Source: Pontibacter akesuensis
Lineage (GTDB): Bacteria; Bacteroidota; Bacteroidia; Cytophagales; Hymenobacteraceae
DNA length: 64,000 bases
NCBI RefSeq assembly: GCF_001611675.1
Contig: NZ_CP014766.1
Coordinates: forward strand, 372,001 to 436,000
Reading direction: 5' to 3'
Below the pieces are notes generated by a model, which saw only the letters and a program-made list of their open reading frames with translations, had not been told where the DNA came from and did no database searches. Of the stretch, positions 1 through 64,000 are shown piece after piece. Each line of letters opens with the position of its first letter. Position 1 is the first letter of the stretch. The position numbers were made by a program, and so were the translations under genes.

Positions 1-792
1 TACTTTGCTGCCGCTGGTACTGAACTGGTCTGCATGCACTGTCACATCAAAACCAAGTGCTTTAGCCGCCAGCAGGTACTCCAGCGCTTCCGCTTCTTTG
101 AAGGCCGTCTCCTCTACAAAAATATCCACCCGCGTAGCAAGACCTTGTTCCTGTAATTGCGGCAGCAGTTCCTTTAGCATTTCCTGCAGGTATAGGCTGC
201 CATCGGAGTGCTCCGGGGGCAGCATGTGTGCCGCCAGGCAGGTTGGAATCAGGTCGAGGCGATGGTGCCTGTTCACCAGTTTTATAGCCTCCAGCATTTT
301 CAGTTCCTCTTCCACCGTCAGCCCATAACCGCTTTTTACCTCGCAGGTGGTTACGCCTTCGTGCAGGTGCCGGTCGCAGCGCTGTTTTAGCAGGGTCACC
401 AGTTCCACAAGGGTCGCTTCTCGGGTTTTGCGCACGCTGTCGAGAATACCGCCGCCGCTTCGGGCTATATCCAGGTATGATTTTCCGGCCACGCGGAGTG
501 CGTAATCGTTGGCGCGGCTGCCACCGAAGCAGATGTGGGTATGGGCATCCACAAGCCCGGGAAGCAGCACCATTGGCTCCTGTATGAACTGCAGCTCATA
601 TTGCTGCTCCATGGCTTCGCGGTGCAGTTGCTCATAGCTGCCGACTCTCACTATTTTCTCCCCTTGCACCAGCACGCCTGCCCGCTCCAACACCTGCAGT
701 TGCTCGTCTTTTAGAGCGCCTGCTTTCGGTAAGTCCGTCATCGGCAGGATTTGGCTGAAGGGGCCGATGAGGGTTGTGGTGGTTTTGTTCAT
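1..792 (-). CDS. hutI: imidazolonepropionase, C-terminus cut by window edge
   Basis: Hydrolyses 4-imidazolone-5-propanoate to N-formimino-glutamate, the third step of histidine degradation, in the cytoplasm. The visible 264 residues are the N-terminal two thirds of a protein usually about 410 long. The amidohydrolase metal motif DAHTH is visible (H84, H86), as is a third ligand His in VHADQ (H253). The remaining expected His and Asp ligands lie beyond the window. Conserved family segments GGSRANDYALR and GGGILDSVR are present. Start chosen at the ATG read from 792, which gives a normal N-terminus without a signal peptide. hutU lies upstream on the same strand but about 670 bp away, so the two may not be co-transcribed. 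Confidence 0.95.
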   Translation of the reverse strand, partial: MNKTTTTLIGPFSQILPMTDLPKAGALKDEQLQVLERAGVLVQGEKIVRVGSYEQLHREAMEQQYELQFIQEPMVLLPGLVDAHTHICFGGSRANDYALRVAGKSYLDIARSGGGILDSVRKTREATLVELVTLLKQRCDRHLHEGVTTCEVKSGYGLTVEEELKMLEAIKLVNRHHRLDLIPTCLAAHMLPPEHSDGSLYLQEMLKELLPQLQEQGLATRVDIFVEETAFKEAEALEYLLAAKALGFDVTVHADQFSTSGSKV

Positions 793-1036
793 AGTTTGTG
801 GTGTTTGATGATTCGATTCGTAGCTTTTGTACTTCATACACAGCCATGCTTTCGCTATACTTGTACGCTTATTACCTAGCGTTTAAACATTATCCTTTCT
901 GACGCAAGCGTCCGCTTGTGCCGTCGTCAGCTTCAGCTATACTTCCCTAGCCACAGCTTCCGCATCTGCAAACAAGCTATCCTTTCTAGCTGCGGCTGAT
1001 CCTCCAGCTCCCAAATACCTATCGTTTCACCTTTGG

Positions 1037-1147
1037 CTTTGGAGCGCTCACGGCCGCGGGGCCTCGTCCTCGGGCATCGCGCTGGGACCTTTTCTTTGCT
1101 CGCTTCGCTTTGCAATCCCGCTCCCGCGGGACCGAAAAACTCCAAAG
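1037..1147. repeat. GC-rich segment bounded by an inverted repeat, possible intergenic repeat element
   Basis: CTTTGGAG at 1037-1044 is matched by CTCCAAAG at 1140-1147. The roughly 95 bp between them is rich in CG steps and short self-complementary stretches such as CGGCCG, unlike the flanks. It does not look like coding sequence. It may be a member of a dispersed intergenic repeat family, but only one copy is visible here. Confidence 0.35.
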
Positions 1148-1214
1148 GCGCTCAACCCAAGGACTGGAATCGCTTCAGATAGCAAAGGCTCATGCAATGC
1201 AACAAAGGCCAAGT

Positions 1215-1240
1215 CCCCCTTTGAAGGGGGTAGGGGGATG
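1215..1240 (+). repeat. small hairpin repeat: C-run, G-run and G-rich tail
   Basis: A perfect 7-bp hairpin (CCCCCTT, two-base loop, AAGGGGG at 1215-1230) is followed by a G-rich tail ending in ATGTTT. The same architecture, a CTCCTT/AAGGAG hairpin followed by a GGnGGTnGTTT-like tail, is seen at 31211-31241. A degenerate relative lies at 1391-1406. Such hairpin-plus-G-rich-tail repeats are common between Bacteroidota genes; the family assignment is by resemblance only. Confidence 0.5.
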
Positions 1241-1458
1241 TTTCACTCCTGCTGACGCTTTAGCCATTTTTATTCTGATTTACCTCTCTCACCCCTATTT
1301 GTCATCTTGGAAGGATCTCGGTGGAAGCGATATCAAGCCGCTACAACGGAGCTTGTACATGAGGCAAGCCAACAGCAGCACCCATCCCTACCCCTCCGAG
1401 GAGAGGAATTATTGACTGGAGTACTCACAACTCTTCCGTCCTTGAATAAGAGGCGACA

Positions 1459-3162
1459 TCACAATTCTAGCCCAAATTCTCGCGCATTCTCCTGTGCTGT
1501 TTCATAGCCTGCATCAGCGTGCCGGAAAATGCCTATAGCCGGGTCGTTGTGCAGCACGCGGCGCAGGCAACGCTCGGCTCGGTCGGTGCCGTCTGCCAGA
1601 ATAACCATACCAGCGTGCTGGGAGTAACCAATGCCTACGCCGCCGCCGTGATGGAACGATATCCACGTGGCCCCGCCGGCTGCATTCGACATCAGGTTGA
1701 GCAGCGGCCAATCCGAAATAGCGTCAGAGCCGTCTTTCATGCCTTCTGTTTCGCGGTATGGCGAGGCAACAGAGCCGCAGTCGAGGTGATCACGGCCGAT
1801 TACAATCGGGGCTTTGACCTTGCCTTCGCGCACCAGTTGGTTAAAGAGCAGGCCCGCTTTCTCGCGTTCGCCCATGCCCAGCCAGCAAATGCGGCACGGC
1901 AACCCCTGAAACGCTACTTTCTCCTGTGCTTCATCCAGCCACTTGATCATATGCGTGTTCTCCGGGAACAGTTCTTTCAGCGCTTCATCGGTTACTCTAA
2001 TATCTTCCGGATCGCCGGAAAGGGCAGCCCAACGGAAAGGGCCTTTGCCTTCGCAGAAAAGGGGACGAATATACTCCGGTACAAAGCCGGGAATTTGGAA
2101 GGCATCGGGCTCACCTCCCTGCTGCGCAAACTCACGCAGGTTGTTGCCATAGTCGAAGGTTTTGCTGCCGCGTCCCTGCAGTTCCAGCATAAAGCCCACG
2201 TGCCGCGCCATACTTCGCAGCGACAGTTCCTTATACTTCACCGGGTCCTGCTCCCGAAGCGCTTTTGCCTCTTCCAGGCTCAAGCCATTCGGCACGTAAC
2301 CGTTCAGCGGATCGTGGGCAGAAGTCTGGTCCGTCAGTATCTCCGGCGTGATGTTATCTTGAATCAGACGCTCCAGCACGTCCCCGATATCGCCCACCAA
2401 ACCAACTGAAACTGCCTCTCCCCGCTCCTTCGCTTCCAGCACCCAGGCCTTTGCCTCTTCATAATCATGCGTCATTTTGTCTATGTAGCGGGTTTCCAGA
2501 CGCTTTTTTATGCGATCCGGGTCCACATCAACACCCAGAAAAGTAGCACCTGCCATGGTTGCCGCCAATGGCTGAGCGCCTCCCATGCCCCCCAGGCCAC
2601 CGGTCACCAGCAGTTTGTGGCGCAGATCGCCCTCGAAGTACTTATCGCCGCAGGCAGCAAACGTCTCAAATGTGCCCTGCAGAATGCCCTGAGAGCCGAT
2701 ATAGATCCAGCTTCCTGCCGTCATCTGCCCGTACATGATCAGGCCACGCTTGCGCAGGTCGTTAAAATATTCCCAATTGGCCCAGTGCGGCACCAGGTTA
2801 GAATTTGCTATCAGCACGCGCGGCGCCTCAGGATGCGTGCGTACTTTGCCCACCGGCTTGCCCGACTGCACCAGCAAACTCTCATCCTCTTCCAGCTCCA
2901 GCAGTACCTCAATTATCTTTCGGGCATCTTCCGGCGTGCGGGCTGCCTGGCCGGTTCCACCGTACACCACCAAGTCAGCGGGCGCTTCGGCTACTTCATC
3001 AGTAAGGTTGTTGAGGAACATCCGCAAGGCCGCCTCTGTCTGCCAGTTTTTAGCGTGCAGTTCCGGCCCGCGTGGCGGAATGTAGGTGGGGTGATTGGCG
3101 TATTTCTGAATAAACTCCTGTGTGCTTAACTTTGCTGCAGGCGTTGATGTGGCTGTATTCAT
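1459..3162 (-). CDS. hutU: urocanate hydratase (urocanase)
   Basis: Converts urocanate to 4-imidazolone-5-propanoate using tightly bound NAD+, supplying the substrate of HutI. At 567 residues it is full length (family about 550-560). The N-terminal segment with [19 protein letters not shown] is diagnostic. The NAD-binding [11 protein letters not shown] lies at residues 187-197. The signature [14 protein letters not shown] lies near 420-433, with the conserved Cys of RIC at 426. No signal peptide, so cytoplasmic. Start is the ATG read from 3162; about 110 bp of upstream DNA is shared with the divergent methyltransferase gene. hutH is not in this window. Confidence 0.97.
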
Positions 3163-3273
3163 AGTTTTGGTTTGTTGAATCTCGATTTACTCAAGTATCC
3201 GAAAATTTTAGGAGAAAGTATAGTCAAAGCATGATAAATTGCCGCAAAAGCAACCTTTCACAATTCAATCTTC

Positions 3274-3897
3274 ATGCTACTCCCCTCACTCCCACAGCTT
3301 CCGCAAATTTTCGGAAACATCGATATATACCTGTTCGACCAGCTCCTGAAGGGACGCATTCAACCGGGCATGAAGTTGCTGGACGCGGGCTGCGGCGGTG
3401 GAAGGAACATCCAGTACCTGCTGCAAGCAGGCGTGGAAGTATACGGAGCCGATGCATCTGAAAAAGCCATTGAAAAAGTCCGGGAATTGGCCGCCCGTGT
3501 TGCGCCAGAGGCACCGAAAGACAATTTTGTACTTGCAGACCTAGCCAGTTTGCCTTACCCGGCGGCTGCCTTTGACGTGGTTCTTTGCTCGGCTGTACTC
3601 CATTTTGCAGAAAATGAAGCCCACTTCAGGCAAATGCTGCAGGAGCTTTGGCGTGTGCTGAAACCGTGTGGCATGCTGTTCTGCCGCTTCAGCACTACCA
3701 TTGGCATGGAAGGGAAACTACCTGCGGTAAGTCCTCAGAAATACCAGATGCCGCATGGGCCGGTGTGGTTTCTGGCCGATGAGGCCTTGCTGCGGGAGAT
3801 GGTCTTATTATTGAATACCGAACTGTTGGAGCCATTGAAAACGGTGCTGGTAGAGCAGGAACGAAGTATGACTACGCTGGTGCTGGGTAAGGTATAA
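3274..3897 (+). CDS. class I SAM-dependent methyltransferase
   Basis: A 207-residue methyltransferase of the Methyltransf_11/25 type. Motif I, LLDAGCGGGRN, is at residues 35-45 and binds S-adenosylmethionine. An acidic residue follows strand 2 (YGADAS). The motif-IV-like DVVLCSAVLHF and the post-motif LWRVLKPCGMLFCRF are typical of UbiE-like small-molecule methyltransferases. No substrate can be named from sequence. It is divergent from hutU and converges with the SMP-30 gene, the two stop codons being only 2 nt apart. Confidence 0.85.
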   Translation: MLLPSLPQLPQIFGNIDIYLFDQLLKGRIQPGMKLLDAGCGGGRNIQYLLQAGVEVYGADASEKAIEKVRELAARVAPEAPKDNFVLADLASLPYPAAAFDVVLCSAVLHFAENEAHFRQMLQELWRVLKPCGMLFCRFSTTIGMEGKLPAVSPQKYQMPHGPVWFLADEALLREMVLLLNTELLEPLKTVLVEQERSMTTLVLGKV

Positions 3898-3899
3898 GG

Positions 3900-4802
3900 C
3901 TACACTTCCCCTTTGAAGAAGTTGACCTTCCTGCCCCGCACACCAGGTTTCACTTCAAACAGAGAACCGCTTAGCGGATATTGCTCCAACTGCGCTGCTG
4001 GCAGCCACTCCCGGGCAGTAGTAATGTAAAGCGTATCTAAGTTTAGGCCGCCGAAAGTGCAGGAAGTAACGTTTGTAGCGGGCACCTCAATTTTGTGCAG
4101 TTGCGCTCCTGTTCTCGGATCATAACAGGCCACGGCAGCGCCGCCGTGCAGGGCCACCCACAGGTTTCCGTCTGAATCGATCGTCATGCCGTCTGGTTTC
4201 CCCTCCTGCTCCGAAACATGTACCACTTCCCTTTTATTGCTGATCTCACCTGTGGCAACGTTGAAATCAAAGGCTTGAATGGTCTGCGTGGGGGTGTCGA
4301 TAAAGTATAGAATCTTCGCGTCTGCAGACCAGGCGAGGCCGTTGGAGATGGTGAGGTGCTGGAGCAACCGGTTTACCTGCAGCTTCTCGTCCAGCCGGTA
4401 CAACTCCGCTGCCCCGGTGCGCACATCCAGGGCCATGGTACCCACCCAAAAGCGCCCGGCTGGATCACATTTGCCATCATTCAGACGGATAGTGGCATCA
4501 TTGAGCGGCTTAGCCATTTCTTTTAATTTGCCGGTGGCTGTTTCATAGGTGCAGATGCGGTTGTGGAGCGCCACCAGCAAACCGCCTCCGGCGATAGGCA
4601 CGACGGCATTAATCCGCTCGGGCATCAGGTATACTTCCACTTCAGCTGTGTCGGGGTTATACTTGCGCAGCGCATGTCCCTCAATATCCACCCAATACAG
4701 CACCTGCTCCTCCGGGTGCCAGCAAGGTCCTTCGCCCAGCCGACTTTCGGTGCCGGGTATAGCGGTAGCTTTTAGAGTAAAGAGGTTCGAGGTGTCTGCC
4801 AT
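3900..4802 (-). CDS. SMP-30/gluconolactonase family protein
   Basis: A 300-residue six-bladed beta-propeller lactonase of the SMP-30/regucalcin family, expected to open sugar lactones. The metal ligands are in place: E24 in GEGP, N154 in SNGLAWS and D204 in PDGMTID, with RLNDGK at 106-111. N154 and D204 coincide with the numbering of human regucalcin. No signal peptide is seen, so cytoplasmic action is likely. It is the last gene of a tight three-gene operon; the upstream DUF1080 stop lies 3 nt before its ATG. The pairing suggests oxidised sugars or sugar lactones as substrates, which is inference. Confidence 0.88.
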   Translation of the reverse strand: MADTSNLFTLKATAIPGTESRLGEGPCWHPEEQVLYWVDIEGHALRKYNPDTAEVEVYLMPERINAVVPIAGGGLLVALHNRICTYETATGKLKEMAKPLNDATIRLNDGKCDPAGRFWVGTMALDVRTGAAELYRLDEKLQVNRLLQHLTISNGLAWSADAKILYFIDTPTQTIQAFDFNVATGEISNKREVVHVSEQEGKPDGMTIDSDGNLWVALHGGAAVACYDPRTGAQLHKIEVPATNVTSCTFGGLNLDTLYITTAREWLPAAQLEQYPLSGSLFEVKPGVRGRKVNFFKGEV

Positions 4803-4805
4803 ACT

Positions 4806-5444
4806 TCAGATTTCTCTTATAAAGATGCTGCGAAACCACACGGCATCGCCATGGTCCTGCAGCGCAATTTTACCTGATTTAAACGTGCCGAAGTCTGGCA
4901 TGTCTTTAAACTTACTGTTCCGGATCAATTCCTGCCATGCCTCATTCCAAAGCTGCAGGGTTAAGGTTTCTTCGCCGTTCAGGTATACTTGCAACTTGCC
5001 TGCTTCGCACCGTATTTCCAGCTGGTTCCACTCTCCGGCTGGATTCACGGATTCTTTGCTGCTGGAGAGCAGGTCGTACAAATCGCCGGCGCGGCGTTTG
5101 GGGATCATGGCATCGGCATGCAAAGCGTTGTCCAGGAGCTGAATTCCGGGCCCCGATTGCCAGCTTTTCTCATACTTACCCGGCTCCTCCTGCACATAAA
5201 ACAAGAGGCCGCTGTTGCCGCCTCTTGCTATTTTCCATTCCAGCTTCAGATGGAAATCACCGTACGATGCATCCGTCACCAAGTCGCCGCCAATAGCACC
5301 GTCGCGCGCTATTGCACCTGAATTCAAGTATAGCGCACCGTCCTGCACCTGCCAGGCATCGCCCGCCTCGCTTTGCCCGTAACTGTGCCAGCCATGTGTA
5401 CTTTTGCCGTCAAACAGCGGTTTCCATTCAACCTGTTGCGTCAC
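4806..5444 (-). CDS. DUF1080 (3-keto-disaccharide hydrolase-type) protein
   Basis: A 212-residue jelly-roll protein of the DUF1080 family. FDGKSTHGWHSYG near the N-terminus, the HLKLEWKIARGGNSGLLF block and GPGIQLLDN are family hallmarks. Members hydrolyse 3-keto-glycosides. Most relatives are exported, but this one starts directly with the domain and shows no signal peptide. The start is GTG at 5442-5444, sharing one base with the TAG stop of the upstream cytochrome gene, which implies translational coupling. A later in-frame ATG would remove the first conserved block. Confidence 0.85.
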   Translation of the reverse strand: MTQQVEWKPLFDGKSTHGWHSYGQSEAGDAWQVQDGALYLNSGAIARDGAIGGDLVTDASYGDFHLKLEWKIARGGNSGLLFYVQEEPGKYEKSWQSGPGIQLLDNALHADAMIPKRRAGDLYDLLSSSKESVNPAGEWNQLEIRCEAGKLQVYLNGEETLTLQLWNEAWQELIRNSKFKDMPDFGTFKSGKIALQDHGDAVWFRSIFIREI

Positions 5445-5929
5445 TACTTTTTCTTTACATTCAGCACATACTTCGCCATCTCGCGGGCATCTTCGCGGCT
5501 AAGGTCCGGGTGTGGCGTCATCGGCACCTGTCCCCATACACCGGCACCGCCTTCAATAATTTTGCCTGCCAGGTAGTCCACATTTTTGTCGTTGAACTCA
5601 TACTTTTCAGCCACCTCCACATAGGACGGACCAACAATACGCTGCTCCTCGTTGTGGCAGGAGAGACAGTCAGACATGGCAATTAGCCTTTCGCCCTTCG
5701 CAAAGGATGCACCTTCTGCTTTTACCTGGTCCCCTGCCTGGGTGCTATCCGGCACATCGTTTACGGCTGCATCCGCGCCGATTTTAGTTTGATCTACCGG
5801 GCTTTCACCGCCTTCTGCCTGGCTCTGTTCCTGATTGTAATATTGCTCGCCCTCCGACTCATTGCTACCGCCACAGGAGGCAAGTATAACGCAGCTGCCA
5901 AGGACAGTCAATAATTGGTTAACTTTCAT
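5444..5929 (-). CDS. lipoprotein c-type cytochrome
   Basis: A 161-residue monohaem cytochrome c anchored as a lipoprotein. The signal sequence ends in lipobox LASC (Cys19). An acidic, low-complexity linker (about 20-75) precedes the haem site CLSCH (88-92). The likely axial Met is M137 in VPMTPHP, and the C-terminal helix carries AREMAKYVL. The frame is open 32 codons further upstream, but that stretch has no signal character, so the ATG at 5929 is chosen. First gene of the operon with DUF1080 and SMP-30. It may accept electrons from a sugar dehydrogenase encoded elsewhere (inference). Confidence 0.9.
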   Translation of the reverse strand: MKVNQLLTVLGSCVILASCGGSNESEGEQYYNQEQSQAEGGESPVDQTKIGADAAVNDVPDSTQAGDQVKAEGASFAKGERLIAMSDCLSCHNEEQRIVGPSYVEVAEKYEFNDKNVDYLAGKIIEGGAGVWGQVPMTPHPDLSREDAREMAKYVLNVKKK

Positions 5930-6162
5930 GGTGTGTGATGTTGTTTCTGCAAAGCTATACCATTCGCAGTCTTTTTTGTTGCAGCCCTTGGGCGGGAGCG
6001 TAATCTTGGGTCCAGATTTACCCACTGTGGCATTGCTACAGCCTGACCGAGCCCATAGAGTCGCTAGCGCATCCCCGAACGAAAAGAAGCAGCAAAGGGA
6101 GGAGTGACAAATCCAGCTAAAAATCCCTATCTTACTACATCAATCAAACGCTACACTCAAAA

Positions 6163-8607
6163 ATGACCGCATCTTTTACCAAGCTTCTCTGGCTGCTTCT
6201 GCTGCCCCTATTCCTAAGCAACTTAGCCCAGGCCCAGAGCCTTCCAAGCATTGCCTCCAAAACAGAGGGCATGCAGCGCTTCCCCGGTTACTTCACTTAT
6301 TATGATGATGATGCGACAGGTAAAATCTGGCTGGAGATAGACAAACTGGAGCAGGAGTTCCTGTACGTCAACTCGCTGCCGGCCGGGCTCGGCTCCAACG
6401 ATATTGGCCTGGACCGCGGGCAATTGGGCGACACCAAAGTGGTTTACTTCAGCAAGCAAGGGCCGAAGGTGATGCTGGTGCAGCCCAACCTCTCCTACCG
6501 TGCCTTGTCCCAAAACCAGAATGAACGGCGGGCCGTGGAGGATTCCTTCGCCAAGTCCATCATCTGGGGATTTAAGGCAGAGGCTGCTGACGGTAACCGC
6601 ATACTGGTAGATGCTACAGACTTCCTGCTCCGCGATGCGCACGATGTAATCGGTAGCCTGAAACGCTCGAAGCAAGGAAGCTACCGCCTCGATGCCAGTC
6701 GTTCTGCCCTATACTTGCCCCGCACCAAGAGCTTCCCAAAAAATACTGAATTTGAGGCCACGCTTACTTTTACCGGTGGCGAAGATGCCGGACGCTTCGT
6801 GCGCGAGGTGGCCCCGGACGTGCAGGCACTCACGCTGCGCCAGCACCACTCCTTCATCCAGTTGCCCGACAGCAAGTATAAACCGCGCCCTTCAGATCCG
6901 CGTGCGGGCTATTTTGGCATCTCCTACTTCGACTATGCCACACCGGTAGGCGAAGACATCGAGAAACGCTTTATCGCGCGCCACCGCCTGCAGAAGAAAG
7001 ACCCAAGAGCAAAGGTGTCTGAAGCCGTGAAGCCCATCATTTACTACGTCGATAACGGCGCACCTGAGCCCATCCGCACTGCGTTGGTAGAGGGCGGACG
7101 CTGGTGGAACCAAGCTTTTGAAGCGGCTGGCTACAAGGATGCTTTCCGTGTGGAGGTGCTGCCTGATACGGCTGATCCGATGGACGTGCGCTACAACATT
7201 ATCCAGTGGGTGCACCGCAGCACGCGCGGCTGGTCTTACGGCGCTTCGGTGGTTGATCCGCGCACAGGCGAGATTATCAAGGGGCACGTTTCGCTGGGTT
7301 CTTTGCGCGTGCGCCAGGATTACATGATCGCAGAAGGCTTGCTGGCTCCTTACGAGGATGAAAAATCAGAGAACAAGGCGATGATGGACATGGCGCTGGC
7401 GCGCATCCGGCAGTTATCGGCGCACGAACTGGGCCATACCCTGGGTATTATGCACAACTACGCCGCCAACAACAACGCCTCCGTAATGGATTACCCGCAC
7501 CCGCAGGTAAAGTTAGACCGAACCGGGAAAATTGACCTGAGCAAGGCGTATGATACCGGCATCGGCGCCTGGGACAAAGCTACCGTTACCTACGGCTATC
7601 AGGACTTTCCGGAAGGCACAGACGAAAAGAAAGCTCTTAACGAGATTTTAGCTAAAGGCCGTTCCGAGGGACTGCTGTTTATCGCCGACCGCGACGCCCG
7701 CTCTCCCGGTGGCGTGCACCCGACCGCCCACCTGTGGGACAACGGCAAAAACGCGACGGAAGAACTGCGAAATGTGCTGCAGGTACGAGACGAGGCTTTA
7801 GAAAACTTCTCGGAGAAAAACATCAAACCCGGTGCCGCCATGAGCACGCTGGAGGATATGCTGGTGCCTATTTATAATTATCACCGCTACCAGACCGAGG
7901 CCGTGGCAAAGCTAATTGGGGGTGTGAACTACTCCTATGCCGTGCGTGGCGACAAGCAGGTGGTAACCGAGGTAGTGGACAAGCGAGAACAGCAGAAAGC
8001 ACTCACCGCCCTGCTGGAAACAATATCCCCGGAAGTGCTGACAGTTCCCGAGCGCATTATTGCCCTGATTCCGCCGCGCGCACCGGGCCTGCGCAACAGC
8101 CGCGAGCTTTTCGAGAAGCGCACTGGCCTCACCTTCGATCCGTTGGCCGCCGCTGAAGCTTCTGCCGATTTCACGCTGTCGTTTCTGCTGCACCCGGAGC
8201 GCGCCTCGCATTTGGTGGAACTTGGAGCCCGCAGTAATAGCCTAAGCCTGCAGGATGTAACTCAGCAGCTCATCACCAACACCTGGAAGAGCAACCGCAA
8301 GAAGGGTCTGGAGGAAATTGTGCAGCTGCAAACAGAGCAGGTGGTATTAACGCACCTGCTGGCGCTGGCGCACAACGAAAACGCTTCGTACCAGGCACGC
8401 GCCGTCGCCACCGCTACCTTGAAAGACCTGAAAGGCTACATCGAAAGCAAGCTGCGCAGCAAAAGTCAGGATGGCTACCAAGCCCACCTGACGCTCGCTT
8501 TGGCCCGCCTGAACAACCCGGTAGCTGAAGAGGTAAGCCCTAGCCGCGCTTTGGATTTGCCACCGGGTTCTCCGATTGGCAGTGGGGCTGTAATCGGGTG
8601 TGACTAA
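6163..8607 (+). CDS. exported zinc-dependent metalloprotease (DUF5117/DUF5118-type)
   Basis: An 814-residue protein of the large Bacteroidota metalloprotease family with DUF5118 and DUF5117 regions before a metzincin-like core. Signal peptide about residues 1-24, ending AQAQ. The zinc site HELGHTLGIMH starts at H421 (ligands H421, H425, H431; base E422), followed by a Met-turn-like ASVMDYPHP. The C-terminus PPGSPIGSG is typical of the family. Predicted periplasmic or surface peptidase; substrate unknown. Monocistronic, with a terminator at 8625-8673. Confidence 0.9.
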   Translation: MTASFTKLLWLLLLPLFLSNLAQAQSLPSIASKTEGMQRFPGYFTYYDDDATGKIWLEIDKLEQEFLYVNSLPAGLGSNDIGLDRGQLGDTKVVYFSKQGPKVMLVQPNLSYRALSQNQNERRAVEDSFAKSIIWGFKAEAADGNRILVDATDFLLRDAHDVIGSLKRSKQGSYRLDASRSALYLPRTKSFPKNTEFEATLTFTGGEDAGRFVREVAPDVQALTLRQHHSFIQLPDSKYKPRPSDPRAGYFGISYFDYATPVGEDIEKRFIARHRLQKKDPRAKVSEAVKPIIYYVDNGAPEPIRTALVEGGRWWNQAFEAAGYKDAFRVEVLPDTADPMDVRYNIIQWVHRSTRGWSYGASVVDPRTGEIIKGHVSLGSLRVRQDYMIAEGLLAPYEDEKSENKAMMDMALARIRQLSAHELGHTLGIMHNYAANNNASVMDYPHPQVKLDRTGKIDLSKAYDTGIGAWDKATVTYGYQDFPEGTDEKKALNEILAKGRSEGLLFIADRDARSPGGVHPTAHLWDNGKNATEELRNVLQVRDEALENFSEKNIKPGAAMSTLEDMLVPIYNYHRYQTEAVAKLIGGVNYSYAVRGDKQVVTEVVDKREQQKALTALLETISPEVLTVPERIIALIPPRAPGLRNSRELFEKRTGLTFDPLAAAEASADFTLSFLLHPERASHLVELGARSNSLSLQDVTQQLITNTWKSNRKKGLEEIVQLQTEQVVLTHLLALAHNENASYQARAVATATLKDLKGYIESKLRSKSQDGYQAHLTLALARLNNPVAEEVSPSRALDLPPGSPIGSGAVIGCD

Positions 8608-8624
8608 GTAGCTTTACCAAGTAT

Positions 8625-8673
8625 AAAAGTCTCGTTCCTGCCGGATATAACCTGGCGTGGGCGAGACTTTTTT
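8625..8673 (+). terminator. rho-independent terminator after metalloprotease gene
   Basis: Ten-base arms AAAAGTCTCG (8625-8634) and CGAGACTTTT (8662-8671) flank a 27-nt loop, and the T-run continues to 8673. It is placed 18 nt after the stop. An AAGTATA heptamer overlaps the left foot of the stem. Confidence 0.75.
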
Positions 8674-8902
8674 ATAGGCGGGAATAAGTACGCCCAATTC
8701 AGCATCTACTCGATCCGTTCTAATGATCACCTCAGAAAAGAAGCTTAAAACTATGGGAGCTTTGATAAAACAAAACATTGGCTTCTCTCCCAAACATTCA
8801 CCTCATTTAAGCTTAACTTAACCGTGGACTAAACCTTCGCCCCTGTTTTGCTTCTAAGGTGCAGTACCAACAATCCATTTAATCATTCCTTATCTAACAG
8901 AC

Positions 8903-10456
8903 ATGAAAAGAAAATTACACGCCTTTGTTTTCCTGCTCCTCCTGACAGGCACACTGGCACAGGCGCAGGTGAAAGATCCTGTGGTGGAAGGCATTGTGAA
9001 GGAGGCAACCGAGAACTCTCATCTAGAGGGACTGGCGCATGAACTGCTCGACGGCATCGGTCCGCGCCTGGTGGGCACCCCCGAGATGCAGAAAGCACAC
9101 GATTGGGCAGTAGCCAAGTATAAAGATTGGGGGATCGAAGCAAAAAACGAGCAGTGGGGTGAGTGGCGTGGCTGGCAGCGCGGCACCACGCACGTAGACA
9201 TGGTGCACCCACGGGTACAGTCGTTAGAGGCAACGCAGTTGGCCTGGAGCCCCGCCACCAAAGGCAAGGGCGTAACAGCTGAATTGATAACCCTGCCGGA
9301 TGTAAAGGATTCGGCAGCTTTCCAGAAATGGCTGCCAAACGTAAAGGGCAAACTGGTGATGATCTCGATGCAGCAGCCTACCGGAAGGCCTGATTATAAC
9401 TGGGAGGAGTTCGCCACGAAAGAATCGCTGGCCAAAATGAAAGAAGATCGCGATGCTCAGGCTGAGGCGTGGAATGAGCTGATGAAGAACACCGGCTATA
9501 ACTCCCGCACCTTGCCGGCAGCGCTGGAGAAAGCGGGTGCAGCGGGTGTGGTCACCTCTAACTGGTCGCGTGGTTTTGGCGTGAACAAGATATTCGGAGC
9601 CTACACCAAGAAGATCCCATCGATCGATGTGGCCCTGGAAGACTACGGCATGCTGTACAGGCTGGTAGAGTCCGGCAGCAAACCGCAGATTCGCATTCAG
9701 GCCGAGTCGAAAAACCTCAAAAACGCTCCTGCCTTTAACACCATTGCTACGATTAAGGGTACTGAGAAGCCAGAGGAATACGTAATCCTGTCGGCCCACT
9801 TCGACTCCTGGGACGGCGGTACCGGCGCCACCGATAACGGCACCGGCACGATTGTGATGATGGAAGCCATGCGCATCCTCAAAAAGATGTACCCTAACCC
9901 CAAGCGCACGATCATCGCCGGCCACTGGGGCAGCGAAGAGCAGGGCTTGAACGGCTCCCGCGCCTTTGTGGCAGACCACCCGGAGATTGTGAAGAACGTG
10001 CAGGCAGTTTTTAACCAGGACAACGGCACGGGCAGGGTTGTGAATATTTCCGGCCAGGGATTCCTGCACGCTTACGACTACCTGGGCCGCTGGCTAAGTG
10101 CCGCTCCAAGGGAAATCACCAGCGGCATTGAAACGAACTTTCCAGGTTTCCCGGGTGGTGGCGGATCAGACCACGCCTCTTTTGTGGCTGCCGGTGCTCC
10201 GGCCTTTATGCTAAGCTCGCTTAACTGGTCGTACGGTACCTACACCTGGCACACCAACCGCGACACTTATGATAAAATAGTGTTTGATGATGTGCGCAGC
10301 AACGCCATTCTGGTGGCCATACTTGCCTACAAAGCAAGTGAAGACCCTGAACTGTCGAACCGCGAGCGCATTGTACTGCCTGTCGATTCCAGAACGGGAG
10401 AGCAACGCACCTGGCCTGCGCTAAGAGAGCCAACCCGCAAAGGCGGCTTGGATTAA
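8903..10456 (+). CDS. exported M28-family zinc aminopeptidase
   Basis: A 517-residue M28 metallopeptidase with a signal peptide (about 1-21, ending AQAQ), acting in the periplasm or outside. A PA-type insertion occupies roughly 100-260. Cocatalytic zinc ligands are visible: H299 and D301 in SAHFDSWDGG, the bridging Asp in GATDNGTG, the Glu pair in GSEEQGL, the Asp in NQDNGTG and the His in GSDHASF. The C-terminal YTWHTNRDTYDKI segment is typical. Likely removes N-terminal residues from peptides for nutrition. A 14-bp hairpin follows the gene. Confidence 0.92.
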   Translation: MKRKLHAFVFLLLLTGTLAQAQVKDPVVEGIVKEATENSHLEGLAHELLDGIGPRLVGTPEMQKAHDWAVAKYKDWGIEAKNEQWGEWRGWQRGTTHVDMVHPRVQSLEATQLAWSPATKGKGVTAELITLPDVKDSAAFQKWLPNVKGKLVMISMQQPTGRPDYNWEEFATKESLAKMKEDRDAQAEAWNELMKNTGYNSRTLPAALEKAGAAGVVTSNWSRGFGVNKIFGAYTKKIPSIDVALEDYGMLYRLVESGSKPQIRIQAESKNLKNAPAFNTIATIKGTEKPEEYVILSAHFDSWDGGTGATDNGTGTIVMMEAMRILKKMYPNPKRTIIAGHWGSEEQGLNGSRAFVADHPEIVKNVQAVFNQDNGTGRVVNISGQGFLHAYDYLGRWLSAAPREITSGIETNFPGFPGGGGSDHASFVAAGAPAFMLSSLNWSYGTYTWHTNRDTYDKIVFDDVRSNAILVAILAYKASEDPELSNRERIVLPVDSRTGEQRTWPALREPTRKGGLD

Positions 10457-10481
10457 GCTTCTGCAACTATAAACATGAACA

Positions 10482-10516
10482 CAGACGAGGCTGCCCCGCA
10501 AAGGCAGCCTCGTCTG
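10482..10516 (+). terminator. perfect 14-bp hairpin after M28 peptidase gene
   Basis: Arms 10482-10495 and 10503-10516 are perfectly complementary (CAGACGAGG... pairing with ...CCTCGTCTG) around a 7-nt loop, 26 nt after the stop. There is no T-run, so it may act as a terminator needing other factors or as an RNA 3'-end stabiliser. Confidence 0.55.
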
Positions 10517-10583
10517 CTGAAAAAGGTGCCGAAAATCATTCTTAATGCTGATTTTACTCCTGTCCGTTGCCCTTGCTGTCTGC

Positions 10584-10591
10584 TACCTTTA
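10584..10591 (+). promoter_or_regulatory. candidate -7 box upstream of universal stress protein gene
   Basis: TACCTTTA matches the Bacteroidota -7 consensus TAnnTTTG at seven of eight positions and gives a leader of about 55 nt. A TTG lies upstream at 10566-10568, closer than the usual -33 spacing, so support is moderate. Confidence 0.35.
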
Positions 10592-10650
10592 CCCTATAGC
10601 TTGGCGATGAATAAAGTCCTGCTACTTGTAAAACATAAAATCCAGCAGCC

Positions 10651-11547
10651 ATGAAAACCATTCTCGTACCCATTGATTTTTCTGATAATTCCGGAAACGT
10701 GCTGGCGCATGCACTCGGCTTAGCCAGCATTGCAAACGCCGAAGTGATCCTCTTTCATGCCTTCTTCCCCGTTATCGCTCCACCCGCCGCCTATGATGCC
10801 CAGAGCGTAATCACTGCGCTGGAGCAGGGAAAGCAACTGGAACTGGAAGAGTTTGTTGCTCGGGCAAAAAAGGAAATCAAGCAACAGTATGGGAAGGCAC
10901 CGGATGATGTTAAAGTTACCTGTGTGGCCACTATGGGCGGACCGTTTGAGCAGGTGCTGGCAGCCATTCAAAAATACAAGGCAGGCTTGGTGGTAATGGG
11001 AATGCAGGAAGGCGAAGCGGTAAGCCAGGCAATCCTGGGCAGCACCACCATCTCCGTGATGCTGGAGAGCCCGGTTCCTGTGCTGGCGATTCCCAAGGGC
11101 GTTCCGTTCAGAAAACCAACCTCGGTGGTGTTTGCGGCGGCACTGCACAAACTGCCCGCTCACGCAAACCTTCAGCTGCTGCGGGATTTCATACAGCTTT
11201 TTCAGGCAAAGCTCCAGGTGCTGCACCTGTACCGCACCAACGCGCACTACGATAAATTTAACGCCGCCACTTCGCTGGAGGTGCTACAGCGGAATTTTGA
11301 AGGAATTGACTATGACTTCTCCTTTGACCTGCGCCACAACATAGCCGCCGGCATTCGGGATTACATTCAGGAGGTGCAGGCAGAGCTGCTGGTCCTGATT
11401 CCGCAGAAACACAGCTTTGTTGAGCGGCTGCTGGACAGAAGTATAACCGGGCAGCTAACAGCCCACCCGCTGGTGCCCCTGCTCACCTTGCCTGCTGCTT
11501 CGCTGCATACCGCGGCAAGTGTAAACAGCGCAGCCGCTACGGTGTGA
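10651..11547 (+). CDS. tandem-domain universal stress protein (UspA family)
   Basis: A 298-residue cytoplasmic protein of two Usp domains (about 1-150 and 155-285). The first domain opens with TILVPIDFSDNS and keeps the ATP-binding G-2x-G-9x-G(S/T) pattern in GMQEGEAVSQAILGSTTISV. The second lacks that glycine pattern (LVLIPQKHSFVERLLDRSIT), so probably only the first binds nucleotide. Tandem Usp proteins of this size are common in Bacteroidota and accumulate under starvation or redox stress; no precise role can be assigned. Confidence 0.9.
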   Translation: MKTILVPIDFSDNSGNVLAHALGLASIANAEVILFHAFFPVIAPPAAYDAQSVITALEQGKQLELEEFVARAKKEIKQQYGKAPDDVKVTCVATMGGPFEQVLAAIQKYKAGLVVMGMQEGEAVSQAILGSTTISVMLESPVPVLAIPKGVPFRKPTSVVFAAALHKLPAHANLQLLRDFIQLFQAKLQVLHLYRTNAHYDKFNAATSLEVLQRNFEGIDYDFSFDLRHNIAAGIRDYIQEVQAELLVLIPQKHSFVERLLDRSITGQLTAHPLVPLLTLPAASLHTAASVNSAAATV

Positions 11548-11673
11548 TCTTATAAATTTAAAAAAGAGGAGGCAATGGTGACACTGACCCTTTTTTATAC
11601 TTCAAAATTTCCTTTTACAGCAGGCACAGGTACATATGGGCTAACCTCCTATGCCTGCCTCCGTTTCCGCTGA

Positions 11674-11706
11674 AATAGGTTAATCACTCGCTTTCCCGTA
11701 CTTTTG
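11674..11706 (+). promoter_or_regulatory. promoter of the first rluF-type gene, duplicated before the second
   Basis: TACTTTTG at 11699-11706 is an exact TAnnTTTG -7 box, 104 bp before the ATG. The 33 bp 11674-11706 align without gaps to 12864-12896 upstream of the paralogous gene, 27 of 33 bases identical, starting with AATAGGT in both. The promoter was therefore probably copied with the gene. Confidence 0.6.
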
Positions 11707-11802
11707 ATGGAAGAAGCGGTGCCGGCACAATGTAATGCAAGGGTACTGTTTCAGGAGATGGTATCGTAAAGATCATTCTTCTGGCTCCCAAACATCAAAC
11801 AT

Positions 11803-12801
11803 ATGGAACCGATCAGATTAAATAAATTCATTAGCGACGCGGGTATTTGCTCCCGTCGTGAGGCAGATAAGTTAATTGAGCATGGCCGCGTGACAGTTAA
11901 CGGCAACAAGCCTGAGGTGGGCGCCAAGGTAACGGCCAAAGATAAGGTGCGCGTAGACGGAAACCTGGTGCAGGTGGATGCCGTGGAGCCGGTGTACCTG
12001 CTTTTGAACAAGCCCAAAGGCATCGAGACCACCACGGACACCTCGCAGCGCGACAACATCATCAGCTTTACCAATTACCCGGAGCGCCTCTTCCCTGTTG
12101 GCCGTCTCGACAAAGACTCTGAAGGCCTCATCATCCTCACCAACGATGGCGACATTGTAAACAAGATCCTGCGGGCGGGCAACAAGCACGAGAAGGAATA
12201 TGTGGTAACGGTGAACAAGCCCATAGACGAGGACTTTGTGGAGAAGATGAGCGGCGGCGTGGCTATACTTGGCGTGAACACCCGCAAATGCTTTGTGGCT
12301 CAGGAAGGTCCTAACAAATTCCGCATTATACTTACCCAAGGCATGAACCGCCAGATTCGCCGGATGTGCGAAGCCCTGGGCTACGAAGTGCAGACGCTGC
12401 AGCGCACGCGCATCATGCACCTTTCGCTGAACAAAATTCCGCTCGGCCAGTGGCGCAACATGACGGAACGGGAGGTAGAGGAACTGCAGCGACTGGTGGC
12501 TGGCTCCACGAAAACAGAGGAAGGCTCCGCGGCCAAAAAACGTACTCCCGACACCCCAGCTCCGGTCAGAAGCAACAAACCCAAGCCAAAAACCGGCGGT
12601 GCTGCAGGCAGGCCAGCTCGTGCAGGCGGTGCGCCAAAAGGAGGCTCTAAAGGCGCAGGAGCTGGCAAACGGGAGAAACCAAAGGCAGGCTCTGCCAGTG
12701 CCAGGGGCTCCCGTGGCGCTTCGAAGGGAAGTATAGCCGGCGGCAGAGGAAAAGGTGCTTCTGGACGAAGTGGCACTGCTAAAGGCGGAAAAAGACGGTA
12801 G
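11803..12801 (+). CDS. rluF: RluF-type pseudouridine synthase with basic low-complexity tail
   Basis: A 332-residue RsuA/RluF-family enzyme that isomerises uridine to pseudouridine in RNA, probably 23S rRNA. The S4 RNA-binding domain spans about 3-60 (RLNKFISDAGICSRREAD). The catalytic Asp is D103 in GRLDKDSEGL, and GMNRQIRRMCEALGY near 180-195 is the second family motif. From about residue 240 the protein becomes a tail rich in Gly, Lys, Arg, Ser and Ala, likely disordered and RNA-contacting. A divergent paralogue follows in tandem. Confidence 0.9.
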   Translation: MEPIRLNKFISDAGICSRREADKLIEHGRVTVNGNKPEVGAKVTAKDKVRVDGNLVQVDAVEPVYLLLNKPKGIETTTDTSQRDNIISFTNYPERLFPVGRLDKDSEGLIILTNDGDIVNKILRAGNKHEKEYVVTVNKPIDEDFVEKMSGGVAILGVNTRKCFVAQEGPNKFRIILTQGMNRQIRRMCEALGYEVQTLQRTRIMHLSLNKIPLGQWRNMTEREVEELQRLVAGSTKTEEGSAAKKRTPDTPAPVRSNKPKPKTGGAAGRPARAGGAPKGGSKGAGAGKREKPKAGSASARGSRGASKGSIAGGRGKGASGRSGTAKGGKRR

Positions 12802-12863
12802 TTTTTCTCACAGAAGATTACCGTCTCAACCTGCGCCTGCAACCAGGCAAGTGCCGCCACCAC

Positions 12864-12896
12864 AATAGGTAAAGCAATCCTTTTCCCGTAATTTTG
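12864..12896 (+). promoter_or_regulatory. promoter of the second rluF-type gene
   Basis: TAATTTTG at 12889-12896 is an exact TAnnTTTG box, 83 bp before the chosen ATG. The segment is the copy of 11674-11706, with the same 25-bp spacing from AATAGGT to the -7 box. Both paralogues may therefore respond to the same sigma factor and growth signals. Confidence 0.6.
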
Positions 12897-12971
12897 CCGA
12901 TTCACAAAGATCGGCGTAACAAAAGGCTACAGAACCAACTACACACCTGTAGTATCATGCCACTCAACACC

Positions 12972-14042
12972 ATGGAACCAAAGCGATTAAATAAATTTAT
13001 AAGCGATGCGGGCTTCTGCTCCAGGCGCGAGGCAGACCGCCTGATTGAGGAGGAGCGTGTTACCGTGAATGGAAAGCTAGCGGATGCCGGAGCCAAAGTA
13101 ACCGCCACAGACAAAGTACGCATCGATGATCAGATCCTGAGGGTGCGGGAGGAGCTGCCGGTATTCCTTATTTTTAACAAACCTGCCAACATGTCTGCCA
13201 AAGCAGATCCATCGGTGCGCGACAACGTGGTGCGGGCCATCAACCACCCTGCCTCGCTACAGCCCATCGGCCACCTCGACCGGGATGCGGACGGCCTGCT
13301 CTTCCTGAGCAACGACAGTGACCTAGTGAGCCGCATGACAAAGTATGACAACAAGTATGAGCAGGAATTTCTGGTGACGGTGAACAAGCTGCTCACATCA
13401 GAGTTCCTGACCAAGCTTAGCGGCAGCGAAGACAATGCATCGGGCGAGAAAACGCAGAAGACGTTTATAGCCAAGGAAGGCTCCAACCGCTTCCGCATCA
13501 TCCTGAAAGCCTCCACCAACCACAACATCAAACGCATGGTGGAAGAGCTGGGGTACCGCGTGGAGCACTTATCCCGCATACGCATTGAGAAGTTCACGCT
13601 TGCTAAGCTGCCTTCGGGCCACTGGCGCGCGCTGAACCCTGCCGAAGTAGAAAGCCTTGCAAGCATAGCTACGACTGCCCGAGCCAAAAGCAGGGAACGC
13701 AATTTGGAAGCAAAGAGCTCTTATACTTCCCGTGGTGCCTCCTCCGGCGCGCGTGTCGGCAAAAGCAGACCTACGGATGCTCCTTCCAAAGAAAGAGACG
13801 GAAAAAGCAGCCCCGCAGCGGCTTCATCATCCAGGGAGCGTGTGGGCAAGAGCAAGCCAGCCGGTACCGCAGCTAAAAGTAACACAGGCGGATTCTCCAG
13901 AAGCACCCCAGGTCCGAAAGGCGCGCCAAAAGGCAGTGGCCCTGCGAAAAGCGGCGCCCGCAGCAGCAGCAAAAGCCCCGAGAACAAAGGAGGCAGCAGA
14001 GGCGGATCGGCTCCGAAGGGTCCTTCTAAAAGAGGGCGCTAA
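12972..14042 (+). CDS. divergent RluF-type pseudouridine synthase paralogue
   Basis: A 356-residue tandem paralogue of the preceding gene. The start at 12972 (MEPKRLNKF) aligns with its neighbour's start; an ATG at 12957 would add five residues, and the open frame further upstream overlaps the promoter. The S4 domain and catalytic D103 align at the same residue numbers. However, the motif has drifted to GHLDRDADGL, with the usual Arg and Ser-Glu replaced by His and Ala-Asp. RQIRRM has become HNIKRM. The C-terminal tail (about 235-356) is again basic and rich in Ser, Gly, Lys and Arg. It may have altered specificity or be an RNA-binding non-enzyme. Confidence 0.82.
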   Translation: MEPKRLNKFISDAGFCSRREADRLIEEERVTVNGKLADAGAKVTATDKVRIDDQILRVREELPVFLIFNKPANMSAKADPSVRDNVVRAINHPASLQPIGHLDRDADGLLFLSNDSDLVSRMTKYDNKYEQEFLVTVNKLLTSEFLTKLSGSEDNASGEKTQKTFIAKEGSNRFRIILKASTNHNIKRMVEELGYRVEHLSRIRIEKFTLAKLPSGHWRALNPAEVESLASIATTARAKSRERNLEAKSSYTSRGASSGARVGKSRPTDAPSKERDGKSSPAAASSSRERVGKSKPAGTAAKSNTGGFSRSTPGPKGAPKGSGPAKSGARSSSKSPENKGGSRGGSAPKGPSKRGR

Positions 14043-14057
14043 GAAGTATAAAACAGT

Positions 14058-14097
14058 AAAAAAGGCACTGTGGCTGTAATAGCCGCAGTGCCTTTTT
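14058..14097. terminator. bidirectional terminator between convergent genes
   Basis: AAAAAAGGCACTG (14058-14070) pairs with CAGTGCCTTTTT (14086-14097), with a nested GGCT/AGCC stem in the loop. A-run and T-run flanks would serve both the pseudouridine synthase gene and the convergent pirin gene. Confidence 0.8.
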
Positions 14098-14167
14098 GTT
14101 TTCCCGGTTACTGGTTCAGACACTCGCTGGGCCTGCGGAAGCTGCGAGCCCTTTTGCCTGGGCAGCT

Positions 14168-15034
14168 TTACTGCCAGCTGCCCATTTTGCCTGCCTGGTA
14201 ATCGCGGAAGGCATCATGTATTTCCTCTTCGGTATTCATCACAAATGGTCCGTGCGATACCACCGGCTCATTAAACGGTTGGGCATGGCCGAAGAGAATG
14301 TAGCTATTCTCCTGCGCCTCTACCTTTAGCTCATTTCCTTCGTTTTCAAACTCCACCAGCGTCAGCTTTTCTGCTGTCTCGCCGTTTACTTTTACCGCGC
14401 CGCGCACCACGTAGAAAAAGATATTACGCTCCGCGGCCACCGTGGTGGTAAAGCTGCCGCCCTGCTGCAGTTCGATGCTGGCCATGTGGATGTCGCTTAA
14501 AGATGGTATCGGTCCCTCGGTATCGCGCCACTTGCCGGAGATTACGTTCACTTTTACCTTGCCTTCATCCTCGGTTACGGTTGGGATCTGGTCTTTCTGC
14601 AAACCCACATACTTGGGCTGCGTCATTTTATACCTGGCGGGTAGGTTAAACCACAGCTGCAGAATCTCCAGTGGGCCTCCCTCCTTCTTAAACTTATCAG
14701 AAGACACTTCAGCATGGATTAAACCGCTGCCGGCCGTCATCCACTGCACGCCGCCTGCCTCAATCACATCTTTGCCGCCGCCAGTATCCTGGTGCATGAT
14801 ATCACCTTCCAGAATAAACGTCAGTGTCTCAAAGCCACGGTGCGGGTGCGGCCCGAAAGGCAGGCCGCGGTTGTTGCTCTTGTAAACCTGCGGACCATGG
14901 TGGTTCAGGAACAGGAACGGATCTATGTACTCCACCTCGCGCGTTGGCAGTGCCCGGTAAGTGACCAGGTCGTCCATCGGGGCGTAGGCTGCTTTATACT
15001 TTTTCTTGATCTTTCTCATAGCATCTTTATTCAA
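14168..15034 (-). CDS. pirin family bicupin protein
   Basis: A 288-residue pirin. The metal ligands of the N-terminal cupin are all visible: H63 and H65 in GPHPHRGFET, then H107 and E109 in GSGLIHAEV, the same spacing as H56, H58, H101 and E103 of human pirin. The C-terminal cupin (about 175-270) has FFYVVRGAVKVNG. Bacterial pirins act as quercetinase-like dioxygenases or redox-responsive regulators; the role here is open. The start could be ATG 15034 or the ATG five codons downstream (MRKIKKKY). Convergent with the pseudouridine synthase gene. Confidence 0.88.
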   Translation of the reverse strand: MNKDAMRKIKKKYKAAYAPMDDLVTYRALPTREVEYIDPFLFLNHHGPQVYKSNNRGLPFGPHPHRGFETLTFILEGDIMHQDTGGGKDVIEAGGVQWMTAGSGLIHAEVSSDKFKKEGGPLEILQLWFNLPARYKMTQPKYVGLQKDQIPTVTEDEGKVKVNVISGKWRDTEGPIPSLSDIHMASIELQQGGSFTTTVAAERNIFFYVVRGAVKVNGETAEKLTLVEFENEGNELKVEAQENSYILFGHAQPFNEPVVSHGPFVMNTEEEIHDAFRDYQAGKMGSWQ

Positions 15035-15155
15035 TGTACATACACTAATTTAAACAATCCCTGGCACCTTTACAAGTATGGGTACTGGTTTTATACTTGC
15101 AAAGGGTGATTCTGAAAGTATAAAGCCATACGGCTTATTCTTTGTGCAGCAGGGT

Positions 15156-16040
15156 TTATGCCCCAAAAAGGTTTGAGGATAAGTAGCGGTCGCCGCGGTC
15201 GCAGATAATGCACACTACTACGCCCTCCTCTATTTCTTCTATCAGTTTGGTGGCTACGTGTACAGCGCCGCCGCTGCTCATGCCGGCAAAAACACCTTCT
15301 TCCTTTGCTAGCCGGTGCGTCATGGCGGTGGCTTCGGCCTGGCTCACATCAATGGTACGATCAACCCGTTCGGCTTCGAATATTTTGGGCAGGTACTCCT
15401 TCGGCCAGCGGCGGATGCCGGGAATCTGGGAGCCTTCCACAGGCTGTGCCCCGATGATCTGTATCTTATCGTTCTTGTCCTTCAGAAAGCGCGATACGCC
15501 CATAATGGTGCCCGTTGTACCCATCGACGAGACAAAATGCGTGACTTCTCCCGCTGTATCGCGCCATATCTCAGGCCCGGTGGTGCGTACGTGCGCCATG
15601 TAATTATCAGGGTTGCCAAACTGGTTCAGTACCAGGTAGCCGCCCTGCGCCACCTTCTCTGCCACCAGGTCTATTGCCCCTTCCATCGACCTTTCTGCGG
15701 GCGTAAGCGTAACCGTGGCACCGTAGGCCTCCATGGTCTGCACCCGTTCTTTCGTGGCGTTGGCAGGCATTACCAGTTCTATCTCCAGCCCGAAAAGGCG
15801 CGCAATCATGGCCAGGGCGATACCGGTGTTGCCGCTTGTTGCCTCAATCAGCTTCATGCCGGGCTTCAGGTCTCCCCTGTCCAGCACACCTTTAATCATA
15901 CTATAGGCGGCACGGTCTTTTACGCTGCCACCGGGGTTGTTTCCCTCCAGTTTGCCATAGAGTTTTACGCCAGGTTTTGTATTTATGTGCGTCAGCTCCA
16001 CCAAGGGGGTATTGCCGATAAAATCAAGTAAAGTAGCCAT
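15156..16040 (-). CDS. cysM: cysteine synthase B
   Basis: A 294-residue PLP enzyme making cysteine from O-acetylserine and sulfide or thiosulfate. The PLP lysine is K41 in NNPGGSVKDR, the substrate loop EATSGNTGIA is near 67-76, and the phosphate-binding loop is SSMGTTGTIMG. Length and the IICDRGDRYLSS C-terminus match the CysM branch rather than the longer CysK. No signal peptide. Monocistronic as far as visible; about 120 bp separate it from the pirin gene downstream. Confidence 0.9.
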   Translation of the reverse strand: MATLLDFIGNTPLVELTHINTKPGVKLYGKLEGNNPGGSVKDRAAYSMIKGVLDRGDLKPGMKLIEATSGNTGIALAMIARLFGLEIELVMPANATKERVQTMEAYGATVTLTPAERSMEGAIDLVAEKVAQGGYLVLNQFGNPDNYMAHVRTTGPEIWRDTAGEVTHFVSSMGTTGTIMGVSRFLKDKNDKIQIIGAQPVEGSQIPGIRRWPKEYLPKIFEAERVDRTIDVSQAEATAMTHRLAKEEGVFAGMSSGGAVHVATKLIEEIEEGVVVCIICDRGDRYLSSNLFGA

Positions 16041-16166
16041 GCGGTGTGTCAGGTTATTCTCTTTTAAACTGCAAAAGTAAGCGATAGTTTTATTGCCTGC
16101 ACAAAAGAGAAGATAAGCCTTGATTTACTTAACTATTGTATCGCTGGTCCTAATCCGGTACTTAAC

Positions 16167-16209
16167 TAAAAGTCCCACCAGTTTTTAACACCTGGTGGGA
16201 CTCTTTTTC
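16167..16209 (-). terminator. terminator of the DJ-1/PfpI gene
   Basis: A perfect 11-bp stem AGTCCCACCAG (16171-16181) and CTGGTGGGACT (16192-16202) with a 10-nt loop. The minus strand continues with TTTT (16167-16170) and the plus strand with CTTTTT, so it can work in either direction. It lies downstream of the minus-strand DJ-1 gene. Confidence 0.75.
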
Positions 16210-16225
16210 TAGATAAATTAAGTTA

Positions 16226-16906
16226 TTATTTCTGTAAGAGTTTTAAGAGCTCTTCTGCCACACCTGCTGAGGAAGCGGGATTCTGCCCTGTGATTAAGAG
16301 GCCATCGCGCACCACATGCGGCTGCCAATCGGCTACTTTAGAATAGTTACCCCCAAGTTCCTGCAGTTTCTCCTCAACCAAAAAAGGCACCACGTCCGTG
16401 AGCTTTACCGCCTCTTCCTCTGAGTTCGTAAAGCCCGTCACGTTCTTTCCCTTCACCAGCGGCTGCCCGTCCTGCCCTTTCACCTTTGCAAACACGGCGG
16501 GCGCATGGCAAACGGCTGCCACAGGCTTTTGCTGCCTGGCAAAGCTTTCAATCAAGTTAATGGAATCCTCGCTGTTGGTCAGGTCCCACAGTGGTCCATG
16601 GCCTCCGGGGTAGAAAACAGCATCAAAATCATCCGCCTTCACCTGGCTTAATTTAGTTGTGTTCATCAGTTTGTTCTGTAGTTCCTGATCTCCGTTGTAG
16701 CGGTCGGTGGCTTCTGTTTGGGCGCCTGGGGCCTCGCTGCTGGGATCAACTGGCGGAGCGCCTCCAGCAGGCGAAGCCAACGTCACGTTCACGCCCGCAT
16801 CAGCCAGTACATAGTATGGCGCGGCAAATTCCTCTACCCAAAAACCAGTCTTTTTACCGGTATCTCCCAGTTCTGAGTGGGATGTCAAGACAAATAATAC
16901 GTTCAT
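16226..16906 (-). CDS. DJ-1/PfpI family (Hsp31-like) protein
   Basis: A 226-residue class I glutamine-amidotransferase-fold protein. The nucleophilic elbow AAVCHAPA carries Cys133 followed by His134, a Glu pair sits in FWVEEF (about 25-26), and GGHGPLWDL is characteristic of the Hsp31/YhbO-like branch, glyoxalase III or deglycase-type proteins. The frame is open 20 codons upstream, but the ATG at 16906 begins the conserved MNVLFVLTSH strand. Likely cytoplasmic carbonyl-stress protection. Confidence 0.88.
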   Translation of the reverse strand: MNVLFVLTSHSELGDTGKKTGFWVEEFAAPYYVLADAGVNVTLASPAGGAPPVDPSSEAPGAQTEATDRYNGDQELQNKLMNTTKLSQVKADDFDAVFYPGGHGPLWDLTNSEDSINLIESFARQQKPVAAVCHAPAVFAKVKGQDGQPLVKGKNVTGFTNSEEEAVKLTDVVPFLVEEKLQELGGNYSKVADWQPHVVRDGLLITGQNPASSAGVAEELLKLLQK

Positions 16907-17128
16907 AGCTTTTATATTTTTGTAGGTTATGATGCTTTCGTTTTCCGGGAAAACAATGGCAAGCATGCCTCACTTCTGTCTGCTTTCCCGGCAATCCTCT
17001 TTTAACCAACACAGACAGCAGAAGGTTTTGTCATTCCATCCTGTGCGGCTTAATGAGAACCAGGTACAAAGGGCTGGAAGACCTGCCCTCCAAGGACTCT
17101 CGCTCTGTACATCCTGCCGTTGATTTTG

Positions 17129-17136
17129 TACCTTTG
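17129..17136 (+). promoter_or_regulatory. -7 promoter box upstream of dinB
   Basis: TACCTTTG is an exact match to TAnnTTTG. It sits 20 bp before the TTG taken as the dinB start, and inside the upstream extension of the open frame, which argues against a start further upstream. I see no convincing -33 TTTG. Confidence 0.45.
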
Positions 17137-17155
17137 CCCGCACAGCCATCACACG

Positions 17156-18238
17156 TTGGAACAGCCCATCCGCAAAATCATACACGTAGACATGGACGCA
17201 TTTTTTGCCTCCGTAGAGCAGCGCGATAACCCCGAGCTGCGTGGGAAGCCTGTGGCGGTGGGTGGTTCCAAAGCGCGCGGTGTGGTGGCTGCGGCCAGTT
17301 ACGAGGCCCGCAAGTATGGCGTGCATTCGGCCCTGGCCTCCAAAATAGCGGCACAGCGCTGCCCGCAGTTAATCTTCGTGAAGGCTCGTTTTGATGTCTA
17401 CAGTGCCATCTCCCGGCAAATCCGCGACATCTTTTATTCTTATACCGACCTGGTGGAGCCGCTTTCGCTGGATGAGGCCTACCTGGATGTGACGGAAAAC
17501 AAGATCGGCATGCCCTCGGCCAGCATCATTGCCAAAGAAATCAAAAAGCGCATTTTGGAGGAAACAGGCCTGACGGCATCGGCAGGCGTTTCTTACAATA
17601 AATTCTTGGCCAAGATCGCCTCCGACATGAACAAGCCGGACGGCTTTACGTTGATCACCCCGGACAAGGCCGAGGCGCTGGTGGCGGGATTGGAGATCGA
17701 GAAGTTTCATGGCATCGGCAAGGTGACGGCAGCCAAAATGCAAAGTATGGGCATTCTCACCGGGGCTGACCTGAAGCTGCGCTCGGAGGAGGACCTGGTG
17801 CGTCATTTCGGGAAAGTGGGCCGTTACTATTACCGCATTTCGCGTGCGCAGGACGACCGGAGCGTGCAGCCACACCGGGTACGCAAGTCCATCGGCTCAG
17901 AGCGTACTTTTGATGACGACCTGACAGAGGAAGATGACCTGCTGGAGCGGCTGCAATACCTGTCGGAGGAGGTGGCGCAGGACATGGCCCGGCTGCAGGC
18001 CTCGGCAAAAACTGTAACAGTCAAGATCAAGTACTTCGACTTCACCCAAAACACCCGCAGCAAAACGTACCTAAGCGATTTCAACTCGGCCAGCGCCATC
18101 TTCACCATCGCCCGCGAACTGCTGCGCACGCCCCAGCTTCCGGCTTATCCTGTGCGCCTGCTCGGCATTGCCGTCTCCAGCCTCACCTACCAGCACGACC
18201 GCCTGCAGGAAGGGTATCAGCTGACGCTGGAATTGTGA
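17156..18238 (+). CDS. dinB: DNA polymerase IV
   Basis: A 360-residue Y-family translesion polymerase. The palm residues are visible: D12 in IIHVDMDAFFASVEQRD and D106/E107 in SLDEAYLDV, the metal-binding set of Dpo4-like enzymes. AVGGSKARGVVAAASYEARKYGV is the fingers motif, and helix-hairpin-helix and little-finger domains follow to the end. Start is taken as TTG 17156 (MEQPIRKIIHVDMD); the first ATG lies inside the catalytic motif, and an earlier TTG at 17120 would precede the promoter box. No imuB or lexA neighbour. Confidence 0.92.
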   Translation: MEQPIRKIIHVDMDAFFASVEQRDNPELRGKPVAVGGSKARGVVAAASYEARKYGVHSALASKIAAQRCPQLIFVKARFDVYSAISRQIRDIFYSYTDLVEPLSLDEAYLDVTENKIGMPSASIIAKEIKKRILEETGLTASAGVSYNKFLAKIASDMNKPDGFTLITPDKAEALVAGLEIEKFHGIGKVTAAKMQSMGILTGADLKLRSEEDLVRHFGKVGRYYYRISRAQDDRSVQPHRVRKSIGSERTFDDDLTEEDDLLERLQYLSEEVAQDMARLQASAKTVTVKIKYFDFTQNTRSKTYLSDFNSASAIFTIARELLRTPQLPAYPVRLLGIAVSSLTYQHDRLQEGYQLTLEL

Positions 18239-18622
18239 GTTTTGTGATGAAGGATAAAGGAGCTGTTTAGAAATGATGCTGCAGTATCCGTAGAAAATCA
18301 AACCCCATGCTACTTCTTTTACTTTCTGATTTTTGTCATCCTGAAAGAATCTTGTGGGCAAACAGCATTGGCTTAACCTCCTGGGGAGAAGAAACCAAGT
18401 TTCTTTAGAGAACAACAGTAGGTCTTTCGCTTTTGAATTTGATTTGAAACCACCTTGCTCCATTTAGCGGAGCTAGGTTTGGGTTCCTTAACTAAAGTAT
18501 TAATTTCTAAGGATGAGAACACATTCAGTGCTTCTCTAGCTTGCCCACAAGATCCTTTCAGGATGACAAAATAGTTGAAGTTATTGGTGACCTCAAACTT
18601 ATCCTCAATATATTGCCCTGTA
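18239..18622. other. gene-free gap between dinB and the alpha/beta hydrolase gene
   Basis: No gene is visible. The gap is dominated by the long inverted repeat at 18331-18571. The rest is AT-rich without further clear signals. Confidence 0.6.
18331..18571. repeat. 241-bp element bounded by a 31-bp near-perfect inverted repeat
   Basis: The 31 bp at 18331-18361 (TTTTGTCATCCTGAAAG...) are repeated inverted at 18541-18571 with a single mismatch. They enclose 179 bp of non-coding DNA. This is MITE- or REP-pair-like. The terminal GTCATC(CT)... core resembles the arms at 28117-28181 and a stretch near 1300. Confidence 0.7.
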
Positions 18623-19501
18623 TCACCCCCTACCCGCCAACTGCGCCACCAACGTGGCGATCTCCTCTGGCTTTTCTTCCTGTAGAAAGTGCCTTGCCTC
18701 CAGTTGGTGTACCTGCATAGGCGTGGCAGTATTGATAATCTGGTTGCCGTAGTGGGCATAATCCAGCGCAGGGTCTTGCATGCCCCAGATAACCTGTATA
18801 GGGTACGGCACGTTTTCTACCGCCTGGTAGCACAGTCGCTTAAACTCTTCTGACTTCTGGAAATTACGCATGATCTTCAGGAAAGCGGCACCACCGTCTT
18901 CCCGCTTAAGCAAATCGACGTAAGCGTAGATTTCTTCCTTCGGAATCGGGTTCGCATTCACCACACCCATCTTCGAAAATAGCAGGTGCCAGCTCGGGTG
19001 AATGATCGTCTTCAGTTCGGCCTCGCCTAACACCGGCATCTCGAACGGGCGCATCGGCAACGGCTTTTTAAAAGTATCCACATCAATCCAGGTATTCAGA
19101 ATGTTCAGCGAAAGAACCTTTTTCCGGTTCTCGGCAGCCATCGCAAAGCCGATGGGGCCGCCAATGTCGTGGATGAGCAGGTGGTAACGATCAATGCCCA
19201 GCACCTCAGCAGCGCGGGCGCAGAAACGGGCGAAGTTGTGAAAAGTGTAGTCGAAGTCTTCGGGGCGGTCAGACAAACCCAAACCGGGCAAATCAACACA
19301 GACACCGCGCATGCCTTTGGCGGCCAGCGAGGTGATCACGTTACGGTAGAGGAAAGAGGATGTGGGCACGCCGTGGATGCAGAAAACCACCTCCCCCTCT
19401 CCCTGGTCCAGCACAAAGGTCCTGATGCCATCTACGTCTATAAACTTGCCCGCTGCCTGATGGGCTGCGATTACCTGATCTACTGTTCTGCCTTCGCTCA
19501 T
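18623..19501 (-). CDS. alpha/beta hydrolase, haloalkane-dehalogenase-like
   Basis: A 292-residue alpha/beta hydrolase. The oxyanion segment is HGVPTSSFLYRNV (43-55). The nucleophile elbow LLIHDIGGPIG places Asp112 as the nucleophile, as in haloalkane dehalogenases and epoxide hydrolases, and a late His sits in ARHFLQ (about 275). The halide-stabilising Trp that normally follows the nucleophile (HDWG) is replaced by Ile, so true dehalogenase activity is uncertain. No signal peptide. It stands alone between the inverted-repeat element and the GH15 operon. Confidence 0.8.
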   Translation of the reverse strand: MSEGRTVDQVIAAHQAAGKFIDVDGIRTFVLDQGEGEVVFCIHGVPTSSFLYRNVITSLAAKGMRGVCVDLPGLGLSDRPEDFDYTFHNFARFCARAAEVLGIDRYHLLIHDIGGPIGFAMAAENRKKVLSLNILNTWIDVDTFKKPLPMRPFEMPVLGEAELKTIIHPSWHLLFSKMGVVNANPIPKEEIYAYVDLLKREDGGAAFLKIMRNFQKSEEFKRLCYQAVENVPYPIQVIWGMQDPALDYAHYGNQIINTATPMQVHQLEARHFLQEEKPEEIATLVAQLAGRG

Positions 19502-19618
19502 ACTTGTGCTTTTAATTGATGTTATTATCGCTTACGCATGCTACTGTTAAGTATGTTACCTCTTACTGAAAAGCAGCGACCAAAACACTAGCTACAAGTA
19601 TAAACTTGCCTGTAGGAG

Positions 19619-21340
19619 CTACGCCTCTTCTTCCCGGGCCTTTTTATAGTCTATCACAGCGCCGATCAGCGAGGCATGCACAAACGTTTGAGGTATGTTG
19701 CCCAGAAACTCACCCGTCTCTGGGTCACCCTCTTCCGGCATCAGGCCCACATCGTTCATTAAGGCTAGCGCTGCCTCCATTATCTGCCCGAACCGCTCCC
19801 AATTGCGGCGCATCACGTAGTACTGAGCCACCCAGAACGTCCCGGCTAGGAATGCACCCTCCACGCTGGAGTCGAAATCCACGAGGTGGCGGCGAAACAG
19901 GTTGTGCTGGCAGTAGTCGCGCTCCAGCACTTTGATGGTTTGCAGTACTTCCGGTGCATCGGCATCGGTGTAGGCCCAGATGGGGAAAAGTATGGCACTG
20001 ACATCCACTGCCTCCGAGCCCGGAAAAGCAGCATAGGCTCCCTCGGAAGTCAGACATTCCTGCGCCACAAAAGCTCTGATGTCGGTGGCCGCATTTTTCC
20101 ATCGTTCCTGCTGGGCCTTGTCCTCACTGTGCTCGGAGATGTACTCCAGGCTCACAGCCACAATAACTTTGCTCGAAGTATAATGCTGCTTCTGCGTTTC
20201 CTCCCAAAGTCCGTGGTCCTGCTCGTACCAGTGGCTGGCAAGGTAATCTGCTAAATAGCACACCAGTTCCCAGTGCTCTTTGGTGTCGAAGGTGTTGTAG
20301 ATAAGCTTTGCCGCGAGCAGCACGTTGCTGATGGCATCCAGTTGCAACTGGTTGTTGGCGTTGTTGCCAACACGGACCGGAAGGCTGTCAGCATAGCCGC
20401 GCAGGTGCTGCAGTTCCTCCTCGCCCGGAGCAGGTTGCTTTTTCAGGGTGAAGAAAGGCACCACCGGCTCCTTTACCTGGTGCATGGCATCGCAGATAAA
20501 ACTAAGGAACTTGCGCTCTTCCTCCCCATCAGAGCCTGCGCGCGTGAGGGCGCTGGCAATCATGGCGGCATCGCGGAGCCATACGTAGCGGTAATCATAG
20601 TTGCGGTGGCTACCCTTTACCTCGGGCAGTGAAGTGGTGCCCGCCGCTATGATGCCACCATTTTCGGCAAAAGTCATCAGCCGAAGCACACGCAGCGAAT
20701 TCCGTACTTCGTCCTCGTAAGGCCCGTGGTAGGTGATGTGGCTGGTTACCTCCTTCCACTTTTCCTTTGTGGCCTCATGCGCCTGCTGTAGCACCTCCCA
20801 GTTCATTTCCTGCTCCTGCTCACTTAGCACAAACCAGGATTTTTCACCTGCCGGAACATCACAAAATATAGTGTTTTCATTTAGCCGCAGCGGATGGGAG
20901 GCGTACAGGAAAAGGATGCCGTCTATACTTGCCACGCCTTCCTGCAGTTGCAGCTTGGGTTTCTGACGGGCAAAGTTCGGGCGTGGTGCTAAAATGATTT
21001 GCAGCTTTTCCGGGGCGGCTGAAAGGGTGCGGCAGATGCCGTTAAAGCTGGCCTGCATCGGCATCCAGTCCTCCACCTCCAGCTCTCCTGCAGCACCGCT
21101 CAGGGTAGTGCACAGCACGGTGCTGTCGCTGCGGTAACTGCGTTTGATAAAGCGAAGGGATGGTGCCCCTATTCGCCAGTGGCCGCCTTTCTCCATATCC
21201 AACAGACCAGCAAAAATAGCGGGGGCATCAAAAACGCTTGGGCAGTACCACACCACACGTGCAGATTTATCTATATAAGCGCAGGTGCGGCGATCGCCTA
21301 TTACGGCCAAGTCTTTTATGTCGGGTGGTGCTATCTCCAT
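19619..21340 (-). CDS. glycoside hydrolase family 15 (glucoamylase/trehalase type)
   Basis: A 573-residue GH15 enzyme releasing glucose from alpha-glucosides or trehalose by inversion. The N-terminal beta-domain (about 1-210) leads into the (alpha/alpha)6 barrel. NYDYRYVWLRDAAM is at 247-260, the general acid is probably E380 in HGLWEE, and the base is E536/E537 in GLMPEEGDPETGEFLGN. No signal peptide, so it acts in the cytoplasm on imported or stored glucan. It follows the SDR gene by 3 nt and is surely co-transcribed. It may work downstream of the Sus locus at 31-44 kb. Confidence 0.92.
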   Translation of the reverse strand: MEIAPPDIKDLAVIGDRRTCAYIDKSARVVWYCPSVFDAPAIFAGLLDMEKGGHWRIGAPSLRFIKRSYRSDSTVLCTTLSGAAGELEVEDWMPMQASFNGICRTLSAAPEKLQIILAPRPNFARQKPKLQLQEGVASIDGILFLYASHPLRLNENTIFCDVPAGEKSWFVLSEQEQEMNWEVLQQAHEATKEKWKEVTSHITYHGPYEDEVRNSLRVLRLMTFAENGGIIAAGTTSLPEVKGSHRNYDYRYVWLRDAAMIASALTRAGSDGEEERKFLSFICDAMHQVKEPVVPFFTLKKQPAPGEEELQHLRGYADSLPVRVGNNANNQLQLDAISNVLLAAKLIYNTFDTKEHWELVCYLADYLASHWYEQDHGLWEETQKQHYTSSKVIVAVSLEYISEHSEDKAQQERWKNAATDIRAFVAQECLTSEGAYAAFPGSEAVDVSAILFPIWAYTDADAPEVLQTIKVLERDYCQHNLFRRHLVDFDSSVEGAFLAGTFWVAQYYVMRRNWERFGQIMEAALALMNDVGLMPEEGDPETGEFLGNIPQTFVHASLIGAVIDYKKAREEEA

Positions 21341-21343
21341 AGG

Positions 21344-22123
21344 CTAGGCTCCCTGCCCCACATGTTGGCTTAGGGCGCCGTCCATGGTATAAGTGGCGCC
21401 AGAGCAGTAATCGGAATCCGGGGAGGCCAGAAACAGCGCTAGTTTTGCAATTTCCTCTGGTTGGGCAGCTCTTTTCATAGGTATACTTTGTACTTGCTTT
21501 TCACGCGCTTCCGGATCATCGATGGCCTCCTGGTTGAAAGGCGTCAGGACCATACCGGGTGCTAGGTTGTTCACATTAATCCCCTGGGCTGCCACCTCCA
21601 GGGCTAGCGTGCGGGACAGGTTCATTACAGCGCCTTTGGTGCAAGTGTAATCGGCGGCACCCTCCCGGGGCAGGCGCTGGTGCACGGAGGTAACGTTGAT
21701 GATTTTCCCCTTGCCTCCCTGCTGCAGGCGATGTTGCACAAACCGGCGGGCACAGAAGAAGTAACCATTCACATTTACGGCAAACGCCCGCTGCCACTGT
21801 TCTGTGCTCATCTCAGCCACCTTAGTCTCTGCCTCTCCTACGGCTGCATTGTTCATTAAAATAAAAATGTCGCCGAATTGTTCGATCGCCCTGTCAAACA
21901 TCTCCTCCACCTGCTGCTCATCGCTCATGTCCGCCTGTATCACAAGGCCCTGCTGGCCTGTCTGCATCACCTGCTGCAGGGTGTATTCAGCCCCATCCTC
22001 ATCGTGCAGGTAGTTGATGATTACGTTAGCGCCATTTCGGGCAAATTCAATTGCCGTTGCCTGTCCTATACCTGAGTCTGACCCAGTAATTATGGCTGTC
22101 TTCCCTTCTAATTTCTTTTCCAT
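21344..22123 (-). CDS. SDR-family oxidoreductase (glucose 1-dehydrogenase-like)
   Basis: A 259-residue classical short-chain dehydrogenase. The cofactor motif TGSDSGIG is at 13-20, NNAA near 91-94, catalytic Ser146, and Tyr159-x3-Lys163 in YTCTK. The overall sequence resembles glucose 1-dehydrogenase-type SDRs, and its coupling with GH15 (3-nt gap) would let released glucose be oxidised directly. That link is inference. First gene of the operon; about 250 bp of upstream non-coding DNA. Confidence 0.87.
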   Translation of the reverse strand: MEKKLEGKTAIITGSDSGIGQATAIEFARNGANVIINYLHDEDGAEYTLQQVMQTGQQGLVIQADMSDEQQVEEMFDRAIEQFGDIFILMNNAAVGEAETKVAEMSTEQWQRAFAVNVNGYFFCARRFVQHRLQQGGKGKIINVTSVHQRLPREGAADYTCTKGAVMNLSRTLALEVAAQGINVNNLAPGMVLTPFNQEAIDDPEAREKQVQSIPMKRAAQPEEIAKLALFLASPDSDYCSGATYTMDGALSQHVGQGA

Positions 22124-22373
22124 GAGCTTGTTTTCCTAGCGGCTCAGCCTGACGATTTGCAAGGAGCCTGTCCTACTTACGGAATACAAAAAAAAGGGCT
22201 GCAGAATGTATTTAAAATAAGAATATTTATAACATACTTGATTTAACAAAGAAGAAAAGCGGGTTAGAGAAGATAAAAAACAGCAGGCTAAAAATATCAT
22301 GAAGCTGTGCTGGAGCACTTTATGCCTTACAAAGACAGTAGCTTTGCGGGCAGGTACGGAAAGCTACTAAAGC

Positions 22374-22760
22374 TTAGCCCATTGTTTCACCAGTGGCAGT
22401 CCTTAAGGCTTCATCTAATTTCTCCTGCAACTGCGTCAGTGATTTTATGTGGTTTAGCTCCTGTGCCTCCAACAGCACCTCAACTCTGTTTTCGCCAGTT
22501 TGCAGGGCTATTAGCGGATAGGTGTTGCGTATGGGGGCAAACTTCCATTCGTTTTTGTAGACAAAGGACACTTCCAGCGGTAAAGCCTGAAGGTAGGCCG
22601 CCCACTCCTGCCGCATGGTAAGTTTGCCATAGGTGAGGGCACAAAGACTGCAGGCGTAGGTTTTAGGGGAAATGATTTTGTGCGCGAAGTCTGTTAGCTT
22701 GTTGAAGAAGCCTGTTTCGGCGTTGTAGACGAATACCAATTTCTGCTTTGCCTCGCTCAT
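22374..22760 (-). CDS. small conserved-looking protein with CxxC pair, unknown function
   Basis: A 128-residue protein with no signal peptide or membrane segment. It opens with a strand-like KLVFVYNAETGFF, followed by SPKTYACSLCALTYGKL, which contains C37-x-x-C40, and a later YPLIALQ strand. The arrangement could suit a thioredoxin-like or metal-binding fold, but I do not recognise a characterised family. Its ATG overlaps the stop of the GT2 gene by 4 nt (22757-22760), making it the last gene of the redox/glycosyltransferase operon. The frame is open upstream to 22955, but that stretch lies inside the GT2 gene. Confidence 0.75.
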   Translation of the reverse strand: MSEAKQKLVFVYNAETGFFNKLTDFAHKIISPKTYACSLCALTYGKLTMRQEWAAYLQALPLEVSFVYKNEWKFAPIRNTYPLIALQTGENRVEVLLEAQELNHIKSLTQLQEKLDEALRTATGETMG

Positions 22761-24226
22761 GCTTTTCGGTAGGATTGGAAAGAGTGGTAAAAAACAAGCA
22801 GGTAGCCGGTGGCCAGCATCATGTGCAGGAGCAGGAAAGCATACTCTCCCCGGGCAATACTCCACGCAGCCACGCCCAGGAACAACAGCCCTAGCAGTCC
22901 CTCCAGGTAAGTGGTAAACGGTACTTTCAGGCTGAGGTACATGTTCTTCTGCCACGGGTGCTGCCTGGCCTCCAGGTTAAACTTGGGCGTCCGGATGAAG
23001 GCGGATTTACGACCGCTCCAGCCCTCTAACACGGCAAGAGCATTGTGCAGCGCCAGCCCCATCGACACAGAAAGGAAAAGGGGGTAGTAGACTATAAAAC
23101 TGAGCACACGTCCCACCAGCGAATTTGTTTGCAGCGCATTGGCCTGAAAGTACACCAAGCTTATTACCACAAAACTAAGCAGCATCCACTTCCCGACTTC
23201 AAACACCACATAGGGCAGCAAACCGTTTACCTGTGCCCAAACCAATGGGACACTTGCCAGCGAGGCCAGCAGCACGGCCACATACACTGAGCTATTAAGC
23301 AGGTGCGCCAGGGCGTGGTATTTTGCCTGCAAGGGCACACCGGATCGCAGCACGGTGGCCAAGTGCTTCACCGCCGATTCTGCCCCCCCTTTTGTCCAGC
23401 GGAACTGCTGCGACTTCAGCGCACTCATCACCGGCGGCAGTTCTGCCGGCGACGCTACATCTGGCAGGTAGGTAAAATCCCAGCCCCTGAGTTGGGCGCG
23501 GTAGCTAAGGTCCAGGTCTTCGGTGAGGGTGTCGTACTGCCAGTTGCCGGCATCCAGTATGGTGGCTTTTCGCCACACTCCGGCAGTTCCGTTAAAGTTA
23601 ATGAAAGCGTGAAGGCTGTTGCGCCCCACCTGCTCCACATAGAAGTGCGCATCCAGTGCCAATGCCTGCAATTTGGTGAGGATGGAGTAGTCCCTGTTCA
23701 GGTGCGTCCAGCGGGTTTGCACCATGCCGGTTTTCCGGTTGGCGAAGTATGGGATGGTTTCTTTCAGGAAGGAGGGCGCGGGAACAAAATCGGCATCAAA
23801 AATGGCAATAAACTTTCCTTTCGCCAGTTCCAGCCCATACTTCAGGGCACCTGCTTTGTAGCCGCTGCGGTCGGGCCTGCGGATGTACTTAAATGAGAGT
23901 TGCGGGTACTGTTGTAGCTTCTGCTCAATGAGGGCGGAGGTTTCGTCGTCACTGTCGTCGAGCACCTGGATCTCCAGTTTTTCAGTGGGGTAATCGAGGG
24001 CTGCAACGGTTTCGAGCAGCCGCTCCACCACATACTTCTCGTTATACACCGGCAGTTGCACCGTTACCATTGGCCATACTTCGGGCGCAGGCGGCACGGG
24101 CTTTTTATCCTGCCTGAGGTAGCGCCGGAACCTGTACAGCAGATGCGCCTGCGCCAGACTGTACAGGAGTATGAACAGCATGGCACCGGCATATACCAGC
24201 ACGCACAGGGTGATCAGAAACATCAT
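22757..24226 (-). CDS. membrane GT2 glycosyltransferase, cellulose-synthase-like
   Basis: A 489-residue processive-type family 2 glycosyltransferase. A TM helix (about 3-24) is followed by the catalytic domain: VQLPVYNE, DDSDDET (90-96), DAD (144-146), TED (235-237) and QQFRW (273-277), the D,D,D,QxxRW signature of cellulose/hyaluronan-synthase-like enzymes. About four TM segments follow (300-370 and 430-485). No PilZ domain. The ATG at 24226 overlaps the upstream TAA by one base, and a second ATG follows immediately. It sits unexpectedly within a redox operon; product unknown. Confidence 0.87.
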   Translation of the reverse strand: MMFLITLCVLVYAGAMLFILLYSLAQAHLLYRFRRYLRQDKKPVPPAPEVWPMVTVQLPVYNEKYVVERLLETVAALDYPTEKLEIQVLDDSDDETSALIEQKLQQYPQLSFKYIRRPDRSGYKAGALKYGLELAKGKFIAIFDADFVPAPSFLKETIPYFANRKTGMVQTRWTHLNRDYSILTKLQALALDAHFYVEQVGRNSLHAFINFNGTAGVWRKATILDAGNWQYDTLTEDLDLSYRAQLRGWDFTYLPDVASPAELPPVMSALKSQQFRWTKGGAESAVKHLATVLRSGVPLQAKYHALAHLLNSSVYVAVLLASLASVPLVWAQVNGLLPYVVFEVGKWMLLSFVVISLVYFQANALQTNSLVGRVLSFIVYYPLFLSVSMGLALHNALAVLEGWSGRKSAFIRTPKFNLEARQHPWQKNMYLSLKVPFTTYLEGLLGLLFLGVAAWSIARGEYAFLLLHMMLATGYLLVFYHSFQSYRKA

Positions 24227-25770
24227 TAATTCAATACCTTTATCGACTCGTTTCCTGTAAGTATGGGAATGTCGGTGATGCGGCCCTGCTCCGGGCCATT
24301 TTCCAGCTTTAATACGCCCCGTGGGCAAACAGAGGCACAAATACCGCAGCCCACGCAGGAAGCCCGCACGATGTTCTGCCCGCGCTGTGCATACCAGCGC
24401 ACATCAATGCCCATCTCGCAGTAGGTAGAGCAGTTGCCGCAGGAGATGCACTGCCCGCCGTTGGTTGTGATGCGGAACCGTGACTTGAACCGCTGCACAA
24501 TACCGATGTAGGCCGCCAGCGGACAGCCGTAGCGGCACCACACGCGGTTGCCCATCAGCGGGTAAAAGCCAACCCCGATCACACCGGCAAAGGCAGCACC
24601 GATGATAAAACCGTACCACTGGTGCAGCATGTCGGTGGATTGCTTCAACAAAGCAAAATTCATAAAGTAGTTGGCAATGGTCAGGGCCGTGATCAACGTG
24701 ATGATCACAAGTATAGGATATACCATCCACCGCTCAATTTTCCAGGCTTTCAATGATTTGTCGGACAGGTGGCGGTACGGATCTCCGGCTGTTTCGGCCA
24801 GGCCGCCGCAGCCGCACACCCAACTGCAGTACCAGCGCTTGCCATACAGGTACGTAAACACCGGCACGCCCACCAGGGCCAGCACTGTTCCCCACACCAG
24901 CATAAAAATCCCGATTGACCCGCCGCCCAGCATACTTGCCACGCTGTAATCAAAATAGAAATCGTAGTCGAGCGGCCAGATATTCTTGAGGTCCTGCCAG
25001 GGGTTGTTGAGCATCACCAGTATTTCAGGAATGAGGAAGGCGAAACTCAGCTGGAAAAACATGACAGAGGAAGTGCGCACCAGCTGGTATTTGTTGCCCC
25101 TATACTTGCGAAACATGCGCACCCCCATCACCAGGATAGCCAGCGTATAGATGGTGCCGTAGAAAAACCACTGGCTAGCTGGCCCGCCGGACAAGGCGTA
25201 GCTCAGCGGATCGACTAGCATCGTCCAGTTTACGAGATACTCTGGATACCAGTAAAGCAGCACGTACAGCGCCGTCAGGTAAATGCCGATCGTAATGCCG
25301 ATGATCCCCCTAGACTTGTTCGAGGAAAACATCACGCCGTTGTTTTTAACACCAGCCGGCTCGCCCCGGTGGCTCGGCAGGATATATACTAAGGCTCCCG
25401 CCGCCCCCACCACAATCGTCAGGAAAAGGAGGAGCAGCTTGTTATTTTCCACAAAGCCCTGGCTTGCCACTTTCGTGAGGGCAAAGGCATAGTCGTCCCA
25501 GATCACGCGGTCCCATTGCTGGCTGCGCTGCTGCTCTTCGTTGTAGTTGTCGAGGTACTGGTTAAAGTCGTTGGCAAAGGCGAAACTGGACGTATAGGTC
25601 TGGCCCAGCATAGGCTGTAGCTTCTCCCGCAGCACCTCCACATGCTCGGACTTCACCACATCCTGCAGTTGCTGTTCCGTGAGCTGAAACTGCCCCATAA
25701 AAAGCAGCACGTTCAGCAGCAGCAACGCAGCCAGAAAAACGCCCAACCCAATTTTTTGTATGCTTGTCAT
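24226..25770 (-). CDS. membrane polyferredoxin, NosR/NapH-like 4Fe-4S protein
   Basis: A 514-residue inner-membrane electron-transfer protein. An N-terminal TM helix is followed by a soluble, probably periplasmic loop (about 30-110), then several TM helices. Cysteine motifs CSWVCGCGG and CRYGCPLAAY resemble those of NosR/NapH-type proteins. Two 4Fe-4S clusters follow near the C-terminus (CISCGNCSTYC and CVGCGICASVCP). Electrons presumably pass from the flavoprotein encoded upstream to a periplasmic acceptor. Overlaps the FAD gene by ATGA at 25767-25770 and GT2 by one base. No nos, nap or nir genes are nearby. Confidence 0.88.
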   Translation of the reverse strand: MTSIQKIGLGVFLAALLLLNVLLFMGQFQLTEQQLQDVVKSEHVEVLREKLQPMLGQTYTSSFAFANDFNQYLDNYNEEQQRSQQWDRVIWDDYAFALTKVASQGFVENNKLLLLFLTIVVGAAGALVYILPSHRGEPAGVKNNGVMFSSNKSRGIIGITIGIYLTALYVLLYWYPEYLVNWTMLVDPLSYALSGGPASQWFFYGTIYTLAILVMGVRMFRKYRGNKYQLVRTSSVMFFQLSFAFLIPEILVMLNNPWQDLKNIWPLDYDFYFDYSVASMLGGGSIGIFMLVWGTVLALVGVPVFTYLYGKRWYCSWVCGCGGLAETAGDPYRHLSDKSLKAWKIERWMVYPILVIITLITALTIANYFMNFALLKQSTDMLHQWYGFIIGAAFAGVIGVGFYPLMGNRVWCRYGCPLAAYIGIVQRFKSRFRITTNGGQCISCGNCSTYCEMGIDVRWYAQRGQNIVRASCVGCGICASVCPRGVLKLENGPEQGRITDIPILTGNESIKVLN

Positions 25771-27161
25771 CTTGTGGTTCTACTCCCTAAAAATGCCAGC
25801 AGCCCTTTCTTCTTCTTTTTTGGCTGCAAGTTGGCTTCAAATTGCTGATTGTATGCCTGCAGTATGCTGTGCTCGTGTTTGTCGTAAAACTCCGGATCGA
25901 AGTTGGCGCGGCGCATGTCCTGCAGTACTTCCTCCACCGTCCAGTTCTCCCGCAAGGCTTTGTCAAAAAACTCGTGCCTCAGGCGCATTCCCAAAGCGTT
26001 GACACCATGCAGCCGCTTGTCATTGCCATTGAAAACTGCCCTGAAAGCTATATTGCCACCCGGATGCTCCCAATAAAAAGACTGTACCGGCTCCTCCCAT
26101 CTATAAGGCACCATACCGTAGGTTTGGTACTCAATGTCGAGGAACTTGGCGGAGTTGAACCAGGGGCCGGGGTTATACTTTACCGGCTCCCGGGTCAGGT
26201 TATGCGCCAGCGTTTCGCCGTGCATGCGGCCGGTGTACCATACCTGCTCCACACTGCGCCTGTTCGGGAGCGGCACGCGGTACTCCACGCAATCCCCGAT
26301 GGCAAACACGTTGGCAATGTTTGTGGCAAAATACTGATCCACCAGAATTCCCCTGTTCACTTCCAGCTGCGTTTCCTTTACCAAATTAATGTTCGGGTGC
26401 ACCCCGACGCCCAGCCCTACAAACTGGCACGGAATCTCCTCGCCTGCCGTGGTGACCACCGCGCGTACGCGGCCCGATCCATCATCTAAAACCTCCTTCA
26501 ACTCTGTCTCCACGCGCAGGTCGATGTGGTGCTCCCGCATGTGGCGCATCACCAGTTCTGACTCCTCCTTCGGAAGTATACTTCCCCAGAAGTGGCTTTC
26601 GCGCACCAGGAAAGTAACGGGTATGTTTCGGCTAAGCAGCATTTCGGCCAGTTCAATCCCAATTAAGCCTCCTCCCACCACTACGGCACGCTGGCAGTTA
26701 ACTGTGCTGGCGTTCATCGTCTCCAGGTCCTGGTACGTGTACAGCCCCTGCACGCCCTGCAGCTCCTGTCCAGGCCAGTTAAACATGTTCGGTTTAGAGC
26801 CCAGGGCAAGTATGAGAATATCGTAGGCAAGCGGCTCCTGCTGTTGCAGTTGCAGCTGCTTTTGCTCAAAATTTATACTTGTTACCCAATCGTGCACCAG
26901 GCTCAGACGGTTTTTCTCCCAGAAGTTATCCTCGTAGGGCTTTGTGTGCGCATACTTCAGCTGCCCCATGAAAATATACATAAGCGCCGTGCGGGAGAAG
27001 AAATGCTCTGCTTCGCCGGAGATGATGGTGATGTGCGCCTGGCTGTCGCGCTTGCGGATATGGCGCGCGCAGGTGACGCCGGAGATGCCGTTGCCAATGA
27101 TGACGATGCGGCGGCCCGGGGTTGTGGTGCAGAAATTACTCGTAGCGTCTGTCTCCTTCAT
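25767..27161 (-). CDS. FAD/NAD(P)-dependent oxidoreductase
   Basis: A 464-residue pyridine-nucleotide-disulfide-type flavoprotein. The FAD-binding GNGISG is at 23-28, the second dinucleotide motif VVVGGGLIGIE near 163-172, and the FAD-contacting ANVFAIGDC near 290-300. The first 15 residues are not a signal peptide. The fold resembles NirB N-terminal and rubredoxin/ferredoxin reductases. A C-terminal extension of about 130 residues ends in a basic KKKKKGLL stretch. First gene of the four-gene operon; likely NAD(P)H donor to the polyferredoxin. Confidence 0.88.
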   Translation of the reverse strand: MKETDATSNFCTTTPGRRIVIIGNGISGVTCARHIRKRDSQAHITIISGEAEHFFSRTALMYIFMGQLKYAHTKPYEDNFWEKNRLSLVHDWVTSINFEQKQLQLQQQEPLAYDILILALGSKPNMFNWPGQELQGVQGLYTYQDLETMNASTVNCQRAVVVGGGLIGIELAEMLLSRNIPVTFLVRESHFWGSILPKEESELVMRHMREHHIDLRVETELKEVLDDGSGRVRAVVTTAGEEIPCQFVGLGVGVHPNINLVKETQLEVNRGILVDQYFATNIANVFAIGDCVEYRVPLPNRRSVEQVWYTGRMHGETLAHNLTREPVKYNPGPWFNSAKFLDIEYQTYGMVPYRWEEPVQSFYWEHPGGNIAFRAVFNGNDKRLHGVNALGMRLRHEFFDKALRENWTVEEVLQDMRRANFDPEFYDKHEHSILQAYNQQFEANLQPKKKKKGLLAFLGSRTTR

Positions 27162-27255
27162 GCCAAATAAATCACCTGTCGGGCCTCTTCTGGCAACAGG
27201 ACATGTTGGAAGAAAGCCTTCATAAGTTAGTTAACCGTAAAGACCGGTACTTTCT

Positions 27256-27263
27256 CAAATTTA
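27256..27263 (-). promoter_or_regulatory. candidate -7 box for the redox/glycosyltransferase operon
   Basis: Read on the minus strand this is TAAATTTG, an exact TAnnTTTG match, about 95 bp before the start of the FAD oxidoreductase gene. No clear -33 element is seen. Confidence 0.4.
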
Positions 27264-27280
27264 CCTTTAATTAAAGAGGA

Positions 27281-27478
27281 ATGTATGCTTTCCCGACAAA
27301 ATCATGTTATTCCCCGTCCGATGGCCATCTGCGGAAGGTTCTTCCGATGTTTGCACAAACCTATAACTGTGGCAATTGTTCCCGCTGCACAACCTTCCGC
27401 CAAGTCAACCAAGCCCTGCTTGGTGAAAAATTCCGCTTGAAAATAAACTTACATGCAAGCTATAAGTATAGTATCTAA
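27281..27478 (+). CDS. possible small Cys-rich protein (weak)
   Basis: A 65-codon open frame starting at ATG 27281, closely preceded by AAAGAGGA, a better Shine-Dalgarno-like stretch than most genes here have. The product contains the cluster CGNCSRC near residue 30. Against it: a promoter box lies only 12 bp before the ATG, the frame coincides with inverted repeats that could be RNA structure, and no family is recognised. Listed for completeness. Confidence 0.2.
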   Translation: MYAFPTKSCYSPSDGHLRKVLPMFAQTYNCGNCSRCTTFRQVNQALLGEKFRLKINLHASYKYSI

Positions 27479-27495
27479 CATTAACCCGTTAGAAA

Positions 27496-28041
27496 ATGCA
27501 GGACGAAAGAAAAACAGCAGAAGAAGCTGCTTCAGTGGCGACAAGAGTAGCCGGTGCCATCGGCAAAGGATTGGTGGCAGGCCTGATCGGTACCGCCGTC
27601 ATGACGATTGCTCAGATGGTGGAAATGGAAATGTCCGGGCGCGACGCCAGCAACACACCCTATAAGGCAGCCAAGAAGGTATTTGGCGTGAAAGCAAAAG
27701 ACAAAGAATCCAAGAAAACGATTTCGAACCTGATGCACTTTGTCTACGGCTCCTCCTGGGGTATTCCGAGAGCCCTGATGGCAGAGTTCGGCACAAAGGG
27801 CACCACCGGCACTTTTATCCATTTTGCGGCAGTTTGGGGCACAGAACTGGTGTTGCTGCCATCGTTGCACGTGGCCAAGCCCGTAACCGAGTGGAAGCCA
27901 AAAGCCATCAGCGAAGATATCCTGTTTCATAGCATCTATGCCGTTGCCACGGGCCTTGCCGCCGATGCCCTTGTGGGAGGAACAGACGACGAAGAAGGGA
28001 AAATACAGACCGCTTCTGAAAGGTGGGAAATCCCTGAGTAG
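27496..28041 (+). CDS. membrane protein of unknown function (DUF1440/YagU-like appearance)
   Basis: A 181-residue protein. A hydrophilic N-terminus with charged residues is followed by weakly hydrophobic, glycine-rich helices: KGLVAGLIGTAVMTIAQM (about 25-45), a Phe/Tyr/Gly stretch near 80-95, FIHFAAVWGTELVLL (about 110-125) and SIYAVATGLAADALVG (about 150-168). The arrangement recalls YagU/DUF1440 inner-membrane proteins, but that is resemblance only. Upstream lies a structured intergenic region; downstream are repeats. Function unknown. Confidence 0.7.
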   Translation: MQDERKTAEEAASVATRVAGAIGKGLVAGLIGTAVMTIAQMVEMEMSGRDASNTPYKAAKKVFGVKAKDKESKKTISNLMHFVYGSSWGIPRALMAEFGTKGTTGTFIHFAAVWGTELVLLPSLHVAKPVTEWKPKAISEDILFHSIYAVATGLAADALVGGTDDEEGKIQTASERWEIPE

Positions 28042-28371
28042 GCACCGCATTTCTGCTTTCAACAATACCCTTGTTCGACTACATAATTTGTAGTTCGAAG
28101 AAATTACTTCCCGCTACTGTCGTTTCAAACACAGTGAGAAATCTAACTGGAATAGGTAAAAGATCTCTCGTCGAGATGACAATAGCGGGAAAACAGTTTT
28201 ACAGATAAGTTTACAGCTGTTTTCTAAGCGTATCTGTTCATCTGGATATGCTGTACCTCTTTCCCAGGCTCTACCAAATTCCAAGACAGCCTCCATCTTC
28301 CCGCACAGCAATGATATTACCTGCAAATTCTGTAATATGCACCTTTGTTGACGTTCACTTTATCGTTTAAG
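28042..28371. other. gene-free gap with small inverted-repeat element
   Basis: No gene is seen. The gap holds a near-palindrome at about 28074-28099 (TTCGACTACA, then TGTAGTTCGAA), the inverted-repeat element 28109-28190, and a promoter-like CACCTTTG at 28340-28347, one mismatch from TAnnTTTG and 25 bp before the esterase ATG. Confidence 0.5.
28109..28190. repeat. 82-bp inverted-repeat element, GTCATC-type arms
   Basis: TCCCGCTACTGTC (28109-28121) pairs with GACAATAGCGGGA (28178-28190), 12 of 13 complementary. The inner arms are GTCGTTTCAAACACAG... on the plus strand and TGTCATCTCGACGAGAG... on the minus strand. Both resemble the GTCATC-containing ends of the 18331-18571 element and the widespread intergenic repeats of Bacteroidota. 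Confidence 0.5.
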
Positions 28372-29268
28372 ATGCGATACAAAGCCATACTTTGCCTGCT
28401 GTTACCTTTTGCCTTCGCGATGAATAAAACCAATGCCCAGGAGCAGAAACTAAGCCTGGTTACCTGGCAGCAGATAGCAGAAATGCCCGTGCCTGCCGCT
28501 GACCATACAATTCAATATGGACCCGATTCGCTGCAGTTTGGGGAGCTTCGCCTGCCGGAGGGTAAAGGTGATTTCCCGGTGGTGGTGGTGGTGCACGGCG
28601 GCTGCTGGCTGAATGCCTATAACCTGCAGTACATGAGCCACCTAAGCGAGGAACTCTCCAAAGCGGGCTTCGCCACCTGGAATATCGAGTTCAGGCGTGT
28701 AGGCGATGCAGGAGGTGCCTGGCCGGGCACGCTGCAGGATGTGGCGCTGGCAACAGACTACGTGCGCGAGCTGGCAAAAACATATCCAGTTGACGCAAAA
28801 AAGGTGGCTGTGATCGGACACTCTGCCGGCGGACACCTGGCCCTGTGGTTGGCAGCGCGCCATCAGTTACCGAAGTCAAGCCCGCTCTATGTCAAAAAGC
28901 CTTTAAAGCTGAAAGGCGTTGTTTCACTTGCTGGCATAACCGACTTAGCCACCTACAGTGCTCAGGAAGGCAGCTGCAACGCGGCGGTGGAGCAACTGAT
29001 CGGTGGCGCTCCCGCTGCCTTTCCCGAACGCTACGCACAGGCCTCTCCCCTGCAGATGCTGCCCTTGCGGGTGCCAAGTATACTCGTGCAAGGCGAACAA
29101 GATCCTATCGTACCTGTGACACAAGCTACAAACTTTGAGCAGCAGGCTAAGACTGCCGGCGACAACACCAGCTCAATACTTTTACCGGATGCCGGTCACT
29201 TTGACCTCGTGGTGCCTGCCTCACCTGCCTGGCCGGCTGTGCTGCAGGCAGTACAGGACATACTCTAG
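28372..29268 (+). CDS. exported alpha/beta hydrolase (esterase/lipase-like)
   Basis: A 298-residue serine hydrolase. The start at ATG 28372 gives a clean signal peptide (MRYKAILCLLLPFAFA..., cleavage about residue 22); the open frame extends nine codons upstream through a promoter-like CACCTTTG. The oxyanion motif is HGGCWLN, the nucleophile Ser is in GHSAGGHLALW, the acid is Asp in EQDPIVP and the base is His in DAGHFDL. This is the BD-FAE/prolyl-oligopeptidase-like esterase type. Periplasmic; substrate unknown. About 80 bp upstream of the M28 peptidase gene, possibly co-transcribed. Confidence 0.85.
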   Translation: MRYKAILCLLLPFAFAMNKTNAQEQKLSLVTWQQIAEMPVPAADHTIQYGPDSLQFGELRLPEGKGDFPVVVVVHGGCWLNAYNLQYMSHLSEELSKAGFATWNIEFRRVGDAGGAWPGTLQDVALATDYVRELAKTYPVDAKKVAVIGHSAGGHLALWLAARHQLPKSSPLYVKKPLKLKGVVSLAGITDLATYSAQEGSCNAAVEQLIGGAPAAFPERYAQASPLQMLPLRVPSILVQGEQDPIVPVTQATNFEQQAKTAGDNTSSILLPDAGHFDLVVPASPAWPAVLQAVQDIL

Positions 29269-29348
29269 CAAATCCAAGTACACGAATAAACCTTTACAAG
29301 TTATTCCGCTCTAAGCTGAATAAAATCTCAACTCCAACCTAACCCACC

Positions 29349-30998
29349 ATGAAATCTAAATTAATAGCAGCAGGCCTTTGCCTTGCCCTGGCAACACCGG
29401 GTGCTTTTGCCCAGAAAGCCAACGTGCCGAAACCTGTCGCCAAATCGATGAGCAAAGTGAAGCCAGCCGACATAAAGGCGCACATTGCTTACCTGGCCGA
29501 TGATAAATTGCTCGGTCGCCAGCCCGGCACGCCGGGTTACCAGATGGCCGTAGATTATGTAACGGACCAGTTCAAGGAATTGGGCGTAACCCCGGCAGGC
29601 GAGAACAACACGTACCTGCAGACGGTTCGCCTGCGCACCGCTACCACCAATCCGGATGTCTCCCTTCAGTTAAAATCAGACATGGGCGACGCAGTGCAAT
29701 TAATTAGCGGGCAGGACTTCACTTTCTATCCTAATCCAGGTCAGGCTCAGGTAGCACTGAACGCTCCGCTTGTGTTTGCCGGTTACGGCATCAGCGCGCC
29801 GGACATGAACTACGACGACTACGCCAACATCGACGCCAAAGGCAAAATAGTGGTGGTGCTACGTGGCACCCCGGAAGGCTTCCCGGCCACCGTGGCCTCT
29901 TACAGCACGGACACGCAAACGTTGCTTAAAACCGCTGCCGAACATGGCGCCGTGGGTGTGATGATAGGTTCCACCAACCCAAGAGGTGGTGTTCCGAACT
30001 TCTCGAGGGGTGTGAGCAGCGTGATGGGAGCTGACGGGAAAGTGGCTACTTCGCGCAGTTACCACGAGGCCATTGATGTGCTGGGAATGATTAGCTATAA
30101 CACGCTGCAAAAGTTGCTGGCTGGTGCCGGAACGGATGTGCAGCAGGTGGTTGCGTCTATCAGCGCCGGAAAACCCGCTTCTGCTCCGCTCCCTTTTAAT
30201 GTAACGGGCAGCTACGGCAGCACCTATAAAGACTTTGAAAGCTACAACGTGGTGGGCAAGATTGAAGGATCTGACCCGAAGCTTAAAAATGAGTATGTGG
30301 TGCATAGCGCGCACCTCGACCACGTGGGCATTGGCCGCCCCATAGACGGTGACTCCATCTACAACGGTGCCCACGACAACGCCTCAGGTGTAGCCAGCCT
30401 GCTGGAAATTGCCAACGTATACTCTAGGCTCGACAAGAAGCCGAAGCGTTCTGTCCTGATTGTGATGGTTACGGCTGAGGAAATGGGCCTGCTGGGCTCT
30501 GCCTACTTCGCGAAGCACCCGACCGTGCCCGCAGCTCAGATTGTTGCAGACGTGAACACAGACATGCCGACGTTAATTGCGCCACTGCTGGCGGTGGTGC
30601 CGCTGGGTGCCGCGCATTCTTCTTTGGAGGATGAGGTGAAGCAGGCAAGCAAGTACCTGGGGCTGGACGTGGAGCAGGACCCGGAGCCGGATCAGAACCG
30701 CTTTGTCCGCAGCGACCAATACAGCTTTGTAACGCAGGGCGTGCCGGCGCTGCACATCAAGTATGGCAACAAAACCGCCGACGGTAAAAATAACCTGGAC
30801 GAGCAGGTGAAAGTATGGCGCGAGAAATATTACCACAAGCCACAGGATGGGTTGGAGAATGGCATTTTTGATTTCGAAGCCGCTAAAAAGTACGTGCAAC
30901 TTAACTTCCTGATCGGTTACCTGATCGCACAGGATGCTGAACGACCTAACTGGAACGAGGGCGATTTCTTCGGAACGCGCTTCGGGAAAGTGCAGTAA
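29349..30998 (+). CDS. exported M28 peptidase with PA domain
   Basis: A 549-residue aminopeptidase. Signal peptide MKSKLIAAGLCLALATPGAFA. A PA-domain insertion (about 130-275, FAGYGISAPDMNYDDYANIDAKGKI) precedes the zinc core: VVHSAHLDHVG (His, Asp), GAHDNASGVASLLE (bridging Asp), TAEEMGLLGS (Glu pair) and the late His in VPALHIKYG. It is a different subtype from the M28 enzyme at 8.9 kb, which lacks this PA arrangement. Periplasmic or outer-membrane peptide breakdown is likely. A strong terminator follows. Confidence 0.92.
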   Translation: MKSKLIAAGLCLALATPGAFAQKANVPKPVAKSMSKVKPADIKAHIAYLADDKLLGRQPGTPGYQMAVDYVTDQFKELGVTPAGENNTYLQTVRLRTATTNPDVSLQLKSDMGDAVQLISGQDFTFYPNPGQAQVALNAPLVFAGYGISAPDMNYDDYANIDAKGKIVVVLRGTPEGFPATVASYSTDTQTLLKTAAEHGAVGVMIGSTNPRGGVPNFSRGVSSVMGADGKVATSRSYHEAIDVLGMISYNTLQKLLAGAGTDVQQVVASISAGKPASAPLPFNVTGSYGSTYKDFESYNVVGKIEGSDPKLKNEYVVHSAHLDHVGIGRPIDGDSIYNGAHDNASGVASLLEIANVYSRLDKKPKRSVLIVMVTAEEMGLLGSAYFAKHPTVPAAQIVADVNTDMPTLIAPLLAVVPLGAAHSSLEDEVKQASKYLGLDVEQDPEPDQNRFVRSDQYSFVTQGVPALHIKYGNKTADGKNNLDEQVKVWREKYYHKPQDGLENGIFDFEAAKKYVQLNFLIGYLIAQDAERPNWNEGDFFGTRFGKVQ

Positions 30999-31024
30999 CA
31001 TAAGCAGGTATAAACCAAGTATAA

Positions 31025-31060
31025 CAGGAGCCGGAAAGTTTGTTTTCCGGCTCCTGTTTT
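31025..31060 (+). terminator. terminator of PA-domain M28 peptidase gene
   Basis: CAGGAGCCGGAAA (31025-31037) pairs perfectly with TTTCCGGCTCCTG (31044-31056) around a 6-nt loop and is followed by TTTT, 26 nt after the stop. Confidence 0.85.
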
Positions 31061-31210
31061 GTTTCAGGCCATACTTAATTCAGCCCCCGCAGGAGCTGCG
31101 TACGCTGCGAGATCAGAACAGGCTCCTACACATGGGTAAGTCCGCACAATCTATCTTTTATACTTTCCTCTCCTGCTTCTGGTATAGAAGTCTTAAGAGA
31201 GGAAACTCTC

Positions 31211-31241
31211 CTCCTTGGACAAGGAGGGGCTGGAGGTGGTT
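31211..31241 (+). repeat. small hairpin repeat with G-rich tail
   Basis: CTCCTT (31211-31216) pairs with AAGGAG (31221-31226), followed by a G-rich tail ending GGTGGTTT. Same plan as the repeat at 1215-1240. Confidence 0.5.
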
Positions 31242-31288
31242 TAATACAGTATAACCTCCTGATTCCATACACTCATTACCATCGCCCT

Positions 31289-31332
31289 AAAAACAAAAAG
31301 CTTCCCTGCACTATCAGCACAGGGAAGCTTTT
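31289..31332 (-). terminator. terminator of GH31 gene
   Basis: AAAAGCTTCCCTG (31296-31308) pairs with CAGGGAAGCTTTT (31320-31332). Read on the minus strand the stem is followed by T-rich sequence from the A-run 31289-31299. It lies just downstream of the GH31 stop. Confidence 0.8.
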
Positions 31333-31349
31333 ATGAAGTATAAAATGGC

Positions 31350-33821
31350 TTAGTAGCTCAGCGTGATTTTGTCTTTGTCGTTTTTGATGACGAAGCTTTG
31401 CACGTTGTAGCCCTCTTTCGGGTTGGCGCTTCCCTGTGGATCAAAGCGGGAGATCGGATCGATAAACGAAGCAAAGTCCTGCTGCGCCTTCTGGTTCTTC
31501 CCGTTCAGCTTTAATTTGGCTTTCGCGTCAAAGCCGTGCAACATCACCTTGATGTTCTTGAAGTTAGAGTTGTAGGAACCCTCTACTTTATCAAACGTGA
31601 TGGCTTTGCGGCGTGCGTCGTAATTGATGGTCCGCTTGTAGTACTGACCGTTCTGATAGTCGTAGCTGGCACCATCGTCCTCGTAATACACAAACGAGTT
31701 ATTCACGTCGCCTTTGTAGATGTGCACGGTCAGCGTGTCGGTTGGCTTCTCAGACGTGCTCTGCACCAACGACTGCATTGGAATAATGCTGCTTTCCTTC
31801 ACATAAATAGGGAGCTTGTTGTAAGAAATCGGAATGATCTCCTCGCGGTTGCCTGTCTCCACCTCGCCGGTATACAGGTTGTACCACTTGCCCTGCGGGA
31901 AGTATACTTTACCGTAGTTTTTACCGCTCTCAAATGGCATGATCAGGAAAGACTCGCCGAACTGGTACTGGGTGTCGAACTCGCCGTTATACACCTTCGG
32001 ATCGTGCGTGTAGTCGATGGCAAGCGTACGCATCAGCGGCAAGCCTGTTTCGGCGGCCAGGTAGAAGTTAGAGTAAATGTAAGGCAACAGCTTGTAGCGC
32101 AGGTTAATGAAGTTGCGCGCGATCTCGGTCACTTCCTCGCCGTATGCCCAAGGTTCCGACGATTTAGAGTTTACACCCGTGTGGTTACGGAAGTATGGCG
32201 TAAAGGCTCCCAGCTGAATCCAGCGGGCATACAGGCCAATAGAAGGGTTTCCGGTGAAACCACCAATATCCATGGCAGAGAACGGAATACCGCTTACGCC
32301 CATGCTGTTCAGCAAGCGAATGCCCAGCAGCATGTGGCTGTCCTCAGAGCGGTTATCACCCGTCCAAAGGGCTGTGTAACGCTGCGAACCGGCAAACCCG
32401 GCACGCGACAGCAGGAACGGGCGCTGCTTTGGCAGGTGCTGGCGGGCACCCTCGTAGCTGGCGCGGGCCATCTCCAGGCCGTACACGTTGCGGCCCTCTT
32501 TATGCGAAGTCAGGTGGCCGTCGTACTGAAACAGCACGTTGTTCGGCATTTTCTGACCCCAGGTAGCAATCTCGTTCATGTCGTTCCAGAAGCCGTCCAC
32601 GCCCGTCTCGGCGAAGTACTTCAGCTCCTTTTTCCACCACTCACGGCCCTTCTCGCTTGTAAAGTCAGGGAAGTGCGTCCAACCCGGCCATACTTGCCCG
32701 GAGTAGTTCACGCCGTCCGGATACTTCAGGAAGATATCGTCTTTCAAGCCACGCTCATACGCGCCATAGCCTTTCTCTACTTTGATGCCCGGGTCCACAA
32801 TCACCGTGGTTTTGAAGCCCATTTCCTCCAGCTTCTTGTTCATGGCGGCTGGATTTGGGAAACGGCTGTCATCCCAGGTAAAGAGTTTGTAGGCATCCAT
32901 GTAGTGAATGTCCAGCGTAATGCCGTCGGCCGGAATCTTCTTCTCGCGCAGCGTCTGGGCAATGCGCATCACCTCTGTTTCCGGGTAGTAGGAATAGCGG
33001 TTCTGCTGGTAACCGAGACTCCACAGCGGTGGCAGATCCATGCGGCCGGTAATGTCTGTGTACGAGGTGATGATGTCCTCCAACTGGTCGTGGTAAATAA
33101 AGTAATAATCCATTTCGCCGCCCTGTGCCCCGAAAGACGAAAAGCGGTCGTTGCTGGCCCCGAAGTTAAAGTCGCTCTGATAGCTGTTGTCGAAGAAAAT
33201 ACCGTAATTCAGTCCACTGTGAATGCCAATATAAACAGGTATGGTGGCATAAAGCGGATCCTGGCCCGTGCTGTACCCGTACGCATCGGTGTTCCAGTTG
33301 GTATAGCCGCTGCCCCTGCGGTCGAGGCCGCCGGTTTTCTCGCCAAGGCCAATAAAGCGCTCACCCTCCTGCATTTCTTTGTAGGTGGTTACCTCCTCGC
33401 CAATCCAGGAAGTGGTTAATCCCTCTTCATCGCGGTTGATCACCTTTCCGTCTTTCGTCAGGAAGGCAATGGCAAAGGGATTCTTGCTAATGCGCGTCAC
33501 CAGCGAGTCCGTGGTGATGGTGATGGCGTCGTTGTCCTGGGTAATGTTGGCTTTTGTCTGCTTTGGCTTGCCCACCACGGCATAGGAGAAGTTCTCGCCG
33601 AGCGGCTTTTTATCCATGCGCACATGCACCACACTTGGGCTGTATACCTGCACTTGCACGTGCTCATTCTCATCGGTAGTAATGTTTACCTGCTGTCCGT
33701 TGATGGTAACGTTGCTCACCTTGCCTATTCTGTTCACGGGGCCGTTGTTCTGCCCAAAAGAGGCAAAACTAAGCGCCGACAGTACCAGCAGGGAAGCAAG
33801 CGGTTTGAAGGATATGTTCAT
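31350..33821 (-). CDS. exported GH31 alpha-glucosidase
   Basis: An 823-residue family 31 glycosidase. Signal peptide about 1-23 (ending SFGQ). An N-terminal galactose-mutarotase-like domain leads to the barrel. The nucleophile is D414 in DGFWNDMNE and the acid/base is D489 in WTGDN. C-terminal beta-domains include the DUF5110-like VYYEDDGASYDYQNGQY. Expected to release glucose from maltodextrins in the periplasm. It ends the Sus-type locus but is separated from susE by a terminator hairpin at 33857-33889, so its level may be set by read-through or a weak promoter. Confidence 0.94.
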   Translation of the reverse strand: MNISFKPLASLLVLSALSFASFGQNNGPVNRIGKVSNVTINGQQVNITTDENEHVQVQVYSPSVVHVRMDKKPLGENFSYAVVGKPKQTKANITQDNDAITITTDSLVTRISKNPFAIAFLTKDGKVINRDEEGLTTSWIGEEVTTYKEMQEGERFIGLGEKTGGLDRRGSGYTNWNTDAYGYSTGQDPLYATIPVYIGIHSGLNYGIFFDNSYQSDFNFGASNDRFSSFGAQGGEMDYYFIYHDQLEDIITSYTDITGRMDLPPLWSLGYQQNRYSYYPETEVMRIAQTLREKKIPADGITLDIHYMDAYKLFTWDDSRFPNPAAMNKKLEEMGFKTTVIVDPGIKVEKGYGAYERGLKDDIFLKYPDGVNYSGQVWPGWTHFPDFTSEKGREWWKKELKYFAETGVDGFWNDMNEIATWGQKMPNNVLFQYDGHLTSHKEGRNVYGLEMARASYEGARQHLPKQRPFLLSRAGFAGSQRYTALWTGDNRSEDSHMLLGIRLLNSMGVSGIPFSAMDIGGFTGNPSIGLYARWIQLGAFTPYFRNHTGVNSKSSEPWAYGEEVTEIARNFINLRYKLLPYIYSNFYLAAETGLPLMRTLAIDYTHDPKVYNGEFDTQYQFGESFLIMPFESGKNYGKVYFPQGKWYNLYTGEVETGNREEIIPISYNKLPIYVKESSIIPMQSLVQSTSEKPTDTLTVHIYKGDVNNSFVYYEDDGASYDYQNGQYYKRTINYDARRKAITFDKVEGSYNSNFKNIKVMLHGFDAKAKLKLNGKNQKAQQDFASFIDPISRFDPQGSANPKEGYNVQSFVIKNDKDKITLSY

Positions 33822-33856
33822 TATAAGGAATGTTGATTTATCTGAATGAAAGTCTC

Positions 33857-33889
33857 AAAAAAAGCCCGGCCGTGCCATACTGCCGGGCT
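33857..33889 (-). terminator. terminator hairpin between susE and GH31
   Basis: AGCCCGGC (33863-33870) pairs with GCCGGGCT (33882-33889). On the minus strand a run of seven T (33863-33857) follows the stem, the classic intrinsic form. It lies 36 bp before the GH31 start, inside what otherwise looks like one transcription unit. Confidence 0.75.
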
Positions 33890-33917
33890 CTTCAGAAGCT
33901 TTAAGTACTAAAACGCT

Positions 33918-34982
33918 TTATTTTTTGGTAACAGAGTACGTTACACTGTCATCATCATTTTCCAGGTCCAGCACAATATCATATGTACCGGGTGATGTAA
34001 TGTTGATGTCGGCACCACCCTGGTTAAGCAGGTTGTTAGAAGTATCATCATCACCATAGTTTAACTCCCAGGCATCGTTAAACCTGAACTTAATTTTGCC
34101 TGCCTTCAGTGTAGTCGTCAGTTTCCAAACGCCTTCCGAGTTAATGTACTTCATGTTGGTGTCATTATCCCATCCACCTGGCGTGGCATCGCCTATCAAT
34201 CCCCAGGAGTGCTTGGCAGCAGACCAGGTCATGTTGTTCAGATTAGCCGTAATCATGTAGGTATCCGGTGCAGGCACACTTAGGTTACCCCCTTTTTCGG
34301 CAAGTGTTCCAGGAGCGGCGCCCATGCCATAATCCATATCCCAGTTGCGCTGCGGCGTAATTTTAAACTCCAGGCCGCTTGCATCCATAAAGCTTACAAT
34401 GCCCATGTAGATGCCGTTGCTCTCAACAGAAGCCAAAGCAGGCGCAGTTTCCGGGCTCCATCCCTGGTGTGCACCAGGCACAAACACATACGATGGCTCC
34501 ACATAAGTAGAATAAGGCGTTACGTTGATGGTCGCGGCGTTAGAGTAAATAGGCTCCACCAGGTCAGAAACGGTGGCTTTGATGCGGATTTTAAGTTCAT
34601 GCGCCTCTTCTGCTGTATACTTTAGTTTCGTTAGCAGCGTGTTCAGTTCCTCTACGGTAAATACCTTCTTCGGCTGATTGCCTGACTCCTGACTGAAAGA
34701 GCCCAGATCCATACTATAAGGCTTCACAAAGTTATCACCAGCGGTGTCTATCTGCAGCGAATATTTTACCGCGGCATTATAGCCGAAGTCTGCTTCGCCC
34801 CAGGTCAGGGTAACCGCCTCGTTGGCAGCCTCCTCCTCTGTTAGTACAAGCGTGTTGGTAGATGCCGAAAGGACAGGGGCTTCCCCTGTCTTCAGTATCG
34901 CCATGTCCTCGTCTTTCTCACAGCTCATCAGAGCCAGCGAAGCAACAAAAAAGATGAACGTTTTATTTAACCAGTTTTTCAT
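33918..34982 (-). CDS. susE: SusE-like starch-binding outer-membrane lipoprotein
   Basis: A 354-residue surface glycan-binding lipoprotein. The signal sequence ends in lipobox LMSC. An N-terminal Ig-like SusE domain (about 35-150; LTWGEADFGYNAAVKYSLQID is typical) is followed by two tandem CBM-like repeats, YVPGAH-type near 165-255 and WGLIGDATPGGWDNDTNM near 260-354. Aromatic residues in these repeats would bind alpha-glucan. Fourth gene of the locus after fecR, susC and susD; the stop-to-start gap from susD is about 76 bp. Confidence 0.85.
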   Translation of the reverse strand: MKNWLNKTFIFFVASLALMSCEKDEDMAILKTGEAPVLSASTNTLVLTEEEAANEAVTLTWGEADFGYNAAVKYSLQIDTAGDNFVKPYSMDLGSFSQESGNQPKKVFTVEELNTLLTKLKYTAEEAHELKIRIKATVSDLVEPIYSNAATINVTPYSTYVEPSYVFVPGAHQGWSPETAPALASVESNGIYMGIVSFMDASGLEFKITPQRNWDMDYGMGAAPGTLAEKGGNLSVPAPDTYMITANLNNMTWSAAKHSWGLIGDATPGGWDNDTNMKYINSEGVWKLTTTLKAGKIKFRFNDAWELNYGDDDTSNNLLNQGGADINITSPGTYDIVLDLENDDDSVTYSVTKK

Positions 34983-35058
34983 AAAAACATGTTTTAGAAG
35001 TTTGATGGCACCACCTCCCGCAATCCTTTCAGGAGAGGCAGGAGGCGGTGTCCTTATT

Positions 35059-36660
35059 TTAGTAACCCGTGTTCTGCTTCAGGTTCGGATTCGCCGTCAG
35101 GTCAGAGGTTGGAATCGGGAAAAGCGTACGGTACGAGGCAACTGCCTGTCCTTCTTTCACGCCGCCTTTCCAGGCCCACAGGTAATCGGCCGTGGTGAAC
35201 TGCTTGTAGCGGATAAGGTCCGTACGGCGGTGTCCTTCCCACTTCAGCTCACGGGCACGCTCATCAAGTATAAAGTCGAGGTTCAGCTGGCTTTGGGTGA
35301 TGTTTCCGGAAGTTCCGTTGTAGGCGCGCTCACGCAGCTCGTTCACATAGGCCAGGGCCTGCGCCTCACTGCCACCGCTACCGCCACGCAGCACCGCTTC
35401 GGCATACATCAGGTACACATCGGCCAGTCGGAACATCGGAAAGTCCGTATCCGGGTGGTTTCCTGTTGGGTCTGAACCAACGGCACCGGTAGAGGTTATG
35501 TTTTTCCACTTCGTGATCGGGTAGCCGTCTGTGAAGGTAGACATGTTGTTGATCTCCAGGCTTTGACCCGCTGTGTAGAAGTTGGCCCGCTCGTCTGTGT
35601 TGCCCGATACATCGTCGAAAAGGGTTACTACCTCAGGTGTGGTACGCAAACCAGACCAGCCACCGTTGATGCCGAAATTAGCCGGGTTCATGGAGCCGCC
35701 CACCGGTGCATGCACCAGGTATGTCATACCACCCCAGGTAGTCGTGCGCAATCCATCGAACGTAATCGGGAAAATAATTTCGTTGGACTTGTAGTTATCC
35801 GCCAGGAAAAGGTGGTCATAATCCTCCTCCAGATCGAAACCAGCATCAATCACTTTCTTTGAATACGTGATGGCGTCGGTATAGCGTGGTGTACCGGTGT
35901 ATACCTCTGCGTTCAAGTATAACTTGGCAAGCAGCGTCCAGGCAGCAGCCTGGTTGGCACGGCCATAGTTGGTCAGGTCACCGGGGGTGGCTGGGATCAA
36001 CTCATCCTGTACGGCCAGCAACTCAGATTCTACAAAGGCGAAAAGGTCCTGCCGGTTGATTTGCTCAGGCAGTGCCGAACCCACCATATCTTCCTCTGTT
36101 GTGAAAGGAACGTTACCATACAAATCCAAGGCATGCCAGTAGCTCAGCGCACGAAGAAAGCGCGCCTCTGCACGGTAGAACTTTGCTTCCTCTAACTGTG
36201 CACCCGTTACCCCACGCTCGCTTAGTTTTGCATCGGTTGTCTCACGAATGAACTCGTTGGCCAGGGCTACCTGATAGAAGATTCGGTTGTAGATCTCGCG
36301 CAGGAACTCGTTGGCTGGCGTCCAATCCATCTGGTGCAAGTCTTGGATCGTTCCGTCATTCCAGGCAATAACCGCCTCATCGGTGGTTAATTCCTGAGCC
36401 TGCCAGTACTGGCGCAGGTAGTTGGAGGCACCCTCGTCACCGCCCAGAATGTCTGGCTTACCGGCAGGGCCTTGCTGTCCTGTCACTGCATACCCAGCGT
36501 AGAGCTTTGCTAAAACCAGTTTGTAGTTTGCAAAGTCTTTGTACACGTTGGACGACACCACATCATACTTAGGCTCTATATCCAGGCTCTGATCGCAGGA
36601 TACGGCAAGTATGGAAATGACTCCTGCCAGTGCTATATTTTTTATGTATTTTATCTGCAT
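35059..36660 (-). CDS. susD: SusD/RagB family glycan-binding lipoprotein
   Basis: A 533-residue outer-membrane lipoprotein forming the lid of the SusC transporter. Lipobox LAVSC, SusD-like N-domain (LDIEPKYDVVSSNVYKD), TPR-like helices with FYRAEARFLRALSYWHALDLYGNVPF, and the C-terminal RagB/SusD domain with FRLADVYLMYAEAVLRGG and ELKWEGHRRTDLIRYKQF. It follows susC with an 18-bp gap. Neighbouring GH13, GH31 and SusE point to starch or maltodextrin as ligand. Confidence 0.95.
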   Translation of the reverse strand: MQIKYIKNIALAGVISILAVSCDQSLDIEPKYDVVSSNVYKDFANYKLVLAKLYAGYAVTGQQGPAGKPDILGGDEGASNYLRQYWQAQELTTDEAVIAWNDGTIQDLHQMDWTPANEFLREIYNRIFYQVALANEFIRETTDAKLSERGVTGAQLEEAKFYRAEARFLRALSYWHALDLYGNVPFTTEEDMVGSALPEQINRQDLFAFVESELLAVQDELIPATPGDLTNYGRANQAAAWTLLAKLYLNAEVYTGTPRYTDAITYSKKVIDAGFDLEEDYDHLFLADNYKSNEIIFPITFDGLRTTTWGGMTYLVHAPVGGSMNPANFGINGGWSGLRTTPEVVTLFDDVSGNTDERANFYTAGQSLEINNMSTFTDGYPITKWKNITSTGAVGSDPTGNHPDTDFPMFRLADVYLMYAEAVLRGGSGGSEAQALAYVNELRERAYNGTSGNITQSQLNLDFILDERARELKWEGHRRTDLIRYKQFTTADYLWAWKGGVKEGQAVASYRTLFPIPTSDLTANPNLKQNTGY

Positions 36661-36678
36661 GATTTTGCTTTTAAAGAA

Positions 36679-39600
36679 TTAAAGTTCAACGCTTACCCCC
36701 AGCGTGAAAACACGCGGCCTTGGATAAAAGTTATTATCAATACCTCCCGCTATTTCAGGATCCAGGCCCCTGTACTCGGTGATCACAAAAGCATTCGACA
36801 CGTTCGCGCTTACACGAAGTCCCATTCTATCGTTCATCACTCTGCCGAAGTTGTAGCTCAGGTTCATGTTCTCCATGCGCAGGAACGACGCATTCTCCAC
36901 ATAATAGTCAGAGAAGTACTGGTAGGTCTGGAAATTCGTCTCCAGCACGTTTGGCGATATGTTCGTCAGGTAGTTCGGGAAACGGAAGGCCTGGTAAGCT
37001 CCGTTGTTAGAGTACACGTTGTTATACATGTAATTACCCAGGCTGGCACGCGCCACCAGGCTGAAGTTCCAGTTGCCATACGTCAGGCTGGAGTTAAACC
37101 CCAGGTTTACGTTCGCCTCCGGATTCTTGTAGCGGTACTTGTCATTCTCATCAATCACGCCATTGCCATCCAGGTCCGCATATAATCCTTCGATAGGCTT
37201 TCCAGACTCATCATACACCTGCTTGTATACATAGTATGTGAATGGAGCATAACCTACTGTGTTTACCTGTATTCTGTTACCAGTACCGCCTGCGATAGTG
37301 CCTTCCATGTTGCCTATCGAACCCTCCACCTCTACATTAGAAAGCTTGGTGATTTCACGCGTGATGTAAGTGGCATTCACTCCCACATCCCACACCAGCT
37401 TCTCATTGTCAATAGCAGTAAAGCCTAATACAGCCTCAATACCCTCGGCTGTCAAATTGCCCACATTAGTAGGCAAACGGTTAACCAGGTTAGACCCAGC
37501 GGCGACATCTACCGTAGCTAACAAATCTTCTGTATCCTTCAGGAAATAGTCGAGGCTACCGGTGATTCTGTTGTTGAAGAATCCAAAGTCTAAACCTGCG
37601 TTGTACGTTTTTGTCTCCTCCCACTTAAGGCCTACATCATATCCTTCTGGCCGGAAGGTAGTGTAATAAATTGGTCTTCCCTGTGCATCAAATCCGAGTT
37701 GGTATTGTGCCGTGTTATCACCCAATGTATAACGCGCCAGGTAAGGGAATACACTTTCGCCAATGTCCTGCTGCCCTGTTACACCGTAGCCTACGCGAAG
37801 CTTTAAATCAGATACTGTGTTTGAGGCGCTAAGGAAGCCTTCCTCAGAGATTCTCCAGGCAAAGGCAAGTGCCGGGAACGTACCCCAGCGGTTGTCTTCG
37901 CTGAATCTGGAAGATCCGTCTGTACGCACCGTAGCAGTCAGCAGGTAACGGTCCATCAAAGAGTAGTTCACACGGCCGAAGTATGATTTTAAGCGGTAAG
38001 CTATCTGTCCCGGTCTTCCTGCTTCTGTGATCAGTGCGCCAGTGGCGTTCAACACAGGGAAAGCAGGATTGTTTGTCTCGAAATCCTGGAAAGAATAACC
38101 AGCCGTCAGGTCCACTCTGCTGCTGATAGAAGTAAGTTCTTTTACATAGTTCAGGTAAAAGTCCATCAGGTGGTTTCGCTTCGACTGCTCATACCTGGTC
38201 AGCCTGCCGCCTTCCACGGCATTCGGTGCAAACTCGGCAGGGAAAAAGGTTCTGCCGTTGCTGCTCGAAATGTCGTAGCCCAGGTTCAGGTTTGCCCGAA
38301 GGTCTGGCAGAAAATGAAATTTGTAATCGAACTGAGCGTTACCGATGCTGCGTTTTGCGAATCCCTCGTCATCACGCTGCTCCAGCATGCTAAGCGGGTT
38401 TCGGGTAGCCAGGGTGTTGTAGTTTCCGTTCGCATCCGTCCACTGGAAATAGCCGCCAAAGGCGTTTTCTGAATTGTATACAGGCTGTGTCGGGTCAAAG
38501 GCCACAGCGGCACCTATCGCGCCAAAGTCAGCAAAGAAGCTGTTGGTGATGGCTCCCTTCACGTTCAGATTCACCTTCAGGTGATCATTGAAAAGGCTTG
38601 GGCTAAGGCTTACGGAGCCTGACGCCCTGTTAAACTTTGACGTTTTCAGGATACCTTCCTGGCTCAGGTAACCCACCGATACGTGGTACGGCAGATTATT
38701 GTCTGCGCCTGTCAGGCTAAAGTTATTGTCGGTTGTTAATGCCTCCTGGAAGATCTGGTCCTGCCAGTTTGTATTGGCATCTCCCAAAAGCGCGATCTGC
38801 TCTGGCGTGCCCTGCTCGTTTACCACCTGGCGGTACTGGTCAGCCGAAAGCACGTCGTTCTGCTCCTTGATTTTTGCCACCGAGAACTGGGTGCTGAACT
38901 TCACCTGCTGCTTCTGCCCTGCTTTGCCTTTTTTGGTGGTGATAATGATAACACCGTTGGAAGCTCTGGAACCATAGATCGCCGCAGCCGAGGCATCCTT
39001 CAGGATGTTGAAGCTTTCGATGTCGTCCGGGTTGATGAAGCTAAGTGGATTTGCCGCACCGGCCACAGAAGTGTTCTCAATCGGAACCCCGTCAATCACG
39101 ATAAGCGGGTCGTTGCTGGCAGAAAGCGAAGCGCCTCCACGGATACGGATGCGCGAGCCTGCGCCCGGCTCTCCGCCATTGGAGGTAACTTGCACACCTG
39201 CTACTTTACCTGTAATAAGCTGCGCCGCAGAGGTTACCTGGCCTTCTACAAACTCCTCAGAGCTTACCGAGGTTACCGAGCCTGTTACGTCGCTTTTCTT
39301 CTGCGTACCATAGCCCACTACCACCACTTCCTGCAGCGATCTGGTATCGGTTTGCAGCGCGATGTTAAAGACGGCCTGGTTGCCTACAGCTATTTCCTGC
39401 GTCTGAAAACCCAGGTAGTTGAACACTAGGGTTGAATTGGCGGGTACTGCCAGTGTAAAGTTACCGTTCAGGTCGGTAGAGGTGCCACGCGAAGTGCCCT
39501 TCACTACCACGGCCACGCCTGGCAAGGCGTTACCTGCACCATCTGTTACGGTGCCGCGCACAGTCTGATCCTGGCGGGAGGTAGAAGTTTTAGAAGGGGC

Positions 39601-39993
39601 TGCTTTCAGCGGAGCTACACCAGGCACTGCTGTCTCCTTTTTGATGATGATGTACACATCGTTCACCTTTTTGTAGGACAGGCCGCTTGGCGCAAGAATC
39701 TTCGTTAGCAGCACGTCCACATTTGGCTCGTTCTCCAGGTTCTCCGGCACCTGCAACTGCAGGTTCTTGGCCACCTGTGCTTTATACGAAAACTGGATGC
39801 CATACTTGCTGCGCAGGCCTACCAGTACGTCGTTGAGTGTTTTGGAGGTAGTGCTTTGGGCACGCACGCCTGCATGGGTAGCCATGGCCACCTGCGCGTT
39901 ATAGTGATCCTGGGCATTCCCCGAAAAGCAAAGGAAACAGGCAGCCGCAATGAGGCTACTGGTCCTTTTTCGGTTTGTAGAATTTTTACGCAT
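36679..39993 (-). CDS. susC: SusC-type TonB-dependent receptor with STN domain
   Basis: A 1104-residue outer-membrane importer. After the signal peptide comes an STN signalling domain (about 45-115: GIQFSYKAQVAKNLQLQVPENLENEPNV in part), then a carboxypeptidase-D-like beta-sandwich (VRGTVTDGAGNALPGVAVVVKGT), a TonB-box-like region, a plug (EEFVEGQV...IRIRGGASLSASNDPLIVIDGVPI) and a 22-strand barrel ending in aromatic VSVEL. The STN domain is what contacts a FecR protein, and fecR is the gene immediately upstream (about 52 bp). Imports oligosaccharide together with SusD. Confidence 0.95.
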   Translation of the reverse strand: MRKNSTNRKRTSSLIAAACFLCFSGNAQDHYNAQVAMATHAGVRAQSTTSKTLNDVLVGLRSKYGIQFSYKAQVAKNLQLQVPENLENEPNVDVLLTKILAPSGLSYKKVNDVYIIIKKETAVPGVAPLKAAPSKTSTSRQDQTVRGTVTDGAGNALPGVAVVVKGTSRGTSTDLNGNFTLAVPANSTLVFNYLGFQTQEIAVGNQAVFNIALQTDTRSLQEVVVVGYGTQKKSDVTGSVTSVSSEEFVEGQVTSAAQLITGKVAGVQVTSNGGEPGAGSRIRIRGGASLSASNDPLIVIDGVPIENTSVAGAANPLSFINPDDIESFNILKDASAAAIYGSRASNGVIIITTKKGKAGQKQQVKFSTQFSVAKIKEQNDVLSADQYRQVVNEQGTPEQIALLGDANTNWQDQIFQEALTTDNNFSLTGADNNLPYHVSVGYLSQEGILKTSKFNRASGSVSLSPSLFNDHLKVNLNVKGAITNSFFADFGAIGAAVAFDPTQPVYNSENAFGGYFQWTDANGNYNTLATRNPLSMLEQRDDEGFAKRSIGNAQFDYKFHFLPDLRANLNLGYDISSSNGRTFFPAEFAPNAVEGGRLTRYEQSKRNHLMDFYLNYVKELTSISSRVDLTAGYSFQDFETNNPAFPVLNATGALITEAGRPGQIAYRLKSYFGRVNYSLMDRYLLTATVRTDGSSRFSEDNRWGTFPALAFAWRISEEGFLSASNTVSDLKLRVGYGVTGQQDIGESVFPYLARYTLGDNTAQYQLGFDAQGRPIYYTTFRPEGYDVGLKWEETKTYNAGLDFGFFNNRITGSLDYFLKDTEDLLATVDVAAGSNLVNRLPTNVGNLTAEGIEAVLGFTAIDNEKLVWDVGVNATYITREITKLSNVEVEGSIGNMEGTIAGGTGNRIQVNTVGYAPFTYYVYKQVYDESGKPIEGLYADLDGNGVIDENDKYRYKNPEANVNLGFNSSLTYGNWNFSLVARASLGNYMYNNVYSNNGAYQAFRFPNYLTNISPNVLETNFQTYQYFSDYYVENASFLRMENMNLSYNFGRVMNDRMGLRVSANVSNAFVITEYRGLDPEIAGGIDNNFYPRPRVFTLGVSVEL

Positions 39994-40045
39994 AGGTTGT
40001 TAGTTAGTGATCGTTAGGTCGTGTAATGCTTTTGTTGTGTAGTCC

Positions 40046-41083
40046 TTAGTTAATGGTAACAAGCTTATCCTCTTTGTTTATTTCCACCTGCAGGGTCTCT
40101 GACAAGGTGGACAGGATGTGCTCCGGTGAGTTCTTATCCAAATAAGCCGTAATTCGCTCGCTCTTCAGCGCTGCATTCTTAAACAGCACTTTGTAGCCGT
40201 AGCTGTGCTCCAGCACCTGCGCCACCTGTGCCAGGCTGATGTCCTCTAATATCAGCTTCTCGTTTTTCCAGGCTGTATAGAGGGCTGTGTTCACCTGCTT
40301 CTGCACAATGCCTGCAGCCTGGTCTGCCTCTACCAGATCGCCTGGAGCCATGATTAGCTCCTGTTGCTGCCCGTTCTGGGTTATGTTCAGTTGCACTTTT
40401 CCCGCTTCAAGCACCACCTGCTTTTTATTCTCTTTGTTCGACACGCTGAATTCGGTTCCCAGCACCTCCACTTCCAGTCCATCCTTTGTCTGTACCACAA
40501 AACGCTGGTTGTTTTGCTTGTGCGTTACCGAGAAATAAGCCTGCCCTTCCAACTGCACCACCCGGTCCTTGTCTGCCGACCAATTTACCGGGAGCGTCAG
40601 GGTGGAGTTAGCGTTGAGTATAACACTGGAGCTATCCGGCAAAAGCAGGAACATGCGTTCTTTGGCTTGGGTCATGTATACTTTAGTGGCCTGTTGCTGC
40701 CATTGCTGCACAAGCAAAACCCCGCTTACGAGCAGTAGGGCTGACACGGCCGCAGCAACCAACCAGGACATTTGCCTCCCGGAGTTTATCGGAATTACAT
40801 TGTCTTCTTTGTCTTCAGCAGTGTCGCTGAAGGGCGTTTGTCCTACTTGTTTTTGCTCCAGGTCCAGCCACATCTCCTCCAGTTCCCAATCCGGAACCTC
40901 ATCCACATCCATACTAAGGTGCTGCACCAAAACGTACGCCTCCTGCACCGCCTGCTGCATGTCAGGGTTTTGTAGCTGGAAATTTTGCCAGAAGGCTTTT
41001 CGCTCCGGTGTTGGCTGCTGTACCCATCGGATGAACTCTTCGTCTGCTGCAAAATCTGCGGCTTTGTAATTGATGTATCTCAT
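40046..41083 (-). CDS. FecR-family anti-sigma factor
   Basis: A 345-residue inner-membrane signal transducer. The cytoplasmic N-domain (1-105) would hold an ECF sigma factor. One TM helix (about 106-127, SWLVAAAVSALLLVSGVLLV) follows, then a periplasmic FecR domain (about 130-240) and a C-terminal DUF4974 domain (275-345, WKNEKLILEDISLAQVAQVLE) that meets the STN domain of SusC. Transcribed just before susC. Unusually, no FecI-type sigma gene adjoins it; the upstream neighbour is the GH13 gene and the nearest ECF sigma gene is at 55,009. Confidence 0.92.
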   Translation of the reverse strand: MRYINYKAADFAADEEFIRWVQQPTPERKAFWQNFQLQNPDMQQAVQEAYVLVQHLSMDVDEVPDWELEEMWLDLEQKQVGQTPFSDTAEDKEDNVIPINSGRQMSWLVAAAVSALLLVSGVLLVQQWQQQATKVYMTQAKERMFLLLPDSSSVILNANSTLTLPVNWSADKDRVVQLEGQAYFSVTHKQNNQRFVVQTKDGLEVEVLGTEFSVSNKENKKQVVLEAGKVQLNITQNGQQQELIMAPGDLVEADQAAGIVQKQVNTALYTAWKNEKLILEDISLAQVAQVLEHSYGYKVLFKNAALKSERITAYLDKNSPEHILSTLSETLQVEINKEDKLVTIN

Positions 41084-41251
41084 TTAAATTTGTTTGAGGC
41101 TTTTGTTGCAGCCCTTTTGTGCTTACTCGTTATTGATAGCCGCAACATTCCTGGTTTATCCCTCCCCGCTTCCTTTTTTTTTCACGTACATTTTCCAGAT
41201 CCTGCGGCAGCTGAACCGTGCAGGCAAGCCAGGTACAGAACTATAGAACCC

Positions 41252-44071
41252 TTAGTTTCCCAGTTTCACCAGCTTGTCAACCACGCGCTTCTCTCCTGCC
41301 GTTACCTCCAGGTAATACAATCCGTTCGGGATAGTGCCTAACTCCAGCGGCTGCTGCAGCACCTCACTTGTTTTGATAAAGTTGCGGCTGTGCACACGGC
41401 GGCCGGTCACATCCAGTACCTGCACCTGAATAGGGCCACGGTAGGCATTGTCCATACTTATGGTGACACTTTCAGGTGCAGGGTTCGGGTACAGGACGAG
41501 TCCCTGTCCTGCGGCAAAGTCATCCTCTACCGACAGCACCGTGCGCGACCAGGGGAGCAGGTTGGGCACCGATGCCTCCAGCGGTTGGGTGGAGAAGAGC
41601 CTGAACTCGCCCGGCTGCAGCACGATGGTTTCGTTTGGGTTGCTTACCTGCACTTCCTCTCCGCTGAAATAGTCGTACCAAGTGCCGGCTATGGGAAATT
41701 TGGTTGCCGGGCTTTGCTTCTTTACATCAAAGTTACCGATCAGGAAAACCTTCATGTCCGGGGTTACCAAAGTCAGGCGCTTTACAAGTTCACTGAAATC
41801 CAGGTTGTAGTCGTCGGTGGCAAACACTGGCAGTGTTGTTTTCAGGTGAATCAACTCTGAGTACACTTGGAAAAGCTTGGCGCGCTCCGGGTCGTTCTGG
41901 TACTCCCAGCGCAGCGGCTTATTTCCGGTGCGTCCGTTTTCATCAATAGAGACATCATAGCCCAGCTCCCCAAATTGCCAGATCATTTTTGGGCCCGGCA
42001 CGCTTAAACCGAAGGCGGCTGCGAGTTTGGCTCGGTTGAGCGCCGTGGTAAGGGTACGGGTGTTGTAGCCGTTTGCAGATAAGCCATTCTGCTTCACATC
42101 GAACAGGATGCGCTCTTCATCGTGGCTTTCGATGTAGTTGATCAGGTGCGGTTGCGCCCAGCCACGCTGGCGGTAAGAAATCCAGTTGGGGTTCGCATTC
42201 TGTCCTTTGGCCAACTGCCGGAAATCATGGTTGGCATTTGCCCAGAATAGCATGCCGTAGCTTGCCAGCTCCTTCTCTTCCGCATTGTCGGCGAAGTGCT
42301 CCAGGATGACGTAGGCCGTCTCGTCCACCGCCCGAATTTCGTTGTAGATGCGTTTCCAGGTAGCCACGCGGCCGGCATCATACCTTCCCCAGGCATCCAC
42401 ATTACCACCGGAGTTGGTCTGGGTAAAACCTTTGGACAAGTCAAAGCGGAAGCCGTCCACATTGTACTCCTCCAGCCAATACTCCGTCACACGCTGCACC
42501 AGTTGTTTCGTGGCGGCTTTCTCGTGGTTAAAGTCAAAGAAAACACTGAAGGGATGGGTTGCCGTCTGGTTGAAGTAAGGGCTGTTGGCACTCGGCTTAT
42601 CGCCGTCCCAGTACAGCTTCACGTAGGGGTTTTCATAGTCAGCCTGGTTCAGCACAATGTCAAGAATCACGGCGATGCCTGCCTTGTGGGCCGCATCGAT
42701 AAAGGCCTTCAGCTCCTCTTCGGTACCATAGGCTTTGTCCGGCGCAAAAAAGAAAGTCGGGTTGTAGCCCCACGATTCATTGCCTGTAAACTCCATAATG
42801 GGCATCAGTTCGATAGCGTTAATGCCTAGGTTCTTCAGGTAGCTAAGCGTATCGGTGAGGGTTTTGTAATTACGGGTAGCCACAAAATCGCGCACCAGCA
42901 GCTCGTAGATAACCAGGTGATCAACGGCAGGTCGCTCGAAGTTTTTGATTTTCCAATCGTATGCCTGCTGCTGCGTCTGCAACAGCGACACAATGCCGTT
43001 GGCCTCGCTTGGGTAGGGTTTCAGGTTGGGATAGTTGGCAGCTGTAAGGAATTTATCATTTGCTGGGTCCAGTATCTTTTCGGTGTAGGGGTCTGCGACA
43101 GCGATCGCGCCATCCACCAGGTACTGGTACGCCACCTCCCGGCCAGCCGGTAAACCCGTCAGGCGCAGCCAATACCGCTCCCCGTCCGGCGTGCGGTTCA
43201 TGAGGTACTCTTCCGCAGGCAGCCAATTGTTGAACTCACCGATCACGTACACATTCTCCTTGTGCGGCGCGTACAGCACCAGCGTCACCTCATCGGCATC
43301 AATGTAGTTGATACCATCCTTCAGGCCCGCAGGCAGCGCCGCCACACGCGGCTGAGGCTCCACCATGTAGTAGAAGGTGTCGGTGGCTACCTCAGTGGCC
43401 GTTCTTGCTTCCAATACCACCTGCTGGCGCTTTCCTGCCTCGGCGCCCACAGGTAAAGTATAACTTAGGCTTTGCGCATTGGCGGCACGCTGCAGTTCTG
43501 TACTGTTTCTGAGCAGGCGCAGCGTAGCAGGTGCCGAGGATGCTCCTGTTACCTGGATGCTGCTGTTTGCTTCTTTGAACAGGAAAGACTGAGTTGGTTG
43601 CTGAAAGCTTGCCGTGAGTTGATCAGGGTATACGCTGACAAAAAAGTCTTCTGTCTGGGCCGTTCCATTGGCGTTTTTAAGCAGCAGGCCCAGTTTGCGG
43701 ATGGGGGTGCCTGCGGGCACGCCAAAGTATGTGCGGGGCACGAGCGTAATGCTCCATTTGCTGCCGCCGAGGTACGTCATGCGTCCGGGCGCAAAGGGAG
43801 CCGCAAAATTAGTCTGGCCGCTAGGCTGGTACTGAAAAGCGTCGCCTGTCTCGGAGGTGCCGGCTCCGGACCACAGGTATACTTCGTTCGGGGCAGTAAG
43901 CAATCCCTGGGACCTGGTGTCCTTTGCCTTGGAGATGTCGAAGACCAGCGTCACCTCCCGGTCTGCCGTGGGGAAGACCGGTGTGGTGGTTACTACCTGC
44001 GCTACCGAAAGCTTGGCCAGCAGGAGCAGAGAAAGAAAAAGAAAGGTACGCAGTTGAGTAAAAAGATTCAT
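41252..44071 (-). CDS. T9SS-exported GH13 alpha-amylase
   Basis: A 939-residue secreted amylase. Signal peptide 1-24 (ending SVAQ). Two N-terminal beta-sandwich regions include a CBM48/E-set-like domain (about 270-340: VYVIGEFNNWLPAEEY). The GH13 barrel follows, with nucleophile D544 in DGFRFDLSKG, acid E591 in VILEHFAD and D651 in ESHDEER, then a C-terminal amylase beta-domain. The last about 75 residues (VLYPNPAPESVTISM to VDKLVKLGN) are a type A T9SS sorting domain, so the enzyme is secreted or surface-attached. First gene of the locus; 168 bp precede fecR. Confidence 0.94.
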   Translation of the reverse strand: MNLFTQLRTFLFLSLLLLAKLSVAQVVTTTPVFPTADREVTLVFDISKAKDTRSQGLLTAPNEVYLWSGAGTSETGDAFQYQPSGQTNFAAPFAPGRMTYLGGSKWSITLVPRTYFGVPAGTPIRKLGLLLKNANGTAQTEDFFVSVYPDQLTASFQQPTQSFLFKEANSSIQVTGASSAPATLRLLRNSTELQRAANAQSLSYTLPVGAEAGKRQQVVLEARTATEVATDTFYYMVEPQPRVAALPAGLKDGINYIDADEVTLVLYAPHKENVYVIGEFNNWLPAEEYLMNRTPDGERYWLRLTGLPAGREVAYQYLVDGAIAVADPYTEKILDPANDKFLTAANYPNLKPYPSEANGIVSLLQTQQQAYDWKIKNFERPAVDHLVIYELLVRDFVATRNYKTLTDTLSYLKNLGINAIELMPIMEFTGNESWGYNPTFFFAPDKAYGTEEELKAFIDAAHKAGIAVILDIVLNQADYENPYVKLYWDGDKPSANSPYFNQTATHPFSVFFDFNHEKAATKQLVQRVTEYWLEEYNVDGFRFDLSKGFTQTNSGGNVDAWGRYDAGRVATWKRIYNEIRAVDETAYVILEHFADNAEEKELASYGMLFWANANHDFRQLAKGQNANPNWISYRQRGWAQPHLINYIESHDEERILFDVKQNGLSANGYNTRTLTTALNRAKLAAAFGLSVPGPKMIWQFGELGYDVSIDENGRTGNKPLRWEYQNDPERAKLFQVYSELIHLKTTLPVFATDDYNLDFSELVKRLTLVTPDMKVFLIGNFDVKKQSPATKFPIAGTWYDYFSGEEVQVSNPNETIVLQPGEFRLFSTQPLEASVPNLLPWSRTVLSVEDDFAAGQGLVLYPNPAPESVTISMDNAYRGPIQVQVLDVTGRRVHSRNFIKTSEVLQQPLELGTIPNGLYYLEVTAGEKRVVDKLVKLGN

Positions 44072-44448
44072 AGGCTGATACAGGTTATGCTTTTTCGAAT
44101 TATGTTCTTCAAGTGTCGTTAATATTTACTGCCCCTTTCGCGCGGTATCAGGCAGTACAGCCACACCGTAAAGGGACATGTCTCGTTGGTTCCGGTTGTT
44201 GGTGGAGCCCTTATGTCCGCACGTGCTGCAGTTCCTGATCAAAATATATTTCATCATTTGTGATGAATTATATTTGTATATTAATATATTTACAACCCGG
44301 CTTTATACTTTGGCAATCAGCAGCGGGGGTTATTCTAAGTAGCAGCGCCCTACCAGAATTATCCCTTCAAACTGAAAATTATTTAGCCGCGGCATTCATG
44401 CGTTTGCCTTACGCTTCCCAACTCCAGCAAAAAACGGATTAAAAAAAC
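44072..44448. other. divergent intergenic region between GH13 and PAS kinase genes
   Basis: Holds the promoters of both units. The visible signals are a 7-bp inverted repeat TTCATCA/TGATGAA (44250-44267) and the overlapping TATATTTG box. An open frame with no known features (44260-44442) ends in TAA seven bases before the kinase start, in the same frame; I do not call it a gene. Confidence 0.5.
44250..44276 (+). promoter_or_regulatory. candidate operator and -7 box for the PAS kinase gene
   Basis: TTCATCA (44250-44256), 4-nt spacer, TGATGAA (44261-44267) form a perfect inverted repeat. Directly following it, TATATTTG (44269-44276) is an exact TAnnTTTG box on the plus strand. A regulator bound there would cover the promoter. 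Leader about 165 nt. Confidence 0.4.
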
Positions 44449-46671
44449 TTGCAACCCTCTGTACATACCCCCACCACCCCTACTCAGTCGCTGGAGTTCT
44501 ACCGTTCTATCGTAAGCAAGAACAAGGACCTTTTTTCAGTTATAGACAGGCATGGAAACTATGTGTTCGTAAGCGAGTCGGCGGAGACGATCTACGGCTA
44601 CAAGCCTTCTGATATGGTGGGAAAAAGCAGTTTGTCCTTTATCCACCCGAACGACCAGCCGACGATTCTTGCCTGCATTGCGGCGGTGCTGGCCGGGGAG
44701 TCGCCACAGGTGCCGCCGTTTCGGTACCGCATCAAGAGCGGGGAATGGCGTTGGATACAGTCGGCAGCCACAAACATGCTGGCTGACCCGCATGTGCAGG
44801 GAATTCTGGTTAACTCGCGCGATGTGACAGAGGCTTTCCTACTTTCGAAGGAACGCGATTACCACCAGGCCTACTACAAGTCCCTGTTCTTTGAGCACCC
44901 TGATACCGTATTCACCCTGAGCAACGAAGGTCGTTTTCAGCGGGTGAACCAACATATACAGAAGCTCACCGGCTACAACGTCACCGATCTGGTGGATTCC
45001 CAGTTTGGGGAGATTGTGCACCCTGACAGCATCCCGGCTGCAAATGAAGCTTACAAACGCGTCATGCAGGGCGAGGCACACACCATGGAGATCCGCATCA
45101 TCACTAAGCAACGGCAGGAAAAGCATATCAGCGTATCGGTGATGCCGGTATACTTCGGGGGCGTGATGAAGGGCATCCAGGGCATAGCACGGGACGTGAC
45201 GCAGGCCACCCACACACAGCTGCTGATCAAAGAGCAGGCGCAGCAACTAAACAACATTCTGGAGAGTATTTCAGAGCCGTTTTATGTATTGAACAGCTCC
45301 TGGTGCTTTACCTTTGTGAGCGCCGCCTTTGCCTCTTTCATGCACAAAACGCGTGAGGAACTGGCCGGAAAGCCGATTTGGGAGCTATTCCCCGCGCTTG
45401 TGAACACCAAGCTGTTCAGAGCCTGCAACGAGGTATCGGAAAAACGCAACACCATCCGGTTCGAAGAAACCTACACCAAAACATACCTCCAGCCCTGCAC
45501 CCTGCACTTCACGCTGTACCCGACCGTAGATGGCATTGCGGTGCATTTTGTGGACGTCACTGAATCATACAAGACACAACTGGAGTTGGAGAAACTGTCG
45601 TTGGTTGCCAGTAAGACCATCAACGGTGTAATCATTATGGGTCCTGACCGCAGGATAGACTGGGTAAACGACGGCTTTTGCCGCCTGACCGGCTACGATC
45701 GGCAGGAGGCAATTGGCCTGGTTCCCGGAGAGCTGCTGCGCGGCCCCGACACAGACCCTGCTGTATTGGAGCGCATCCGGCAGAAGTACAAAGCCCTGCA
45801 GCCGTTTTCGGAGGAGTTGCTCTGCTACAAGAAGAGTGGCGAGCGCATCTGGTTGTATATTGACATGACCCCTATCTTCAACGAGGCGGGGCAACTGGTA
45901 AACTTTGTCGCCATTAAGACGGATATCTCCGAGAAAAAGGAGGCAGAGGTGAAACAGCTCAAGCTTGCCGATGACCTTTTCAAGCAGAACCGGGACCTGC
46001 AGCAATTCACCTACATTATTTCGCACAACCTCCGTGCGCCCGTGGCAAATGCACTGGGGCTGGCACGGCTCGTAAACAAGCTCCCAAAGGCCGAACCGGC
46101 TTTCGATCATGCCCTGGACAAGCTCCATACTTCTGTTTTACAGCTGGACTCGGTGATTAAGGACATTAACAACCTGCTTTCCATCCGGGACTCGGGCCGT
46201 GTAACCCCGCGTGAGTTAGTAAACCTAAACCAGGTGTGCCGCGAGGTGCTGGAGAGCTTTGAGACCGAGATAACCCAATGCCGCGCCACCTTCACAATCG
46301 ACATCAATCCGGGGCACAGCCTTTTCTCCATTAAGGCATACTTGTTCAGCATTCTGCACAACCTCATCTCCAATGCCTTGAAATACAGGTCTGAAGAGCG
46401 GCCACTGGAGGTACTAATCAAGGTAGAGCCTGATATGCGGGGCTATGTACTGACCGTTTGCGACAACGGGCTGGGGTTGGACATGCAATTGGTAAAGCAC
46501 CAGCTATTTCAGCTCTACAAGCGCTTCCACCCCTTCATTCACGGCAAGGGAACCGGCTTGTTCCTTGTAAAAACACAGGTAGAGGCATTGGGAGGCAAGA
46601 TAAAAGTAGACAGCATGCCAGACCAAGGCACCACCTTTAGCATTTACCTGGGCGCTAAATCATACAGCTAA
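44449..46671 (+). CDS. multi-PAS sensor histidine kinase
   Basis: A 740-residue cytoplasmic sensor with no TM helices. Four PAS domains: about 15-130 (PAS_3-type, ending GILVNSRDVTE), 140-255, 265-375 and 380-500. An HK region follows with phospho-acceptor H526 in IISHNLRAPV, N-box HNLISNALKYRS, G1 DNGLGLD and G2 GKGTGLFLVK. The start is TTG 44449: an in-frame TAA lies at 44440-44442, and the first ATG (residue 57) would break the first PAS domain. The stand-alone receiver at 47,231 is the likely partner. Confidence 0.9.
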   Translation: MQPSVHTPTTPTQSLEFYRSIVSKNKDLFSVIDRHGNYVFVSESAETIYGYKPSDMVGKSSLSFIHPNDQPTILACIAAVLAGESPQVPPFRYRIKSGEWRWIQSAATNMLADPHVQGILVNSRDVTEAFLLSKERDYHQAYYKSLFFEHPDTVFTLSNEGRFQRVNQHIQKLTGYNVTDLVDSQFGEIVHPDSIPAANEAYKRVMQGEAHTMEIRIITKQRQEKHISVSVMPVYFGGVMKGIQGIARDVTQATHTQLLIKEQAQQLNNILESISEPFYVLNSSWCFTFVSAAFASFMHKTREELAGKPIWELFPALVNTKLFRACNEVSEKRNTIRFEETYTKTYLQPCTLHFTLYPTVDGIAVHFVDVTESYKTQLELEKLSLVASKTINGVIIMGPDRRIDWVNDGFCRLTGYDRQEAIGLVPGELLRGPDTDPAVLERIRQKYKALQPFSEELLCYKKSGERIWLYIDMTPIFNEAGQLVNFVAIKTDISEKKEAEVKQLKLADDLFKQNRDLQQFTYIISHNLRAPVANALGLARLVNKLPKAEPAFDHALDKLHTSVLQLDSVIKDINNLLSIRDSGRVTPRELVNLNQVCREVLESFETEITQCRATFTIDINPGHSLFSIKAYLFSILHNLISNALKYRSEERPLEVLIKVEPDMRGYVLTVCDNGLGLDMQLVKHQLFQLYKRFHPFIHGKGTGLFLVKTQVEALGGKIKVDSMPDQGTTFSIYLGAKSYS

Positions 46672-47230
46672 ACACTGCCCCGCACCAGTTTTTAACCAAA
46701 CTGAATGCCCCTTCTGCGCAGCCACAAGGCACTTATACTGGTTAGCATTTTTTTATGATGCAGCACGTAAGGTAGCACTACTTGGAGGATACCACTAATT
46801 TATTAATTTTCGCTCAAGCAGAATATCCATATACTATAATATACTCAAATCCACTTCGAGGCAAAACGGCACCCCTTCCTTCTATCCCTACTATACTTAG
46901 GTAGCCCAATTTCATTTTACTTCCACACCAGATTGCACTTTTACAACAAAACACATTTCAGCGTCTGCAAACGCAGGAAACAAGTTTTAAAACGTATACA
47001 AGTTCAACAGGAATCCGGTACCTTTGTGCCCGTTCAGGTAAAGGTGAAGAAAGGGGAAATGAAGGATGCTGCTATGAGATCAAAACTTACCTGTAACGAG
47101 GTTCCTCTCCCGGTTCAACTACCCTGACTAACCCCGCAACAGCCACCAGAGGAAAGAAGAATCTTTTCCTGCCAGCGCTTGCCACTTATATCCAACGCAC
47201 AAGTACCCTTAGATTAGTTTAGCGCCCACC
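46672..47230. other. AT-rich gap between kinase and receiver genes
   Basis: A 559-bp stretch without a supported gene. TACCTTTG at 47019-47026 is an exact TAnnTTTG box on the plus strand, about 205 bp before the receiver gene. Around 46825-46860 there is a very AT-rich run of TATA steps. A 64-codon frame over the promoter box has no ATG start and no recognisable features. Confidence 0.45.
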
Positions 47231-47629
47231 ATGTACAAGAAGGTTTTTATAATTGACGATGACGAGGTAAGCGTTTTTCTGACCGAGATGACTTTGGCAA
47301 CTGAAAACTTTGCCCTCCGCTACGACACGTTTCTGAACCCGACCGATGCCTTGGAGCTGCTGCTGCCCTTGCTTACGGAAGAGAACCGAAGCTGCTTGCC
47401 AGATATCGTGTTTCTGGACTTGAACATGCCCTTTATGAGCGGCTGGGATTTCCTGGAAACGCTGCAACCTTACAGCCACCTGCTACAAGGCAACTGCAAA
47501 ATCTATATCCTTTCTTCGTCGGTTGATGCCTATGAGATGGAGCGCGCAAAGAACTATAGCCTTCTGACCGGGTTTCTGCACAAGCCCATTTGCGAGAAAA
47601 CCATACACCAGTTGACAGCTGGCCAGTAG
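47231..47629 (+). CDS. single-domain response regulator (CheY-like)
   Basis: A 132-residue receiver domain only. Acidic pocket IIDDDE (9-11), phospho-acceptor D63 in FLDLNMPFMSGW, switch Ser in ILSSS (about 93) and K118 in HKP. No output domain, so it must act by protein contact or as a phosphotransfer sink. It lies 560 bp after the multi-PAS kinase and such pairs are common in Bacteroidota; the pairing is inference. Confidence 0.9.
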   Translation: MYKKVFIIDDDEVSVFLTEMTLATENFALRYDTFLNPTDALELLLPLLTEENRSCLPDIVFLDLNMPFMSGWDFLETLQPYSHLLQGNCKIYILSSSVDAYEMERAKNYSLLTGFLHKPICEKTIHQLTAGQ

Positions 47630-47695
47630 AGGGCTGTTTATACTTGTTTCCTCCCGCTTCACAAAAACTTACTGGTGTGCTTTTACCGTAAGTTA

Positions 47696-47703
47696 TACCT
47701 TTG
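47696..47703 (+). promoter_or_regulatory. -7 box upstream of FUSC-family gene
   Basis: TACCTTTG, an exact TAnnTTTG, 50 bp before the ATG at 47753. The surrounding TACCTTTGCC matches the context of the dinB box at 17129. Confidence 0.5.
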
Positions 47704-47752
47704 CCTGCCGCCCGTTAGCGGCGTAAAAGAATACAGGAAGCGACAAGTATAA

Positions 47753-48805
47753 ATGCCGGGATTCGCAGACATGTTCGCCCGCGTGGGCTTAACCCTCCAG
47801 ATCGTGAAGACGGCGCTGGCCGCAGCGGTGTCCTGGATGCTGGCCACAGCCGTGCTGGATTCCGGCTTTCCATACTTCGCGCCGCTTGCCGCCATACTTA
47901 CCGTGCAGGTAACAGTAGCTGACTCTGTCGAGAAAGCCACCCAGCGCATAATCGGCATTGTGGGCGGCGTGGCGGTCAGTTTGCTTATCGGGCACTGGCT
48001 CAGCATCAGCAGTTTCTCTATTTTCCTGGTGATACTGGTGGGCATGGCTATTTCCAAGGCGCTCCGCATGAATCCGCAGATCGTGTCGCAGGTGGCGGTG
48101 AGCTCTTTTCTGGTGCTGGCTTTCGGGATGAAGGAAGAAGGCTATGCGCTGGAGCGGGTGGTGGAAACCCTGATGGGCTCAGTGGTGGCAGTGCTGATCA
48201 ACGCGCTGATTGTGCCGCAGAACGCGATTCCGGAAGTAGAGAAAAGTATCCTTACGATGGGCGAAAAGGCTACGGCTACCTTAAGCTTTCTCTCGCAACA
48301 GCTCCACCAGACAGAGAAAGGGCAACTGGTGGGCAGGCAGGAAACAGATGCACTCATTGCGGCACACGAGGCAAGTATAACGGCCCTGCAGCTTGCCGAG
48401 CAGAGCCTCAAGTATAACCCCTTTCTAACGCAAAAGCGCACGTACCTCAGCCGCCTGACCATCGTGGTGAAGCGGCTGGAGCACATCACCACCCAAATCC
48501 GGGGCATCCGCCGGGGTATAGCTGATCTCAACTCTGCGCGTATTTTTCAGCATGAACTGCAGGACACGCAGGCGCTGCAGGAAGCCGTGGCGGCAACTGC
48601 CAACTGCATCAACCTTTTCAGCCATGCCATGGTAACGCCCACCGAAGCGGAGCGCCAGGAACTGCTGGCAGCCATCAGAGAGGCGCAACTACTGCAGAAC
48701 CGCTGCCTCGACACCCTCCGCAACATCAACTCCAACCGCACACTCCGCGATGTGGGCAGCATTCTCACCGACCTGAACCGCATCTTGAAAGAAGTAGAAC
48801 GCTGA
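47753..48805 (+). CDS. FUSC/aromatic acid exporter family membrane protein
   Basis: A 350-residue inner-membrane protein. About five or six TM helices lie within residues 10-160 (TALAAAVSWMLATAVL, APLAAILTVQVTVADS, IIGIVGGVAVSLLIGHWL, FSIFLVILVGMAI, VVETLMGSVVAVLINALIV). A long helical, partly coiled-coil cytoplasmic region (about 165-350) follows. The VTVADSVEKATQRIIGIVGG segment is typical of the ArAE_1/DUF939 type. Possible efflux of aromatic or other organic acids; substrate unknown. An old-yellow-enzyme gene follows 92 bp downstream. Confidence 0.83.
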   Translation: MPGFADMFARVGLTLQIVKTALAAAVSWMLATAVLDSGFPYFAPLAAILTVQVTVADSVEKATQRIIGIVGGVAVSLLIGHWLSISSFSIFLVILVGMAISKALRMNPQIVSQVAVSSFLVLAFGMKEEGYALERVVETLMGSVVAVLINALIVPQNAIPEVEKSILTMGEKATATLSFLSQQLHQTEKGQLVGRQETDALIAAHEASITALQLAEQSLKYNPFLTQKRTYLSRLTIVVKRLEHITTQIRGIRRGIADLNSARIFQHELQDTQALQEAVAATANCINLFSHAMVTPTEAERQELLAAIREAQLLQNRCLDTLRNINSNRTLRDVGSILTDLNRILKEVER

Positions 48806-48897
48806 TGCTGCCATACGTATACGTATACTTGCTTTGCAGCCACAACAAAGGCAGGCTGCAGCTGTTGCTATACCATTAATAAAAAACAGAATCAGAA

Positions 48898-49971
48898 ATG
48901 TCACTACTATTTTCCCCGTTAACGCTCCGCGGCATCACGCTCCGGAACCGCATTGCCGTATCTCCGATGTGCATGTACAGCAGCCAGGATGGTTTTGCCA
49001 CCGACTGGCACTTGGTGCACCTGGGCAGCCGTGCGGTGGGCGGTGCCGGATTGATCATTGCTGAGGCCACGGCCGTTGTGCCCGAGGGCCGCATCACGCC
49101 CCACGACCTGGGGCTTTGGAATGATGCACACATTGAGGGGCTGCAACGCATCACGAAATTCATAACCGAGCAGGGAGCCGTGCCGGGCGTGCAGTTGGCG
49201 CATGCCGGCCGGAAGGCCAGCCACCACAGGCCCTGGGACGGCGGCGGCGCTATTTCGCCGCAGGAGGAAAACGGCTGGCAAACAGTGGCTCCCAGTGCCG
49301 TACCGTTTGATGAGGGCGAACCTACCCCTACTGCGCTTTCCGAAGAAGGCATTCAGCAGGTGATCGCTGCCTTTGAAGCCTCAGCGAAGCGTGCCTTGGA
49401 AGCTGGCTTTAAGGTGATTGAAATACACGCCGCGCACGGATACCTGCTGCACGAGTTTTATTCGCCGCTCAGCAACCAGCGCACAGACAAGTATGGCGGC
49501 TCCTTTGAGAACCGCATCCGGCTCACGCTGGAAGTAACCGAGCGCCTGCGTAAGGTATGGCCGGAGGAGCTACCGATCATCGTGCGTATTTCCGCCACCG
49601 ACTGGACAGAAGGCGGCTGGACGGGCGACGACTCCGTGGCCCTGGCCAAAGAGTTAAAAAAGCTGGGTGTGGATTTGGTTGACTGCTCTACGGGCGGCAA
49701 TGTGCCCCGTGCTTCCATTCCGGTGGGGCCGGGATACCAGGTGCCCTTTGCTGAGCAGGTAAAGAAAGAGGCAGATGTTTTAACCGGAGCCGTAGGCATG
49801 ATCACAGATACACAGCAGGCGGAGGAAATTCTGGCCAGCGGTCAGGCTGACATCGTACTGCTGGCCCGTGAGATGCTCCGCGACCCGTATTTTGCCCTGC
49901 ATGTCGCTCATGAACTTGGTGCCGAGCAGGCGTGGCCGCCGCAGTACGAGCGGGCAAAACCGAGAAAATAA
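48898..49971 (+). CDS. namA: NADPH dehydrogenase, old yellow enzyme family (YqjM/NamA type)
   Basis: A 357-residue FMN-dependent ene-reductase. C25 in VSPMCMYSS corresponds to the redox-tuning Cys of YqjM. H177 and H180 in IEIHAAHGYLLHEFYSPLSNQR bind the substrate carbonyl, and the FMN phosphate loop is around GMITD and LLAREMLRDPYF. Reduces activated C=C bonds of enals, enones, nitro compounds or quinones in the cytoplasm. The small GNAT gene follows by 54 bp and may be co-transcribed. Confidence 0.93.
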   Translation: MSLLFSPLTLRGITLRNRIAVSPMCMYSSQDGFATDWHLVHLGSRAVGGAGLIIAEATAVVPEGRITPHDLGLWNDAHIEGLQRITKFITEQGAVPGVQLAHAGRKASHHRPWDGGGAISPQEENGWQTVAPSAVPFDEGEPTPTALSEEGIQQVIAAFEASAKRALEAGFKVIEIHAAHGYLLHEFYSPLSNQRTDKYGGSFENRIRLTLEVTERLRKVWPEELPIIVRISATDWTEGGWTGDDSVALAKELKKLGVDLVDCSTGGNVPRASIPVGPGYQVPFAEQVKKEADVLTGAVGMITDTQQAEEILASGQADIVLLAREMLRDPYFALHVAHELGAEQAWPPQYERAKPRK

Positions 49972-50025
49972 TTAACACCCCGCGCCCCGACACGTAAGTG
50001 CTAGGGTATCAAATATGAAATCAAG

Positions 50026-50310
50026 ATGAGCCAAAACATAATTCACGACGAAGAAGATCTCCGCTTTTACATCACGTTTGAGAGCGACGATGCGGAACTG
50101 ACTTACACGTACCCGGAAACCGAGGTAATGGACTTTGACCATACTTTTGTTCCGGAGGACCAGCGCGGACAGGGAGTTGCCGATAAACTGGTGCACGAGG
50201 GGCTGGAGTTCGCTAAATCAAACAACTACAAGGTGATTGCCTCCTGTCCGGTGGTGGAAGCCTACATCAAGCGCCACAAGGAGTACCAGGACATGGTGCA
50301 TCCGGTGTAG
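50026..50310 (+). CDS. small GNAT-like N-acetyltransferase (YjdJ type)
   Basis: A 94-residue single-domain protein. ELTYTYPETEVMDFDHTFVPEDQRGQGVADKLVHEGLEFAKSN in part gives the beta4 strand and the acetyl-CoA pyrophosphate loop Q/RxxGxG (QRGQGVA), followed by CPVVEAYIKRHKEY. This is the minimal GNAT type found in YjdJ-like proteins, with unknown acceptor. A terminator lies at 50449-50487. Confidence 0.87.
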   Translation: MSQNIIHDEEDLRFYITFESDDAELTYTYPETEVMDFDHTFVPEDQRGQGVADKLVHEGLEFAKSNNYKVIASCPVVEAYIKRHKEYQDMVHPV

Positions 50311-50448
50311 CAAAATCTGTTCCGCCTCTACAGTTAAAACAGAAAGTATAAATCAGCGTTGGTGTTACCAAGTATAAGTTCTGTGTAAGAAGCCGCAATC
50401 GCATCAACAACTTTGGTAAATCAACCGAAAAAGCTATCTTAGCTACTG

Positions 50449-50487
50449 CATCCTGCCCAGAAATTAATCGTCGGGGCAGGATGTTTT
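50449..50487 (+). terminator. terminator upstream of M1 peptidase gene
   Basis: CATCCTGCCC (50449-50458) pairs perfectly with GGGCAGGATG (50474-50483), followed by TTTT. It closes the namA-GNAT unit and lies only 27 bp before the M1 peptidase ATG. Confidence 0.65.
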
Positions 50488-50513
50488 GTATCTGATTCAC
50501 CCAAACACAACCC

Positions 50514-52163
50514 ATGACTACACGCCACTTAATCAAATCGCTGGCTCTTGGTGCCGTACTTAGCCTTGGTGCCACAGCGGCACAGGCCCAGGAGTTCAGC
50601 CGCCAGGACACCCTGCGGGGCAGCATAACACCAGAGCGTGCCTGGTGGGACCTCACTTTTTACGACCTCGACCTTGCCGTCAACATCAAGGACAGCACCT
50701 TTTCAGGCAGCAACGTAATCCGTTATAAGGTGCTGGAGCCGAAGCAGCGCATGCAGGTAGATTTGCAGCCGCCGATGCGCATCGAGAAGGTAACACAGAA
50801 TGGCAAAGAACTGAAGGTTGAGAATGATGGCAATGTGTGGTACGTGAACCTGCAGGAGCCGCAGAAAGTGGGCGAGGAAAAGGAGATAAAAGTATTTTAC
50901 AGCGGCAAACCCCAGGTCAGCGAAAACCCACCCTGGAGCGGCGGCATTACGTGGCAGCGCGACCAGAACGGCCGACCGTTTATTGCCAGCTCTAATCAGG
51001 GCGACGGCGCCAGCCTCTGGTGGCCGAACAAAGACCATATGTACGATGAGCCCGATAGCATGCGCATGAGCGTGCGTGTTCCCAAGGGGCTGATGGACGT
51101 GAGCAACGGACGCCTGAAAAAGGTGCAGGAGCACGGCGACGGCAGCAAGACATTTACCTGGTATGTCACCAACCCCATCAACAACTATGGCGTGAATGTG
51201 AACATAGCCGATTATGTGCACTTCTCTGACAAGTATAAAGGCGAAAAGGGGGTGCTGGACCTGGAGTACTATGTGCTGCGCAACAACCTGGAGAAGGCAA
51301 AAGAGCAGTTTAAGCAGGTACCCCTGATGCTGCAGGCCTTTGAACACTGGTTTGGCCCCTACCCTTTTTATGAGGACAGCTACAAACTGGTGGAGGCGCC
51401 TTACCTGGGCATGGAGCATCAAAGCTCGGTAACCTACGGCAATGGTTACCAGAACGGCTACCTGGGGCGTGACCTAAGCGGCACGGGTTGGGGTAAGAAG
51501 TTTGACTTCATTATCATACATGAGTCCGGGCACGAGTGGTTCGCCAACAACATCACCTACAAGGACATTGCCGACATGTGGATTCACGAGAGCTTCACGA
51601 ACTATTCCGAGTCCCTCTTTTTAGATTATCACTATGGCACCAAGGCGGCAAATGAGTACATCATCGGCCTGCGCAACCTTATTCAGAACGACAAACCGAT
51701 CATCGGCAAGTATAACGTGAACCACTCGGGCTCAGGCGACATGTATCCGAAGGGGGCCAATATGCTGCACAACCTGCGCCAGATTGTGAACAACGATGAA
51801 AAGTGGCGCAGCATCCTGCGTGGCCTGAACAAGGATTTCTACCACCAGACCGTTGCCACACAGCAGATAGAGGAGTACCTGAGCCAGAAGATTGGCCGCA
51901 ACCTCACCCCTGTTTTCGACCAGTACCTGCGTGATGTGCGCATTCCGGAACTACAGTATAAAATTAATGGTAAGGAGCTGCAGTACCGCTGGGCCAACAC
52001 CGTAAGCAATTTCGACATGCCGGTGAAGGTAACTGTGGATGGCAGGGAGCAATGGCTGGAGCCAACCACCACCTGGAAAGAATTGAAAACGGCAAAGAAA
52101 AACCCGAAGGTGGAGGTAGACAAGAACTTCTATGTAACAGCGCAGAAAGTAACAACTTCCTAA
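50514..52163 (+). CDS. exported M1-family zinc aminopeptidase
   Basis: A 549-residue gluzincin. Signal peptide 1-26 (ending AQAQE). An N-terminal beta-domain includes WPNKDHMYDEPDSMRMSV. The GAMEN-like exopeptidase motif is LGMEHQSS. The zinc site is H336-E337-S-G-H340 with E359 in WIHESF, and Tyr in the following helix region. It is shorter than canonical aminopeptidase N, lacking the long C-terminal helical domain, as usual in Bacteroidota M1 proteins. Periplasmic peptide degradation. Confidence 0.92.
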   Translation: MTTRHLIKSLALGAVLSLGATAAQAQEFSRQDTLRGSITPERAWWDLTFYDLDLAVNIKDSTFSGSNVIRYKVLEPKQRMQVDLQPPMRIEKVTQNGKELKVENDGNVWYVNLQEPQKVGEEKEIKVFYSGKPQVSENPPWSGGITWQRDQNGRPFIASSNQGDGASLWWPNKDHMYDEPDSMRMSVRVPKGLMDVSNGRLKKVQEHGDGSKTFTWYVTNPINNYGVNVNIADYVHFSDKYKGEKGVLDLEYYVLRNNLEKAKEQFKQVPLMLQAFEHWFGPYPFYEDSYKLVEAPYLGMEHQSSVTYGNGYQNGYLGRDLSGTGWGKKFDFIIIHESGHEWFANNITYKDIADMWIHESFTNYSESLFLDYHYGTKAANEYIIGLRNLIQNDKPIIGKYNVNHSGSGDMYPKGANMLHNLRQIVNNDEKWRSILRGLNKDFYHQTVATQQIEEYLSQKIGRNLTPVFDQYLRDVRIPELQYKINGKELQYRWANTVSNFDMPVKVTVDGREQWLEPTTTWKELKTAKKNPKVEVDKNFYVTAQKVTTS

Positions 52164-52188
52164 GTATAAAACTAAGCATCAAGTATAT

Positions 52189-52225
52189 GCACCGCCTTTA
52201 CCACAAGGGCGGTGCTTTGCTTTTT
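52189..52225 (+). terminator. terminator of M1 peptidase gene
   Basis: GCACCGCC (52189-52196) pairs with GGCGGTGC (52208-52215), followed by a T-rich tail with TTTTT at 52221-52225. It lies 26 nt after the stop. Confidence 0.75.
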
Positions 52226-52295
52226 AGGAATGAGAGTTGCAGGTGCTGCCCCAATTCAACATATTTATACTTTAACCCTCAATTTATACTTCGCT

Positions 52296-53558
52296 ATGCT
52301 CCGGATTCTAACCTTCGCTATACTTCTGCTTTCCTGCTACACACCCACTTTACTTGCCCAGGATTCTTATACCCTGCTGAAACCGGACCGCGTTTTTGAT
52401 GGCGAGAAGATGCAGGAGAACTGGCAGGTGCTGGTGAAGAATGACAAAATTGAAGCCGTAGGGCCGCAGCTGCAGGCACCGAGCAATACAAGGGTTCGCG
52501 ACCTGAAAGGAATGACGCTGCTGCCAGGTTTGATAGAGGGCCACAGCCACCTGCTGCTGCACCCGTACAACGAAACGCCCTGGAACGACCAGGTGCTGCG
52601 CGAGTCCCGTGCGGAGCGAGTGGCCCGCGCCACCGTGCACGCAAACAAAACGTTACTTGCCGGCTTCACCACCGTGCGCGACCTGGGTTCTGAGGGAGCC
52701 GGTTTTGATGATGTGGGTCTGAAGCAGGCAATTGAAAAGGGTGCCATACCCGGACCGCGGATGCTTGTAGCCACCAAGGCGCTTGTGGCCACCGGCAGCT
52801 ACGGCCCCAAAGAGCTTAGCTACGACATCGAAACGCCCATTGGCGCGGCAGAGGCCGATGGGCTGGAAGGTGTAACCCGCGAAGTACGCGACCAGATTGG
52901 CCACGGCGCGGATATCATCAAAGTATACGCCGACTACCGCTGGGGCCTTAACGGGGAGGCTGCTCCTACCTTTACCCTGGAAGAGCTTAAGAAAATAGTG
53001 GAGATTGCAAGCAGCAGCGGCCGCCCCGTGGTAGCCCATGCCGCTACGCCGGAGGGAATGCGGCGCGCCATACTTGCCGGCGTTGCCACCATAGAGCATG
53101 CCGATGGTGCCACGCCAGAAATTTACCGCCTCATGAAAAAGAACAACGTCGCCTTGTACCCAACGCTGGCCGCCGGCGATGCCATCTCTCAGTACCGGGG
53201 CTGGAACAAAGGCCAGGACCCGGAGCCAACACGAATCAAGGAGAAAAGAGACAGTTTTGCCGCAGCCCTGAAGTCAGGTGTCACGATTGGAATGGGTGGC
53301 GATGTGGGCGTGTTCCCCCATGGCGATAACGCGCGGGAGATGGAGCTGATGGTGGACTACGGCATGAAACCACTTCAGGTGCTACAAGCCGCCACCTCAG
53401 TAAACGCCGATGCTTTTGGCATTGCAGGCAAAGTAGGCCGCATCAAACCGGGCTTGCTGGCCGACCTAGTGGCCGTGCAGGGGAATCCTGTGGAGGATAT
53501 CTCTAAAGTGCGGGAGGTACAACTGGTGATGAAGGGCGGCGAGGTCTACAAAGACTAA
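52296..53558 (+). CDS. exported amidohydrolase (imidazolonepropionase/prolidase-like)
   Basis: A 420-residue metal-dependent hydrolase. The ATG at 52296 gives a signal peptide (MLRILTFAILLLSCYTPTLLAQ); the frame is open 28 codons upstream without signal character. Metal-site residues: H83 and H85 in EGHSHLLL, a Lys in DIIKVYAD that is probably carboxylated, His in VVAHAAT, His in TIEHADG and Asp in GGDVGVF. Probably hydrolyses dipeptides or related amides in the periplasm, following the M1 peptidase. Three TATACTT heptamers lie at 52266, 52285 and 52319. Its stop overlaps the convergent MscS gene by 4 bp. Confidence 0.88.
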   Translation: MLRILTFAILLLSCYTPTLLAQDSYTLLKPDRVFDGEKMQENWQVLVKNDKIEAVGPQLQAPSNTRVRDLKGMTLLPGLIEGHSHLLLHPYNETPWNDQVLRESRAERVARATVHANKTLLAGFTTVRDLGSEGAGFDDVGLKQAIEKGAIPGPRMLVATKALVATGSYGPKELSYDIETPIGAAEADGLEGVTREVRDQIGHGADIIKVYADYRWGLNGEAAPTFTLEELKKIVEIASSSGRPVVAHAATPEGMRRAILAGVATIEHADGATPEIYRLMKKNNVALYPTLAAGDAISQYRGWNKGQDPEPTRIKEKRDSFAAALKSGVTIGMGGDVGVFPHGDNAREMELMVDYGMKPLQVLQAATSVNADAFGIAGKVGRIKPGLLADLVAVQGNPVEDISKVREVQLVMKGGEVYKD

Positions 53559-54475
53559 AGCGGCTCCGCCGGTGGCGGCTCCTGCCCTGTTTCGCCGCGG
53601 TAAAAGCGCGTGGCCGGATAGGCAAACTGAATGTCGGGGCTGGCCAGGAACTCGGTTAACACGTCTTCCCAGATCAGGTGGGTACTCTGACGCCGGCGCA
53701 GCACACTGCTCATGTAGCGCATCGTCAGCTCAATTCCGTTTTCCTGTACTTTGGTGTACAGGCGGGGCTGCAGGTCCTCGTAAAAGATCAGGTGCCGCTG
53801 CGACTGCCGCTTTACCTGCTGCCGGGCCGCCTCGGTGAGCTGCTCGGCATGCCGCTGCATAATGTCTCGAAGTATGGATTTGGCCTTTTGCCAGTTGCTC
53901 TCAAACGTAATGCGCACCGGTATCTCCTGCCATATAAATGGAAAGCCATAGTTATAGTTGGCCTGTGCCTCCGTAAATACCTTCAGGTTGGGGATATTCA
54001 CCACACGGCCGGAAGCCTGGTCTGCCTCCACCCAACCCCGCACCTCGTTAAGAGTAAACTGAAAAAGCCGAATATCAATCACATCGCCAATGTGCTCCCC
54101 CACCTGAATGCGGTCGCCGACGTGGAAGGGCCGTTTCCAGATAAGGTACGCCCAGCCGGCCATGTTCAGCAGCGGCTCGCGCAGGGCCAGCACCAAACCG
54201 GCGGACAGCAGGCCCAGAAAGGTGGCGATAGACGCGAACCCATCAAACCAAATATAGGAAAGCAACAGCAGCGACAGCCCGGTAGCAACATAATTCGTGA
54301 TTTTGCGCCACTCGTACTGCTTCCGCAGGTCGCTGTTTTGTTTAGTGACCAGGTACAGCAGCAGCCTGCTTAGCAGCCACAGCACCCCCACTACCACGAA
54401 CGAATACAACACCTGCCTGTAAAAACCAGCAGTGAGGCCGGTTGCTTCGGCTAACCATTCTATACTTTTCGTCAT
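53555..54475 (-). CDS. MscS-family mechanosensitive channel
   Basis: A 306-residue inner-membrane channel. Three TM helices within about 20-125 (VLYSFVVVGVLWLLSRLLLY; VATGLSLLLLSYIWF; ATFLGLLSAGLVLALREPLLN, the pore-lining TM3). An MscS beta-domain follows (WKRPFHVGDRIQVGEHIGDVIDIRLFQFTLNEV, about 110-145), then an alpha/beta C-terminal domain with a Pro-rich end. Opens on membrane tension to relieve osmotic shock. It overlaps the convergent amidohydrolase stop by 4 bp. Confidence 0.9.
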   Translation of the reverse strand: MTKSIEWLAEATGLTAGFYRQVLYSFVVVGVLWLLSRLLLYLVTKQNSDLRKQYEWRKITNYVATGLSLLLLSYIWFDGFASIATFLGLLSAGLVLALREPLLNMAGWAYLIWKRPFHVGDRIQVGEHIGDVIDIRLFQFTLNEVRGWVEADQASGRVVNIPNLKVFTEAQANYNYGFPFIWQEIPVRITFESNWQKAKSILRDIMQRHAEQLTEAARQQVKRQSQRHLIFYEDLQPRLYTKVQENGIELTMRYMSSVLRRRQSTHLIWEDVLTEFLASPDIQFAYPATRFYRGETGQEPPPAEPL

Positions 54476-55008
54476 CGGCGATACGCTTCTCTACCTGCTT
54501 ACGTGCTGCATCCGCTAAAATGTTCCTGACTGATTTTTCCCGAGTAACAGAACCTGCACATCTTCTGCACCCGATTTCCGTATGCATACATACTAACTGT
54601 AGCACAACTATTTAGAACATCAGTTGGTATTTTATTCAAATAAGTGAGTACTAACTTATTTTATTTCAAACTTGTTTTTGTACCTTTATCCACCAAAATG
54701 TGCCGCAAGTTTGAAGCCTAAATCTGTGTTTTAACAGCTTTTATCGCCGAAAGCCTGACAAGAACCTGGTTCTTTATGGCATCGGAAAACAGACTTACAT
54801 TGTTCCAAAGCAACCCGCTTATAACAGGAAACAAATTTAAGAGGTAGTTTTAAGTACAGCGTTAAAACTACTGGTGGCTTTGGTGCACTTTGGCTAGTGC
54901 TAAAAAGCAATTCCTTTATGCCTGGTGCCCTATGCGAAGCCGTTCGCTTCCCCTACAGGCAAGCGGGCACCGGAAGATGGGTTTTAAGTTGGTAAAGAAG
55001 TAGTCTGC
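54476..55008. other. long intergenic region with palindromic operator and hairpins
   Basis: A 533-bp gap between the divergent mscS and ECF sigma genes. Visible elements: a 10-bp palindrome GTATGCATAC (54580-54589), the 22-bp near-palindrome and TACCTTTA box (54639-54688), a perfect 10-bp hairpin (GTAGTTTTAA 54844-54853 and TTAAAACTAC 54862-54871), and a GGTGCCC/GGGCACC hairpin enclosing GCGAA/TTCGC around 54924-54971. No gene is supported. If the promoter drives the sigma gene, the leader is over 300 nt and highly structured. Confidence 0.5.
54639..54688 (+). promoter_or_regulatory. palindromic operator upstream of TACCTTTA promoter box
   Basis: AATAAGT (54639-54645) and ACTTATT (54654-54660) flank a centre with AGTACT. 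Overall 20 of 22 positions are palindromic. The -7-like TACCTTTA (54681-54688) lies 20 bp further, so a dimeric repressor (TetR-type sites look like this) would cover the -33 region. No such regulator gene is adjacent. Confidence 0.45.
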
Positions 55009-55689
55009 ATGGAAGATCTGGAAGTATGGCGACGGTTTAAAGCAGGAAGTGAGGCAGATTTTACGCTGCTCTACAAGCTTTATGCCCCTGTGATGCTGCG
55101 CTACGGCTGCAAGATGACGCACGACCGCGATTTAGCCAAAGACTGTGTGCAGCAGGTTTTCTTCCAGGTTTGGAAAAGCAGGGAGAACCTCTCTACCCCA
55201 CCAAGTATAAAAAACTATCTTTTAAAGGCCCTCCGCTGTGAGTTGGGCAAAAAAGCCACTTTCAAAAGCAAGCATGAGCCTATTTCCGACGATGCAGTGC
55301 TGGGATCAGAGGCATCGTATGAAGCGACGCTTATAAAAGACCAGTCGTTCGAGTTCACCCAGAAAAAATTAACCCATCTGCTCACACTACTCCCCGAGCG
55401 GCAGCGCGAAGTTATTTTTCTGAAATATTACACTGGCCTGCAGTACGAGGAGATCGCGGATATCATGGAAATTGACCAGAAATCAGTGTACAAGCTTACG
55501 TACAAGGCCATCGATAAACTGCACCGGCTCTATAAAGAAAAGCCGCAGCCAGAGGCGCTTTCTCTCAGAGAGCGCATGAGCGGATTAGCCAGCACCTTCC
55601 AGCAAAAGGCCGGAGACATACCTACAAAAGTGGACGGTCTGCAAGTTTCTGGCAGCGGCACACTATTGCTGGGGCTAAAAAAACTGTAG
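55009..55689 (+). CDS. ECF sigma-70 factor (FecI-like)
   Basis: A 226-residue RNA polymerase sigma factor. Sigma region 2 spans about 20-90 (FTLLYKLYAPVMLRYGCKMTHDRDLAKDCVQQVFFQVW in part). Region 4 spans about 130-185 (LTLLPERQREVIFLKYYTGLQYEEIADIM with helix-turn-helix IEIDQKSVYKLTYKAID). A C-terminal extension of about 40 residues follows. It has no anti-sigma neighbour in the window. It could serve the orphan FecR at 40-41 kb or unlinked genes. Long structured leader upstream. Confidence 0.92.
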   Translation: MEDLEVWRRFKAGSEADFTLLYKLYAPVMLRYGCKMTHDRDLAKDCVQQVFFQVWKSRENLSTPPSIKNYLLKALRCELGKKATFKSKHEPISDDAVLGSEASYEATLIKDQSFEFTQKKLTHLLTLLPERQREVIFLKYYTGLQYEEIADIMEIDQKSVYKLTYKAIDKLHRLYKEKPQPEALSLRERMSGLASTFQQKAGDIPTKVDGLQVSGSGTLLLGLKKL

Positions 55690-55719
55690 CTTGTTTTGTT
55701 TTGACTCCATTCGTTTCAC

Positions 55720-55759
55720 ATGTATACCGCACCTTATTGATGAACAAGTATGTATACCG
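55720..55759 (+). promoter_or_regulatory. pair of direct repeats upstream of sugar transporter gene
   Basis: ATGTATACCG occurs at 55720-55729 and again at 55750-55759, exactly 30 bp apart (about three helical turns), each containing the palindrome GTATAC. They lie about 230-270 bp before the MFS ATG. Possible regulator binding sites. Confidence 0.35.
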
Positions 55760-55986
55760 GCATCTCTCTGCTCTATGAAAGCAGGAAGCACCGGCTACTC
55801 ATTGCGCAGGAAAACGTGTCGTAGCAGATTTCAGAACTCCACCATCTAAAAGGACAGTATAGCTGTGCTTGCCATAACTCATAGTTGCAGTTACTATGCT
55901 GCCCCTGGAGCTATCTAAGCGCCTCGAAAATATCAAATCACACCTACACCTGAACCTTAACCAATTTAAAACTTTCGTTAAACTCT

Positions 55987-57423
55987 ATGGCCGGATCTAT
56001 ACAAACCGATGTAAATGCTGCAAAAGCCAGCCACGCCAATTCCGTAAATGAAAACTACAGGGGCCCGCTGGTAACGGTAACGCTGCTTTTCTTTATGTGG
56101 GGCTTCATCACCTGCTTAAATGATATCCTTATTCCCAAATTGCAGCAAGTGTTTACGCTGGAACTGTGGCAGGCTATGCTCATCCAGACGGCCTTTTTCG
56201 GGGCTTATTTTATCGTTTCGTTGCTGTACTTTGTGCTGTCCATTACCAAAGGCGACCCAATACGCCGCATTGGCTATAAAAACGGCATCATTATCGGGCT
56301 GGTAGTGGCGGCCATCGGTTGCGCTTTGTTCTACCCGGCGGCTGACCAGCTGAGCTATACCTTCTTTCTGGGCGCCTTGTTCGTGCTGGCTTCGGGCATC
56401 ACGTTCCTGCAGATCGCGGCGAACCCCTACGTTACCATACTTGGCCCGGCCGAAGGCGCCGCCAGCCGACTGAACCTGACACAGGCCCTCAACTCCCTAG
56501 GCACTACAGTGGCCCCCATTATTGGCGGATACCTCATATTTGGCGCTGTGAACGCGCAGGACACGGGTGCCGACTCAGTTAAAATGCCTTACCTGGGCCT
56601 TGCTGCTGCCCTGCTCGCTATTGCCTTGCTCATAAAGATTGCGAAGCTGCCAAACATTCAGGGCGATGGCGATGGCGACGGTGACGCAAACCTCTCCCCG
56701 GACGCAGGCGCACTGCGCTACCGCCACCTCGTGCTGGGCATCATCTGTATTTTTGCCTATGTAGGTGGCGAAGTGGCCATCGGCAGTGCACTGATCAACT
56801 TCTTCAGATTACCTGAGATCGCCGGTCTGGATGAGACTCAGGCGGGCCACTTCCTTGCCTTTTACTGGGGTGGTGCCATGGTGGGTCGGTTCTTCGGCGC
56901 CGTAGCCCTGTCAAACATGCGCAATACGAGCTACAAGTACCTTATTATTGCCGGCATTGCGGCCGTGGTTTTTGTGCTGCTGTACACCATTTACGGTATG
57001 GATGAAGCGCTGATTGTACTGGGACTCATCGCGCTTAATTTTGTCGTGCTGATGCTGGGACGCTTTATTCCAAGCAAGACGCTCGGTTATTTTGCAGGCA
57101 CTGTAGTAGTGCTGCTGCTGTTCACCATCTTTGCCGAGGGCGCTGTAGCCATGTGGGCTGTTATTGCCATCGGCCTTTTCAATTCCATTATGTTCCCTAC
57201 TATCTTCACGCTGGCCGTTAAGGGCTTGGGCGTTCACACCAGTCAGGGCTCCTCGCTACTGGTGATGGCCATTGTAGGGGGCGCCATCGTGCCACCGCTG
57301 CAAGGACTTGTGGCTGACTTGTCGGGCAGCCTGCAACTCTCGTTCCTGGTGCCATTAATTTGCTACCTGTATATTCTATACTATGGCTTTGTTGGCTCAA
57401 AGGTAAAAGAAACTGCCATCTAA
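55987..57423 (+). CDS. sugar MFS transporter (FucP/glucose-galactose type)
   Basis: A 478-residue inner-membrane sugar:H+ symporter. About twelve TM helices. Diagnostic FucP-family segments are [19 protein letters not shown] (helix 1), [13 protein letters not shown] (helix 4), [34 protein letters not shown] and [14 protein letters not shown] Gly-Asp repeat (GDGDGDGD, about residue 218-226) lies in the central cytoplasmic loop. Would bring glucose, galactose or fucose-like monomers from the periplasm, matching the nearby Sus-type systems. A terminator follows. Confidence 0.93.
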
Positions 57424-57446
57424 AGGTTCTACCATCATACATGAAG

Positions 57447-57478
57447 AAGCCGGACTATACCCTAGTCCGGCTTTTTTT
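57447..57478 (+). terminator. terminator of sugar transporter gene
   Basis: GCCGGACTA (57449-57457) pairs with TAGTCCGGC (57463-57471), 5-nt loop, then seven T. Confidence 0.9.
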
Positions 57479-57577
57479 ATGCGTGTGCTGCGTAAGCCTG
57501 ATTTGCCGCTAAGGATTTATACTTGTACTTGCCTCCGCTTCCGTAAGTATAAGCATTGAGCGGATACAGCTTCTTTG

Positions 57578-60475
57578 CTAATACCGAAGTATAAAATCCG
57601 TGAGGTTGTCGCTGCGGTCCAGGCCAAGTCGTTTGCGCAGGCGGTAACGGCTTATTTCTACCCCGCGGACCGATATACTGAGCAGTTGCGCAATTTCCTT
57701 TGTCGTCAGGTTCAGGCGCAGGTAGGTGCTAAGCTTTATTTCCTGGGGCGTCATGTCGGGGTACTGTTCCTGCAGCCGCTTTGTAAAGTCGCCGTGCACG
57801 TGGTTGAAGTGCAACTCAAACTGGTTCCAGTGGGCATCGCTGGTAATGTTCTGCTCAATATTGCGGATAATCTTTTTCAGTTCATCGCTATGCCCGTTTA
57901 GCTCGCCATCTTTCAGCATGCTCTGCAGTTCCTGCTTCACGCTGCTTAGTACCTCATTTTTATTGATGAGGTGTATGGTGGAAGAGGTAAGTTCACGGTT
58001 CATGTGGTCGATCTCCGACTGCTGCTTCTCATTGCGGAGCCGGTTTATCTCCTGCTCGCTCATCTCGGTTGCCAGGCGCGCCTCTGTTTCCTTCTGGTTC
58101 AGCTTTTGCTCCTGGGCAAGTATAATCTGGTTTTTCTCGCGCTTAAACCGCTTGTCAACCTGATAAAAGAAGGTGCCCAGCATAAAAAAACCGGCCATGA
58201 TGTAAGCGGCAAAAGCCCAGCGGTTGCGGTAGAAAGGCGGCTCTACTTCAAATCTGAAACTCTCTGCCTCACTCACGGTTCCGTAAATGTTGCGCGCCTT
58301 TACATGAAATACATAGCGCCCCTCCGAGAGGTTGGTGTATTCCTTCTCTGTCTTCTCCGTCCATTCCGACCAGTTTTTATCGAAGCCCTCCAGGTAGTAC
58401 TGGTATTCTGTTTTCTCCGGGCTCTCGTAATAGGAAGAAGAGTAGACAAAACGCAGGGAATTAAACTGGTACGGCAGCGTCAGGCCCTCTATCTCGGCTA
58501 TCCTGCGCTTTGACAGGAGCAGCGAATCTGACTCCTGTGAGGTGTTGATCACTTTGGTCAGGTGGGTCCTGAAATCGGCCATGGCTTTTCCTTTGGCCGC
58601 GTTAAAATGTATAAACCCGTCTTTCGCACCGAACAGCACGTTGTTCAGGTCCAGCACCCGGATGTACTGCAGGTCATCGTTAAGCCTGGAGCGGATGTTG
58701 TTAAAAAGCCTGTCCTCAATAAGGGGTTTCCCGAACTTATCGAAGGTTATCTTTCCCACCCGCTCATCCGAGATAAAGTAGATGTTCCCCTGTATGTCCT
58801 CCTCCAGGTCGATGATGTGCTCCTCCTCATGAAAATAGCCTGATATTTCCTCGTCCCGCTGAAAATTGTCCGTGGCCGGGTTGTAACGGTACACGCCGTA
58901 AAGGGCCGGAAACACCAGCTCGTTGCGGATATGCTCCAAGCTTAGGAGCTGGTCTGATGGCAAGCCGTCTTTCGTGCTGTAAAAGCGCTTGGCAGCGATT
59001 TTCTCAAAAGCCGCATCAAACCTTATCCTGAAAATGCCTTTGTAACCGTGTGCAATCCAAAGCGTGCCTTCCCTGTCAAAACTTAGCACCCGCGACGATT
59101 CCTCAAAGCCCTTATACTTGCGTATCAATTCCATCTTGCCGTCTACCTCCCGCAAAAGGCTAATTCCGTTGTAGGAGCCAAGTATAAAATAGCCGGGCTT
59201 GCCCGGTATCTTCACGAAGTCCCAAGCTCCCTGGCCCGCAAACATTTCTGAGGCATAGTGATCGGCTACCACATAGGGCCCGTTATGGTGCCCCACGAGC
59301 AGTTTGTTTTTGTGGTTGCGCAACTGGTATACTTGCCCGGTACTGTTGGGCACGAGCGAAAAATCCATCCTGTCGCTTTGGGGCTGGGAAGCGAACAAGC
59401 CACTGTTTGTGCCCAGGTAGAGCCTGTCCTGGAAGTACAGCGCGGTATAGCCCGCCCCGGAAATTCCCTTCGTGCCATCTACGCGGCTGAAAGGTGAGCT
59501 AAGCTCCACCAGCGAAATGCCGTTGTTCAGCCCAAGCCACAGGTTCTCGTGCACATCCTGGTACAGGGTATGGATGGTGTTGTCAAAAAGCCCCTCCCTG
59601 CGCGACAGGTGCAGCAGCAGTTCCCCCTTTTTGTTCATCAGGTACAGCCCATTGTCCTGTGTCGCGATGGCAAACGTGCCATCTTTGAGCATAATTGCCT
59701 GATTAATGACCAGTTGGTTCAGGCCACTGCCTTCTGCCACGCTAAAAGGCCGCACCATGCTGCCATCGTACAGGAAAATCCCGTTTTGTGCCGTAAAGAC
59801 CAAGATCAGGTTTCGGTCGTAAGGCAGGATGGAGGCAATGCGCTGCTGGGCAAACACTTCCCCGCCTGGCAGCAACCGAAGTTTTTGGCCATCCACCAGA
59901 CTTAGCCCTACGTTCCACTCCAGCGTATAGAGGTTGTCGTGCAGCGGGAAAGACAGTTCCAGCGGGTTTGCCGGTTCTATTACCTGTATGGGTTTACCAG
60001 GTTGGTAGATGTAGATGTTCTTGAAGGTCAGGAAATAGATTTTCCCTTTGATTTCATAAATGCGCCATACTTCGTCGAAGTTCTGGTGCCGGAGAGGTAT
60101 CTTGTCTTTAAGGGAAGTATACTCCAGATTGCCGGTGGCATTAGGCGAAAAGTAACCGAAATCAGCCTGGCTACCCACATATACTTTCTTGTCAGCGCTG
60201 GCATAAACTGAGCGTACTTTAGTACCGTTGTTGACGGGGTAAAGATTCCAGACAGCGCCATCAAACTCAAGCAAGCCAAAGTTATTCGCCACATAGACAA
60301 CCTCACGATTATCCTGTATGATGCCCCAGCTCTGGATTCCCCCCTTAAAATCCTCAGTGCTGTAGTTCTTTACAAATGGATTCCCGAAGAAGGCAGGCTG
60401 TCCCATTCCCGTTACCGCGTAGCAGAAGCAGAGCAGAAGCAGCCAGAACCGATGCAAAGACAACAATTTTCTCAT
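57578..60475 (-). CDS. ligand-sensing beta-propeller regulator with Y_Y_Y domain and LuxR-type HTH
   Basis: A 965-residue one-component membrane regulator. Signal/anchor at 1-26. Periplasmic beta-propeller repeats run to about 680. A triple-tyrosine (Y_Y_Y) domain spans about 690-745 (YQYYLEGFDKNWSEWTEKTEKEYTNLSEGRYVFHVKARN in part), with one TM helix at about 757-778. A cytoplasmic coiled coil (about 780-860) and a C-terminal LuxR-like HTH (about 905-960, LTTKEIAQLLSISVRGVEISRYRLRKRL) follow. No kinase or receiver domains, so it signals directly to DNA. Divergent from a susC/susD pair whose promoter carries four direct repeats; a one-mismatch copy lies before its own start. Confidence 0.92.
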   Translation of the reverse strand: MRKLLSLHRFWLLLLCFCYAVTGMGQPAFFGNPFVKNYSTEDFKGGIQSWGIIQDNREVVYVANNFGLLEFDGAVWNLYPVNNGTKVRSVYASADKKVYVGSQADFGYFSPNATGNLEYTSLKDKIPLRHQNFDEVWRIYEIKGKIYFLTFKNIYIYQPGKPIQVIEPANPLELSFPLHDNLYTLEWNVGLSLVDGQKLRLLPGGEVFAQQRIASILPYDRNLILVFTAQNGIFLYDGSMVRPFSVAEGSGLNQLVINQAIMLKDGTFAIATQDNGLYLMNKKGELLLHLSRREGLFDNTIHTLYQDVHENLWLGLNNGISLVELSSPFSRVDGTKGISGAGYTALYFQDRLYLGTNSGLFASQPQSDRMDFSLVPNSTGQVYQLRNHKNKLLVGHHNGPYVVADHYASEMFAGQGAWDFVKIPGKPGYFILGSYNGISLLREVDGKMELIRKYKGFEESSRVLSFDREGTLWIAHGYKGIFRIRFDAAFEKIAAKRFYSTKDGLPSDQLLSLEHIRNELVFPALYGVYRYNPATDNFQRDEEISGYFHEEEHIIDLEEDIQGNIYFISDERVGKITFDKFGKPLIEDRLFNNIRSRLNDDLQYIRVLDLNNVLFGAKDGFIHFNAAKGKAMADFRTHLTKVINTSQESDSLLLSKRRIAEIEGLTLPYQFNSLRFVYSSSYYESPEKTEYQYYLEGFDKNWSEWTEKTEKEYTNLSEGRYVFHVKARNIYGTVSEAESFRFEVEPPFYRNRWAFAAYIMAGFFMLGTFFYQVDKRFKREKNQIILAQEQKLNQKETEARLATEMSEQEINRLRNEKQQSEIDHMNRELTSSTIHLINKNEVLSSVKQELQSMLKDGELNGHSDELKKIIRNIEQNITSDAHWNQFELHFNHVHGDFTKRLQEQYPDMTPQEIKLSTYLRLNLTTKEIAQLLSISVRGVEISRYRLRKRLGLDRSDNLTDFILRY

Positions 60476-60515
60476 ATACTGAACTATCGATTAGTTAAAG
60501 CTACAAAATTGTTGA

Positions 60516-60524
60516 TGATGTATT
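60516..60524. promoter_or_regulatory. single near-copy of the repeat before the regulator gene
   Basis: TGATGTATT differs by one base from the TGATGTAGT units at 60601-60654 and lies about 40 bp before the regulator's start. It is a possible autoregulatory half-site. Confidence 0.3.
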
Positions 60525-60600
60525 AAAAAAATCCTTAGAAAAGTTTTATCAAGCCTGAACACACCGCATTTAAAGGCTGCTAGAGCCCTTTTTACCTCTT

Positions 60601-60655
60601 TGATGTAGTCATGATGTAGTGGGAAAACAAGGGTTGATGTAGTCGTGATGTAGTC
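60601..60655 (+). promoter_or_regulatory. four-copy direct-repeat operator upstream of second susC
   Basis: TGATGTAGT occurs exactly at 60601, 60612, 60635 and 60646: two pairs with 11-bp period, the pairs offset by 34 bp. All copies therefore face nearly the same side of the helix. The array ends just before the promoter. The divergent neighbour encodes a LuxR-HTH regulator, the obvious candidate to bind it. Confidence 0.7.
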
Positions 60656-60661
60656 TTTTTA

Positions 60662-60692
60662 TTGCCTAAAGCAGGAAAAAACCTGTATTTGT
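60662..60692 (+). promoter_or_regulatory. candidate promoter of second susC
   Basis: TTG at 60662-60664 and TATTTGTA from 60685, about 20 bp apart, roughly fit the Bacteroidota -33/-7 layout. The -7 match is imperfect, as expected for a promoter that needs an activator bound at the adjacent repeats. Confidence 0.4.
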
Positions 60693-60728
60693 ACCCATGG
60701 AATTTGATAACTAATCACTCACTCACTT

Positions 60729-63700
60729 ATGAAAAAACTATTACTCATCCTGCTACTCCACATCACCGGAATAGCATATGCCCAGAACACCATCACCGGG
60801 CGGGTAACCACTGCCGGGGAGGGTATACCGCTGCCCGGCGTAAGTGTGGTGGTAACGGGTACTTCTATCGGCACCACCACCGACGCGCAGGGTGCCTACT
60901 CGCTAACTGCCCCTGCCTCCGCATCAACACTAAGCTTTTCCTTTATCGGTTTTGTAAAGCAGGAGGTTCCTATCGGAAACCAGGCTACCATTAATGTGCA
61001 GTTGGCCGAAGATACCAAAGCCCTGCAGGAAGTAGTGGTAGTGGGCTACGGCACCCAGCTCCGGCGGGAGGTGACCACGGCCATTTCTTCCGTGAAGCCC
61101 GAGGAAATAACACAGACGCCTGTGCAACGGGTAGAGCAGGCGCTACAGGGGCGCGTGGCCGGTGTGCAGGTAACCAATATCTCCGGACAGCCTGGCGATG
61201 CGCCCACTGTGCGTATCCGCGGTATCGGCACTTCAGGCAGCGCCGCGCCGCTCTATATAGTGGATGGTTTTCCGGTGGGAGGCATTGACTACCTGAACCC
61301 GGCAGACATCGAGTCGATGGAGGTGCTGAAAGATGCGGCCTCTGCCGCCATTTATGGGGCACGCGGCGCAAACGGTGTGGTGCTAATCACAACCAGGAGC
61401 GGCTCCAGGGACGGTAAAATGCATGTCTCCTACGACGGCTACGTGGGTTTCCAGAACCCATGGCGCAGAATGGAACTGCTCAATGCCCGGGAGTATGCCG
61501 TGATGATGAATGAGGGAGCGGCAAACGCAGGAAACGCCTTACCCTACCCCGATGTAACTCAATTTGGAGAGGGCACGGACTGGCAGGAAGCGCTTTTCGA
61601 AAAGAATGCCCCGATAATGAACCACCAGATTTCAGTTAACGGCGGCACTGACAAGAATGCATATGCGGCAGCTTTTTCGCTTTTCGACCAGAATGGCATT
61701 GTGGGTGGCGACAAGTCAAACTTTAAGCGCTACACGGCCCGCATCAACTCCGATAACAAGGTGAAAGAATACCTGCGCGTGGGCACAAATCTGGCCTACT
61801 CCCATATCGACAGAAGAGCCATTGATCCAAACCAGGAATTCGGCGGACTGCTGAGCAACGCCATCAACCTGGACCCGCTCACGCCGATTATTGTCTCTGA
61901 CCCGAATTTATTGAACATGTCTCCTTACAACAACCCCAATGTGGTGAGAGACGCTAACGGGAATCCTTACGGTATCTCCTCTGCCGTAGCACAGGAAATT
62001 GTGAACCCATTGGCGCGACTGGCCGTGCTGAATGGCCGCACAAGAGTAGACAAGCTGGTGGGTAACCTTTATGGAGAGGTTGACATTACGGAAGGATTAT
62101 CTTTCCGCTCGACTTTCGGTTTGGACCTCGCCTTTGTCTCAACCAACAATTTCAACCCGCTCTACTACCTCAACCGCTCCACAGCCAACAACAACTCGCT
62201 TGTTTCGAAGGGCGTGGACCGCTACTACAACTGGCAGGCTGAGAACTACTTCAAGTATAACAAGACCTTCGGTGAGCATGATCTGGGCCTGACGGCTGGA
62301 ACATCGGCGCTGCGCTTTAACTACGAAAGCCTGTTTGCGTCCAATACTGGTCTCGTGTCGAACGACCCGAACCTGGCTTACCTGAACACGGCCGTTGACC
62401 GCGGCGCAGCCATCGCGAATGGTGCTTTCAACGAGCGCGCTTTGCTTTCCTTCTACGGGAGGGCCACCTATGGCTATAAGGGCAAATACCTGTTTTCGGC
62501 AAGTATAAGACGCGACGGTTCCTCCCGCTTCGGGTCTAACAACCCCTATGCCACCTTCCCTTCCGTATCGGCAGGCTGGGTGATCTCGGATGAGGACTTC
62601 TTTCCTGAGTCTGACCTGCTCAATTTCGTGAAGCTGCGTGCTTCCTGGGGCCAGAACGGAAACGAGGAGATTGGCGGGGCCTACCCGTGGGCCTCTACAA
62701 TCGGTGTGGGCAGAGGCTACAGTTTCTATAACCCCGGTGGCGTTGGCTACCAGAGTGGCGCTGCACCCGAGTATATCGCCAACCCAGACCTTAAATGGGA
62801 AGCATCCGAGCAGACGGATATCGGCCTGGACCTGGCACTCTTCAACAACAACCTAAGAGTAACGGCAGATTATTACATTAAGCGCACCAAAGGCCTCTTG
62901 CTTTACGCACCGATACCGGCCACACCGGGCAACAACCCGCCGCTGGTGAATGGTGGTGAGGTGGAGAACAAGGGCTTTGAGCTTGCCATCAATTACAGCA
63001 ACGAGATTAACGACTTCGGATACGCTGTTGGCCTGAACGGAAGCATCAACAAAAATGAATTCCTGAGCATCAACAACGCAGAAGGCGTACTGCAGGGAGC
63101 GTCCATCTCTACCTACGGCACCGTGTCCCGAAGCGAAGTAGGCCAACCCATCGCCTACTTCTGGGGCTACCAGACCAATGGTATTTTCCAAACGCCTGAA
63201 GCGGTTGCGGCCCATGTAAACTCGGAGGGAGCCTTACTGCAACCGGCGGCACAGCCCGGTGATGTGCGTTTCGTGGATTTCAACAACGACGGCATCATCA
63301 ACGACCAGGACCGCACCAGGATCGGCAACCCTACGCCTAAAGCGGTGCTGGGCTTCACGCTCGACCTGAACTACAAAGGCTTTGACATCAATGCTTTTGT
63401 GAATGGGGCCTTTGGCCATCAGATCTTCAACGGTACACGCCGCCACGACCTTTCCACCTCCAACATGCAGTCTATTTACCTAAACCGCTGGACAGGCGAG
63501 GGCAGCACCAACGAGTACCCGCGCTTTACCTGGAACGACGCCAACGGCAACTACAAGCGCATCTCAGACCTGTACATCGAGGATGGTGATTACGTGCGAC
63601 TGAAGACGCTGCAACTGGGTTACAACTTTGCCCCTGCTATGCTGGAGACACTGCACCTGCAAAAAGTACGCTTGTACATAGCAGCTGACAACCTCGTGAC

Positions 63701-63824
63701 CTTAACCGATTATACGGGCTTCGACCCTGAGATCGGAGCACGTGGTAGCCTGGATATCGGTATCGACCGGGGCATATATCCTCAGGCAAGAACTTTCAGA
63801 CTAGGCGTTAACGCAACATTTTAA
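60729..63824 (+). CDS. susC: SusC/RagA family TonB-dependent receptor (second system)
   Basis: A 1031-residue outer-membrane importer. Signal peptide MKKLLLILLLHITGIAYAQ. A carboxypeptidase-D-like domain (TITGRVTTAGEGIPLPGVSV) is followed by the SusC signature ALQEVVVVGYGTQ, a plug with VRIRGIGTSGSAAPLYIVDGFPV and DAASAAIYGARGANGVVLITT, and a barrel ending RLGVNATF. Unlike the SusC at 36.7-40.0 kb it has no STN domain, so control is probably through the divergent Y_Y_Y regulator rather than FecR/sigma. The SusD gene follows after 11 bp. Substrate not evident. Confidence 0.95.
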   Translation: MKKLLLILLLHITGIAYAQNTITGRVTTAGEGIPLPGVSVVVTGTSIGTTTDAQGAYSLTAPASASTLSFSFIGFVKQEVPIGNQATINVQLAEDTKALQEVVVVGYGTQLRREVTTAISSVKPEEITQTPVQRVEQALQGRVAGVQVTNISGQPGDAPTVRIRGIGTSGSAAPLYIVDGFPVGGIDYLNPADIESMEVLKDAASAAIYGARGANGVVLITTRSGSRDGKMHVSYDGYVGFQNPWRRMELLNAREYAVMMNEGAANAGNALPYPDVTQFGEGTDWQEALFEKNAPIMNHQISVNGGTDKNAYAAAFSLFDQNGIVGGDKSNFKRYTARINSDNKVKEYLRVGTNLAYSHIDRRAIDPNQEFGGLLSNAINLDPLTPIIVSDPNLLNMSPYNNPNVVRDANGNPYGISSAVAQEIVNPLARLAVLNGRTRVDKLVGNLYGEVDITEGLSFRSTFGLDLAFVSTNNFNPLYYLNRSTANNNSLVSKGVDRYYNWQAENYFKYNKTFGEHDLGLTAGTSALRFNYESLFASNTGLVSNDPNLAYLNTAVDRGAAIANGAFNERALLSFYGRATYGYKGKYLFSASIRRDGSSRFGSNNPYATFPSVSAGWVISDEDFFPESDLLNFVKLRASWGQNGNEEIGGAYPWASTIGVGRGYSFYNPGGVGYQSGAAPEYIANPDLKWEASEQTDIGLDLALFNNNLRVTADYYIKRTKGLLLYAPIPATPGNNPPLVNGGEVENKGFELAINYSNEINDFGYAVGLNGSINKNEFLSINNAEGVLQGASISTYGTVSRSEVGQPIAYFWGYQTNGIFQTPEAVAAHVNSEGALLQPAAQPGDVRFVDFNNDGIINDQDRTRIGNPTPKAVLGFTLDLNYKGFDINAFVNGAFGHQIFNGTRRHDLSTSNMQSIYLNRWTGEGSTNEYPRFTWNDANGNYKRISDLYIEDGDYVRLKTLQLGYNFAPAMLETLHLQKVRLYIAADNLVTLTDYTGFDPEIGARGSLDIGIDRGIYPQARTFRLGVNATF

Positions 63825-63835
63825 GAAGCCAAACC

Positions 63836-64000
63836 ATGAAAAATATACTTAGAAATACTCCTAAACTGTTGCTGGCGGCCATACTTGTCTGTGGCTCCAC
63901 CGGCTGCGAAGATTTCCTGGACCTACAGCCAAAGGACACCCGAACAGAGGATAACTTTTTCAGAACAGAGGCGGATGCAAGGGAAGCGCTCATCAGCGTG
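63836..64000 (+). CDS. susD: SusD/RagB family lipoprotein, C-terminus cut by window edge
   Basis: Only the first 55 residues are visible. A signal sequence ends in a lipobox-like GSTGC, followed by EDFLDLQPKDTRTEDNFFRTEADAREAL in part. This is the standard SusD start, where the LDxxP motif leads into the first helix. It follows susC by 11 bp on the same strand, so it is the partner of that transporter. Confidence 0.9.
   Translation, partial: MKNILRNTPKLLLAAILVCGSTGCEDFLDLQPKDTRTEDNFFRTEADAREALISV

Follow-up and report, generated by a model that had tools for sequence, protein, structure and literature searches.

The window, the whole stretch of 64,000 nucleotides that was analysed, contains two divergent genes separated by an intergenic region of 253 bp. 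The gene on the minus strand encodes a regulator, and the gene on the plus strand encodes a SusC-type transporter, so the regulator adjoins a SusC/SusD-type glycan locus. All five boxes described below are located in this intergenic region. The features are as follows.

57578..60475, minus strand: regulator of 965 amino acids (Pfam, hydropathy and predicted structures)
60516..60524, plus strand: distal box 0, TGATGTATT, 85 bp ahead of box 1, 40 bp away from the regulator start codon
60601..60609, plus strand: putative operator box 1, TGATGTAGT, an exact copy, kept in family loci
60612..60620, plus strand: putative operator box 2, TGATGTAGT, offset +11
60635..60643, plus strand: putative operator box 3, TGATGTAGT, offset +34 (33 in most held-out relatives)
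60646..60654, plus strand: putative operator box 4, TGATGTAGT, offset +45
60662..60664, plus strand: -33-like TTG of the susC promoter, 23 of 24 arrays having G at the equivalent offset
60684..60691, plus strand: -7-like element TGTATTTG of the susC promoter, its register supported by comparison
60729..63824, plus strand: susC-type TonB-dependent transporter (SusC/RagA by NCBIfam), first gene of a presumed beta-glucan operon
63836..64000, plus strand: start of susD, the operon running past the window end

Downstream of susC the operon continues with SusD, a PKD lipoprotein, a GH16 protein with a sorting tail, a GH3 and a second GH16 protein, and this content (GH16, GH3) suggests a beta-1,3- or mixed-linkage glucan as substrate. 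The order susC, SusD, PKD, GH16 and GH3 recurs in five of six related loci for which longer flanks were available (L061-L065 and L067); no GH3 was found in the long flank of L062, the other five having one. Just beyond the regulator lie genes for an ECF-type sigma factor (55009-55689) and for a glucose/galactose-type MFS transporter (55987-57423), and no homologue of the latter was detected (tblastn, 1e-8) in the flanks of the best 80 named loci.

The four TGATGTAGT copies are identical and arranged head-to-tail in steps of 11, 23 and 11 bp, corresponding to offsets 0/11/34/45. A preliminary description had reported them at 60601, 60612, 60635 and 60646, together with a one-mismatch copy ahead of the divergent regulator gene. 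Both observations were confirmed, the latter copy being TGATGTATT at 60516, and the repetition exceeds chance, as four copies of some 9-mer arose in only 2 of 5000 dinucleotide shuffles of the 253-bp region. When the own genome (4.83 Mb) was searched for the paired motif, the mismatch-free two-box pattern was present in two places, both in the window array, and four further places matched with one mismatch. Since the array stands at only one promoter of this genome, the regulon cannot be cross-checked there.

Pfam detected Reg_prop and Y_Y_Y in the regulator, and neither a histidine kinase or receiver domain nor an ATPase domain. Hydropathy peaks at residues 4-22 and 753-771, and the protein is laid out as a hydrophobic N-terminus (4-22), propellers and Y_Y_Y up to about residue 744, a transmembrane segment (753-771) and a coiled coil. 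The predicted model of the entire protein (mean pLDDT 84.6) is closest in fold to the periplasmic heparin sensor BT4663 (4a2l, E 8e-34, TM 0.75 by target). At the C-terminus, the predicted structure places a LuxR-type helix-turn-helix (HTH) at residues 910-964 with the recognition helix at 936-949, which contains RGVEISRYR. Pfam yielded no GerE match for the regulator at E 0.001, a search of PDB sequences with the C-terminal profile yielded no match at 0.01, and NCBIfam indicated a weak TtrR stretch at 898-951 (E 1e-4), far below the TtrR cut-off. The model of residues 778-965 (pLDDT 88.6) shows a long helix followed by a four-helix C-terminal domain. Its best Foldseek match is LiaR (4wt0, E 0.07, TM 0.77 by target), and no Foldseek match of the C-terminal model reached an E under 0.001. 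The C-terminal domain model aligns with DosR at Z 8.6 and with NarL at Z 7.7; helical non-HTH structures (Tiam2 and others) likewise come near Z 8 via their long helices, so that Z alone is weak evidence for an HTH. The LuxR-type assignment is therefore based on the fold and the helix order, the GerE fold comprising four helices with the third in recognition. Taken together, Pfam, hydropathy and the predicted topology and HTH bear out the earlier view of a kinase-free membrane propeller/HTH neighbour: the regulator is predicted to be a membrane one-component protein with a periplasmic sensor, a membrane helix and a C-terminal HTH.

We then compared the locus across 204 genomes of the family. 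A regulator homologue at E 1e-150 or better is encoded in 46 of them, and a close orthologue (about 60% identity) in 17, one of which (G141) has it in two pieces with a stop between. A divergent susC-type frame lies beside the regulator in 15 of the 17 orthologue loci; in G141 (L028) the fetched stretch ends inside an apparent susC start. Sixteen of the 17 loci show the array clearly, matching 31 or more of the 36 letters and having a step of 22 or 23 bp from box 2 to box 3. In the remaining locus, L025 of genome G137, boxes 1 and 4 are lost. This regulator (L025/L066) has no susC beside it and is the only one without a locus gene in the 14.8 kb fetched on its upstream side, and it is beside this one that the array has decayed. 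The same genome carries two opposite-strand arrays about 1.4 kb apart (G137:C1:800695 and 802065, scores 38 and 52) at another site, before SusC-type genes.

Among the 16 loci, pairwise identity amounts to 86-99% in the boxes, box 3 being the most conserved (98.6%), to 43 and 58% in the 2-bp linkers, to 33% in the central 13 bp and to 38-45% in the flanks. Boxes and spacing are kept in 16 of the 17 orthologous loci; a lack of such conservation, which the preliminary description had named as refuting its reading, was not observed. The presence of the motif likewise follows that of the regulator. The two-box pattern TGATGTANTNNTGATGTA occurs at 39 places in 17 of the 204 family genomes, that is, in 16 of the 17 orthologue genomes versus one of the 187 others. 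The orthologue genome without it (G183) carries TGTTGTA variants, and the one match among the 187 others (G027) falls within a SusD-like reading frame. The three-box pattern occurs at 18 places in 13 genomes, all of them orthologue genomes. Neither pattern was found in G144 and G146, two genomes of the same genus as most carriers that are devoid of the orthologue. Fisher tests for co-occurrence gave p values of 1e-21 (two-box) and 2e-17, with relatedness ignored. As nulls we took genomes lacking the orthologue, together with the reverse strand and shuffles; the backwards pattern was not used, because TGATGTAGT reversed equals itself and can match the same arrays. Thirteen sampled family paralogues (38-40% identity) showed no like array in their first 1.2 kb, two of them slightly exceeding the best of their own six shuffles with unlike letters, and no lattice was seen in four paralogue loci with longer flank.

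To extend the comparison beyond the family, 390 genomes of the order were included, 71 of which contain a regulator homologue at E 1e-190. Arrays are visible beside several homologues in other families, and degenerate in a group upstream of lipoprotein genes. The strict three-box pattern was found in 10 of the 390 genomes. Six carriers are outside the family, and in five of these (G212, G422, G436, G501 and G369, the last with a homologue of 36% identity) it lies between the homologue and a susC-type gene. In G385 a full array (L212, G385:C19:18219, score 53) was observed with no regulator or locus-gene homologue in the 9 kb fetched. The degenerate lattice before a lipoprotein gene was noted in L101, L102, L104, L106, L107, L109-L112, L114, L115 and L131, mostly from family f19. 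In most of them the slots read TGATGAAT, TGATGTAT, nGATGAAA and TGTAGnnn, mostly under the lattice-score threshold introduced below, and look as if they had evolved separately.

For the held-out test, a matrix trained on the 16 family loci alone was applied to the 600 bp upstream of the regulator with a score threshold of 5. The loci were the best 80 of a longer list from named genomes, and three of them (L122, L123 and L126) were dropped as training loci, leaving 77. Upstream of the regulator, 46 of these 77 score above 5. On the reverse strand none of the 77 exceeds 5 and two exceed 0, and 0.13% of 1540 shuffles exceed 5. As the held-out loci are partly close relatives, the 46 do not represent 46 independent events. 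The outcome follows identity to the regulator: among these best-80 loci, all 21 at 40% or more are positive, 17 of 25 at 37-39% and 8 of 31 below. Pitch 11 combined with offset 33 collects the most loci (40), followed by offsets 44 (32) and 30 (26), other offsets scoring too because any good pair counts; the best lattice is 0/11/33/44. These arrays span Cytophagales families, Saprospiraceae, Lewinellaceae and, in one weak case, Chitinophagaceae.

The divergent flank (up to 5 kb) of the 46 positives, all among the best 80 loci, contains a susC-type gene in 37 and GH16 in nine, with both in two. Homologues of susC or GH16 are found downstream of the regulator in 23 of the 31 best-80 loci without an upstream array; in L147, L148 and L165 they are on the opposite strand. 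Nine of these 31 loci have the array downstream of the regulator, in eight at 81-112 bp from where the regulator match ends and in one 2 kb away, and the opposite strand on this side scores 1.6 at most. The nine belong to Bacteroidales, Prolixibacteraceae, Marinilabiliales and unplaced records; seven have susC or GH16 homologues downstream, and L172 and L195 end early. An array thus lies on one side or the other of the regulator in 55 of the 77 held-out loci among the best 80. The 22 with no such array on either side comprise 12 Flavobacterium-type loci, which have another box, four Pontibacter paralogues and six others.

The comparison thus shows a unit of four 9-bp boxes, arranged head-to-tail with an 11-bp lattice (0, 11, 32-35 and a further 11, with 33 commonest), that is inherited with the regulator and stands before the presumed target gene even when the gene order differs. 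Judging from this sequence evidence, the array very probably serves the neighbouring membrane-bound one-component regulator as its operator, and this regulator would switch on the glucan operon. The direct glycan-to-DNA switch envisaged in the preliminary description is thereby supported as far as the candidate operator is concerned.

The function of the distal box leaves more room. In all family loci except L016 (16 of 17), box 1 is preceded at 84-86 bp by the best distal box, which differs from TGATGTAAT in no more than two letters. Forty-five held-out array loci had enough upstream sequence; among these best-80 loci, a box scoring above 7 is present within 24-130 bp in 31 (14% in shuffles), and it lies at 84-89 bp in 18, clustering at 86-88. 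The distal box could serve autoregulation of the regulator gene, with the four-box array alone serving susC and no looping between them, which is compatible with the array being the operator of susC; we rate the chance of this only slightly below even. In its favour, the first ATG of the regulator stands at an almost constant distance from the distal box (37-41 bp in 13 of 16 loci), and eight of nine arrays remote from the regulator lack a distal box at 80-92 bp. On the other hand, the nearly constant 84-86 bp to box 1 in the family and the 86-88 cluster in the held-out best-80 loci are near eight helical turns, and tandem loci, in which the array does not adjoin the regulator promoter, have best distal boxes at 67-68 bp (five of eight) and 57 bp (four of seven), several of them weak. 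By eye, a -7-like TATTTG stretch ends a few bases from the regulator start codon in several loci of genus g5, which suggests that the leader of the regulator gene is very short or absent there.

Promoters of Bacteroidetes follow the consensus TTTG / TAnnTTTG, and TGTATTTG deviates from the -7 element TAnnTTTG by one mismatch. We examined the promoter geometry in 24 arrays (16 family and eight remote). With offsets 26-49 searched, the best -7-like element begins 38-41 bp past the start of box 4 in 21 of 24, and in 23 of 24 a G occupies offset 18, where the -33 element ends. In the window, 7 bp separate the end of box 4 from the -33 TTG, against 6-7 bp across arrays, and no box overlaps the -33 or -7 element. 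The proposed position of the repeats next to the -33 region of the susC promoter was thus borne out, and since box 4 adjoins this region, the placement suits activation. A site just upstream of -33 is the usual place of an activator. The regulator might conversely act as a repressor that holds susC off without glycan and leaves upon binding it, which we regard as unlikely given this geometry and the fact that the characterised SusR activates, according to PMC3878776.

Further arrays in carriers of genus g5, with nine proteins tested, precede GH16 genes (three), SusC-type transporters (five) and a gene for a CBM56 protein (one); in L047 the SusC-type frame begins about 680 bp from the remote array. 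CBM56 is a beta-1,3-glucan binder. The coherence of these remote targets (susC, GH16, CBM56) argues for a single glucan regulon, presumably for beta-1,3-glucan. In L050 (G141:C77:142529) an array with three good boxes follows a DAHP-synthase-like frame, and no GH16 frame was seen where related genomes have GH16; this array is possibly an operator remnant.

The recognition helix is nearly invariant where the boxes are TGATGTA and is changed where the boxes change. In Flavobacterium-type loci the helix reads RGVEDTRYR in 12 of 12 (among the best 80), no four-box lattice passed the matrix-free score, and an invariant CCGTAGTCAAACCGTA, i.e. two half-changed boxes at an 11-bp pitch, is found behind the regulator, towards the GH16 gene. 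Family f30, drawn around a SusF_SusE-bearing genome and probably corresponding to Bacteroidaceae, has a homologue in 15 of 151 genomes, and RG[VI]ETIRYR is accompanied by TGACGTA-type lattices in seven of nine of its loci. A canonical SusR locus, sought through SusF_SusE, was not found: that genome, G743, is the sole SusF_SusE-bearing one among 247, and reading the frames at its SusF_SusE locus showed a LacI-like one but none of the Y_Y_Y type.

Could another transcription factor bind the array, with the neighbouring regulator kept by linkage? The genome contains many other regulators; still, we consider this quite improbable, because family arrays, even those far from the regulator, occur only in orthologue genomes, because G144 and G146 have neither, and because the boxes differ where the recognition helix differs. 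A neutral origin by tandem duplication, or a mobile repeat, for which the identity of the copies in the window might speak, is a practically negligible explanation, as the spacing is conserved and the spacer sequence is not, across several families and in a single orientation; chance or a neutral repeat was rejected on the shuffles, the held-out test and the box-versus-spacer identity.

The correlation between helix and box was followed with a matrix-free lattice score over 152 loci, whose reverse-orientation control had a 99th percentile of 19.5 and a maximum of 21.5. This score beats the control in only 65 of the 152 loci and is less sensitive than the matrix. In arrays above the 99th percentile, the majority letter at box position 4 is T in 51 of 56 with Ile at residue 941, 15 of these Ile loci being training loci, and C in all seven with Thr 941. 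Regulators with ETS have no array in 17 of 17 cases, and cases with Ser or Gly 941 are few and mostly below the lattice threshold. A TGACGTA two-box pattern occurs in two of five f30 genomes, beside the regulator in G743 and elsewhere in G782; as backwards controls are as frequent in f30 genomes, this test lends no support to a code. The residue-941 label changes 13 times on a tree of 148 proteins, and since the box changes amount to about three to five events, each in one clade, the code stays hypothetical. Tentatively, and with somewhat greater doubt than belief, we put forward a readable operator code for a class of glycan-sensing membrane regulators in several orders of Bacteroidota. Four NNNNGTANT boxes at 0/11/-/33/44 (11-bp lattice, middle slot empty) and a helically phased distal box would be bound by a membrane-tethered assembly. 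Residue 941 would set the first half-box: Ile with TGAT, Thr (in ETI) with TGAC, Asp with CACC/AACC and perhaps Ser with TGCN and Gly with AA[AT]C. If the code is true, the protein sequence of such regulators could be used to predict their operators and regulons.

The regulator resembles several known systems in part. With hybrid two-component systems (HTCS) such as BT4663 it shares the periplasmic propeller/Y_Y_Y sensor fold, and HTCS operators are likewise predicted to be direct repeats, on average 21 bp apart (PMC3878776). In contrast to HTCS, the window regulator lacks kinase and receiver and has a LuxR-type instead of an AraC-like HTH. The predicted C-terminal fold is that of the HTH domains of LiaR, DosR, NarL and GerE, whereas this NarL/LuxR-type HTH sits on a membrane protein without a receiver domain. 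MalT of Escherichia coli is cytoplasmic and has a LuxR-type HTH. It is a sugar-responsive activator whose oligomers act cooperatively on several sites, four in malPp800 and pulAp, but it is a STAND ATPase with an unrelated sensor and another box (PMC4381067, PMC10427625); Pfam detected no such ATPase trait in the window regulator.

Closest are the SusR-like regulators (SusR BT3705 and SusR2-4), which according to PMC3878776 are also membrane regulators with periplasmic sensing, a C-terminal HTH, SusC/SusD neighbours and predicted direct repeats. They are called poorly studied there, SusR binding maltose and activating. However, their two predicted boxes are 67 or 77 bp apart, whereas the window has boxes at 0/11/34/45 and a distal box at 85; the two-repeat arrangement was not found in the window array, while the distal distance of 67 in tandem loci equals one of the SusR spacings. 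The preliminary description had called the binding sites of this regulator class poorly defined. This applies insofar as the SusR-like sites are predictions only in the papers found, and has to be qualified insofar as direct-repeat motifs were already predicted in 2013 for four Bacteroides SusR-like regulators (PMC3878776). Among further sources, PMC10269533 gives Y_Y_Y in 7.7% of transmembrane regulators, PMC13188888 has LuxR-annotated genes heading many laminarin clusters, and PMC12125979 and PMC5698469 concern other regulators. No description of the four-box array was found among the papers listed by the literature searches, and a string search for TGATGTAGT returned no Bacteroidota-regulator paper among the matches listed. 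Three things are new: the four-box lattice with its 11-bp pitch, the depth of this arrangement across orders and, tentatively, the correlation between helix and box.

We infer the following mechanism. Beta-1,3-glucan fragments would bind the periplasmic propeller/Y_Y_Y sensor, and dimers or a tetramer of the regulator would place one LuxR-type HTH per box. Box 4 would contact RNA polymerase, and the susC-susD-PKD-GH16-GH3-GH16 operon would be switched on. Some eight helical turns upstream, the distal box may receive a further protomer via DNA bending or control the regulator's own gene.

Membrane one-component regulators must locate their DNA while tied to the membrane. A sharply defined, promoter-proximal operator common to several orders would provide probes for footprinting and would allow regulons to be read from genomes, and the natural variation of helix and box may serve as material for tests of a recognition code and for glucan-inducible promoters.
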